NCBI GenBank assembly: GCA_905235395.1
Contig: CAJOLN010000005.1
Coordinates: 1-39,809, forward strand
From: an uncultured Synergistales bacterium
GTDB lineage: Bacteria; Synergistota; Synergistia; Synergistales; Aminobacteriaceae
Reading direction: 5' to 3'
DNA: 39,809 nt
A program made the position numbers and the translations under genes. This document shows positions 1 through 39,809 of the stretch, piece by piece. The first letter of the stretch is position 1. Each line of letters opens with the position of its first letter. Below the pieces are notes generated by a model that saw nothing but the letters and a program-made list of their open reading frames with translations, searched no databases and was not told the DNA's origin.

Positions 1-1325
1 GTATGTCTAATCGAGAATGCGTTGTTTGCTGGTGTATCGCCTGCTCCGAAACATGGCCCACAGAATGCAGTTCTGATTATTGCGCCTGCGTCCATTAGGT
101 CAGCAAGATAGCCTTTACGGTCGAGGTCAACAAATACTGGCTGTGATGACGGATATACACTCAGATAGAATTCATCAAATCCGCATGTCTTGCCTTTCAA
201 TGCATGTGCCGCCTCGACAACGTTCGTGTAATTTCCTCCTGCACACCCTCCGATTACTCCCTGCTGTACCATTAGCTTACCGTCAGGCGTAATCTTGTCC
301 ATCATCGTGAATGTCGCACGTCCTCCTGCAACCTTTGCGGCTCTCTTCTCAGTGTCTGCGAGAATGTCTCTAAGGTTCGCATAGAGTTCATCAATCGTGT
401 ATGCGTTTGACGGGTGGAAAGGCATTGCGATCATAGGCTTAATCTTCGACAGGTCAATTTCTACACAGCCGTCATAGTATGTAACGTTCGCAGGGTTCAG
501 TTCCTTGTAGTCCTGAGCACGGCCATGTTCTGCCAAGAATGCACGCGTATCTGCATCTGTCCTCCATACTGATGATAAGCATGTTGTCTCCGTCGTCATT
601 ACGTCTACGCCGTTCCTGTAGTCAGTCGTCATTGATGATACGCCCGGCCCAACGAACTCCATTACCTTATTTTTGACATATCCCTTCTCGAACACTGCCT
701 TCACAATTGCGATTGCTATATCATGAGGCCCAACGTAAGGAGCAGGTTTACCCTTGAGATATATCGCTACAACTCCTGGATATGCTACATCGTATGTGTC
801 TTCGAGTAACTGTTTGACCAGTTCACCGCCGCCTTCACCGATTGCCATTGTTCCAAGTGCACCGTATCTTGTGTGCGAATCCGAACCGAGAATCATTTTT
901 CCGCAGCCCGCAAACATCTCACGCATGAACTGATGAATGACCGCAATATGTGGAGGAACATAAATTCCGCCGTATTTCTTCGCGGCACTCAGTCCGAAAT
1001 AGTGATCGTCATCGTTGATTGTTCCCCCTACTGCGCAGAGTGAATTATGGCAGTTCGTCATGACATAAGGAAGCGGGAATTTCTTCATGCCTGATGCTCT
1101 TGCTGTCTGAATGATTCCGACAAACGTTATATCATGTGAGGCCATTGAATCAAATTTTATGCGAAGATGATCCATGTTGTCCGCCGTGTTGTGCGACTTC
1201 AGTATCCCGTATGCTATCGTGCCCTTCTTGGCTTCAGCTTTGTTGTATTTGCCGGCTGACTGGCTTTCAGGGATTACATCAGTTCCATTGATGAGATAAA
1301 TACCTTCATCGTAGAGCTTAATCAT
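1..1325 (-). CDS. Aconitase-family hydratase, C-terminus cut by window edge
   Basis: This is an iron-sulfur (de)hydratase of the aconitase superfamily, of the uncharacterised hydratase/YbhJ-like branch. About 441 N-terminal residues are visible and the reading frame is open to base 1. The translation shows the family motif [20 protein letters not shown] near residues 148-167. It also has three cysteines placed as the 4Fe-4S ligands of aconitase: Cys361 in GGCAGG, and Cys422 and Cys425 in CGPCFG. The start is ATG at 1325, preceded by GAGGGGG about 11 bases upstream. The N-terminal sequence does not resemble LeuC or AcnA/AcnB, so I do not assign leucine or TCA-cycle function. The physiological substrate is unknown. 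It lies 108 bases downstream of ddl in the same direction, with its own possible promoter. Confidence 0.8.
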
Positions 1326-1405
1326 ATAAGAATATACCCCCTCGTGAATCTATTTTTGTATGAAAAATTTTTTGCTGTGAACTTTTCTGAAATTTTGTTC
1401 ATTGA

Positions 1406-1411
1406 ATTATA
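1406..1411 (-). promoter_or_regulatory. Possible -10 element for the aconitase-family gene
   Basis: The minus strand reads TATAAT here, 81-86 bases before the ATG at 1325. No good -35 hexamer lies 16-18 bases upstream, so the assignment rests on the perfect -10 alone. No clear terminator follows ddl, so read-through from the upstream operon is also possible. Confidence 0.35.
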
Positions 1412-1433
1412 ACACGCTGAGATTAATTCGATT

Positions 1434-2378
1434 CTAAGTATCTTTATGTAGAATGTTATGATATTTGCATGAGGCCATTCTCATAATCTCACTCACAAAT
1501 TCTGACATGCTCACTCCTATTGCACGCGCCGCTTTCGGTACTAAACTCGTTTCTGTCATTCCTGGTGCTGTGTTCACTTCGAGAATGTACACTCTGCCTT
1601 CTGAATCAACTCTGAAATCTGAACGGCTGTAACCTGAACAACCAAGCAATTTATGTGCCTGGACTGCAAAATCTGAAATGCATTCTGAAATTTCAGGTTC
1701 AACTTCTGCTGGCACTATGTATTCTGTCGCTCCGGCAGTGTACTTGTTGCTGTAGTCATAAAAACCATGATGAGGAACTATTTCAATTACAGGAAGTGCT
1801 TGTACCTCTCCGTTTTGTTCCCACACTCCGCAGGTAAATTCCCGTCCTGCAATGTATTCTTCTGCCATAACCGAACCTTTATAGCTTTCAACAGCGAGTT
1901 CATACGCCTCATTGAGCTTCTCAGGTGTCGCGTCATGTATGATTGTGATTCCTACTGTGCTTCCTCCTGAACATGGTTTCACGACAATATGACTTCCGAG
2001 TTTCGAGACAACATCACTGAAATCATCAGGCAGTAATATTCCTTTTGGCATTCGTATTCCCGCATTACTGAAAATTTTTCGTGCCTGCCATTTGTCCATT
2101 GCAAGAGTACTCGCTTCCGGCCCTGAACCTGTGTATGGAATGTTCATATCGTTCAGCCTTGATTGAAGTTTTCCTCCCTCTCCCCAATCTCCATGCATCG
2201 CGATAAAAACTCCGTCATAAATTTTCACACAGTCAATCTCATCAAGTGAGCGCAAATCTATGAATTCAGCAAAGATTCCTGATTCATTAAGGGCATCGCA
2301 TACTGCCTTTCCGCTCCTCAATGATACCTCTCGTTCCTGGCCGTCTCCGCCGCATAACACTGCAACACGTTTCATCAT
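1434..2378 (-). CDS. ddl: D-alanine--D-alanine ligase
   Basis: Cytoplasmic ATP-grasp ligase that joins two D-alanines for the peptidoglycan stem peptide. At 314 residues it is normal length. Visible hallmarks are the N-terminal GGDGQEREVSLRSG (10-23, including the substrate-binding Glu), Lys134 in VVKPCSGGSTVG for ATP, the omega-loop FYDYSNKY (206-213), SRSDFRVD (251-258) and the metal-binding EVNTAPGMT (267-275). The tyrosine-containing omega loop fits D-Ala-D-Ala rather than D-Ala-D-lactate specificity. The start overlaps the stop of the ABC ATPase gene by four bases, which implies translational coupling with an amino-acid transporter. The last dozen residues extend beyond the conserved fold. 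Confidence 0.93.
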   Translation of the reverse strand: MMKRVAVLCGGDGQEREVSLRSGKAVCDALNESGIFAEFIDLRSLDEIDCVKIYDGVFIAMHGDWGEGGKLQSRLNDMNIPYTGSGPEASTLAMDKWQARKIFSNAGIRMPKGILLPDDFSDVVSKLGSHIVVKPCSGGSTVGITIIHDATPEKLNEAYELAVESYKGSVMAEEYIAGREFTCGVWEQNGEVQALPVIEIVPHHGFYDYSNKYTAGATEYIVPAEVEPEISECISDFAVQAHKLLGCSGYSRSDFRVDSEGRVYILEVNTAPGMTETSLVPKAARAIGVSMSEFVSEIMRMASCKYHNILHKDT

Positions 2379-3481
2379 AGAATCACCTCTATGTTATTCT
2401 TCACGTCAAAACTGTAGTTGATGTTCTTCGCTATCTTCCTGAGAATATCTATTCCCATGTGAATATCTTCATTTCCATACGATTCGTCAAACGGATTGAA
2501 TCGCTTCCCTGTGCTCGTGAAATGCATCACAGTTGATGAATCTGATTCAGAATATGAGATGTTTACGTTGATGTCGATGTTTGAATCTGATGAAGCATAA
2601 CAGCCGGACAATAATTCATACACAAGTTCTTCACTGCATAACTGAAGCCTGTATGCGAGACTTGATTGAATTCCGTACTTATCTGCGAAATCATGAATAC
2701 CTCCGTGCATAGCAAGCAAGTCAAAATTCCTTTCCGTAATCTCAAAGTGGAAATACTTCAGCCTGTTGATGAACGCAATCGTCTTCTCACGTTCAGGAGC
2801 GTCAAATATCTTCTCAGGTGTTCCCTGTTCGTATATTCCTCCGTCAGCGAAGAACAGAACACGATCTGCGAATTCACGCGCAAATTTCATCTCATGTGTT
2901 ACGACAAGCATTGTGATACTGTGTTTCGCTAACATTCTAATCATCGCAAGCACCTCACCTACCATAGTAGGGTCTAATGCACTCGTGGGTTCATCGAACA
3001 ATAACACTTTCGGATTCATCATCAGTGATCGGCATATCGCTATTCTCTGCTGCTGACCTCCTGATAAGACGCTGGGCATTGAATGAACCTTTGATGTCAA
3101 TCCTACCTTTGTAAGCCATTCCATTGCTTTTGCTTCCGCATCTGATTTTGACATTCCAAGAAGTTTTATGGGAGCTATGCAGAGATTTTCGAGGACGTTC
3201 ATGTGTGAGAACAGATAGAATTTCTGATAGACCATTCCCATTTTACGGCGGATTCGATTCACGTCTGCTCTTTTTGCTGTTATCTCTTCACCGTCAATGA
3301 AGATTTGACCAGAATCAGGAACTTCAAGCAGTTCAAGCGAACGCAGAAACACACTTTTTCCGCAGCCTGAACCGCCGATTATCGCGATATGTTCTCCTTC
3401 TTCAACACTGAGATTCACATCATGAAGGACATTCAGACTCCCGAATGATTTGCAGAGATTTTTTACCTCAATGGGATTCAT
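2375..3481 (-). CDS. Amino-acid ABC transporter ATPase with C-terminal degenerate GHKL (RsbW-like) domain
   Basis: Residues 1-242 are a polar-amino-acid (GlnQ/HisP-type) ABC ATPase: Walker A GGSGCGKS (36-43), Q-loop glutamine near 86, signature LSGGQQQR (139-146), Walker B LLFDEP (160-165) and H-loop His196. Such proteins normally end near residue 245. Here about 125 further residues follow. They contain SEELVYELL (283-291), STGKRFNPF (323-331) and HMGIDILRKIAKNINYSF (341-358), in the order and spacing of the N, G1 and G2 boxes of RsbW/SpoIIAB-type GHKL ATPases. The N-box Asn and the G1 Asp are missing, so this module probably does not phosphorylate. It resembles the tail of the protein at 11723-12571. 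The gene directly abuts the permease gene and overlaps ddl. ABC function is firm; the GHKL assignment is by motif only. Confidence 0.88.
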   Translation of the reverse strand: MNPIEVKNLCKSFGSLNVLHDVNLSVEEGEHIAIIGGSGCGKSVFLRSLELLEVPDSGQIFIDGEEITAKRADVNRIRRKMGMVYQKFYLFSHMNVLENLCIAPIKLLGMSKSDAEAKAMEWLTKVGLTSKVHSMPSVLSGGQQQRIAICRSLMMNPKVLLFDEPTSALDPTMVGEVLAMIRMLAKHSITMLVVTHEMKFAREFADRVLFFADGGIYEQGTPEKIFDAPEREKTIAFINRLKYFHFEITERNFDLLAMHGGIHDFADKYGIQSSLAYRLQLCSEELVYELLSGCYASSDSNIDINVNISYSESDSSTVMHFTSTGKRFNPFDESYGNEDIHMGIDILRKIAKNINYSFDVKNNIEVIL

Positions 3482-4159
3482 TTACGCCGTCTCCTCTTTA
3501 TGACGCTGAAGCATATCAGTGAGTGCGAATATTCCATGAACGATGTATGCGAGTGCGAGATAAATTAACATTCCGATGATTATTGTTATCATTGGCTGCA
3601 TTGTACGCGACGCTATGTTGTTGATTACGCGCGTTAAATCAGTGATTGAAACATAACCTACAACGCTCGTCCATTGAATCAGATTCACAACCGTAGACTG
3701 ATAAACCGGTTTTGCAATTCGTATCACCTGAGGCAATGTTACCAGCCTGAATGCCTGCCACGCTGAGAACCCCAACGTTCGCGCTGCCTCTACCTGCCCG
3801 TAATCCGTTGCATTGATTGATGCTCGCAATAATTCAGCGACATGTGCCGCTACATTCATTGAGAACGTTATTACTGCTATCGTCTGTGCCTCAAGACTTG
3901 AACGCGCAAAGACTCCGTAATACATGAGCATTAAGAGCATGAGAACAGGTGAACCTCTGAGCAGAACAATATATATGGTAGCAATTGTATTGATGATTCT
4001 GCTTTTTGACATTCTAAGTGCACATATTACTGCCCCTAACAGTGTTCCGAACAGCAGAGACCATAATGAAATCTCAACTGTAGCTCTGAGACCTTTCAAG
4101 ATAGTCATGTATGAGCCGCCTTGAATCAAAATTTTGTAGAGTATTTCGTTCAATGACAT
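3482..4159 (-). CDS. Polar amino-acid ABC transporter permease (HisM/GlnP family)
   Basis: Inner-membrane subunit of a polar amino-acid ABC importer, 225 residues with about five hydrophobic spans. It contains the family motif LLRGSPVLMLLMLMYYG (66-82) and the EAA loop, EAARTLGFSAWQAFRLVTLP (124-143), that contacts the ATPase. The gene ends one base before the ABC ATPase start, so the two form one operon. Only one permease gene is present, so a homodimer is expected. No conventional binding protein is encoded here. The nearest candidates are the three unusual exported proteins at 4877-7595, beyond a convergent gene. The substrate is unknown. Confidence 0.92.
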   Translation of the reverse strand: MSLNEILYKILIQGGSYMTILKGLRATVEISLWSLLFGTLLGAVICALRMSKSRIINTIATIYIVLLRGSPVLMLLMLMYYGVFARSSLEAQTIAVITFSMNVAAHVAELLRASINATDYGQVEAARTLGFSAWQAFRLVTLPQVIRIAKPVYQSTVVNLIQWTSVVGYVSITDLTRVINNIASRTMQPMITIIIGMLIYLALAYIVHGIFALTDMLQRHKEETA

Positions 4160-4196
4160 GTTAAAATTTAATTCCTTTCTTATGTTTTTATCTGAA

Positions 4197-4202
4197 ATTA
4201 TA
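4197..4202 (-). promoter_or_regulatory. Likely -10 element of the ABC transporter-ddl operon
   Basis: The minus strand reads TATAAT about 40 bases upstream of the permease ATG at 4159. No convincing -35 is present. An AAAGGA ribosome-binding sequence lies 13 bases before the ATG. Confidence 0.45.
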
Positions 4203-4234
4203 CAGTAGGTTAGGCTTCAGTGAGCACTCTCTAG

Positions 4235-4325
4235 AAATAACGCCCCTAAATCCATAAGTGGATAGCCAATTTCTACAATGGCTCTGATAAGTACTTTCCG
4301 AACAAATTTCGGGGGCATTTTTTTT
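4235..4325 (+). ncRNA. Candidate cloverleaf-like structured leader or terminator RNA
   Basis: On the plus strand three small perfect stems are nested inside a closing G/C stem. They are ATCCA/TGGAT (4250-4263, loop TAAG), AGCCA/TGGCT (4264-4283) and CCGAA/TTCGG (4298-4312). The closing stem is GCCC (4242-4245) with GGGC (4313-4316), and it is followed by ATTTTTTTT. A/T pairing, AAAT at 4235 with ATTT at 4317, could extend it. The enclosed element is 75 bases, tRNA-sized, but has no T-loop TTC and does not fit tRNA rules. It ends 60 bases before the DUF3574-like gene and could attenuate it. Folding is by eye; I match no known riboswitch. Confidence 0.3.
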
Positions 4326-4385
4326 GCTCTTTCATGCTATTATGTCAAAGTAGTATTAGTTTATTCAGGAGGTTTTGGATTTATC

Positions 4386-4817
4386 ATGAAGAAGTTAGCA
4401 TGTTTGATTCTGTCAGCAGTTCTTGTGATGTGTATGTGCATTTCATGTTACGCAGGGAATGATGCGGATGACAGAGCAAAACGTTTTTTCGGAACAGAAG
4501 AGCACCTGAAGTACACGCTCTATATCGGGCTGAATGCTTCTGACACAGGCAAACCGATATATCCTGTTGCAGAGGCAAAGAAGATATTCACGGAGATAGC
4601 AGACAGATTCATTTCTGGATGCACACTCTATGAGGCTGACGGTTACTGGAAAGACGGTGATAAAGTCTATCAGGAACATACGCTTGTATGCGTTATTGTT
4701 GATGAGAAGCCTGAAACTGTCAAAAAGGTAATGGACGCGGCCATAGAGGCATTAAAGCAGAGCAGTATATTGATTGAAGTTGATGAAACAGAGAGTGCAT
4801 TCTACACAGGAAAGTAA
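4386..4817 (+). CDS. Small exported DUF3574-like protein
   Basis: 143-residue protein with an N-terminal signal peptide: MKK, then a hydrophobic core, then CISCYAG. Cleavage would leave about 120 residues outside the cytoplasm. The mature part reads TLYIGLNAS, then ISGCTLYEADGYWKDGDKVY, then a hydrophobic LVCVIVDE strand. This order resembles DUF3574 (tLyFGLs...fpdGfTvldaxGqWrd), whose function is unknown. An upstream in-frame ATG at 4278 exists, but I choose 4386 because it begins the signal peptide and has AGGAGG 13 bases before it. It is a single-gene unit converging on the gene ending at 4877, with a shared terminator between. Codon use looks like that of its neighbours. Confidence 0.75.
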   Translation: MKKLACLILSAVLVMCMCISCYAGNDADDRAKRFFGTEEHLKYTLYIGLNASDTGKPIYPVAEAKKIFTEIADRFISGCTLYEADGYWKDGDKVYQEHTLVCVIVDEKPETVKKVMDAAIEALKQSSILIEVDETESAFYTGK

Positions 4818-4830
4818 CGAATCAAAAAAA

Positions 4831-4872
4831 GAGGCAGCCCTTTTTAGAGTTGCCTCATTATTTTTTTTATTC
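4831..4872. terminator. Bidirectional rho-independent terminator
   Basis: GAGGCAGC (4831-4838) pairs with GTTGCCTC (4849-4856), 8 bp with one G-U, loop CCTTTTTAGA. It is followed by ATTATTTTTTTT on the plus strand. An A-run (4824-4830) on the other side gives a T-run for minus-strand transcripts. It serves both convergent genes. Confidence 0.85.
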
Positions 4873-4876
4873 TTCT

Positions 4877-5779
4877 TCATTCGTCATCAGCAATCCGTAA
4901 ATGCAAAAACATATTCCATTCGTAATATGGCACTGAAAGAATCACATCATCGGGTACATCAGGCTGTGTATTAACGGATTTATCAACTTCATACCAGAAT
5001 ACCGCATCTACTCGTCCTGATACTAACGCCGCTGTCCTTGCTCCTGTACTGACATTCACGGTGGAGATGTTCACCTTCAAACGTCTTCCGATTTCCGCTA
5101 ACACTGCCGCATTATATCCCGCTGGCATTCCGTCTTCAGCAATGTAATCAACCGGCGGCAAGTCTCCCGTAACTGCAACTCTGATTGTAGGAGCGTCTCT
5201 GAATCTCTCAAATTTAATCGCATCATTTTCTTTCTTGCGTTTCTTGTCAGTTCCGTAAATATATTCATACGGATTCTTATTCTTGGGGAAATTCTTAATG
5301 TACTTTTCTGCTAGTGCTGATAATGTCAAGTCATTGCGCATTGATGTTAATGCTTGGTTCCATTTATGCATAAGCTCGCGGTTATTCTTCATGAATCCGA
5401 AACACAATGCCATAGTCCCGGAGTTAGATACGCATGAAGGTTCGTAATCTATGTTTATCTTCATGAGATATTCTGCAACGAAATCAGGAAGCACCATTTC
5501 TTCAATTTCGTTTTTGACGAGTGCCATCTGCATTAAGGTCAGTGAATCATAAAACCTCGCCGAATCAATCGAATGATCTCCTCCGAGTATTGCCCAGCCT
5601 CTCGTTGCCCATGATGATAATACCAGCTTGAAAAATTCATCTTCTGTCACCCTGAGACGTGTCAAAAATCCAATTTCAATTGGTTCATTATTTATGGGAA
5701 CTGTCTGTTTTTTTTCTCCTGCATATGCACTCCCTGAGAGAAGTAGCATAACTAAAATGACGCATAAAATTTTTTTCAT
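4877..5779 (-). CDS. Exported solute-binding-like protein, apparently circularly permuted SBP_bac_3 (paralogue 1)
   Basis: 300 residues with a signal peptide (MKKILCVILVML, then LLSGSAYAG). After the signal comes a segment that matches the second half of SBP_bac_3 proteins: IGFLTRL, then FYDSLTLMQMAL, LPDFVAEYL, and a helix ending LSALAEKYIKNF. The C-terminal third matches what is normally the first half: IRVAVTGDLPPVDYIAEDG, then GYNAAVLAEIGRRL, ALVSGRVDAVFWY and SVPYYEWNMF. The domain order is therefore inverted relative to the family. I use ATG 5779, one base after the upstream stop and preceded by AGGTGG, rather than an in-frame ATG at 5803. It is the last gene of the minus-strand run. 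Ligand unknown; an ABC receptor or extracytoplasmic sensor is likely. Confidence 0.8.
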   Translation of the reverse strand: MKKILCVILVMLLLSGSAYAGEKKQTVPINNEPIEIGFLTRLRVTEDEFFKLVLSSWATRGWAILGGDHSIDSARFYDSLTLMQMALVKNEIEEMVLPDFVAEYLMKINIDYEPSCVSNSGTMALCFGFMKNNRELMHKWNQALTSMRNDLTLSALAEKYIKNFPKNKNPYEYIYGTDKKRKKENDAIKFERFRDAPTIRVAVTGDLPPVDYIAEDGMPAGYNAAVLAEIGRRLKVNISTVNVSTGARTAALVSGRVDAVFWYEVDKSVNTQPDVPDDVILSVPYYEWNMFLHLRIADDE

Positions 5780-5780
5780 A

Positions 5781-6665
5781 TTACCACCTGTTATATATTC
5801 CAAGTATATCGCGCTTCAAATTCCAGCTTCCTGACCTTCCCCCTCTAGGTGCTTTGCGGATGTGAACGAATTTGTTCCACATGTAATATGGCTCAGATAA
5901 TATTACGCCTTCAGGAACGTCATGCTGTTCTTTAGATGATGTATCTACTTCATACCAGAACACTACATCTGTCCTTCCTGATACTAATGATGATGTCCTC
6001 GCTCCAGTATTAACTTCAACAAGCTCAATGCTCTTATTAATGGTCTTCTTCAGGTACGATGAAATTTCAGCAAGTACTGCCGTGTTGAAACCTGCAAATG
6101 TTCCGTCTGCTGCAATGAAATCTATCGGCGGTAAATCTCCAGTCACTGCTACTTTGATTACCTCTCCTCCAGGAGAATCATCAAAAACTACTGGTTCAGG
6201 GTCTCCGCCTATACCTGCTGATGAAGTGTATATTCCCTCTATTGTCTGAAGTATCCAGTTATCACGCATTATCTTCAATGCCTCATTGAACTTGTCGCGT
6301 AACTCTTTGCTGTCCTCTCTGAAACCAAATGCTAATCCCATGTTCGGAGCGTTAAGAACCAGAACAGACTCGTAATTGCGATTCTGATTCAAAACGTATT
6401 CTGCTGCGGCCTGCGGAAGTACCATTTGCATAATATCTCCTGCCTCAAGTGCCAATTGCATGGCCGTCAGTGAATCATAGAATTTCACTATCACTTCAAG
6501 ATTTTCGTTGTTAGGTGCAAATCTTTTCTTCCAGGCTTCCGAAAATTGCTCTTCTGTTGTGTTTAACTTTGAGAGTAAACCAAGACGTATTACTCTCTTT
6601 TCTCCTCCGAATGAGCACCCTGAAAGCATGACAAGAAAAAGAACTGTCAGCAAAAATTTTTTCAT
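5781..6665 (-). CDS. Solute-binding-like lipoprotein, apparently circularly permuted SBP_bac_3 (paralogue 2)
   Basis: 294 residues. The signal peptide ends in a lipobox, VMLSGCS, so this paralogue is probably lipid-anchored, unlike its two neighbours. Order of motifs: IRLGLLSKLNTTEEQF, KFYDSLTAMQLAL, VLPQAAAEYVL, LAFGF, and a helix like the usual C-terminal helix of the family. After a linker of about 30 residues come IKVAVTGDLPPIDFIAADG, GFNTAVLAEISSYL, LVSGRTDVVFWYEVD and SEPYYMWNKF. The C-terminus carries about 25 extra residues rich in Gly, Arg and Ser. The gene follows paralogue 3 with a 3-base gap and precedes paralogue 1 by one base, so all three are one transcript. Confidence 0.8.
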   Translation of the reverse strand: MKKFLLTVLFLVMLSGCSFGGEKRVIRLGLLSKLNTTEEQFSEAWKKRFAPNNENLEVIVKFYDSLTAMQLALEAGDIMQMVLPQAAAEYVLNQNRNYESVLVLNAPNMGLAFGFREDSKELRDKFNEALKIMRDNWILQTIEGIYTSSAGIGGDPEPVVFDDSPGGEVIKVAVTGDLPPIDFIAADGTFAGFNTAVLAEISSYLKKTINKSIELVEVNTGARTSSLVSGRTDVVFWYEVDTSSKEQHDVPEGVILSEPYYMWNKFVHIRKAPRGGRSGSWNLKRDILGIYNRW

Positions 6666-6668
6666 TTT

Positions 6669-7595
6669 TTATTTTACCCTCCCTATTATTAAATCCGTAT
6701 CCCATTCATAATATGGAACTGACAATATTACTCCGTCTAACGTATCTTTCATTATGCCGCCGAGATTCTTTCCTCTCATTTTTGACGGGGTCTTGAGTCC
6801 TTCAGTGTTACGATACCAGAAGACTACATCAACTCGTTCTGATGAAAGTGCTGCTGACCTTCCACCTGTATCTACGCTGATTAAACGTATATTCTTTTTC
6901 AGACGCTTTCCTATTTCCGCCATTACTGCCGTATTGTAGCCTGCTGGTGTTCCGTCCGCCGCTATAAAGTCTATCGGAGGCAAGTCTCCCGTTACTGCTA
7001 TTTTGATTGTCTTTGCTCCTTTGAACTCCTGAAACTTTACGCGTTCAGGTTCAGATGATTCCATTTCAGTTATGTATTTGCGTTCGAGACGGGAAAGTGT
7101 TCCGTCTTTTTTCATGGCACTGATCGCTGTGTTGAATTCCTTCTGAAGTGCCACGTTCCCCTGTTTGAATCCGAATGATATTGTTGAAGGCTCCATGTTG
7201 AGCGAGAATAAAATCTCATAGTTCGGGTTCTGCGTTGTGAGATATAAACCTACAGCTTCAGGAATTGCAAGCTCGTCAATTTTGCGTGAACGTAAAGCCA
7301 TTTGCATAGCCAGAAGCGAATCATAAAATTTGATTATTCTTCGTGTCTTCACCAGTGAACCTATGAATGCCTCCATTCTGTCATCATCTGCCCACTCACT
7401 TTCGTCCGCCGGGATTAACGGTGCTACTGCCCTGCGCAGATCATCAAGTCCTTCCTGAAATTCCTGCTCAGTCGTTCCCAGATACGTTAATACTCCTGCA
7501 TACACCACTTCTTCTTTTTTCTGTGTTGCGGAAGCTGCAAATGAAACAGAACACATAATCCCAATGAAAACTATTGAGCATATAATTTTCTTCAA
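6669..7595 (-). CDS. Exported solute-binding-like protein, apparently circularly permuted SBP_bac_3 (paralogue 3)
   Basis: 308 residues with a signal peptide ending near SVSFAASA. The start codon is TTG, with AGGAGG nine bases before it. Motif order is the same inverted one: VYAGVLTYLGTTEQEF, IIKFYDSLLAMQMAL, LAIPEAVGLYL, ISFGF, AMKKDGTLSRLERKYI; then IKIAVTGDLPPIDFIAADG, GYNTAVMAEIGKRL, SSERVDVVFWY and SVPYYEWDT. It has an insertion of about 25 residues in the first lobe (around ADESEWADDDRMEAF) and another before the final PYY motif. It sits 13 bases after the PP2C-GHKL gene, so receptor and signalling genes are cotranscribed. Confidence 0.8.
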   Translation of the reverse strand: MKKIICSIVFIGIMCSVSFAASATQKKEEVVYAGVLTYLGTTEQEFQEGLDDLRRAVAPLIPADESEWADDDRMEAFIGSLVKTRRIIKFYDSLLAMQMALRSRKIDELAIPEAVGLYLTTQNPNYEILFSLNMEPSTISFGFKQGNVALQKEFNTAISAMKKDGTLSRLERKYITEMESSEPERVKFQEFKGAKTIKIAVTGDLPPIDFIAADGTPAGYNTAVMAEIGKRLKKNIRLISVDTGGRSAALSSERVDVVFWYRNTEGLKTPSKMRGKNLGGIMKDTLDGVILSVPYYEWDTDLIIGRVK

Positions 7596-7608
7596 AATAA
7601 TCTTCCTC

Positions 7609-9630
7609 CTATTGTAATTTCTTTTGTATTATTAATATATTCTTTCCGTCTTTGTATTCATACCTGATATCATCCATGCTCTTTTTCACCATGTATATAC
7701 CAAGTCCACCTATATCGCGTTCCTCTGCTGACAGCGTTACATCAGGGTCAGCTTTCGCAAGCGGGTCATAAGGCACTCCATTATCAATGAATGTTATGGA
7801 GACCGAAAGAGGTTTTTCCTGTATCTCAACTTGAACTGTTGCCGGGCCAATTACGGGATTATATGCGTAATGAGCAATATTCACAAATAACTCCTCTACC
7901 GCAACTTCTATCTGCATTTGTATCTTCGGCGGGCAATCATGAATTTCAAGCTGCGAATCAACAAATTCAAGTACCTGCTCAAGATTTTCAACTGTTGCTT
8001 CAATCGTAAGTTCCTTCAAGATTTTTTCACCTCCGAAATATCTCAGGCATAACATCGTAATATCATCAAACTGCGGTGCTTCTCCAGTGAAATCATCTAC
8101 TGACTTCTTCATTGAGATTAAAATCTCTTCTGCTGAAGTGTTCTTTGTTCCGTTGAGTGCTTCAAGCATTCTGTCTGTCCCGTAAAGCTCTTCTGATGAG
8201 TTTGTTGCTTCTGCTACTCCGTCAGTATAGAGATAAATTATGTCGCCTGGTTTCAAATCAAATTCATCCTGTCTGAACTTCATCCCTTTCATTGTCGCTA
8301 CTGCCGGACTCTGTTGCGTCTTCAGTAATTCATATTCCCCCCCTGCTTTGCGTATCGCTGGGTATTCATGGCCTGCATTTGATGCGACTACATGACCCGA
8401 TGAGATTTCGAGAATTCCAAGCCACACCGTAACGAATAAATCCGCCTCGTTGCCTTCGCATAACTGCCTGTTCACATCAGCTAGTATCTCTGAAGGTGTT
8501 CCTCCCATCTGTGAACGTGTCTTGATTAACGTCTTCGCTATCACCATGAACAACGCCGCCGGGACTCCCTTCCCTGATACATCGGCCATGACAAGAGCGA
8601 GATGATTCGAATCAATCATGAAGAAGTCATAAAAATCACCGCCTACTTCTTTTGCAGGTGTCATTAATGCAAATAACTCAAACTCTTTGTTCTTCGGGAA
8701 CTCATGAGGGAGCATACTTGCCTGAATCTCTGTTGCTATGCTGAGTTCGGCTTCTATCTGTTCCTTCTCTTTCGTTATGCGCGTTATACTGTCTATGTAA
8801 CTCAGAACTTGAAGCTCCATTGAATCAACTACGCGTGCGAGCTGTCCGATTTCATTCTGGGATTTAATCTTCGTGCTCAATGACGATTCTGATTCAGTGT
8901 GTTCATCTGCGAATCTCTGTGCCTCAGTCGCAATTCTCTTAACGGGCAGAATCAGGAAACGTCCAAGATATGCACCATAGACAACCAAGACGATAAGAAC
9001 AATTATGCCTGCCGCAAATGCAACATGCCTGACGTATGATTTACGATAAAAGTTCAATCGTTCCATTTGACGCTGTACGCATAATATCCAGTCAACGGTT
9101 TCAGAATTCTTTGCTTTAACAGGAATCATCACCGTAATATGATGCCCCGTTTCACTGTCTCCCTTATCACGGAATATCGTTGCCATTTTCCGGCCATGTT
9201 CGCAGAGGTCAATGTATGCCCGTCTGTATTCATCGTTCGAGGTCTGTCGAATGTAGCCGCTTGAGTAACGGTCATAGTGAGCAGATTCATTCATGACGCT
9301 CAGGAAGAATTCTATGTGATTGTAGTCGCTCTTGTCGGGACGTATGAGATATATGAACGTTGCATCCTGAGTGTTGGCCAGACGTTCCCATGAAGAACGA
9401 AGCATGTTGAATCTCATCTGTGCTTCCTTATCGGCAATACCACCTGTGAGTAATTCAGGCATGATGTAAAGTGCAGCAGTCCTCGCTGTATTCAGTGCGC
9501 AGTCTTCGTACTGAGTTTCTGCGGCATGAGTGAATTCACGGTAACCGATTATGCAGACAAAGACCGTCAGAATAGCAATGACGATAACGAATCCAGCTAT
9601 GATTTGTGCAGCCAGATTTTTCCTTAGCAT
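7609..9630 (-). CDS. Membrane SpoIIE-type PP2C phosphatase fused to an RsbW-like GHKL kinase domain
   Basis: 673 residues. TM helices lie at about 8-28 and 202-222 around an extracytoplasmic sensor region of about 170 residues. HAMP covers about 223-277, then a short coiled coil. A SpoIIE/PP2C phosphatase domain (about 320-532) has GGDFYD (330-335), ADVSGKG (349-355), YLYTDG and QFDDITM metal-binding motifs. An intact GHKL domain (about 540-673) follows, with N-box EELFVNIAHYAY (579-590), DNG (616-618) and GGLGI (641-645). The protein could therefore both dephosphorylate and phosphorylate a STAS partner, most obviously the one at 14403-14705. It overlaps the preceding phosphatase gene by seven bases. 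The signal sensed is unknown. Confidence 0.9.
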   Translation of the reverse strand: MLRKNLAAQIIAGFVIVIAILTVFVCIIGYREFTHAAETQYEDCALNTARTAALYIMPELLTGGIADKEAQMRFNMLRSSWERLANTQDATFIYLIRPDKSDYNHIEFFLSVMNESAHYDRYSSGYIRQTSNDEYRRAYIDLCEHGRKMATIFRDKGDSETGHHITVMIPVKAKNSETVDWILCVQRQMERLNFYRKSYVRHVAFAAGIIVLIVLVVYGAYLGRFLILPVKRIATEAQRFADEHTESESSLSTKIKSQNEIGQLARVVDSMELQVLSYIDSITRITKEKEQIEAELSIATEIQASMLPHEFPKNKEFELFALMTPAKEVGGDFYDFFMIDSNHLALVMADVSGKGVPAALFMVIAKTLIKTRSQMGGTPSEILADVNRQLCEGNEADLFVTVWLGILEISSGHVVASNAGHEYPAIRKAGGEYELLKTQQSPAVATMKGMKFRQDEFDLKPGDIIYLYTDGVAEATNSSEELYGTDRMLEALNGTKNTSAEEILISMKKSVDDFTGEAPQFDDITMLCLRYFGGEKILKELTIEATVENLEQVLEFVDSQLEIHDCPPKIQMQIEVAVEELFVNIAHYAYNPVIGPATVQVEIQEKPLSVSITFIDNGVPYDPLAKADPDVTLSAEERDIGGLGIYMVKKSMDDIRYEYKDGKNILIIQKKLQ
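8033..8664. repeat. Direct repeat copy 1: PP2C domain coding segment
   Basis: About 630 bases encoding the phosphatase core here are nearly the same as 9633-10265 in the adjacent gene. Over about 214 residues I count roughly a dozen amino-acid differences, with long stretches identical at the DNA level. This indicates recent duplication or gene conversion. Confidence 0.85.
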
Positions 9631-11648
9631 TTCCCGAAATACCTCAATGAAAGCATCGTAATATCATCAAACTGCGGAGCCTCACCAGTGAAATCATCTA
9701 CTGACTTTTTCATTGAGACTAAAATCTCTTCTGCTGAAATGTTCTTTGTTTCGTTGAGAGCCTCAAGCATTCTGTCAGTTCCGTAAAGCTCTTCAGATGA
9801 GTTCGTTGCTTCTGCTACTCCGTCAGTGTAAAGATAAATTATGTCGCCTGGATTCAAATCAAATTCATTCTGTCTGAACTTTATTCCGTCCATAGTTGCA
9901 ACTGCCGGACTCTGTTTCGTCTTCAGTAATTCATATTCCCCTCCTGCTTTGCGTATTGCCGGGTATTCATGGCCTGCATTGGATGCAATTACATGACCCG
10001 ATGAGATTTCGAGAATTCCAAGCCACACCGTAACGAATAAATCCGCCTCGTTGCCTTCGCATAACTGCCTGTTCACGTCAGCTAGTATCTCTGAAGGTGT
10101 TCCTCCCATTTGTGAACGTGTCTTGATGAGTGTCTTCGCTATCACCATGAACAACGCCGCCGGGACTCCCTTCCCTGATACATCGGCCATGACAAGTGCA
10201 AGATGATCATCATCAATCATGAAGAAATCATAGAAATCTCCTCCGACTTCCTTTGCAGGTGTCATCGTTGCATATATATCGAATTCCTTTCTGTCTGGGA
10301 ACGGAGGAAATGTTCTCGGCAGCATATCGGCCTGAATCTGTGTTGCAAGATCTAGTTCTGCACTTATACGTTCTTTTTCGGCTGTTACATGCGCAAGATT
10401 ATTCACATATTCTTTCAGTGAGGCGGCCATATCATTGAAACTCTTCGCCAAGTCTCCAACTTCATCATTGCTCCGTATCTCAGCTCTGTAATCCAGATTG
10501 CCTGAGCTTATCTCTTCGGCATCATGGCCAAGTGCAATAATGGGTGATGTGAGCTTCTCTGAGAATTTACGTGCAATAATGAATACCATTGCGATGATCA
10601 CAATGAATGCAGCAAAGAACATCAGCATCGTTATAATGACGTTGCGCTGCACATTTCTGGCAGGTGCAAGTGTCGCGCTCTCAGACTGTCTCACACAGAA
10701 CGTCCAGCCTGTTCTCTCTATGGGAGTGTAGGCATAATATATCCCGTTATATTGCGCTATCTTCGTTTCTCCTGACATGATTTCATCTGCAAGGCTTTTG
10801 CTTTTCGTTTCGTCATAGATTGTACGTTCACTGGCATTCTCATTTTCTAGAGGCTCTATTATCTTTCCTTCAGTATCAACAAGAAACGCATATGAATCTT
10901 CTGGAAGATCAACGTCTTCTACTATTGCCCTGTGTAAATCTGCGATTAATATATCCATACAAACAACACCGGCAAATTTATTCTTATCGTCATAAAACGG
11001 AGATACACAGCTTATCATTAATCCTCTGCCGAATGAGTCTTTGTATATGTCAGTAAACACCGTTCTGCCTTCTTCTTTTGCGCGTTTGTACCAGTCCGAC
11101 TGAAAGTAATTATAATATATATCATTTCCGCCTTCTGCGCTCTGTTCAGACTGGTCATCATAACTGATAATAAAGCCGCTCTCTGTTCCTGCATATATCG
11201 TAGTGATCGTACCGTTATTCAATCTCATAACTGGTGCCCACACATCTTCAAGGTTGCCGAACAGACTAAGCTCTCTGTAAACATCTTCAAGTTTTACATT
11301 TCTGTCTTTAAACCCTCGCTGAAGAACAAATTTTCCGGCATTCTCTTTCAGCGGAGGCTTTACATCACGGCTCACAAAAGCAGACGGGAATGAATAAATC
11401 TTATTGATGTAAATTGCGAAGTTATTAGTGTACTCAGAAAATTTTCCAAGCTCTGCATCAGCTAAACCGGATTTGTTGACCGTAATATTTTTCAGGTTCT
11501 GCTCCATTTGATAAATCAATGCAACCTCGCCGTCACGCTGAATTCGTCTCATGCTGAAAATTCCAACTATACTTGTGATGATTAACGCGGCCATTGAAAT
11601 TCCCAGAACCATACCCTGAACTTTTCTGCGTATCGTGTGTCTCTTCAT
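9624..11648 (-). CDS. Cache-HAMP-SpoIIE/PP2C membrane phosphatase
   Basis: 674 residues from ATG 11648. The GTG at 11657 lies inside the GGAG ribosome-binding sequence, so it is less likely to be the start. A TM helix near 14-34 is followed by a large extracytoplasmic region of about 300 residues with dCache-like features (FVDTEGKIIE and YYAYTPIERTGWTFCV near its end). Then come a second TM (about 340-362), HAMP, a helical linker and a SpoIIE-type PP2C domain with GGDFYDFF, ADVSGKG, YTDGVAEA and QFDDITM. It has no GHKL domain. Cache domains usually bind small metabolites such as amino or carboxylic acids, so this is probably a ligand-gated phosphatase for a STAS protein. Its PP2C domain is nearly identical to that of the next gene. 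Confidence 0.9.
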   Translation of the reverse strand: MKRHTIRRKVQGMVLGISMAALIITSIVGIFSMRRIQRDGEVALIYQMEQNLKNITVNKSGLADAELGKFSEYTNNFAIYINKIYSFPSAFVSRDVKPPLKENAGKFVLQRGFKDRNVKLEDVYRELSLFGNLEDVWAPVMRLNNGTITTIYAGTESGFIISYDDQSEQSAEGGNDIYYNYFQSDWYKRAKEEGRTVFTDIYKDSFGRGLMISCVSPFYDDKNKFAGVVCMDILIADLHRAIVEDVDLPEDSYAFLVDTEGKIIEPLENENASERTIYDETKSKSLADEIMSGETKIAQYNGIYYAYTPIERTGWTFCVRQSESATLAPARNVQRNVIITMLMFFAAFIVIIAMVFIIARKFSEKLTSPIIALGHDAEEISSGNLDYRAEIRSNDEVGDLAKSFNDMAASLKEYVNNLAHVTAEKERISAELDLATQIQADMLPRTFPPFPDRKEFDIYATMTPAKEVGGDFYDFFMIDDDHLALVMADVSGKGVPAALFMVIAKTLIKTRSQMGGTPSEILADVNRQLCEGNEADLFVTVWLGILEISSGHVIASNAGHEYPAIRKAGGEYELLKTKQSPAVATMDGIKFRQNEFDLNPGDIIYLYTDGVAEATNSSEELYGTDRMLEALNETKNISAEEILVSMKKSVDDFTGEAPQFDDITMLSLRYFGKC
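9633..10265. repeat. Direct repeat copy 2: PP2C domain coding segment
   Basis: Partner of 8033-8664 in the same orientation. The regions flanking the repeat, including sensor and linker, are unrelated in the two genes. Homogenisation is therefore limited to the catalytic domain. Confidence 0.85.
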
Positions 11649-11722
11649 AGTTCTCACTCCTTCTTTAAGATTTTCAGAGCCTGTTTTGTAGAGTCATACG
11701 GCAAATATTTCACTTAGCATGA

Positions 11723-12571
11723 TTAAATCACCGTATGGACAAAATTATTCCCGTACCTGTGGCTGAATGATGCTCTCAAAGCACGGTGCTTAATTATCTT
11801 CAGGCTCATAATATCAATTTCATCTTCTTCTTTTGCTATCATGAAGGGGTTATATTTCTTTCCTGCGTAAACTAATCTTGCTGATATTGCTTCTCCGAAC
11901 TTAATCATGACGTGAACATTTGCATCAGGAATAGCTTTTAATATTCGTATCACCAATTCTTCAATGCAGCTTTGAATCTCAAGTACGCGTTTCATTGCGA
12001 TTCCATGTTTCTCTGCTGAAATCTCTATTGCTTCATTTGCTTCTTCAAGGTTTCCTGCTCCGGCCATGAGGCAAAACTCGCAGTCATATTCATATCTGCA
12101 CCATGAAGGCATAATCGGCTCAATGCAGAACACAGACGAGAATAAAATATTAACTGGCACACCGATAAATAATCCCGCGATGAAATATGCAAATGATACA
12201 TAACTATTCAGACACAGACCGGAAAGCAAAGCCAGAAGGAAAATGTAACGGGCGTAATCTTTGAATGTCTTGAACGATATTATGTGAGTTTTTGACGGAA
12301 AGAGAACATGCCAGCCGTAAAACATTCCCAGTCCCGCAATGACTATGCATATGCACTCATAAAGCGAATGACTCACGATAAGCGAAGAAATCACACAGCC
12401 CGCAACGCCGTAAACCCCGAAGAATAATCCCAGAGTGAACGGCAGAAAATTTTTTATCCCCGCATACGAAGGAAGTATGCCCGTCATCTGAACAGGCATA
12501 TCCATCAGGAAATATACAAATCCGCAGAGAAGTACAAGTTTAATTCTTTCGCGTATATTAATCTTTTGCAT
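11723..12571 (-). CDS. Multi-pass membrane protein with degenerate GHKL-like C-terminal domain
   Basis: 282 residues, function not recognised. About five to six hydrophobic spans cover residues 10-155, including FLPFTLGLFFGVYGVAGCVI, which resembles small integral sensor or ECF-like membrane domains. The soluble tail (about 165-282) contains IEELVIRIL, YAGKKYNPF and a final helix-strand segment ending NNFVHTVI. These line up with SEELVYELL, STGKRFNPF and NNIEVIL in the ABC ATPase at 2375-3481, and more distantly with the intact GHKL domain at 7609-9630. The ATP-binding Asn, Asp and Gly residues are absent, so the tail is probably a binding module, not a kinase. A cysteine-containing stretch (WCRYEYDCEFC) links membrane and tail. 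The gene overlaps its upstream neighbour by 14 bases. Confidence 0.65.
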   Translation of the reverse strand: MQKINIRERIKLVLLCGFVYFLMDMPVQMTGILPSYAGIKNFLPFTLGLFFGVYGVAGCVISSLIVSHSLYECICIVIAGLGMFYGWHVLFPSKTHIISFKTFKDYARYIFLLALLSGLCLNSYVSFAYFIAGLFIGVPVNILFSSVFCIEPIMPSWCRYEYDCEFCLMAGAGNLEEANEAIEISAEKHGIAMKRVLEIQSCIEELVIRILKAIPDANVHVMIKFGEAISARLVYAGKKYNPFMIAKEEDEIDIMSLKIIKHRALRASFSHRYGNNFVHTVI

Positions 12572-13475
12572 GAAACAACTTCCTTAACAGATTAAAGAAC
12601 TGCGGTTCAGTCATCAGAATTCCAAAAATCATGATTACACTTCCGGCAACTTTAAGCGGAGTAATAACATCTGGAACAGTTCCCATAAATGTGGATAATA
12701 TGGGTGATATTGCCATAGTGATAATAATTTCGGTCGATAATATCAGCGCGGTATTCAAAGGTGTAGTATATCTCTGAGCGTACATCTGAACGACACCATA
12801 AAGCATCCTGATGAAAAAACTGATGTATATGACACTTCCCCAGAATTTTGAATCTGACGGCAGAGTAAAAGCTGCTCCCTGAGTAACGGACTGAATACCC
12901 CAGAGTATAAGCGAGAAGAGAAAACAGAAGAACATCTGACCCATAGCAATTATTGCAGGGTTTGATGATGAAGAATACTCACTTATAGTAACGATATAGA
13001 ACGCGAAAAAGATATTGGAGATCGTGAGAAATAATACGCTCCAGTTCCATAAACTGCCGATATCTCCTTCTGTCATCACTGCAAGACCTGACAGCACCGT
13101 AATAATTCCCAGCATAGTGCCTCTGTCGGGTATCTGCTTATAGAGCAGGAATGCTATAACTGATATGAATACAAATACACTAGACTGAAGTATATTCGTC
13201 ATCACTGCCCCTAAACCTGAAACTGCCAGCATAAGAAAGAGATTAAAGAGAATTAATTCGGCGGCTAATACCATGCTCTGCTTAATCTGCTTAATGTCCA
13301 GTCTGAAGAGTTCACCGAAGAAACACGCAAGAGACATAATGAATCCCAGAAGATTGGTGATGCATATGAATGCAAAATGAGGAATAGAATCAGGAATCCA
13401 TATGAGAAATGGATTTTGTGTTGCCGATATAAACGTTATGAATAAAAGTGAGATATTCGCTTCAAGTTTATTCAT
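12558..13475 (-). CDS. DMT/EamA-type multi-pass transporter-like protein
   Basis: 305 residues, nearly all hydrophobic, with about ten predicted TM spans in two halves. This is the architecture of the drug/metabolite transporter superfamily. Family-like features are IPDRGTMLGIITVLSGLAVM at the end of the first half and PLKVAGSVIMIFGILM at the end of the second. The substrate cannot be read from sequence. The start codon overlaps the stop of the DUF2156-like gene (ATGA), and the end overlaps the next membrane-protein gene, so it is a tightly coupled member of the signalling operon. Regulation of this exporter by the partner-switching proteins is possible, but that is inference. Confidence 0.75.
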   Translation of the reverse strand: MNKLEANISLLFITFISATQNPFLIWIPDSIPHFAFICITNLLGFIMSLACFFGELFRLDIKQIKQSMVLAAELILFNLFLMLAVSGLGAVMTNILQSSVFVFISVIAFLLYKQIPDRGTMLGIITVLSGLAVMTEGDIGSLWNWSVLFLTISNIFFAFYIVTISEYSSSSNPAIIAMGQMFFCFLFSLILWGIQSVTQGAAFTLPSDSKFWGSVIYISFFIRMLYGVVQMYAQRYTTPLNTALILSTEIIITMAISPILSTFMGTVPDVITPLKVAGSVIMIFGILMTEPQFFNLLRKLFHAKD

Positions 13476-14401
13476 TTTTTTTCATTCTCGTACACTAAAA
13501 ATTTATCTGTCAGGAACTCAGGCTTGTACATCATTTTCATATTGCGTATACCTTCAACACCGAGATCTTCTTCCATATTCAAGTATTTGTAGCCTGAACA
13601 GCAATTTCTCAGAAATTCGTATAAGATGACTTTGTATATGTGGGGGATATCTGCGTTTCCCTTCTCTGCAATACCGTCAAAGCACTCATTGTTCAGAGGC
13701 GCACCGAAAACATAGCCGCATAAAACGCCGTCAATGAATATCACGATACCGTCAAGACCAAGCTCAAAGAAATGATTCAGTTCGAGCTGTAACGAGTCCT
13801 TATCATTAACAAGACCTTGTTGATACGAAATATCATGCACGGAGTGAGTTTTTCCCTCAATCCATTTTTTATGAAAATCCCGAATCATGTCTATATGTTC
13901 AGGCGATATTCTGAGAACTTCATAACGTCCTTCGTAATCCTTGAAAAATTTGCGAATCTCACGGCGTTTAGATTCAAATGTATGGCCTGGAAGATTGATT
14001 AATTCTTCAGTTCTGTAAAAATATTCCGAGTAATCACGGTTTGCCTCAGCCGTAAATTTTCCCGGAAATAATTCACACACTAAATTTTTTGCGCTTTCCG
14101 TCAGTGTCTCAAATCTAACTCGCATATTATGTTCATGCGCATCATCTATCACGTTCTGAATTGCACTCCTGATTCTGCTTCTGTCTCCATGAGGGAACAG
14201 ATACACCCTCTCATCATCAGTGCATAGACGTGAACGCAGAGTGTACAGAAAGCCGTCATGCTCGCAGAACATATCGCCGTACTTGTGATTCAGGCAGAAA
14301 GATGACACAAAAGAATGCTGGCAGGATCCCTCACCGTATTTGAACGTGTAAGAATCTACCAGCTCTTTCATACTGAGATCAACGGGTTGAAAATCAAGCA
14401 T
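13472..14401 (-). CDS. DUF2156 (phosphatidylglycerol lysyltransferase C-terminal-like) protein
   Basis: 309 residues, soluble. The pattern YFYRTEELINLPGHTFESKR around the middle is typical of DUF2156 proteins, which share the double-GNAT fold of the catalytic domain of aminoacyl-phosphatidylglycerol synthases (MprF). YKYLNMEEDLGVEGIRNMK and the final YKPEFL match the conserved C-terminus. There is no membrane domain, so it is not a full MprF; the acyl donor and acceptor are unknown. I place the start at ATG 14401, one base after the STAS stop. A TTG three codons earlier would overlap the STAS gene. It ends in an ATGA overlap with the DMT-type gene. Confidence 0.8.
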   Translation of the reverse strand: MLDFQPVDLSMKELVDSYTFKYGEGSCQHSFVSSFCLNHKYGDMFCEHDGFLYTLRSRLCTDDERVYLFPHGDRSRIRSAIQNVIDDAHEHNMRVRFETLTESAKNLVCELFPGKFTAEANRDYSEYFYRTEELINLPGHTFESKRREIRKFFKDYEGRYEVLRISPEHIDMIRDFHKKWIEGKTHSVHDISYQQGLVNDKDSLQLELNHFFELGLDGIVIFIDGVLCGYVFGAPLNNECFDGIAEKGNADIPHIYKVILYEFLRNCCSGYKYLNMEEDLGVEGIRNMKMMYKPEFLTDKFLVYENEKK

Positions 14402-14402
14402 G

Positions 14403-14705
14403 CTACTCAATATTCAGCAGCTCATCAAATCCTGTAACTTCAAAAACGTCTTTTATTTCCTGTGAAACGTTCTTCACTGTCATCTTGCCCTGCTTGTTCA
14501 TGACCTTCTGCGCCTTTAAGAGAACTCTCAGTCCTGCCGATGATATGTACACCAGCTTCTCCATGTCTATCGTCAGGTTCTCTATGCCGTCGAGAGCTGA
14601 ACGTAATTCCGCTTCAAGCTGAGGTGCAGTTGTCGTGTCGAGCCTTCCGTCAAGTGAAAGGGTAAGTTCTTTGCCGTTGTTAGCTTCTGTCTTTGTGATA
14701 TTCAT
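14403..14705 (-). CDS. STAS-domain anti-sigma-factor-antagonist-like protein
   Basis: 100-residue single STAS domain of the SpoIIAA/RsbV type. The loop YISSAGLRVLL (53-63) contains Ser56 at the position of the phosphorylated serine in SpoIIAA. In the known mechanism an RsbW-type kinase phosphorylates this serine and a PP2C phosphatase removes the phosphate, changing the binding partner. Here both enzyme types are encoded just downstream (7609-9630 and 9624-11648), and a GHKL-like protein just upstream (14745-15395). AGGAGG lies 10 bases before ATG 14705. A TATAAT overlaps the end of the upstream gene, so it may also have its own promoter. The target protein is unknown; no sigma factor is in this operon. 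Confidence 0.9.
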   Translation of the reverse strand: MNITKTEANNGKELTLSLDGRLDTTTAPQLEAELRSALDGIENLTIDMEKLVYISSAGLRVLLKAQKVMNKQGKMTVKNVSQEIKDVFEVTGFDELLNIE

Positions 14706-14743
14706 AATAAAAATACCTCCTGTGTTTTAGGTTTTCGTTGGTT

Positions 14744-14749
14744 ATTATA
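14744..14749 (-). promoter_or_regulatory. Possible internal -10 element before the STAS gene
   Basis: A minus-strand TATAAT overlaps the stop codon of the GHKL-like gene, 39-44 bases before the STAS ATG. No clear -35 is seen. Confidence 0.3.
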
Positions 14750-15395
14750 CAATGCTTTTCGTGATGATTAATTCTACACCGTTTTTTGTAACTCCGACCT
14801 GAACATCATCAGCGATGTTAGCGATGATAGATTTTTCGAGTTCATCCCATGCATCAAGTGCCGCAGTGTTATCTTCATCCTGTCTCTGTGTGTCTATGCT
14901 GTTCTTATACTTCTGCATAGACCATGCATAAACAGCCTGACTCATGTCAGCATCAATTGAACCTAACATGCCGTAATCAAGACAGCTTCCGCCGTATTCA
15001 GCCTGAAGGTTGAAGCTCTCCTCCATGTTATATAAGCCTGCCTCGAAAATTCCGCGAATCTTTTCCATGATTCCAACTGGAGCTATGTTTTTGCCGTTTG
15101 TTGAGACGGATAATAATTCCCTGCGCTTTCCGTAATCAAGATTCGATTTTGCTTCAAGATGAAACTTGCATACGTTATCTTCTGCTTCAATGTAGAATTC
15201 TGCAACGAATTCCTCCGTGATATTCCTGACCATTGAAAGCATTTCTTCAGTCAGAAGACGCAAACGTGAAGTCATTTTTGCATTGAGATTGAGAGTGTGA
15301 GAAAAATTTTCTGTGAGGTTCAATGCGGTTTTCATTTCTGCTGGGTCATCATAACCTATGTTTGTGATTTTGATTCTTTCAGTTGACATTTTCAT
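14745..15395 (-). CDS. GHKL/HATPase-like protein of the partner-switching operon
   Basis: 216 residues, cytoplasmic. It resembles a family of small ATP-binding proteins found beside STAS proteins in Firmicutes and relatives. RLRLLTEEMLSMVRNI (about 44-59) sits where the N-box helix of GHKL ATPases lies, and DYGKRRELLSVSTNGKN (about 87-103) is a typical following segment. The classic DxGxG and GxGL boxes are not evident, so nucleotide binding or kinase activity is uncertain. The C-terminal strand VQVGVTKNGVELIITK closes the fold. It is the first gene of the long minus-strand operon. The GGAGG is 15 bases before ATG 15395, a long spacing, but no better start exists. Confidence 0.65.
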   Translation of the reverse strand: MKMSTERIKITNIGYDDPAEMKTALNLTENFSHTLNLNAKMTSRLRLLTEEMLSMVRNITEEFVAEFYIEAEDNVCKFHLEAKSNLDYGKRRELLSVSTNGKNIAPVGIMEKIRGIFEAGLYNMEESFNLQAEYGGSCLDYGMLGSIDADMSQAVYAWSMQKYKNSIDTQRQDEDNTAALDAWDELEKSIIANIADDVQVGVTKNGVELIITKSIV

Positions 15396-15439
15396 TTGAG
15401 AAAGATAAGACCTCCGTGAAAAAATTTTTTGATGATTTT

Positions 15440-15469
15440 ATGATACAACAACAAGAATAAAAGGGTAAA
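15440..15469 (-). promoter_or_regulatory. Probable promoter of the signalling/solute-binding operon
   Basis: Minus strand TTTACC (15464-15469), 18-base spacer, TATCAT (15440-15445), placing transcription start near 15433, about 40 bases before ATG 15395. It lies directly after the secF terminator, so the 10.5-kb run below it is a separate transcription unit. Confidence 0.45.
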
Positions 15470-15508
15470 GAAAAATCGGAAGCTAATCCCTAAAGATCAA
15501 CTTCCGAT
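15465..15508 (-). terminator. Rho-independent terminator after secF
   Basis: Minus strand ATCGGAAG (15508-15501) pairs with CTTCCGAT (15482-15475). The stem continues through six more pairs, two of them G-U, to about 14 bp with a TTTAGG loop. TTTTTCTTT follows. It closes the eno-ridA-yajC-secD-secF transcript. Confidence 0.88.
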
Positions 15509-15535
15509 ATGAAAATCTAAATGCGTTTCCTGAAT

Positions 15536-16393
15536 TTATTTATGCCATTCGCAAAGCAGACCTGTAGCTACGAACATTGAACTCCATGTACCCGCGATGA
15601 TTCCAACGAGCATAGCATAACTGAAAGCCATAAGGACAGGCCCGCCCCAAACGCATAATGCAATCACTGGGAACAAAGTCGTGAGTGTAGTGTTGATTGT
15701 TCGCGACAATGTTTGATTCAGTGATTTGTTGACAAGATTCACTATTCCTTCACGCGAAAGGCTGCCCCAGTTCTCACGCACACGATCCAATATGATTATT
15801 GTGTTGTTGAGCGAATAACCTACAATCGTGAGAATTGCCGCAATGAATGATGAAGATATTTCCATTTGTGTGATGCTGAAGAAACCTAATGCGATGATCA
15901 CATCATGAATGAGAGGTACGACACTGACGACAGCGAATCTGAATTGAAACCTGACCGTAATATAAATCAGAATGGCAATGAGAGCAATTGTTACGCCGAT
16001 TATAGCCTGCCTGCGAAGTTCACCGCCTACAACAGGGCCAACTTTTTCAAAGCCGGTAACTTTCATGTCAGCAAAATTTTTCTGCAATGCCTTCACAACA
16101 TTTTCTCTGCTCTCTTCGGTGTCTTCATTCGTTCGGATTATTATTCCCTTCTCGCCGAAATTCTGAATCATTGCCTCGCGTGCCACTACTCCCGAAATTA
16201 CTTCGCGGACTTTCGTGATATCCGGGCGTGTATCGAACTCAACCTGAATTACATTTCCGCCTGTGAAATCGATTCCGAGATTCAAACCGCGTGTTAAGAG
16301 CAGAAATATGCTAATGATGACGCATGCAAGGCTTATTGTAAGTGCAAGCCTTCTATGCTTCATGAAGTCAAAATTTAGATTCAGCATACTCAT
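15536..16393 (-). CDS. secF: Protein translocase subunit SecF
   Basis: 285 residues. Inner-membrane partner of SecD that uses the proton motive force to help complete protein export. It has an N-terminal TM, the LGIDFTGGNVIQVEF motif at the start of the periplasmic domain, and five further TMs. The conserved YSLNNTIIILDRVREN segment of the RND-type membrane core is present. Normal length. The start overlaps the secD stop (ATGA), so the two are translationally coupled, as usual. Confidence 0.96.
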   Translation of the reverse strand: MSMLNLNFDFMKHRRLALTISLACVIISIFLLLTRGLNLGIDFTGGNVIQVEFDTRPDITKVREVISGVVAREAMIQNFGEKGIIIRTNEDTEESRENVVKALQKNFADMKVTGFEKVGPVVGGELRRQAIIGVTIALIAILIYITVRFQFRFAVVSVVPLIHDVIIALGFFSITQMEISSSFIAAILTIVGYSLNNTIIILDRVRENWGSLSREGIVNLVNKSLNQTLSRTINTTLTTLFPVIALCVWGGPVLMAFSYAMLVGIIAGTWSSMFVATGLLCEWHK

Positions 16394-17778
16394 CTTCTAA
16401 TCTCACCTCCGCGTTTGATGAAAAACTGCAATAATGCACGGGTTACAACGACATTAGCGAAGACGCTTGCAACAAGACCGATTGAAAGTGTAACACCGAA
16501 ACCGCGAACTGAACCTGAGCCGAAATAGAACAAAACGAGAGCTGCAATTAAAGTTGTGATATTTGAATCAAGAATCGTAACAAGTGCTTTCCTGAACCCT
16601 GCATCAAGTGCAGCCATAGGAGTTTTTCCTGTGTTACGTTCCTCACGTATTCGTTCATATATCAAAACGTTTCCGTCAACTGCCATTCCGAGCGTGAGAA
16701 TTATGCCTGCGATACCAGGAAGAGTGAGTGTAGCGTTAAAGGCCATGAGTCCCGCGAAGATAAGTAGAATCGTAACGACCAATGCAACATCTGCCGCAAG
16801 TCCTCTGAACTGATAATACAACAGCATGAACACGAGTACCATTCCTGCACCGAATAAACCGGCTTCGAGTCCCTGACGTACACTGTCTGCACCCAAGCTC
16901 GGCCCTACGGATCTGTTCTCTGCTATCTCAACTGCAACGGGCAATGCTCCTGCCTTGAGCATAATCGCGAGTCGTGCTGCCTCATCTGCCGTGAATCTTC
17001 CCGTTATCTGTGCGCGTCCTCCTGCGATTCTGTCCTGAACAACTGGTGCAGATATGACTACGTTATCAAGAACGATAGCCAGTCGTTTGCCTATGAGCTG
17101 TGCGGTTGCATTTTCAAATAATCTTGCGCCTTCCGAATTGAATTCCAGAGACACGCTCATTCTGCCCAGACTGTCTGGTGCAACTTCAGCGTTGATTAAA
17201 TCTTTGCCTGATAAAAGAACAGGGCCAAGCAGATAATATCTTCCTGCTTCTTCTGCGGGAGCTACGATTGAATTATTTATGCTCTTTGAACGTGCGAGCA
17301 AATCCGCGCTTGCATTGCTTATCTGTGCGATTGCTTCTCTCCATCGTTCCTGTGCATTCACAAACTGAATATCGCTGTCATAATTGCTTCTGATTGGTTC
17401 TAAGGGCAAATTGTTTCCTGTTTCGTCAATTGCTTCTCTGAAATCCATCTGTGCAGTTCTCCCGATGAGTTCAAGTGCCGCCTCTGGGTCTTGAATTCCT
17501 GGAAGGTCTACTATGATTCTATCTGTTCCGCTCTTCTGAATTATTGGTTCTGCAACTCCGTATTGATCTACACGATTTCTTAGAACAGCAAGCAGTCTGT
17601 CTATGCTGTCATCTCTTAACGGACTTTCGGGGGTTCCTTTTGCCTGAAGAACTATATGTGCTCCTCCTTTGAGGTCAAGCCCAAGATTCAATCTGCCTGT
17701 TAGTGGCCATACATAGAACAATGCTGCAGCGACTACGATAATGACAACACAGAGACGGATTCTGTCAGTACGATTCAT
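16390..17778 (-). CDS. secD: Protein translocase subunit SecD
   Basis: 462 residues, membrane protein that with SecF forms the accessory translocase complex. Visible are TM1, the GLDLKGGAHIVLQ motif, RNRVDQYGVAEPIIQ in the first periplasmic subdomain, and a C-terminal block of five TMs with GMAVDGNVLIYERIREE. The protein is shorter than E. coli SecD (about 615), as is usual outside the proteobacteria. The start codon directly follows the yajC stop. Confidence 0.96.
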   Translation of the reverse strand: MNRTDRIRLCVVIIVVAAALFYVWPLTGRLNLGLDLKGGAHIVLQAKGTPESPLRDDSIDRLLAVLRNRVDQYGVAEPIIQKSGTDRIIVDLPGIQDPEAALELIGRTAQMDFREAIDETGNNLPLEPIRSNYDSDIQFVNAQERWREAIAQISNASADLLARSKSINNSIVAPAEEAGRYYLLGPVLLSGKDLINAEVAPDSLGRMSVSLEFNSEGARLFENATAQLIGKRLAIVLDNVVISAPVVQDRIAGGRAQITGRFTADEAARLAIMLKAGALPVAVEIAENRSVGPSLGADSVRQGLEAGLFGAGMVLVFMLLYYQFRGLAADVALVVTILLIFAGLMAFNATLTLPGIAGIILTLGMAVDGNVLIYERIREERNTGKTPMAALDAGFRKALVTILDSNITTLIAALVLFYFGSGSVRGFGVTLSIGLVASVFANVVVTRALLQFFIKRGGEIRR

Positions 17779-18186
17779 TTACGATGATGCCCCCTGATTA
17801 TCGAGTGCGGGTTTCTCTGGTGCTGCTGCTGATGCTGTGCGCTTGGTCTGAACCGCTGACTTCAGGATACGAACTCTAACGCCTTCAGCAATTTCAATCT
17901 GGAATGTATCATCACGAACTTCCTTAACAGTTCCCAGAAAGCCGCCAATCGTTACAATCTGATCACCGCGTCCTATGCTGGCTATCATATTGCTGTGCTG
18001 TTTGTCACGTTTACGCTGAGGACGAATAATGAAGAAATAGAAGATGAGAATGAAAATTGCGAGTGGAAAAAGCATTCCCATCAGACTGCCGCCCTGAGCA
18101 GCTCCGCCTTCTGCAGGTGTACCGCCTTCTGTGCCGCCAGTTCCTGATGGTGCAGTTCCTCCGCAGGGATTAATTGCTTCTGCCAT
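17779..18186 (-). CDS. yajC: YajC-family preprotein translocase subunit with Gly/Ala-rich N-terminal extension
   Basis: 135 residues. One TM (about 37-54, LFPLAIFILIFYFFIIRPQ) is followed by the YajC cytoplasmic domain with RPQRKRDKQHSNMIASIGRG and VTIGGFLGTVKEV. The first 30 residues are a low-complexity Gly, Ala, Thr and Glu segment (GGTEGGTPAEGGAAQGG) not found in E. coli YajC. A C-terminal Ala-rich tail is also present. Its place immediately before secD is the standard order. The function of YajC is accessory to SecDF. Confidence 0.9.
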   Translation of the reverse strand: MAEAINPCGGTAPSGTGGTEGGTPAEGGAAQGGSLMGMLFPLAIFILIFYFFIIRPQRKRDKQHSNMIASIGRGDQIVTIGGFLGTVKEVRDDTFQIEIAEGVRVRILKSAVQTKRTASAAAPEKPALDNQGASS

Positions 18187-18210
18187 ATCTGAAACATTAC
18201 CTCCAAAAAA

Positions 18211-18633
18211 TTATTGTCTGTGCCACGCTACTGCTTCAATTTCAAGTCCAACACCTTTGGGCAGGTCTTTCACTGCAACAAATGAACGTGCTGGTGCCTG
18301 AGTATCGAAGTATGACGCGTAGACTTCATTGACCGCCGTGAAATTATTGATGTCCGTAACAAACACAGTAGTCTTCACGACATCAGAGAGTGTGTAACCT
18401 GATGCCTCAAGAATTGCTTTCACATTCTCCAATGACTGCCTGGCCTGCGATGCGATATCAGGTGCAATATTTCCAGTCTTAGGGTCTACTGGTATCTGAC
18501 CTGAGACATAAAGAGTTTCGCCCGCCTGAATAGCCTGTGAGTACGGGCCTATAGCCGCCGGAGCATTTTCGGTTGAGACTGCGCGTTTGACTTCAGCGTA
18601 CCTAAAAATTATTTCAGGATCAACAAAGGCCAT
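18211..18633 (-). CDS. ridA: RidA-family enamine/imine deaminase
   Basis: 140 residues. RidA proteins hydrolyse reactive 2-aminoacrylate released by PLP enzymes. Core motifs are STENAPAAIGPYSQAI, YVSGQIPVDPKTG, a central ENVKAILEASGY, and the C-terminal RSFVAVKDLPKGVGLEIEAVA with the active-site Arg. About 15 residues precede the usual start (MAFVDPEIIFRYAEV). The extension looks real, because its ATG has a good AGGAG eight bases upstream and no other start is available. It lies 12 bases after eno and 24 before yajC, so it is part of that operon. Confidence 0.93.
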   Translation of the reverse strand: MAFVDPEIIFRYAEVKRAVSTENAPAAIGPYSQAIQAGETLYVSGQIPVDPKTGNIAPDIASQARQSLENVKAILEASGYTLSDVVKTTVFVTDINNFTAVNEVYASYFDTQAPARSFVAVKDLPKGVGLEIEAVAWHRQ

Positions 18634-18645
18634 TGATGAACTCCT

Positions 18646-19977
<1,332 letters not shown>

Positions 19978-19980
19978 CTA

Positions 19981-19986
19981 ATTATA
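19981..19986 (-). promoter_or_regulatory. Likely -10 element of the eno operon
   Basis: The minus strand reads TATAAT 43-48 bases before the enolase ATG. The upstream region is T-rich (TTTAAT 16 bases before) but has no strong -35. Confidence 0.45.
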
Positions 19987-20003
19987 AATGCCCGTTCCAA
20001 AAA

Positions 20004-20279
20004 TTAAAATGGTTTTTCGTCAGGCTTCACTGTCCTTTCTTCCATTTGTTCCCATGATACTGTCTTCGGTCTCCTCAGCATTGCTTCATCTGCACATAAT
20101 ACTTTTACTTTCAGAACACGATTTATGTATGCGATTTCAATCACATTGCCTTCTCGGACTTCACTTGATGATTTGCATTCACGACCTTCAAGACGTACTG
20201 CTCCTAGTTCAATCATTTCTTGTGCAACTGTTCTGCGTTTTACGAGTCGTGCGAGCTTCAGAAATTTATCGAGCCTCAA
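20004..20279 (-). CDS. rqcP: S4-domain RNA-binding protein, RqcP/Hsp15 type
   Basis: 91 residues. It is almost entirely an S4 domain: RLDKFLKLARLVKRRTVAQ, then GAVRLEGRECKSSSEVREGN. The length and sequence fit RqcP (formerly YlmH-like/YabO), which stabilises tRNA in the 50S P site during RqcH-driven alanine tailing of stalled chains. E. coli Hsp15 is a longer relative. The start is TTG with AAGGAAG about 10 bases upstream. It lies divergent from the toxin-antitoxin pair. No rqcH is in the window, so the role is from family resemblance. Confidence 0.8.
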   Translation of the reverse strand: MRLDKFLKLARLVKRRTVAQEMIELGAVRLEGRECKSSSEVREGNVIEIAYINRVLKVKVLCADEAMLRRPKTVSWEQMEERTVKPDEKPF

Positions 20280-20300
20280 TTGTGATTCACTTCCTTCATG

Positions 20301-20306
20301 TATAAT
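20301..20306 (+). promoter_or_regulatory. Probable -10 element of the toxin-antitoxin pair
   Basis: TATAAT lies 36-41 bases before the antitoxin ATG. TTGTGA is 15 bases upstream, a slightly short spacer. GAGGAG precedes the ATG. Confidence 0.5.
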
Positions 20307-20341
20307 TACAAAACAATATTAACATTTGAGGAGTGATATTT

Positions 20342-20512
20342 ATGGAGCAGATATTATCGCGAAAAATCGATTGGAGAACAATCAAAATTTACGATGAAGA
20401 CGGAAGTCAGATTAAAAATCCGCGTACCTTGAAGGCAATAGCTGAAGCTCAGGAGATTGCAGAAGAATGGAAACAAAGCATAAAAAGTTACAACGAGGAT
20501 AATTATGACTGA
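20342..20512 (+). CDS. Short putative antitoxin for the YafQ-type toxin
   Basis: 56 residues, too short for usual gene callers. The segment NPRTLKAIAEAQEIAEEWKQ (26-45) resembles the toxin-neutralising C-terminal part of RelB/DinJ-type antitoxins (NAETLAAIEEA-like). The N-terminal ribbon-helix-helix DNA-binding domain of DinJ is not recognisable; only about 24 residues precede this segment. GAGGAG lies nine bases before the ATG. The stop overlaps the toxin start by eight bases, the typical antitoxin-first arrangement. I infer antitoxin function from position and this partial resemblance. Confidence 0.7.
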   Translation: MEQILSRKIDWRTIKIYDEDGSQIKNPRTLKAIAEAQEIAEEWKQSIKSYNEDNYD

Positions 20513-20834
20513 TAAGAAGAGAACTGCAGCAGGCAAACGTACAAATCTTCCACGAGACTCAAGAAAAACGAAAGATTTTGTGAAAACTTGGGAAATACTT
20601 TCGCGTTCAGGAAAACATGACATGAACCGTGTTAAAGAAATTATGCTGTTGCTCATAGCTAACGATGCACCTCTTCCTCCTGAATGGAAAGACCATCAAC
20701 TGAACGGTGAATATGAAAAACTAAGAGAATGTCATATCAAAGGAGACCTGCTTCTCGTATATCACATAGAGAAGGTAAGTGTAGGTGAGCTAGTTATATT
20801 TGTTGACATTGGAACTCACTCGGAAATATTCTAA
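20505..20834 (+). CDS. YafQ-family type II toxin (RelE/ParE fold mRNA interferase)
   Basis: 109 residues. It resembles E. coli YafQ, a ribosome-dependent mRNA endonuclease. HDMNRVKEIMLLLIANDAPL, PPEWKDHQLNGEYEKLRECH, DLLLVYHI and GTHSEIF correspond to the conserved blocks. The histidines in KDH, ECH and GTH, the Asp in GDL and the terminal Phe match the YafQ catalytic set. The Trp that usually follows the Asp is Leu here. The N-terminus has about 20 extra basic residues (MTDKKRTAAGKRTNLPRDSRK). It is translationally coupled to the short upstream gene. Confidence 0.85.
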   Translation: MTDKKRTAAGKRTNLPRDSRKTKDFVKTWEILSRSGKHDMNRVKEIMLLLIANDAPLPPEWKDHQLNGEYEKLRECHIKGDLLLVYHIEKVSVGELVIFVDIGTHSEIF

Positions 20835-20837
20835 CAT

Positions 20838-20874
20838 AAAAAAATTACTGTCCTCAAAAACTCAATGGGGACAG
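20838..20874 (-). terminator. Rho-independent terminator after the ankyrin gene
   Basis: CTGTCCTC (20848-20855) pairs with GGGGACAG (20867-20874), 8 bp with one wobble. In the minus-strand direction it is followed by TAATTTTTTT. The plus side has A-rich, not T-rich, sequence. Confidence 0.75.
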
Positions 20875-20892
20875 CGCAAAAAATTTCTTCAA

Positions 20893-21372
20893 TTATCTCT
20901 TTGCTCCTGCATCACTCAGAATTTCAATTATCTCGCGTCTTCCCTGTTCTTCAGACTTATACCCGTAACGCAATGCCTCACTCATCGGTGAAGTCCCGGT
21001 TTTGTCACGCACATTCACATTCACTCCGAATGACATAACTACTCTCACAACTTCGGGCCTTCCTCCGCGTATCGCACTGTTCAGAATTCCTGCTCCCGTT
21101 CTTGGACGCTTTGAGAAGTCAAGACCGTAACGCTGTGCAGATGATATTAACAGTCTGGTGACTTCAGGGTCAGGATTGGAATATGACGCAGTGATTAATA
21201 CCTGCTCTGTTGGTTTTGCTCCTGCGTCCAGAGCTGCCTGGACATCATGAAGAGATCCGTTACTGCATAAAATCGCGAAATTTCTGGAGTTCATTCTTAC
21301 TGCACCGTAGGCAAGAGAAGAAATAACAAGTGCAAATACAAATATAACTGCAATAATTCTGCTGCGTCTCAT
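20893..21372 (-). CDS. Exported ankyrin-repeat protein
   Basis: 159 residues. An N-terminal signal peptide or anchor (MRRSRIIAVIFVFALVIS, ending SLAYGA) is followed by about three ankyrin-type repeats: SLHDVQAALDAGAKPTEQVL, then a TRLLISSAQ repeat, then a REVV-type repeat with ASFGVNVNVRDK-like sequence and TSPMSEALRYGY, closing with IIEILSDAGAKR. Ankyrin repeats bind proteins; the partner is unknown. It is a single-gene unit between two terminators, with a long leader of about 140 bases if the extended -10 at 21519 is used. Confidence 0.8.
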   Translation of the reverse strand: MRRSRIIAVIFVFALVISSLAYGAVRMNSRNFAILCSNGSLHDVQAALDAGAKPTEQVLITASYSNPDPEVTRLLISSAQRYGLDFSKRPRTGAGILNSAIRGGRPEVVRVVMSFGVNVNVRDKTGTSPMSEALRYGYKSEEQGRREIIEILSDAGAKR

Positions 21373-21442
21373 TATATAAAATCCTCCATGGAAAATAGAA
21401 AATGATAAGTGATAAACGCAACAAAACTTTCTTTGCCTATGA

Positions 21443-21448
21443 TATAAT
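21443..21448 (+). promoter_or_regulatory. Plus-strand -10 element before a hairpin RNA
   Basis: TATAAT lies seven bases before a 42-base hairpin starting at 21455. No plus-strand gene lies between it and the terminator at 21584. No good -35 is visible. Confidence 0.3.
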
Positions 21449-21454
21449 TGCGGC

Positions 21455-21558
21455 GTAAGACAAGAGAAAACATTCCTTAATGTTTGTTGTGCTTACCCTT
21501 AATTTTTACCCAAAATTTATTATAGCATATATGCTTGTCTTTCTTTGTTTTTTTTTTT
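21455..21558 (+). ncRNA. Candidate small structured RNA in the ankyrin-pgm intergenic region
   Basis: A local hairpin spans 21455-21496: GTAAG/CTTAC, ACAA/TTGT after one bulged G, an internal loop, then AAACATT/AATGTTT with a CCTT loop, 16 pairs in all. Its 5' arm AAGACAAG (21457-21464) is also perfectly complementary to CTTGTCTT (21534-21541), which is followed by an 11-T run. Two mutually exclusive folds are therefore possible. The region contains no open reading frame of its own. Equally, it could be the leader of the minus-strand ankyrin gene. No RNA family recognised. Confidence 0.3.
21519..21527 (-). promoter_or_regulatory. Extended -10 promoter for the ankyrin gene
   Basis: The minus strand reads TGCTATAAT, a perfect extended -10. 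The same nine bases precede the phosphatase gene at 34622. No -35 is needed for this class. It would give a leader of about 140 bases containing the hairpin at 21455-21496. Confidence 0.45.
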
Positions 21559-21583
21559 GTTGCGTAATTACACTAAAATTAAA

Positions 21584-21613
21584 CCCTCCGGCAATAAACC
21601 AGAGGGCTTTTTT
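21584..21613. terminator. Terminator hairpin after pgm
   Basis: CCCTC (21584-21588) pairs with GAGGG (21602-21606), with GG/CC stacked inside after one mismatch. It is flanked by CTTTTTTT on the plus side and by GTTTAATTTT on the minus side. It lies 25 bases past the pgm stop. Confidence 0.75.
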
Positions 21614-21630
21614 TATTCTCGTCAAAAAAT

Positions 21631-23235
21631 TTACGCGATTATTGCTTGTGCTTCCGTCTGAATCTTTTTCAGGTGTTCCGGGCTTACAAAACTTTCTGCG
21701 TATAGTTTGCAGATGTTCTCCGTTCCCGATGGACGAGCAGCAAACCAGCCGTTAGCAGTTGTAACTTTAAGACCTCCGATTGATGCGTTATTGCCCGGTG
21801 CCTTCGTGAACTTCCCAGTAATCTTATCGCCTGCAAGTGTGTCCGCTTTGATGTCTTCGGGTGAAAGTTTTCCGAGTGCCGCTTTCTGTTCTGGTGTAGC
21901 CGGTGTATCAATGCGAGCATAAAAACTCGTGCCGTATTTCTTCGCAATCTCTGCGTAATGTTCTGCCGGGTTCTTGCCTGTTACTGCTGTAATCTCAACT
22001 GCAAGCAAGTCCATGATGATCCCGTCTTTGTCCGTCGTCCACACTGAGCCGTCTCTGCATAGGAAACTTGCTCCTGCACTTTCTTCTCCTCCGAAGCCCA
22101 TTGAACCGTCAAGGAGACCTTCAACGAACCATTTGAAGCCTACAGGTACTTCACAGAGTTTTCTTCCAATGCCTTCTGTCACGCGGTCAATGATTGAACT
22201 TGATACTACAGTCTTTCCTACTGCCGCATCAGAACGCCAGCCCTTACGTGATGTGAAGAGGTGCTGAACTGCAACTGCGAGATATGCATTTGGATTCATG
22301 AGACCCTGAGGAGTTACGATTCCATGTCTGTCATAATCCGTGTCATTTCCGAACGCTATATCATAATCATCTTTCAGCTTGATGAGATTCGCCATTGCAT
22401 ATGGAGATGAACAATCCATTCTGATTTTTCCGTCATGATCTGGTGGCATGAATGAAAAAGTCGGATCAAGATTCGGATTCACGACTTCGAGATTTTTTAT
22501 GCCGTATACTTCTGCGATTGGTTCCCAGTAATTTATACCTGAACCGCCGAGAGGATCTGCTCCAATCTTGAGGCCCGACTTCGCGATTGCGTCCATGTCT
22601 ACAACTGTTGCAAGTGCCTTCACGTATGGCATAACGAAATCTTCAAAGTGAACATTGTCCATTTTGATTGCCTTCTCAAACGGGATACGCTTGATTGAAT
22701 TTACACCCTGACGAATGAGTTCATTTGCTCTGTTCTGAATCTTTGATGTAATTTCAGGGCTTGCAGGGCCTCCTGATGGCGGATCATACTTTATGCCTCC
22801 GTCTGTTGGAGGGTTATGCGAAGGGGTAATCACCATTCCGTCAGCAGTTTTGTTGCCGGGCGTACGATTGTGTTCAAGGATTGCGCGTGATACGACAGGT
22901 GTAGGCGTAGGTGCAAAATCCTTCTGAAGGATAATCTCGACTCCGTTAGCCGCAAGTACCTCAACGCATGTTCTCATTGAAGGTTCAGAGAGTGCATGTG
23001 TGTCTGCTCCGATGTATAACGGGCCGGGAATTCCTTCCGCTGTTCTGTGTTCATAGACTGCCTGAGCAATTGCGAGTATGTGAGATTCATTGAAGCTGTG
23101 AAGTGCAGAACTTCCTCTGTGTCCTGATGTTCCGAATGCTACCTGATGTGTCTTATCGTCAGGATTGGGTACGAGAGTGTAGTAGTCGCTTATGAGTGAG
23201 GGAATGTTGACGATTTTTTTCTTTTGGGCCTGCAT
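21631..23235 (-). CDS. pgm: Phosphoglucomutase (alpha-D-glucose-specific)
   Basis: 534 residues, close to E. coli Pgm (546). It interconverts glucose 1- and 6-phosphate for glycogen, LPS and sugar-nucleotide synthesis. Motifs: [10 protein letters not shown] near the N-terminus, the phosphoserine loop [20 protein letters not shown], metal-binding [11 protein letters not shown], sugar-binding [10 protein letters not shown], and phosphate-binding [16 protein letters not shown] at the C-terminus. It is monocistronic, divergent from the beta-glucosidase gene, with a terminator downstream. Confidence 0.96.
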
Positions 23236-23352
23236 AGAATAAACCTCCGTTCTTGAATCTGTAATTTAATGGGATTGTGTATAGTTTAAATCTTAAATGC
23301 AAAAATTCAAAACATGATTTTACGATTATGATATGATTTTCTCACCCAATAA

Positions 23353-24831
<1,479 letters not shown>

Positions 24832-24862
24832 AATCATAAAATTTTTCACAGGAGGTAACATA

Positions 24863-26761
24863 ATGGACTTCAAAGAATTAGCAGCAATAATCATCGAGAA
24901 CATCGGCGGAAAAGGGAACGTAAAATCAGTTGTACATTGTGCAACACGTTTACGTTTCACTCTCCACAATGACGCTTCAGCAAAGACAGATGTGCTCACA
25001 AAAACGAAAGGCATTCTCTCAGTTGTCAATGCAGGCGGTCAGTATCAAATCGTAATCGGCCCTGATGTTCCGCAGCTCTATCAGGAAGTGTTAGCTCAGG
25101 GAGGATTTGAATCAGCAGCAGCAGTTGATGACCCCGAAGCAGAAAAAAATGATAACAGATCAAAACTCAGCAGATTACTTGAGAGTATAGCGAGTATCTT
25201 TCAGCCAATCATACCGGCAATCACAGGCGCAGGATTACTCAAAGCATTAATGGCACTGTTCGCATGGTTAGGTTGGCTCAAATCAGGAACACAGACATAC
25301 ATAATACTAAACGCAATGGCTGACGCTGCATTCTACTTCATGCCGATTCTGCTCGCTGCTTCATGTGCAAGAAAATTCAAATGCAATCAGGGTAACGCAT
25401 TAGCACTCGCAGGAGTGTTAGTGTATCCTTCATTCGTGAGTTTAATGGGAGGAAAAGAAGCTGTTACGTTTCTGGGCTTCCTTCCTGTAACAAAAGCTGT
25501 ATATGCTTCATCAGTCATTCCCATAATACTCGGCGTATGGTTCATGTCCATAGTTGAACATTATGTGCAGAAAGTTTCACCGAAGGCAGTAAAATTCTTC
25601 TCCGTTCCGTTAATCAGTCTCATTGTCGGTGCAACTGTTACTATCACTCTCTTAGGCCCAATAGGATCATGGGTATCTGGTTTAATCAACACGCTCTTCA
25701 CATGGATGAATACAAATATAGCCTGGCTTGTTCCTACAATAGTGGGCATATTCTCACCGTTACTCGTCATGACAGGCACGCACTACGGACTGATTCCAAT
25801 CGGCACAAATAATCTTGCTACAGTCAAATGGGATTCAGTCGTTATCGGAATGTTACCGTCAAATGTTGCTCAGGGTGCAGCAGGTCTCGCAGTTGCATTG
25901 CGTTCAAAGAACCCTGACACGAAACAGCAGGCATCATCTGCGGGACTTACGGCTGTACTCGGCATAACTGAACCTGTATTGTACGGTGTAAATATGAAAT
26001 TCACTTTCCCGTTATACGCGGCCATGATAGGAGGAGGTCTCGGAGGTTTGTATCTCGGCTTAACGAAAGTTGCACGCTTTGCAGGAGGTTCACCTGGATT
26101 GCTCGTTCTTCCGGCGTATATTCCTCCTGCTGATGTTGCTGATCTCGGTTACACTATGACTAACTTCCTTAATGCTGTGATAGGTGGTGTAGTTATTGCT
26201 TTCGTGGGAGCATTTGTATCTTGCAATATCATGTTCGACATCTGGAAACGTCAGGGCAGACTCGCTCCCGAAGAAGTAAACGGTCTTGATGTTCTTCCTG
26301 ATGTACCTGATGATGCAATTGTCGCGACAGTAAACGGAAAATTCATAGGGCCTGATGATATTAAAGATGAAATGTTCGCTCGTCAGGATATGGGTCAGAC
26401 AGTCGCAATTGAACCTTCAGACGGAACTGTCTGTGCTCCTGTAAACGGAAAAATTGAAATGATTTTTGAGACAGGACACGCTTTCGGAATGAGAATGTCT
26501 GACGGAACAGGTTTATTGATTCACATCGGAGTTGATACAGTCAATCTCAAAGGTAAGGGCTTCACTGTTCTCAGGAAAGCCGGCGATAACGTCAAGGCAG
26601 GAGAACCTATTGTGCGCGTTGACCTCGACGTTCTGAAGAAAGCAGGATATTCTTCACAGACCATGATAGTAATCACTGAACCAGCAGACGAAAATAAACC
26701 TGTAAAGTTTAAGGAGTTCGGAAAGACAGTAGCAAGAGGAGACATCATCAACATAGTGTAA
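24863..26761 (+). CDS. PTS beta-glucoside-type EIIBCA permease
   Basis: 632 residues, inner-membrane sugar phosphotransferase with domain order IIB-IIC-IIA as in BglF. IIB: phospho-Cys26 in VVHCATRLRF. IIC: about ten TMs with the conserved AGLTAVLGITEPVLYGVN-like loop. IIA at the C-terminus: DGTVCAPVNGKI and the phospho-His in LLIHIGVDTVNLKGKGF. It imports and phosphorylates a beta-glucoside (cellobiose, arbutin or salicin class), which the upstream GH1 enzyme cleaves. The start is ATG 24863, with AGGAGG eight bases upstream. An in-frame ATG at 24800 overlaps the GH1 gene and is not supported. Confidence 0.94.
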   Translation: MDFKELAAIIIENIGGKGNVKSVVHCATRLRFTLHNDASAKTDVLTKTKGILSVVNAGGQYQIVIGPDVPQLYQEVLAQGGFESAAAVDDPEAEKNDNRSKLSRLLESIASIFQPIIPAITGAGLLKALMALFAWLGWLKSGTQTYIILNAMADAAFYFMPILLAASCARKFKCNQGNALALAGVLVYPSFVSLMGGKEAVTFLGFLPVTKAVYASSVIPIILGVWFMSIVEHYVQKVSPKAVKFFSVPLISLIVGATVTITLLGPIGSWVSGLINTLFTWMNTNIAWLVPTIVGIFSPLLVMTGTHYGLIPIGTNNLATVKWDSVVIGMLPSNVAQGAAGLAVALRSKNPDTKQQASSAGLTAVLGITEPVLYGVNMKFTFPLYAAMIGGGLGGLYLGLTKVARFAGGSPGLLVLPAYIPPADVADLGYTMTNFLNAVIGGVVIAFVGAFVSCNIMFDIWKRQGRLAPEEVNGLDVLPDVPDDAIVATVNGKFIGPDDIKDEMFARQDMGQTVAIEPSDGTVCAPVNGKIEMIFETGHAFGMRMSDGTGLLIHIGVDTVNLKGKGFTVLRKAGDNVKAGEPIVRVDLDVLKKAGYSSQTMIVITEPADENKPVKFKEFGKTVARGDIINIV

Positions 26762-26774
26762 ATAAATCTCTTAG

Positions 26775-26802
26775 GCCCGGATTTTATATGTCCGGGCTTT
26801 TT
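26775..26802 (+). terminator. Rho-independent terminator after the PTS gene
   Basis: GCCCGGA (26775-26781) pairs with TCCGGGC (26791-26797), a perfect 7-bp stem followed by TTTTTC. The minus side lacks a T-run, so it stops plus-strand transcription only. Confidence 0.9.
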
Positions 26803-27593
26803 CATGCATGACTCCAGAATGTTACGCCGCGTTTCGTTTTCTCGTAAAACTCTATTATGTGCCTTATTTCTGGAATATATTTCTCTTTGTTCACTATTGC
26901 CTCTTCAAGTGATTCTGTGAAGCGTCTGTGCTTATCATAAAGCTCACGGTAGAACCTGTATATCTCCTTAATGATCTCTGTTGTGAATCCGCTTCTTTCA
27001 AGTCCAACTTTGTTCAAGCCCGTCAATCTTAAAGGCTCACCTGAGGCAAGCGTGTAATGAGGCACATCTTTTGAGACACGGTACAGCCCTCCTATCATGC
27101 AGTAATCTCCAATCCTGACGAACTGATGTACTCCTGCCATTCCTCCGAAGACTGTATGATCTCCAACTTCAACAAACCCTGAAAGCCCGACCTTATTCGC
27201 AATCGTAACGTAATCTCCGACATGAACATTATGTGCAAAGTGTACGCTGTCCATTATGAAACAGTCATTGCCAATTACAGTTTCATTTCCTTCTCCTGTC
27301 GCACGGTTCACTGTTACGTTCTCGCGAATGAGATTATTATTTCCAATTCGCACATACGAAACTTCTCCCTTGTAGGAATGATCCTGAGGTTCTCCTCCGA
27401 TTGCTGTATACTCACAGATTTTGCAGTTGCTTCCAATTGAAACATAATCATGAACGCTCACATACGCAATAAGTTCTGTACCTGATCCTATTCTCACACT
27501 GTCTCCGATTACACAGAACGGGCCGATTTTTACTCCGTCTCCTAGTTCTGCATGACGTGATACGATTGCTGACGGGTGAACAATGACACTCAA
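26802..27593 (-). CDS. lpxA: UDP-N-acetylglucosamine acyltransferase LpxA
   Basis: 263 residues, first enzyme of lipid A synthesis; it moves a 3-hydroxyacyl chain from ACP to UDP-GlcNAc. Left-handed beta-helix hexapeptide repeats run through residues 10-190 (VKIGPFCVIGDSVRIG and similar). DSVHFAHNVHVGDYV contains the catalytic His, and the C-terminus is the usual helical cap. The start is TTG with AGGAGG seven bases upstream, overlapping the fabZ stop (TTGA). It is the last gene of the envelope operon. Confidence 0.95.
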   Translation of the reverse strand: MSVIVHPSAIVSRHAELGDGVKIGPFCVIGDSVRIGSGTELIAYVSVHDYVSIGSNCKICEYTAIGGEPQDHSYKGEVSYVRIGNNNLIRENVTVNRATGEGNETVIGNDCFIMDSVHFAHNVHVGDYVTIANKVGLSGFVEVGDHTVFGGMAGVHQFVRIGDYCMIGGLYRVSKDVPHYTLASGEPLRLTGLNKVGLERSGFTTEIIKEIYRFYRELYDKHRRFTESLEEAIVNKEKYIPEIRHIIEFYEKTKRGVTFWSHA

Positions 27594-28054
27594 TTTGAAA
27601 CCTCCTGCTCCTTTGCGAGAGTGTCACCTATTATTGTGAGGAATTCTGCTTCAGCAACAAGTTCATCATCAACGTATGCCTCTGCTTTTGCTTTCGCTGA
27701 TGATTTTCTTACATTCGTGAGTTCCGCTCTCGTTACTAGTTTATCTCCTGGTCTCACGGGTTTTCGGAAGCGTGCTTTATCTATACCTGTCAGAAATGCT
27801 ATCTTCTTTCCCTGTTCCCTTCCCAGCTTTATGCCTAGTAAAACGCTCGTTACCTGTCCCATGCTCTCAAGAATCATTACGCCCGGCATCACTGGGTCTT
27901 CTGGAAAATGTCCCGTGAAGAACGGCTCATTTATCGTTACGTTCTTATAGCCGATTATGTGTTCATCATCATAATCTATTATCCTGTCCACCATTAGAAA
28001 CGGATAACGCTGCTTCAGTATTTCTTTCACTCCGAATATGTCTATTTCAGGCAT
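27590..28054 (-). CDS. fabZ: 3-hydroxyacyl-ACP dehydratase FabZ
   Basis: 154 residues, hotdog-fold dehydratase of type II fatty acid synthesis. LKQRYPFLMVDRI, then the active-site HFPEDPVMPGVMILESMGQ with its His and Glu, then KARFRKPVRPGD. I choose ATG 28054 because AGGAG is nine bases upstream. The ATG six bases earlier would be too close. The start lies within the lpxC 3' end and the stop overlaps lpxA. FabZ and LpxA compete for or share hydroxyacyl-ACP, which explains their pairing. Confidence 0.95.
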   Translation of the reverse strand: MPEIDIFGVKEILKQRYPFLMVDRIIDYDDEHIIGYKNVTINEPFFTGHFPEDPVMPGVMILESMGQVTSVLLGIKLGREQGKKIAFLTGIDKARFRKPVRPGDKLVTRAELTNVRKSSAKAKAEAYVDDELVAEAEFLTIIGDTLAKEQEVSN

Positions 28055-28862
28055 TATCATTTTCTCCTCTCAATTTTTCTGACAGCCTCAAATGCAGTTC
28101 ATGCCCTGCCTTCATTGCTATTATATGTGCCTTCAATGGTCTTCCGATTGCGGCAAGGTCTCCAATCAAATCTAACGCTTTATGTCTCACGAATTCATTA
28201 GGCCACCTCAATCCACCAGATGCATGAATGCCATTCTCAGAAATTGCTATTGCGTTGTCGAATGTTCCGCCTAATGCCATTCCGTGAGCACGAAGATATT
28301 CTATATCAGACAACATTGCGAATGTCCTCGCGTTTGAGATATTTATATAATAATTCTCAGGTGTGAATATGAAATCAAAAACCTGCGCACCTATATACTT
28401 ATACTCAACTGTGTACGTTATGCGAATATCATCGCATGGAAACGCAGCTACAAATCTTCGTCTGTCATCACCATACACAATTAGAGGTTCAGAAATTCTC
28501 AATGCGTCCTGTGAAATCGATTCAGCACATGAATTTTTCTTTATCTCATCGCATAACGTTCTTGCACACCCGTCTAACGCAGGCATCTCTCCTCCCTTCA
28601 CACTCACACGAACTCCCGAATATATTCCCATTCCGTATAGCGCAGAAAATACATGTTCGCATGTTCGTATTCTCTCGCCATTTGGAAAAATATAATCTGA
28701 TCCTCTGTTTGTCCCGCTGAGATTCATTTTCTCTATTGGCATTTCATTTTCACCTGAGCGAATCAAAATCGAATCTGAATCACATGGCTCAATAATTACT
28801 TCACATTCACGCCCGGAATGAAGGCCAATCCCTTTTAATATAATTTTCCCGTTCAGCTTCAT
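28047..28862 (-). CDS. lpxC: UDP-3-O-acyl-N-acetylglucosamine deacetylase LpxC
   Basis: 271 residues, zinc hydrolase for the committed step of lipid A synthesis. Motifs: GIGLHSG at the N-terminus, CEHVFSAL (zinc His), [15 protein letters not shown], and [15 protein letters not shown] with the second His and the Asp ligand, then AGHELH with the catalytic His. It is a little shorter than the E. coli enzyme (305). The start overlaps the lpxD stop (ATGA). Confidence 0.95.
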
Positions 28863-29836
28863 GATTTTTGCATTTCCTCAACCTTTTTCTCAAGCATTCG
28901 TATTCTCTTGTACAGTGACGGCAAATCCGCCGCAAGAACTAACGCACGTTTTGCTTCGTTATGCGGCCTCGCAGGGAAACCTGACACAACACTGTTTGCA
29001 GGAAGGTCATTCGTTACTCCGCAGCGGCCTGCTATTATCGTGTTCGCTCCGATATGAACATGATCCGTTATTCCAGCCTGAATTGACATCGTTACGTTAT
29101 CTTCAAGCACTGTGCTTCCTCCTATGCCTGACATTGAACATAATATGCAATTCTTACCGACTATTACGTTATGCCCTATCTGAACGTGATTGTCTATTTT
29201 CGTTCCTGAACCTATCACCGTATCTCTCATTGTCCCTCTGTCTATTGCTGTGCATGCTCCGATTTCTACATCATCACCGATAATCACTCCTCCTATTTGA
29301 GGAATTTTCACGAGACCTTCAGCCGTGCGTTCAAAGCCAAACCCGTCACAGCCAATCACAGCACCAGAATGAATTATGCAGTTTTTTCCTACATGAACAT
29401 TCTGAATCAGTACTGCATGAGGCTCAATGATTGTGCCTTCTTCTACGGTGCAGTTATCTCCTACATACGCAAACGCAGATATGTATGCGTCTGGTGAAAT
29501 ACTTGCTGTTAATGATACTTCTGCTTTGGAATTTATGCCTTTGAGTTTGATTTTCTGAGATGAAAAAATTTCTGTTAACTTCGGAAGCAATGCACGAGGG
29601 TTTATGCATATTATGCCGTCATGCTTCGTGTTTTCAAAAAATTCTTTTGGTGCTGCAATTGCTGTTTCAGGATTCAAATTTTCAAGTGCTTTCTTGTCCC
29701 AGATTACACACAGCGATTCCGAATCTGCATTTTCCGGAGAAGCTATGCGTTTAACTTTGTGATTTGAATTTCCTGACACAATTATTGATTCATCTTTTAA
29801 TTTTTCTGCGAGTGCCTCTAATGTTATCCCGCTCAT
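28859..29836 (-). CDS. lpxD: UDP-3-O-acylglucosamine N-acyltransferase LpxD
   Basis: 325 residues. The N-terminal uridine-binding domain begins [13 protein letters not shown] long hexapeptide beta-helix (about 105-300) contains [19 protein letters not shown], a segment diagnostic of LpxD, and [14 protein letters not shown] with the catalytic His. I start at ATG 29836, preceded by AAGGGGG. The longer in-frame start at 29887 would overlap the upstream gene and adds 17 residues outside the family. Confidence 0.94.
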
Positions 29837-29867
29837 TATGATTTCGTTCCCCCTTTTTACGTTTATG

Positions 29868-31124
29868 TTAGAAGTGCCATGTTCCACGTACCCCTATTTT
29901 ATTATCACCTGTATTGTCATAATATATTTCAATCGATATATGTTCATCAAGTACATAACCTAATGCCGCTTCATGTGCTTCAAGTTCGGGACTGTAACGC
30001 CACAACGCATAAGGTCTTCTGATTCTGACCGGTATATATTGAAACCTGAAAAAATATTTGTTTTCCGGCCATTGATTTTCTATTCCTGCCCAGAAATTAT
30101 TAAAGAGTTCAAAGCGTCCGCCGATTCGATTCGTTACGCCGAAGTCTTCAAGTGAAAATAAAAGTTCTGCATAAAATTCTGTGTGAAAACTCCAGTTCGG
30201 ACTATAACCGAAGAATGCTCCTGCTTCAGGGTAACGTTCATTCAGACCTGCGTATGCTGATACCCATACCTGAAAGAAAAAATTTTCACTGTCAACATTT
30301 GCCTGAAGTCCTGAAACTTTGCCTGGAGAAAATTTTATGTTCACGTATGCTTTCATGTTCTCTACCGTGTGCCTGTCCTCAAGAAAATCTTGTGCAAATG
30401 TCTCAATCTCTCCTTTATGACGTTCTGCCCATTTCACTGGTACACCGATTAAAGGTGACAAAGCAGGAATGAGAATAGATTCGAGATACGAACGGAACAT
30501 CACAGGAAGAGTTCGCGAATATATTTCAGGTTTCACTGCGAGTATCATAGAATCACCGGGCCTGAATGATAAGTTTATGAGTGTGCTGTTAGGTGAAATA
30601 TAAATCTGCTGAGTGAAATTCCAGCCAGGAAGTCTCAAATCAATTATCTTCTTCAATCTCTCACGCAATGCTTCATCTGCCCATGTCAATGCGCTCTGCG
30701 GCAATTCATCAACTATACCCGCAATCTCTTCTGACATTCCCGCTGTATCATCATCAAACCATTTAAGCGAAATACCACGCAAATCAGGAGAAAGTATTTT
30801 CACGTCAGCATGAATGAGTTCATCTTTATGCGGCACAAAAAAAATTGCAGGCCCTTCACGTTCTGCTTTGACATGAACTTCATAACCTGCAAATAATCTC
30901 GATGCTACTACTGCTAATGTCCCTTCGCGGTCTATATCGGGTGTATTCGGAATTTCAGACCATACTGCATTTAAGCTCCTGATAACTGCACCTTCAAGCC
31001 ATGAAGGCAACCCTGAGACCGTGAGAGCATGAGAGCATGACGCATAAACCAGAAGGAAGACGACGATGCTAGAACATTTCGCCGAAACCGAAATACGTTT
31101 TGTTCTCGTCTTCACCCTTCGCAT
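29868..31124 (-). CDS. Exported protein with barrel-like C-terminus, function unknown
   Basis: About 418 residues. A basic N-terminus and hydrophobic segment ([16 protein letters not shown]) form a signal peptide. The middle has mixed alpha/beta character. From about residue 270 on, alternating aromatic and hydrophobic strands dominate ([36 protein letters not shown]), and the protein ends in GVRGTWHF. A terminal Phe in a final strand is the classic signal recognised by BamA. I infer an outer-membrane barrel or barrel-associated protein. It occupies the slot between bamA and lpxD where skp/ompH often lies. Its start lies within the bamA 3' end; ATG 31124 and GTG 31133 are both possible and neither has a good ribosome-binding site. 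Confidence 0.6.
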
Positions 31125-32805
31125 AATCAACACGCAAATTCCCGAACGGTGTTTTAACTCTTAATCCCAGTCCGAAATTATCGTGATAGTTGCTCCAGTC
31201 CATATTAGTATCAGCGTTGCCTATGTCGTAAAATCCAACAATCGATAACGAAGAACTAACCGGAACTCTCAGCTCGAAGTTTCCGAGATAAAAATTGCTT
31301 CCCTCGAATGAACGTGAGTTATATCCTCTGAGCGTATTCATTCCTCCCAGTGAATATCTCGCGAATGAAGGCAATTCATCTTCAGTTGCTGAACCTATTC
31401 TCACTCGTGCCGCAAACAATAACGGGTTCTCATCTGTCCATGAACCTGATGTGTCCGCTATCCCTGCTACTATTTTATTCAGCGGGGCGTAAAGTCTTGC
31501 CTGTGTCCAGTATTTCAGGTAGCTGTATTCTCCTCCGAGAAACTCAACTGCCTGCTCAAAATTCGTATCCCACACGAAGCCTTTAGGATATGGCGAATAT
31601 GGATCACGTTTATCCCACACAAATTGAAGCTCTACTGTCTGATTCGTTCCGTCCCACGGGGTCAAATCATCAATGTAACCAGGTATTGCGTTATGCATGT
31701 TCTCATAGTCCGCGTGTTCATGCCTCAGCGTTAAGAACCAGCTCCAATCTTCATTTGAAAATTTTCTGCCTATTCCTGCATATACGCTCGTGGTTTTTTC
31801 ATCGAATTCAAACTGTTTCCTTCCACGCCTGTAGTAATACCTGTCTTTATAATTTCTGTATCTTGCGCCTACTGTCCAGCCGAATGTGTGAGCGTCCATG
31901 TATGGGCTTGATAAACTTGTCCAGTATGTTGCATCATCACCCTCATTGAATCCAATCTCAAATTTTATTCCTCGTCCGAACATATTCGTATCGCTGTACG
32001 TTAATCCTCCTGCTATACCGCTCTCGCTTCCGTATGCAAGGTTCAATCCTACTGAGGCTGTCCTCTTTTCCTTCACCGTGATTATTAAATCAACAAGCCC
32101 GTCTGAATTTTCAGGGACATCAAACGCTACATTCACGTCTTCAAAGAATCCGAGACCCTGAAGTTTTCCAAGCTGATGACGGAAATGCGTCACGTTGAAT
32201 ATATCTCCTTCCTTCAGCTTTATCTCGCGTCTGATTACATACGTCTTCGTTTTCGTATTGCCCTGTATGATTACGTCCCCTACTTTGGGTTCAAGAATCG
32301 TCACGTAGATATTCCCGCCCTCTATCTGAACGTCAGACACACGAACCATAACGTAGCCGTCTTTGTGATATTTCTCCTGAATTCTGTCTAAGTCATTTCG
32401 GAAAAAATTTCTGTTGAACGTTGTTCCTACTTGCGATAAAACTTCCTTCATCAATTGATCGTCAGTGTAAAGCGTATTGCCTGTGAATGTTATTGCTTCG
32501 ATTATTGGATTCTCACGCACAGAAAACATTACGGATACGCCGCCGCCTTCCGGTCTCATCTCCGCATCAGCGAACGAGAAAAATCCCTGTTCGTATATCG
32601 CCTCAATGTCCGAACGTATCATATCACGGCTCATCGTCATTCCTGGCTTCGTGTCTACTACGTTCAGTATGTACTCCGTCGCTATATTCTCATTGCCTGT
32701 AACTCCGACAGACGTAATTTGTACAACCTGCTCTTCTGCGGAATATGCTAATGACGGAACAAGAATAAGAATGATAACAGCTAAAAATTTTATGTATTGC
32801 CTCAT
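31069..32805 (-). CDS. bamA: Outer-membrane protein assembly factor BamA (three POTRA domains)
   Basis: 578 residues. After a signal peptide (MRQYIKFLAVIILIL, then SLAYSA) come three POTRA repeats, roughly 27-99, 100-177 and 178-250 from this start. Their starts are ITSVGVTGNENI, IEAITFTGNTLY and VIIQGNTKTKTYVI. A 16-strand Omp85 barrel follows, with the loop-6 motif NTLRGYNSRSF and the C-terminal GFGEMF. E. coli BamA has five POTRAs. I choose ATG 32805, which begins the signal peptide and has AAGGGAGAG 12 bases upstream, rather than ATG 32829. It heads the LPS gene cluster. Confidence 0.92.
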   Translation of the reverse strand: MRQYIKFLAVIILILVPSLAYSAEEQVVQITSVGVTGNENIATEYILNVVDTKPGMTMSRDMIRSDIEAIYEQGFFSFADAEMRPEGGGVSVMFSVRENPIIEAITFTGNTLYTDDQLMKEVLSQVGTTFNRNFFRNDLDRIQEKYHKDGYVMVRVSDVQIEGGNIYVTILEPKVGDVIIQGNTKTKTYVIRREIKLKEGDIFNVTHFRHQLGKLQGLGFFEDVNVAFDVPENSDGLVDLIITVKEKRTASVGLNLAYGSESGIAGGLTYSDTNMFGRGIKFEIGFNEGDDATYWTSLSSPYMDAHTFGWTVGARYRNYKDRYYYRRGRKQFEFDEKTTSVYAGIGRKFSNEDWSWFLTLRHEHADYENMHNAIPGYIDDLTPWDGTNQTVELQFVWDKRDPYSPYPKGFVWDTNFEQAVEFLGGEYSYLKYWTQARLYAPLNKIVAGIADTSGSWTDENPLLFAARVRIGSATEDELPSFARYSLGGMNTLRGYNSRSFEGSNFYLGNFELRVPVSSSLSIVGFYDIGNADTNMDWSNYHDNFGLGLRVKTPFGNLRVDYAKGEDENKTYFGFGEMF

Positions 32806-32837
32806 GACAAATAAACACTCTCCCTTCATTTATGCGT

Positions 32838-33395
32838 CTATTTTTTTATGCTTATCACTGAAGAATTTTCCTTCAATGCTCTCTGCCCTGTCTGTACTAA
32901 CGATAACACTTTATCATAAGGTACTGTCTTTTGTGATATCGGCTTCGGATTCTCTGATGCTTTCCTCTGCGTTACCTGCCTTCGTGATGATCTTTTTTCC
33001 GGCTTTTCCGGCTTTGATGTTGCTTTCACTTCCGGCTTTTCATATTCACGCACTATTATTATTGGCTTAGGCTGAGTCTGCGTTAATGCTTTCATCTCTT
33101 CCGTTACTGTCATTGAAGGCACATTATCTTTTTCAAGCGGGGTAACATAAAAGAGAATCACAACAGCGGCAAGTGATACACATCTAAAAAAACTTAATGT
33201 CATATTGTTAAGTGATTTATGCTTTGAAGGTTTCACTTTCTGCCACACATCATTACGTAGATTCTCAAGGTCTGCGCATGCACATTCAGCTTCCATTAAC
33301 GCACTCTCAATCGCACCATCACTGTATGACTTTTTAAGTCTTTCAAGCCAGCGTATTATACCTGCTACTTTTTTGTCTACTGCACAGCGTCTCAA
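32838..33395 (-). CDS. Single-pass membrane protein downstream of the sigma factor; possible anti-sigma or envelope protein
   Basis: About 185 residues, not recognised. A predicted cytoplasmic helical part (about 70 residues: IIRWLERLKKS, ALMEAECACADLENLRNDV) precedes one TM near 72-87 (CVSLAAVVILFYVTP). A basic, Pro/Lys-rich outer segment (PEVKATSKPEKPEKR) with VPYDKVLSLVQTGQRAL follows. The layout resembles sigma-linked membrane regulators. No zinc anti-sigma motif is visible. TTG 33395 is chosen because AAAGGGG lies nine bases before it. An upstream start at 33428 would overlap the sigma gene by 29 bases. It is 4 bases after the sigma stop and 32 before bamA. Confidence 0.6.
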   Translation of the reverse strand: MRRCAVDKKVAGIIRWLERLKKSYSDGAIESALMEAECACADLENLRNDVWQKVKPSKHKSLNNMTLSFFRCVSLAAVVILFYVTPLEKDNVPSMTVTEEMKALTQTQPKPIIIVREYEKPEVKATSKPEKPEKRSSRRQVTQRKASENPKPISQKTVPYDKVLSLVQTGQRALKENSSVISIKK

Positions 33396-33399
33396 ATGT

Positions 33400-33954
33400 T
33401 CACACCCCTTTTGCTGCCTGAAGTCCAAGCCAGCCCCGAATTTTTGCTATTGCTGTTCTTCTGAGCCTGTATACATGACTGACATCAAGTTTCTTTTCGC
33501 TCGCAACGTCTTTAGGTTTCTTGCCCTCAAAAAATAATGCGGTTACGATTTCCGCTTCACGTCCTTCAAGTTTCGATATGCTCTGTGATACATCAAGCCA
33601 TTCATCTTCTCCTTCATCATAATTTTCTGATACGAGCCATTCATCAGGAACAGGAAGAGGAGCTTTCTTCTCTGAACGTTCAAGCATGTTTATTATCTGG
33701 CCATGTATCTTATGATATGCATACGTTGAAAACTTGAATTCGCGTTCAGGTTCAAACTTATCAACCGCACGAATCAATGCGAGCATTCCTTCCTGAATTA
33801 TGTCCTGCTTCAGCTCAGTATCATTCACATGAATCTTCCCTGCAATCCAGAACACTAAAGGACGATACGCAACAATTAATTCTTCACGGGCTCCAATATC
33901 TCCATATGCACAGAGCTTCCATAATTCACGCTCACGTTCAGGCTCAAGGCTCAT
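33400..33954 (-). CDS. Sigma-70-family (FliA/SigF-like) RNA polymerase sigma factor
   Basis: 184 residues. Region 2 is clear: ELKQDIIQEGMLALIRAVDK, then FKFSTYAYHKIHGQIINML. A region-4 helix-turn-helix is at the C-terminus: LEGREAEIVTALFFEGKKPK, then VSHVYRLRRTAIAKI. The region between is short, so region 3 is reduced or absent. That makes it a small group 3/4 sigma. The start overlaps the histidine phosphatase stop (ATGA). Being in the bamA-lpx operon suggests control of envelope genes or a lineage-specific response; its regulon cannot be read here. Confidence 0.85.
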   Translation of the reverse strand: MSLEPERERELWKLCAYGDIGAREELIVAYRPLVFWIAGKIHVNDTELKQDIIQEGMLALIRAVDKFEPEREFKFSTYAYHKIHGQIINMLERSEKKAPLPVPDEWLVSENYDEGEDEWLDVSQSISKLEGREAEIVTALFFEGKKPKDVASEKKLDVSHVYRLRRTAIAKIRGWLGLQAAKGV

Positions 33955-34622
33955 AATTTTTTACCCCACACAGGCAACTTCTGACCGTAAGCACCTGCCC
34001 TGATATGCAAGTCATCATTTGCGAACGCTAAACATGCTCTTCCGTAACGCATTTCGATTCCGCTTATGGCACAGTTAGACACGTCCATATTCCATGTCTT
34101 ATGAGGATCCAATCCCGTTAAGACAGCGTAAAGTGCTCTGATGATTCCTCCATGTGAGACCGCAATAATACGTTTATGCCCTTCATTTAAAAATCTCTTC
34201 ACGGCTCGCGATAATCTTTCGGAGATTTCATTCCATGTCTCTGCACCTTCAGGAGGATTGAAGAATGGATCTGCTCTCCATCGTGAGAACACTTCATGCT
34301 GTTCACGTTCAAGACCTGGAATCGATTGCCCTTCCCATGATGCAAAATCTATTTCCTGAAGTTCATTCATTATGACTGGGGTAATGTTATGTCTTTCTGC
34401 AATTGCATTCGCTGTATATAATGCACGGTCAAGAGGACTTGAGTATATCACTTCAGGAGGCCATGAAGATAAACGTTCGGACAATGCATGAGCCTGACGC
34501 TTTCCTTCTTCTGTAAGCTGTATATTAGTTTTGCCCTGAAACCTTAACTCTTTGTTCCATTCTGTTTGTCCATGACGCGCTAATATTACACGGCAGGGTT
34601 CGTTTGATTCTCTGGCTGTCAA
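33951..34622 (-). CDS. Histidine phosphatase (phosphoglycerate mutase-like) family protein
   Basis: 223 residues. The catalytic motif LARHGQTEWN near residues 14-23 carries the phospho-accepting His. The second-half AVSHGGIIRALYAVLTG carries the other His. SSPLDRALYTANAI and LQEIDFASWEG are typical of the CobC/GpmB branch. The substrate (sugar phosphate, nucleotide or cobalamin precursor) cannot be decided. The start is TTG. It is the first gene of the long envelope operon and shares an ATGA overlap with the sigma-factor gene. Confidence 0.88.
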   Translation of the reverse strand: MTARESNEPCRVILARHGQTEWNKELRFQGKTNIQLTEEGKRQAHALSERLSSWPPEVIYSSPLDRALYTANAIAERHNITPVIMNELQEIDFASWEGQSIPGLEREQHEVFSRWRADPFFNPPEGAETWNEISERLSRAVKRFLNEGHKRIIAVSHGGIIRALYAVLTGLDPHKTWNMDVSNCAISGIEMRYGRACLAFANDDLHIRAGAYGQKLPVWGKKL

Positions 34623-34668
34623 AATATATTTGCGCCTCTCTCTTATTCTTGTCTATGTAATTTTTGCA

Positions 34669-34677
34669 ATTATAGCA
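34669..34677 (-). promoter_or_regulatory. Extended -10 promoter of the envelope operon
   Basis: The minus strand reads TGCTATAAT, 47-55 bases before the TTG start at 34622. It is identical to the extended -10 of the ankyrin gene. It lies between divergent operons; the plus-strand his genes start at 34737. Confidence 0.5.
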
Positions 34678-34736
34678 TGAGTGTTTTTGCTGTATGTTAT
34701 CATTACCAGAAAAAACGGAGAATGATTTTCACAATT

Positions 34737-35588
34737 ATGTTAAGACCAGAAGAAAAAGCAGCTCTTTCACTAAGAGAGATTTATGAATCACATGGTTATT
34801 CTTTCTATCGAATGAGCCGCTTTGAGGAATATGATTTTTACGCCGACAAAAAAGATTTTTTCGCTTCAAAAGCAATTCTCACTTTCACAGACATAAACGG
34901 TAAGCTCATGGCCCTTCGTCCTGATGTAACGCTGTCTATCATCAAGCATGCTAAAAATGATTCGCTGCAAAAGTTCTATTACGATGAAAAAGTGTATCGT
35001 GTTCCTAAAAACGCAGATTCATTTCACGAAATCTCACAGGCAGGTGTTGAATGCATTGGTTCACTCAGAGATGAAGATGTGCGTGATGTAATTGAACTCG
35101 CAGTTATGAGCCTGAGACTCATTGCAGGGACTCGAAGATGCATTCTCGATATTGCAGACGCAGGAGTGATTACGAATTTGCTGAAGGGAAATGAGAAACG
35201 CGATGAGATATTGAAATGTCTCGCTGAGAAAAATATTCATGGCCTGAAAAGATTTAATGCACCAGAGAATTTAATTTTGCTCGCAGAGATTCAGGATTCA
35301 CCAGACAAAGCACTTAATGTTCTCGAAGGCATAACAGATTCACATTGTCTCGGAGTTCTCGAAGGAATGAATGAATATTACGATGAACTAAGAATAGACT
35401 TCTCTGCGGTGAACAATCTGAACTACTATAACGGAATTGTCTTCAAGGGGTTCATTGAGGGAATACCGGAAAGCATAATATCAGGAGGAGAATATGACAA
35501 CCTGATTCACATGATGGGAAAAGATTCAAACTCAAGGGCATTAGGTTTCGCAGTGTATCTTGATTTGATTGAAAGGGGAAGTGATTAA
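34737..35588 (+). CDS. hisZ: ATP phosphoribosyltransferase regulatory subunit HisZ
   Basis: About 283 residues, a class II aaRS-like (HisRS-like) protein without tRNA-binding domain. It complexes with short HisG to give active, histidine-regulated ATP phosphoribosyltransferase. Features: LREIYESHGYSFYRMSRFEEYDFY, motif-2-like LMALRPDVTLSIIKHA, KVYRVPK, FHEISQAGVECIG and, near the end, YYNGIVFKGFIEG, SGGEYDNL and ALGFAVYLD. Position next to hisG decides for HisZ over HisS. The start is uncertain: ATG 34737 begins the conserved region but has GGAGA 15 bases away; ATG 34722 is too close to it. Confidence 0.9.
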   Translation: MLRPEEKAALSLREIYESHGYSFYRMSRFEEYDFYADKKDFFASKAILTFTDINGKLMALRPDVTLSIIKHAKNDSLQKFYYDEKVYRVPKNADSFHEISQAGVECIGSLRDEDVRDVIELAVMSLRLIAGTRRCILDIADAGVITNLLKGNEKRDEILKCLAEKNIHGLKRFNAPENLILLAEIQDSPDKALNVLEGITDSHCLGVLEGMNEYYDELRIDFSAVNNLNYYNGIVFKGFIEGIPESIISGGEYDNLIHMMGKDSNSRALGFAVYLDLIERGSD

Positions 35589-35589
35589 C

Positions 35590-36207
35590 ATGCTTAACAT
35601 TGCGCTTCCAAAAGGCAGATTAGGCGAAAAAGTGTGCAGGTTATTTGCGAAGTCAGGATATGAATTTCCAGGTATGCTCGACAATAACCGTAAACTTGTA
35701 TTCGTGAATGAAGAATTTAATCTGCGCTGCTTCTGGGTAAAACCGTTTGATGTTCCTGTATACGTTGAACGCGGAACAGCAGACATCGGTGTTGCAGGAA
35801 AAGATATTCTGCTTGAACGTAACCCTGATGTATATGAACTCTCAGACCTGAAAACAGGATATTGCAAAATGAGTGTCGCTGCCCGTGAAGACTTCAAAGA
35901 TGATTCACAGAAGATACTTAGAGTAGCTACGGAATTTCCGAACATCGCAAAGAATTATTATGCAGGACATGGCCGCGATATCGATATTATCACCCTCAGA
36001 GGTTCTCTTGAACTTGCACCCGTGTTAGGGCTGTCTGATGTTATAGTTGATATTGTTGAAACAGGAACAACATTACGCGAAAATAATCTTCATGTTCTGA
36101 GTGTAATTGCGGAACTGAGTGCGAGACTGATAGCGAACAAATCAGCATATAAATTCAGGAAAGAAATAATCAGCGAAATAATGAGGAGGCTTGAATCTAA
36201 TTCATGA
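35590..36207 (+). CDS. hisG: ATP phosphoribosyltransferase, short form, HisG
   Basis: 205 residues, catalytic subunit of the first step of histidine synthesis. NIALPKGRLGEKV, RGTADIGVAGKDIL, LRGSLELAPVLGL and the PRPP-binding DIVETGTTLRENN are present. There is no C-terminal regulatory domain, consistent with the HisZ-dependent short form. ATG 35590 follows the hisZ stop by one base and has AGGGGA upstream. A longer in-frame start at 35569 lies inside hisZ and is not favoured. Confidence 0.96.
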   Translation: MLNIALPKGRLGEKVCRLFAKSGYEFPGMLDNNRKLVFVNEEFNLRCFWVKPFDVPVYVERGTADIGVAGKDILLERNPDVYELSDLKTGYCKMSVAAREDFKDDSQKILRVATEFPNIAKNYYAGHGRDIDIITLRGSLELAPVLGLSDVIVDIVETGTTLRENNLHVLSVIAELSARLIANKSAYKFRKEIISEIMRRLESNS

Positions 36208-37466
36208 TACCAATAGTAAACAGAGATGAATTTGAACGTTTACGCAAACGCAGGAAGGTTAATGTTCCTGATGTGAGTGAAGCAGTAAGAGAAATCATAG
36301 AGAACGTGAAACAGAACGGAGATAAAGCAGTCAAAGAGTACGAGAAGAAATTTGACGGAATAGAACTTGACAGCCTTGAAGTAACTCAGTCAGAAATAGA
36401 CGAGGCATTGAATACAACAGGTGAAGAGTTTATTGCATTGCTTGAACGTGCTGCAAAAAATATCTACGAGTTTCATTCGCACCAGAAGCAAAACGGATTC
36501 ATGTTTTCACCAAAAGAAGGCGTAATACTCGGTCAGCGTGTAATCCCATTAAAACGCGTTGGACTTTACGTTCCCGGAGGCACAGCATCATATCCTTCAA
36601 GCGTCTTAATGAATGCAATTCCCGCGAAGATTGCAGGGTGTGAAGAGATATTCATTGCAACACCTCCGACAATAAAGCCCGAAATAATTTCAGCGGCACA
36701 TGTTGCAGGAGTAAACCGAATCTTCAAAATGGGAGGAGCGCAGGCAGTTGCGGCATTGGCATATGGAACAGAAAGCGTGCCATGCGTTGATAAAATTACG
36801 GGGCCTGGAAATGTTTACGTTGCTGAGGCAAAACGTCAGGTATTTGGAAAAACAGCCATTGATATGATTGCTGGGCCAAGTGAAATTTTAATCATTGCAG
36901 ATAACTATAATGACCCTGCATATCTCGCCGCCGACATGCTCGCACAGGCTGAACATGATAAACTTGCAACTGCGATTCTGATTACGACATCGCGGAGAAT
37001 GGCAAAAAATGTAAGTGCACACATTGAATCTCAAATCACAAAACTTGAACGTCATGACATAGCTCGTGAATCAATTGACAACAACGGAGCAATAATCGTT
37101 GTAGGCACTCTTGATGCTGCTGTGACAATTGCAAATGAACTTTCACCAGAACATTTAGAGTTATGCGTTGCTTCACCTTTCGACTTCATCACGAAAAACG
37201 AAATCAGAAATGCAGGAAGTGTTTTTCTTGGAAGATATTCACCAGAAGCACTCGGAGATTATTACGCGGGAGCAAATCATACATTGCCTACAATGGGTAC
37301 GGCAAGATTCGCAAGTCCGTTATCAGTTGATGACTTTGTGAAGAAATCACAGTACATATACTACACTGAAGAGGCATTAAGGAAAGATTCAGAAGACGTT
37401 GTGAATTTCGCAAAGCGTGAGGGCTTAACAGGACACGCAGAGAGTGCGGCAATACGCGGAGAATAA
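36204..37466 (+). CDS. hisD: Histidinol dehydrogenase
   Basis: 420 residues, last step of histidine synthesis: NAD-dependent oxidation of histidinol to histidine. Motifs: VGLYVPGGTASYPSSVLMNA, KITGPGNVYVAEAKR, DMIAGPSEILIIAD, the zinc-site AQAEHDKLA, catalytic ELSPEHLEL (Glu-His pair) and GANHTLPTMGTARF. Normal length. The start overlaps the hisG stop (ATGA). The other his genes are elsewhere in the genome. Confidence 0.97.
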   Translation: MIPIVNRDEFERLRKRRKVNVPDVSEAVREIIENVKQNGDKAVKEYEKKFDGIELDSLEVTQSEIDEALNTTGEEFIALLERAAKNIYEFHSHQKQNGFMFSPKEGVILGQRVIPLKRVGLYVPGGTASYPSSVLMNAIPAKIAGCEEIFIATPPTIKPEIISAAHVAGVNRIFKMGGAQAVAALAYGTESVPCVDKITGPGNVYVAEAKRQVFGKTAIDMIAGPSEILIIADNYNDPAYLAADMLAQAEHDKLATAILITTSRRMAKNVSAHIESQITKLERHDIARESIDNNGAIIVVGTLDAAVTIANELSPEHLELCVASPFDFITKNEIRNAGSVFLGRYSPEALGDYYAGANHTLPTMGTARFASPLSVDDFVKKSQYIYYTEEALRKDSEDVVNFAKREGLTGHAESAAIRGE

Positions 37467-37475
37467 AACAGAATC

Positions 37476-37515
37476 AAAAAAGGCAGCCTCTTGATTGCAG
37501 ACTGCCTTTAACATT
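37476..37515. terminator. Bidirectional terminator between hisD and the solute-binding gene
   Basis: AAAGGCAG (37479-37486) pairs with CTGCCTTT (37502-37509), an 8-bp perfect stem with a 15-base loop. An A-run is on the left and a T-rich tail on the right. It lies between two convergent genes. Confidence 0.75.
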
Positions 37516-37524
37516 TTTCACGTC

Positions 37525-38358
37525 TTATTTCTTTTTGATGTGAAGAATTTCATTCCAACTGAAATATGATTCAGAAAGCACTACTCCTTCAGGAACATCT
37601 GCACGAAGATCACCCTTCTTCGACTGGAACCAGAACACCACATCCGCACGTCCTGATGCTAATGCAGCTGCTCTTGCTCCTGCATCAATGTTAACCAGCT
37701 CAACGTTAATGTGAAGTCTTCTGCTTATCTCTGCAAGCACCGCGACATTGAAACCTGATGCTTTCCCGTCCGGAGCTACATAGTCAATCGGAGGAAGGTC
37801 TCCTGTAATTGCAACCTTCACTGTGTCAGTATTATTGTACTTGATGAAGTTTATCGTGTCAGGAATGTCTATTCCAGGTTCAATGATTAGCTTCGATATA
37901 ATTATCGCAAGCGTACCGTCAGCCTTCATTGAGAGCAATGCTTCGTTGAATTGGTTCCTGAGTTCGGGGTCTTCACTCTTCTTATTGAATCCGAATGATA
38001 AATACGTTGGCTCACTTCTTGTGATTGATGCAATCTCATAATCACTGTTCGTGTTCAGCATGTATTCCGCTACTGACACAGGAAGAGCAATCTCGTCAAC
38101 TTCACCTTTGTTCAGAGCCATTTGAAGAGTAACCAGAGAATCATAGAATACAAACTCAACTTTACTCTTAGGCCCTGCAAGCGAGAACATTTTTGTTTTT
38201 CCTGCATCAACAGCATCAGCAACAAGAGCATTGAACTCTTCAGGTGTCATGTTGAGCTTTGAGAGTACACCGACTTTCACAGCATCATCGGCAAAGGCAC
38301 ATGAAGACCAAACCATAACGACAGACATCACCAGTAACAATATTTTCTTTGTATGCAT
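37525..38358 (-). CDS. Exported solute-binding-like protein, apparently circularly permuted SBP_bac_3 (paralogue 4)
   Basis: 277 residues, the shortest and clearest of the four paralogues. Signal peptide to about residue 24 (SSCAFADD). Residues 28-160 match the normal second half of SBP_bac_3: VKVGVLSKLNMTPEEF, YDSLVTLQMALNKGEVDEI, LPVSVAEYML, LSFGF, SMKADGTLAIIISKLI. Residues 179-277 match the normal first half: TVKVAITGDLPPIDYVAPDG, GFNVAVLAEISRRL, ALASGRADVVFWF, VPEGVVLSESYFSWNE. It lies 29 bases after the nagZ-like gene in the same direction, and GAGGTGA precedes its ATG. It is 22 kb from the other three, so its transport partner is unclear. Ligand unknown. Confidence 0.82.
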   Translation of the reverse strand: MHTKKILLLVMSVVMVWSSCAFADDAVKVGVLSKLNMTPEEFNALVADAVDAGKTKMFSLAGPKSKVEFVFYDSLVTLQMALNKGEVDEIALPVSVAEYMLNTNSDYEIASITRSEPTYLSFGFNKKSEDPELRNQFNEALLSMKADGTLAIIISKLIIEPGIDIPDTINFIKYNNTDTVKVAITGDLPPIDYVAPDGKASGFNVAVLAEISRRLHINVELVNIDAGARAAALASGRADVVFWFQSKKGDLRADVPEGVVLSESYFSWNEILHIKKK

Positions 38359-38387
38359 TATAGAATCACCTCATGTATTATTTTACA

Positions 38388-39557
38388 TTAATGTTTGTAT
38401 TTCAGCTCAAGTATTCTGAGCACACTTTCATTTAATCTGCGTTCAGAAATTCTTCCATTTTTCACGGCTTTAAGAACTGCATTGAAAGCGAGAGGATAAT
38501 CGGCAGGCAGAAGGAGAATATCATTGCCAGCCTCAAAGGCCATAACGGCGGCATTCCCTGCACCGTATTTCTTCACGATTGCACCCATGTCCAATGCGTC
38601 AGTGATTATCACTCCCTTATAGCCAAGTTCTTTGCGCAGTTTGTCAGTTACGATTGCCTTTGAGAGGGAAGCGGGTCTACCGTCTTTAGAGATACGTCTC
38701 ATAGTTATGTGTGCAGTCATAATTGTATCTGCCTTTTTGAGGTTCTCAATATACGGAATCATTTCGGCCTTTAGTAATTGTTTCCATGTTTTACTGACGC
38801 TGACTGTGCCCTTGTGAGTGTCACCGTGAGTATCACCATGACCAGGAAAATGTTTCAGGCACGCATAGATACCCTGAGAGTGCATACCGTTGATGAATTC
38901 TCCGCACATTCTGGACACGATTGAAGGGTTTGAACCGAACGCACGATTGCCTATGACGATATTCTTTGGGTTAGTGTTGATGTCGGCGACAGGAGCAAAG
39001 TTCAAATTGAATCCGTATTCCTTGAGGTAACTGCCTATGATTGTTCCGGCTCTTTTTGCCTGAGAATAATCTTTAGTCTGACCTATTGAAGCAACGCTTT
39101 GAAATTTTTCGACATTGAAGTTTTTATTGTTAGCAATTCTTGAGACACGTCCGCCTTCCTCATCGATTGCGAGTATTGCAGGTACACCTACAGTTTCAAT
39201 GCTTAGTGAATCTAAATCACTCGTGAATCTCTTCAACTGTTCAGGAGTTTTAATATTCACAGCGAAAAAAGCGAAGCCACCAGCAGGATATTTTCTCATG
39301 AACTCACGCATATCATCAGTGAGAATGTCTTTCTGAATTTCATCCTTCTCTGCTGAGTCATTCACGTTCTTACTGCCTATCCCTTTGACCTTATACTTTG
39401 GGTTCAGTTGTTCAGGTCTGATGATGAATAACTGCCCGACCTTTTGTTCGAGAGTCATTGAAGAAAGTGCACGTTCAGCAGGTGATTGAGAAAATGCTTC
39501 TGAAGATGTGAACATGAGAATTAAAATTGCAAACAAGAAACGAAAATTACGATTCAA
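38388..39557 (-). CDS. nagZ: Secreted GH3 beta-N-acetylhexosaminidase (NagZ-like)
   Basis: About 389 residues. A signal peptide (FRFLFAILILMFTSSEAFS) precedes a GH3 catalytic domain with LAIDEEGGRVSRI, NLNFAPVADIN, the NagZ signature KHFPGHGDTHGDTH (with the His general acid) and the nucleophile Asp in VIITDALDMGAI. It removes GlcNAc from muropeptides. Unlike cytosolic E. coli NagZ it should act outside the inner membrane. AGGAGG lies only two bases from ATG 39563 but eight from an in-frame TTG at 39557, so I choose TTG. It is followed by a solute-binding gene, perhaps for a released product (inference). Confidence 0.9.
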   Translation of the reverse strand: MNRNFRFLFAILILMFTSSEAFSQSPAERALSSMTLEQKVGQLFIIRPEQLNPKYKVKGIGSKNVNDSAEKDEIQKDILTDDMREFMRKYPAGGFAFFAVNIKTPEQLKRFTSDLDSLSIETVGVPAILAIDEEGGRVSRIANNKNFNVEKFQSVASIGQTKDYSQAKRAGTIIGSYLKEYGFNLNFAPVADINTNPKNIVIGNRAFGSNPSIVSRMCGEFINGMHSQGIYACLKHFPGHGDTHGDTHKGTVSVSKTWKQLLKAEMIPYIENLKKADTIMTAHITMRRISKDGRPASLSKAIVTDKLRKELGYKGVIITDALDMGAIVKKYGAGNAAVMAFEAGNDILLLPADYPLAFNAVLKAVKNGRISERRLNESVLRILELKYKH

Positions 39558-39623
39558 AATCATAACCTCCTACTTAAAATGTATAATTGCGATATTATCA
39601 CATAAGGGAAGAGATGTGGAACA

Positions 39624-39809
39624 ATGCCGAAGATGAGCAAAGAAGAATTTACGAGGGAATTCCAGCGCACAGTACTTGGTCGTGAAGGGCCTGTTGATTT
39701 GCCCGCTGAAATTTTGAAGTATCGTTGTGATTTTCTTATGGTTGCAAATGAATTGACTAACTTCAAATTAACGGTCTCAGATTTGAATCAGACGTTTGTG
39801 TTTCTTGTT
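39624..39809 (+). CDS. Unrecognised protein, N-terminal 62 residues only
   Basis: An open frame from ATG 39624 to the right edge, preceded by AAGGGAAGAG. The translation begins MPKMSKEEFTREFQRTVLGR and continues LPAEILKYRCDFLMVANEL. It is soluble-looking, with no signal peptide. It is divergent from nagZ, with 66 bases between the starts. I do not recognise the family. Confidence 0.55.
   Translation, partial: MPKMSKEEFTREFQRTVLGREGPVDLPAEILKYRCDFLMVANELTNFKLTVSDLNQTFVFLV

Follow-up and report, generated by a model that had tools for sequence, protein, structure and literature searches.

The gene at positions 37525–38358 (minus strand) of the 39,809-nucleotide contig analysed here, which is referred to throughout as the window, almost certainly encodes a circularly permuted member of the SBP_bac_3 family of solute-binding proteins (SBPs). 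The 277-residue product, a gut-bacterial protein of the permuted subfamily designated family A, begins with a hydrophobic segment typical of a signal peptide (residues 1–23; 38290–38358, minus strand), with a putative cleavage site between AFA and DD. Profile matches assign residues 27–160 (37879–38280, minus strand) to lobe 2 and then the C-terminal part of lobe 1, that is, to the second half of an ordinary SBP, here placed first. Residues 161–177 (37828–37878, minus strand) form a linker between the former C- and N-termini within lobe 1, and residues 178–276 (37531–37827, minus strand) are assigned by profile matches and the structural model to the N-terminal part of lobe 1, ordinarily the first half and here placed last. 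The order of parts is lobe 2, C-terminal lobe 1, N-terminal lobe 1, and not the N-terminal lobe 1, lobe 2, C-terminal lobe 1 of SBP_bac_3.

The Pfam SBP_bac_3 profile (PF00497) matched the whole protein with an E-value of 1.4e-17 (64.1 bits, cut-off 26.4). Residues 180–242 corresponded to profile positions 1–63 and residues 50–156 to positions 59–128. When the two halves were searched separately against the same profile both matched (E 1.2e-11 and 5.4e-5). The swapped order was also returned by curated NCBI models, among them TIGR01096 and ArtI/ArtJ, that cover Lys/Arg/Orn-, cystine- and Art-type proteins. All significant profile matches were to type II families, with SBP_bac_3 far ahead. Against the Pfam, NCBIfam and ordinary SBP profiles, single proteins matched in every case as two out-of-order pieces, with no match in ordinary order.

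Profile–profile comparison with hhalign used a 12-member family as the query and 20 ordinary SBPs as the template, the latter presented either singly or doubled head to tail. Against the single template, residues 35–160 aligned with template positions 117–224 (E 3e-14) and residues 175–277 with positions 3–100 (E 2e-11). Against the doubled template a single unbroken match was obtained (probability 99.5, E 3.2e-23, 208 columns), which ran along positions 117–225 of one copy and then 1–100 of the next. The template stretch left unmatched, approximately 101–116, corresponds to the surroundings of hinge 1, the point at which the chain has been opened. This continuous match means that no half is left over and that the break lies at hinge 1, and it rules out, for this protein, the remains of a tandem gene with surplus halves. 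One ortholog from a different genome shares 92% identity and further orthologs share 38–51%, all with the same order of parts, which excludes an assembly error. The initial annotation, which had described a circular permutation of SBP_bac_3 broken at the hinge with no residual half, is therefore borne out, with the hinge now specified as hinge 1; the open reading frame and every motif position that it quoted were correct, and the ordinary-order HMM match that it had named as evidence to the contrary was not found.

A non-two-lobed structure, the other contrary outcome named in advance, was not predicted either. An AlphaFold2 model of the window protein, built on a shallow alignment of 12 sequences (pLDDT 84.5, pTM 0.79), confidently predicts what is probably a two-lobed type II fold. 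The long strands at residues 107–125 and 259–276 lie at the expected sites of both type II hinge strands; in the model the former is the second hinge strand and the latter is the first, which ends the N-terminal segment of lobe 1. Residues 19–23 are of low confidence. Foldseek matched the protein over its full length, mostly to type II SBPs and related PBP-II folds such as LysR effector domains and ATP phosphoribosyltransferases, at TM-scores of about 0.4, a value to be expected because a strictly sequential aligner here meets a permuted chain. A second model (pLDDT 79.5), of a protein from the other permuted subfamily, family B, matched the same type II structures with similarly low sequential TM-scores. 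No PDB chain matched in the permuted order; only 6h30, the GlnPQ SBD1–SBD2 tandem, spans the junction, and that match is trivial because the alignment crosses its two domains. The window protein would be an exported SBP_bac_3-superfamily (type II, cluster F) binding protein with a circularly permuted chain, which runs from lobe 2 through the C-terminal portion of lobe 1 to the N-terminal portion of that lobe. Within lobe 1 a linker would bridge the original termini, and the new ones would lie at hinge 1. Such a chain most likely folds into one ordinary two-lobed flytrap.

The genome from which the window derives (1.98 Mb in 183 contigs, with Synergistales MAGs as its closest relatives) encodes at least eight permuted SBPs and at least two in ordinary order. 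Two permuted subfamilies are present: family A, to which the window protein belongs, and family B, which has a canonical amino-acid site and adjoins GlnP-like permease and GlnQ-like ATPase genes (L003, L014). Four permuted SBPs are encoded within the window itself, namely the 37525–38358 gene and three adjacent paralogs at 4877–7595 (A1, 4877–5803; A2, 5781–6665; A3, 6669–7595; all minus strand). On the same strand are a polar amino acid-type ABC permease gene (BPD_transp_1; 3482–4159), which its conserved neighbourhood marks as the probable partner, and an ABC ATPase gene (2375–3481) encoding a 128-residue C-terminal HATPase-like extension (2378–2761). Two SpoIIE-type phosphatases with HAMP domains, one of which also has a dCache domain, are encoded beside the permuted SBPs (7609–11657, minus strand), and the locus includes a STAS-domain protein of the anti-anti-sigma type (14403–14705, minus strand).

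This arrangement is kept across Synergistales. The family A locus reads SBP–SBP–SBP–permease–ATPase, the last with the extension, and is often accompanied by SpoIIE phosphatase, STAS and HATPase-like genes, which are conserved at several loci. Family A loci L133, L134, L135, L136 and L002 have as many as three or four SBPs, followed by a permease and then by an ATPase that bears the 128-residue C-terminal extension, and an unrelated Lachnospiraceae-family genome (L139) has an SBP, an ATPase with the same extension and a permease. Near the importer, the 7609–15395 stretch of the window (minus strand) also encodes a degenerate HATPase-like membrane protein, an EamA-type transporter and an LPG_synthase_C protein. 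The gene order of this stretch is largely kept in L133 and L136, where the EamA and HATPase-like proteins are fused in one 602-residue open reading frame.

In the structures of HisJ and GlnH, an arginine of lobe 1 and an aspartate of lobe 2 hold the amino acid by its α-carboxylate and α-amino group. Family B retains both residues (11 of 11), as do three canonical Lachnospiraceae-type members, L114–L118 and the other two cut-point types described below. Among 14 Synergistales rows of family A, the arginine is present in one and the aspartate in none, proline being usual at the aspartate position. The window subfamily is therefore without both ligand-site residues, yet has a conserved importer locus. 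The loss suggests that the ligand is probably not a plain α-amino acid; judged from these residues, it is fairly probable that the ligand of the window protein has changed, and the loss could alternatively mean that ligand binding has been lost. Residue 229 of the window protein is an invariant arginine within the GARxxxL motif of family A. It occupies what we take to be a lobe-1 position near ligand contact L52 of HisJ and, speculatively, could replace the lost carboxylate-binding arginine.

The 37525–38358 gene is an orphan, with hisD and a β-N-acetylhexosaminidase-like gene as its neighbours, and its partner importer is accordingly one that we infer. Since the three permuted SBPs of the importer at 2375–4159 share the subfamily of the window protein, the latter is probably an extra binding protein for that system. 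That it is an importer-type binding protein at all we regard as likely, and the composite reading, in which an exported permuted flytrap serves the importer of the same window and binds something other than a plain α-amino acid, as highly probable. An alternative that we consider unlikely, but that deserves attention, is that family A comprises sensory or scaffold proteins, with the importer complex acting as a receptor that feeds a partner-switching pathway. The permease and ATPase genes are, however, present at every well-covered family A cluster examined, and transport is the role of most other SBP_bac_3 proteins, even if the canonical arginine and aspartate are absent in all but one tabulated family A row, the SpoIIE, STAS and HATPase genes recur at several loci, and the ATPase extension is similar to the HATPase_c_2 domain found in the SpoIIE protein encoded nearby (hhalign 95.9%). 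Moreover, sensing and transport are compatible. The preferred assignment remains an importer-type binding protein, and more weakly it may be that the importer is coupled to a partner-switching signal pathway.

The window protein is not an isolated case. Where the initial annotation had considered a single gene, this gene proved to belong to a large set that extends over more than one phylum, has several break points and includes tandem arrays. Each of the 38 genomes sampled from the same genus carried family A, as did two genomes of another genus. Full-length permuted matches were obtained in at least 45 of the 151 Synergistota genomes searched, and permuted members were verified in at least 15 of 299 Clostridia-group (Bacillota_A) genomes at the threshold used, these genome-wide counts being possible lower bounds. 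One Lachnospiraceae MAG encodes two family A-like lipoproteins together with a canonical permuted amino-acid SBP (L077), whose gene adjoins a permease gene and which aligns with the ancestral protein AncQR, of solved structure, as two swapped blocks (chain 9–103 and 105–229, E 6e-49). Two longer open reading frames were also observed. In the window's genome, L008:1357–3624 encodes 755 residues, with an ordinary-order SBP_bac_3 domain at the N-terminus and a C-terminus that appears to resemble the receiver and Hpt-like modules of a hybrid sensor; L138:2195–3604 encodes 469 residues, of which approximately 200 uncharacterised residues precede a C-terminal family A permuted SBP.

Three cut points were found among the permuted SBPs: at hinge 1, inside lobe 2 and at hinge 2. 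The hinge-1 cut, giving lobe 2, C-part and N-part, is the commonest. In L101 (1393–2199), L113 and L119 the cut falls inside lobe 2: the chain starts a little ahead of the strand belonging to the YxxxxxAxxxLxxGxxDAVVxD block and ends with GKKIGVQxGTTGD. L088 (1228–2085) is cut at hinge 2 and comprises the C-terminal part of lobe 1, the N-part and lobe 2. Permease and ATPase genes lie directly downstream of L101, of L088 and of the hinge-1 forms L086, L115 and L120, and at least a permease gene lies directly downstream of the hinge-1 form L087. Lipobox-type N-termini are present in L101, L113, L088, L115 and L120. In nearly all permuted members the spacing between the C and N parts measures approximately 24–29 residues. 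In a tree of 88 de-permuted units, permuted and ordinary forms are interleaved, and the lobe-2-cut type groups with the hinge-1 type L087 with high support. A single origin of all permuted forms was rejected (AU p 0.0013, the one-clade constraint costing 52 log-likelihood units), a result to be read with caution, given a tree built from 194 columns by a quick search. This rejection suggests that permutation arose more than once or reverted; repeated gains and shifts back to ordinary order could not be told apart.

Several Synergistales genomes contain very long open reading frames in which one to twelve permuted units are fused to a permease, reaching 3249 residues. The longest, L053 (3857–13606; 3249 residues), has twelve permuted units followed by a BPD_transp_1 permease domain (E 9e-20); L054 has eight units, and L055 and L056 have six each. 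These four array open reading frames span 1787–3249 residues, all with a C-terminal ABC permease domain, and L053, L055 and L056 have an ATPase gene downstream. Single-unit versions (L057, L121, L122) and a two-unit version (L090) were also found. The complete arrays all start with a C part and end with an N part. Inside the arrays the C-to-N spacing hardly departs from 24 residues (standard deviation 0–0.9 for the four longest), the value that prevails among single permuted proteins; the N-to-C spacing ranges from 18 to 31 residues, unlike the fixed hinge of ordinary SBPs, which is mostly 16–17 residues. Constant C-to-N spacing combined with variable N-to-C spacing indicates that the folded array unit would most simply be C–N, i.e. 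permuted.

The same spacings bear on a domain-swapped arrangement, in which the N part would pack against the C part contributed by an adjacent chain; the flytraps would then be ordinary SBPs assembled from two chains or from neighbouring array units. Intra- and intermolecular pairing are indistinguishable from the order of parts alone, and in arrays each N part runs directly into the next C part, so that ordinary units could form across the boundary. An N-to-C segment of variable length is nevertheless not what an ordinary hinge looks like; in addition, the single-unit proteins hold exactly one complement of parts, and the AlphaFold2 monomer closes at a pTM of 0.79. A swapped oligomer therefore appears quite improbable, and the permuted unit is retained as the preferred description. 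An artefact, whether from misassembly or from a decayed tandem gene that merely looks permuted, can be dismissed with near certainty: nothing was found in its favour beyond the origin of the window in a fragmented 183-contig assembly, and it is refuted by the recurrence of the same order in dozens of independent genomes of two phyla with intact reading frames, signal peptides and conserved length, while the units of L053 are only 22–63% identical to one another and so are not assembly copies.

A plausible but still tentative overall interpretation is that type II SBPs have been permuted several times in nature, at three cut points and with the old termini always joined inside lobe 1. The hinge-1 form would be favoured because it places the membrane anchor or permease fusion at the hinge and so allows flytraps to be linked in head-to-tail series, with as many as twelve on a single permease chain, to form a multi-specificity capture array that serves one importer.

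Solute-binding proteins have a textbook fold and are among the main scaffolds of biosensors, in which the permuted versions are artificial. Natural, recurrent permutations in amino-acid importers show which cut points are tolerated by evolution, and the occurrence of arrays and single permuted units in one genus offers a direct system for studying how permutation arises. Permutation also explains why many such proteins appear truncated or double-matched in annotation. To our knowledge, tandem SBD importers have one to a few domains; the 6–12 binding domains per permease chain found here far exceed this, and raise the question of how several receptors share one translocator.

The initial annotation knew of no comparable natural family already described. 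In the searchable open-licence literature natural SBP permutation is known once, in Tp0684/MglB-2, and therefore has a precedent; for type II (SBP_bac_3) proteins no description of permuted forms, of several cut points or of 6–12-unit permuted arrays was found in that literature. Tp0684/MglB-2, a sugar-binding protein of type I (cluster B), has been crystallised and is circularly permuted, and for it the designation ‘Type Ic/Cluster Bc’ was proposed; it occurs mainly in treponemes and gut Gram-positives and has kept ligand binding (PMC4990184). It resembles the proteins described here in being a natural circular permutation of an ABC-importer binding protein, but it has a type I sugar-binding fold with no sequence relation to them, and arrays or multiple break points are not reported in the portions of that account consulted. 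Compared with ordinary SBP_bac_3 proteins (PF00497; HisJ, GlnH, ArtJ, TmArgBP, AncQR), both halves of the permuted proteins are homologous in sequence and the predicted fold is likewise two-lobed; in the other permuted subfamilies the ligand motifs (FPPYEF, GMT...R, GTT and D) and the operon partners have also been retained. The differences are the permuted order of the halves and, in the window subfamily, the missing arginine and aspartate of the ligand site. GlnPQ-type importers, in which two tandem SBDs are fused to the permease (PMC8025302), share with the arrays the placement of tandem SBDs N-terminal to a BPD_transp_1 permease and a separate ATPase gene; their SBDs are, however, in ordinary order and number two per chain, whereas those of the arrays are permuted and number up to twelve.
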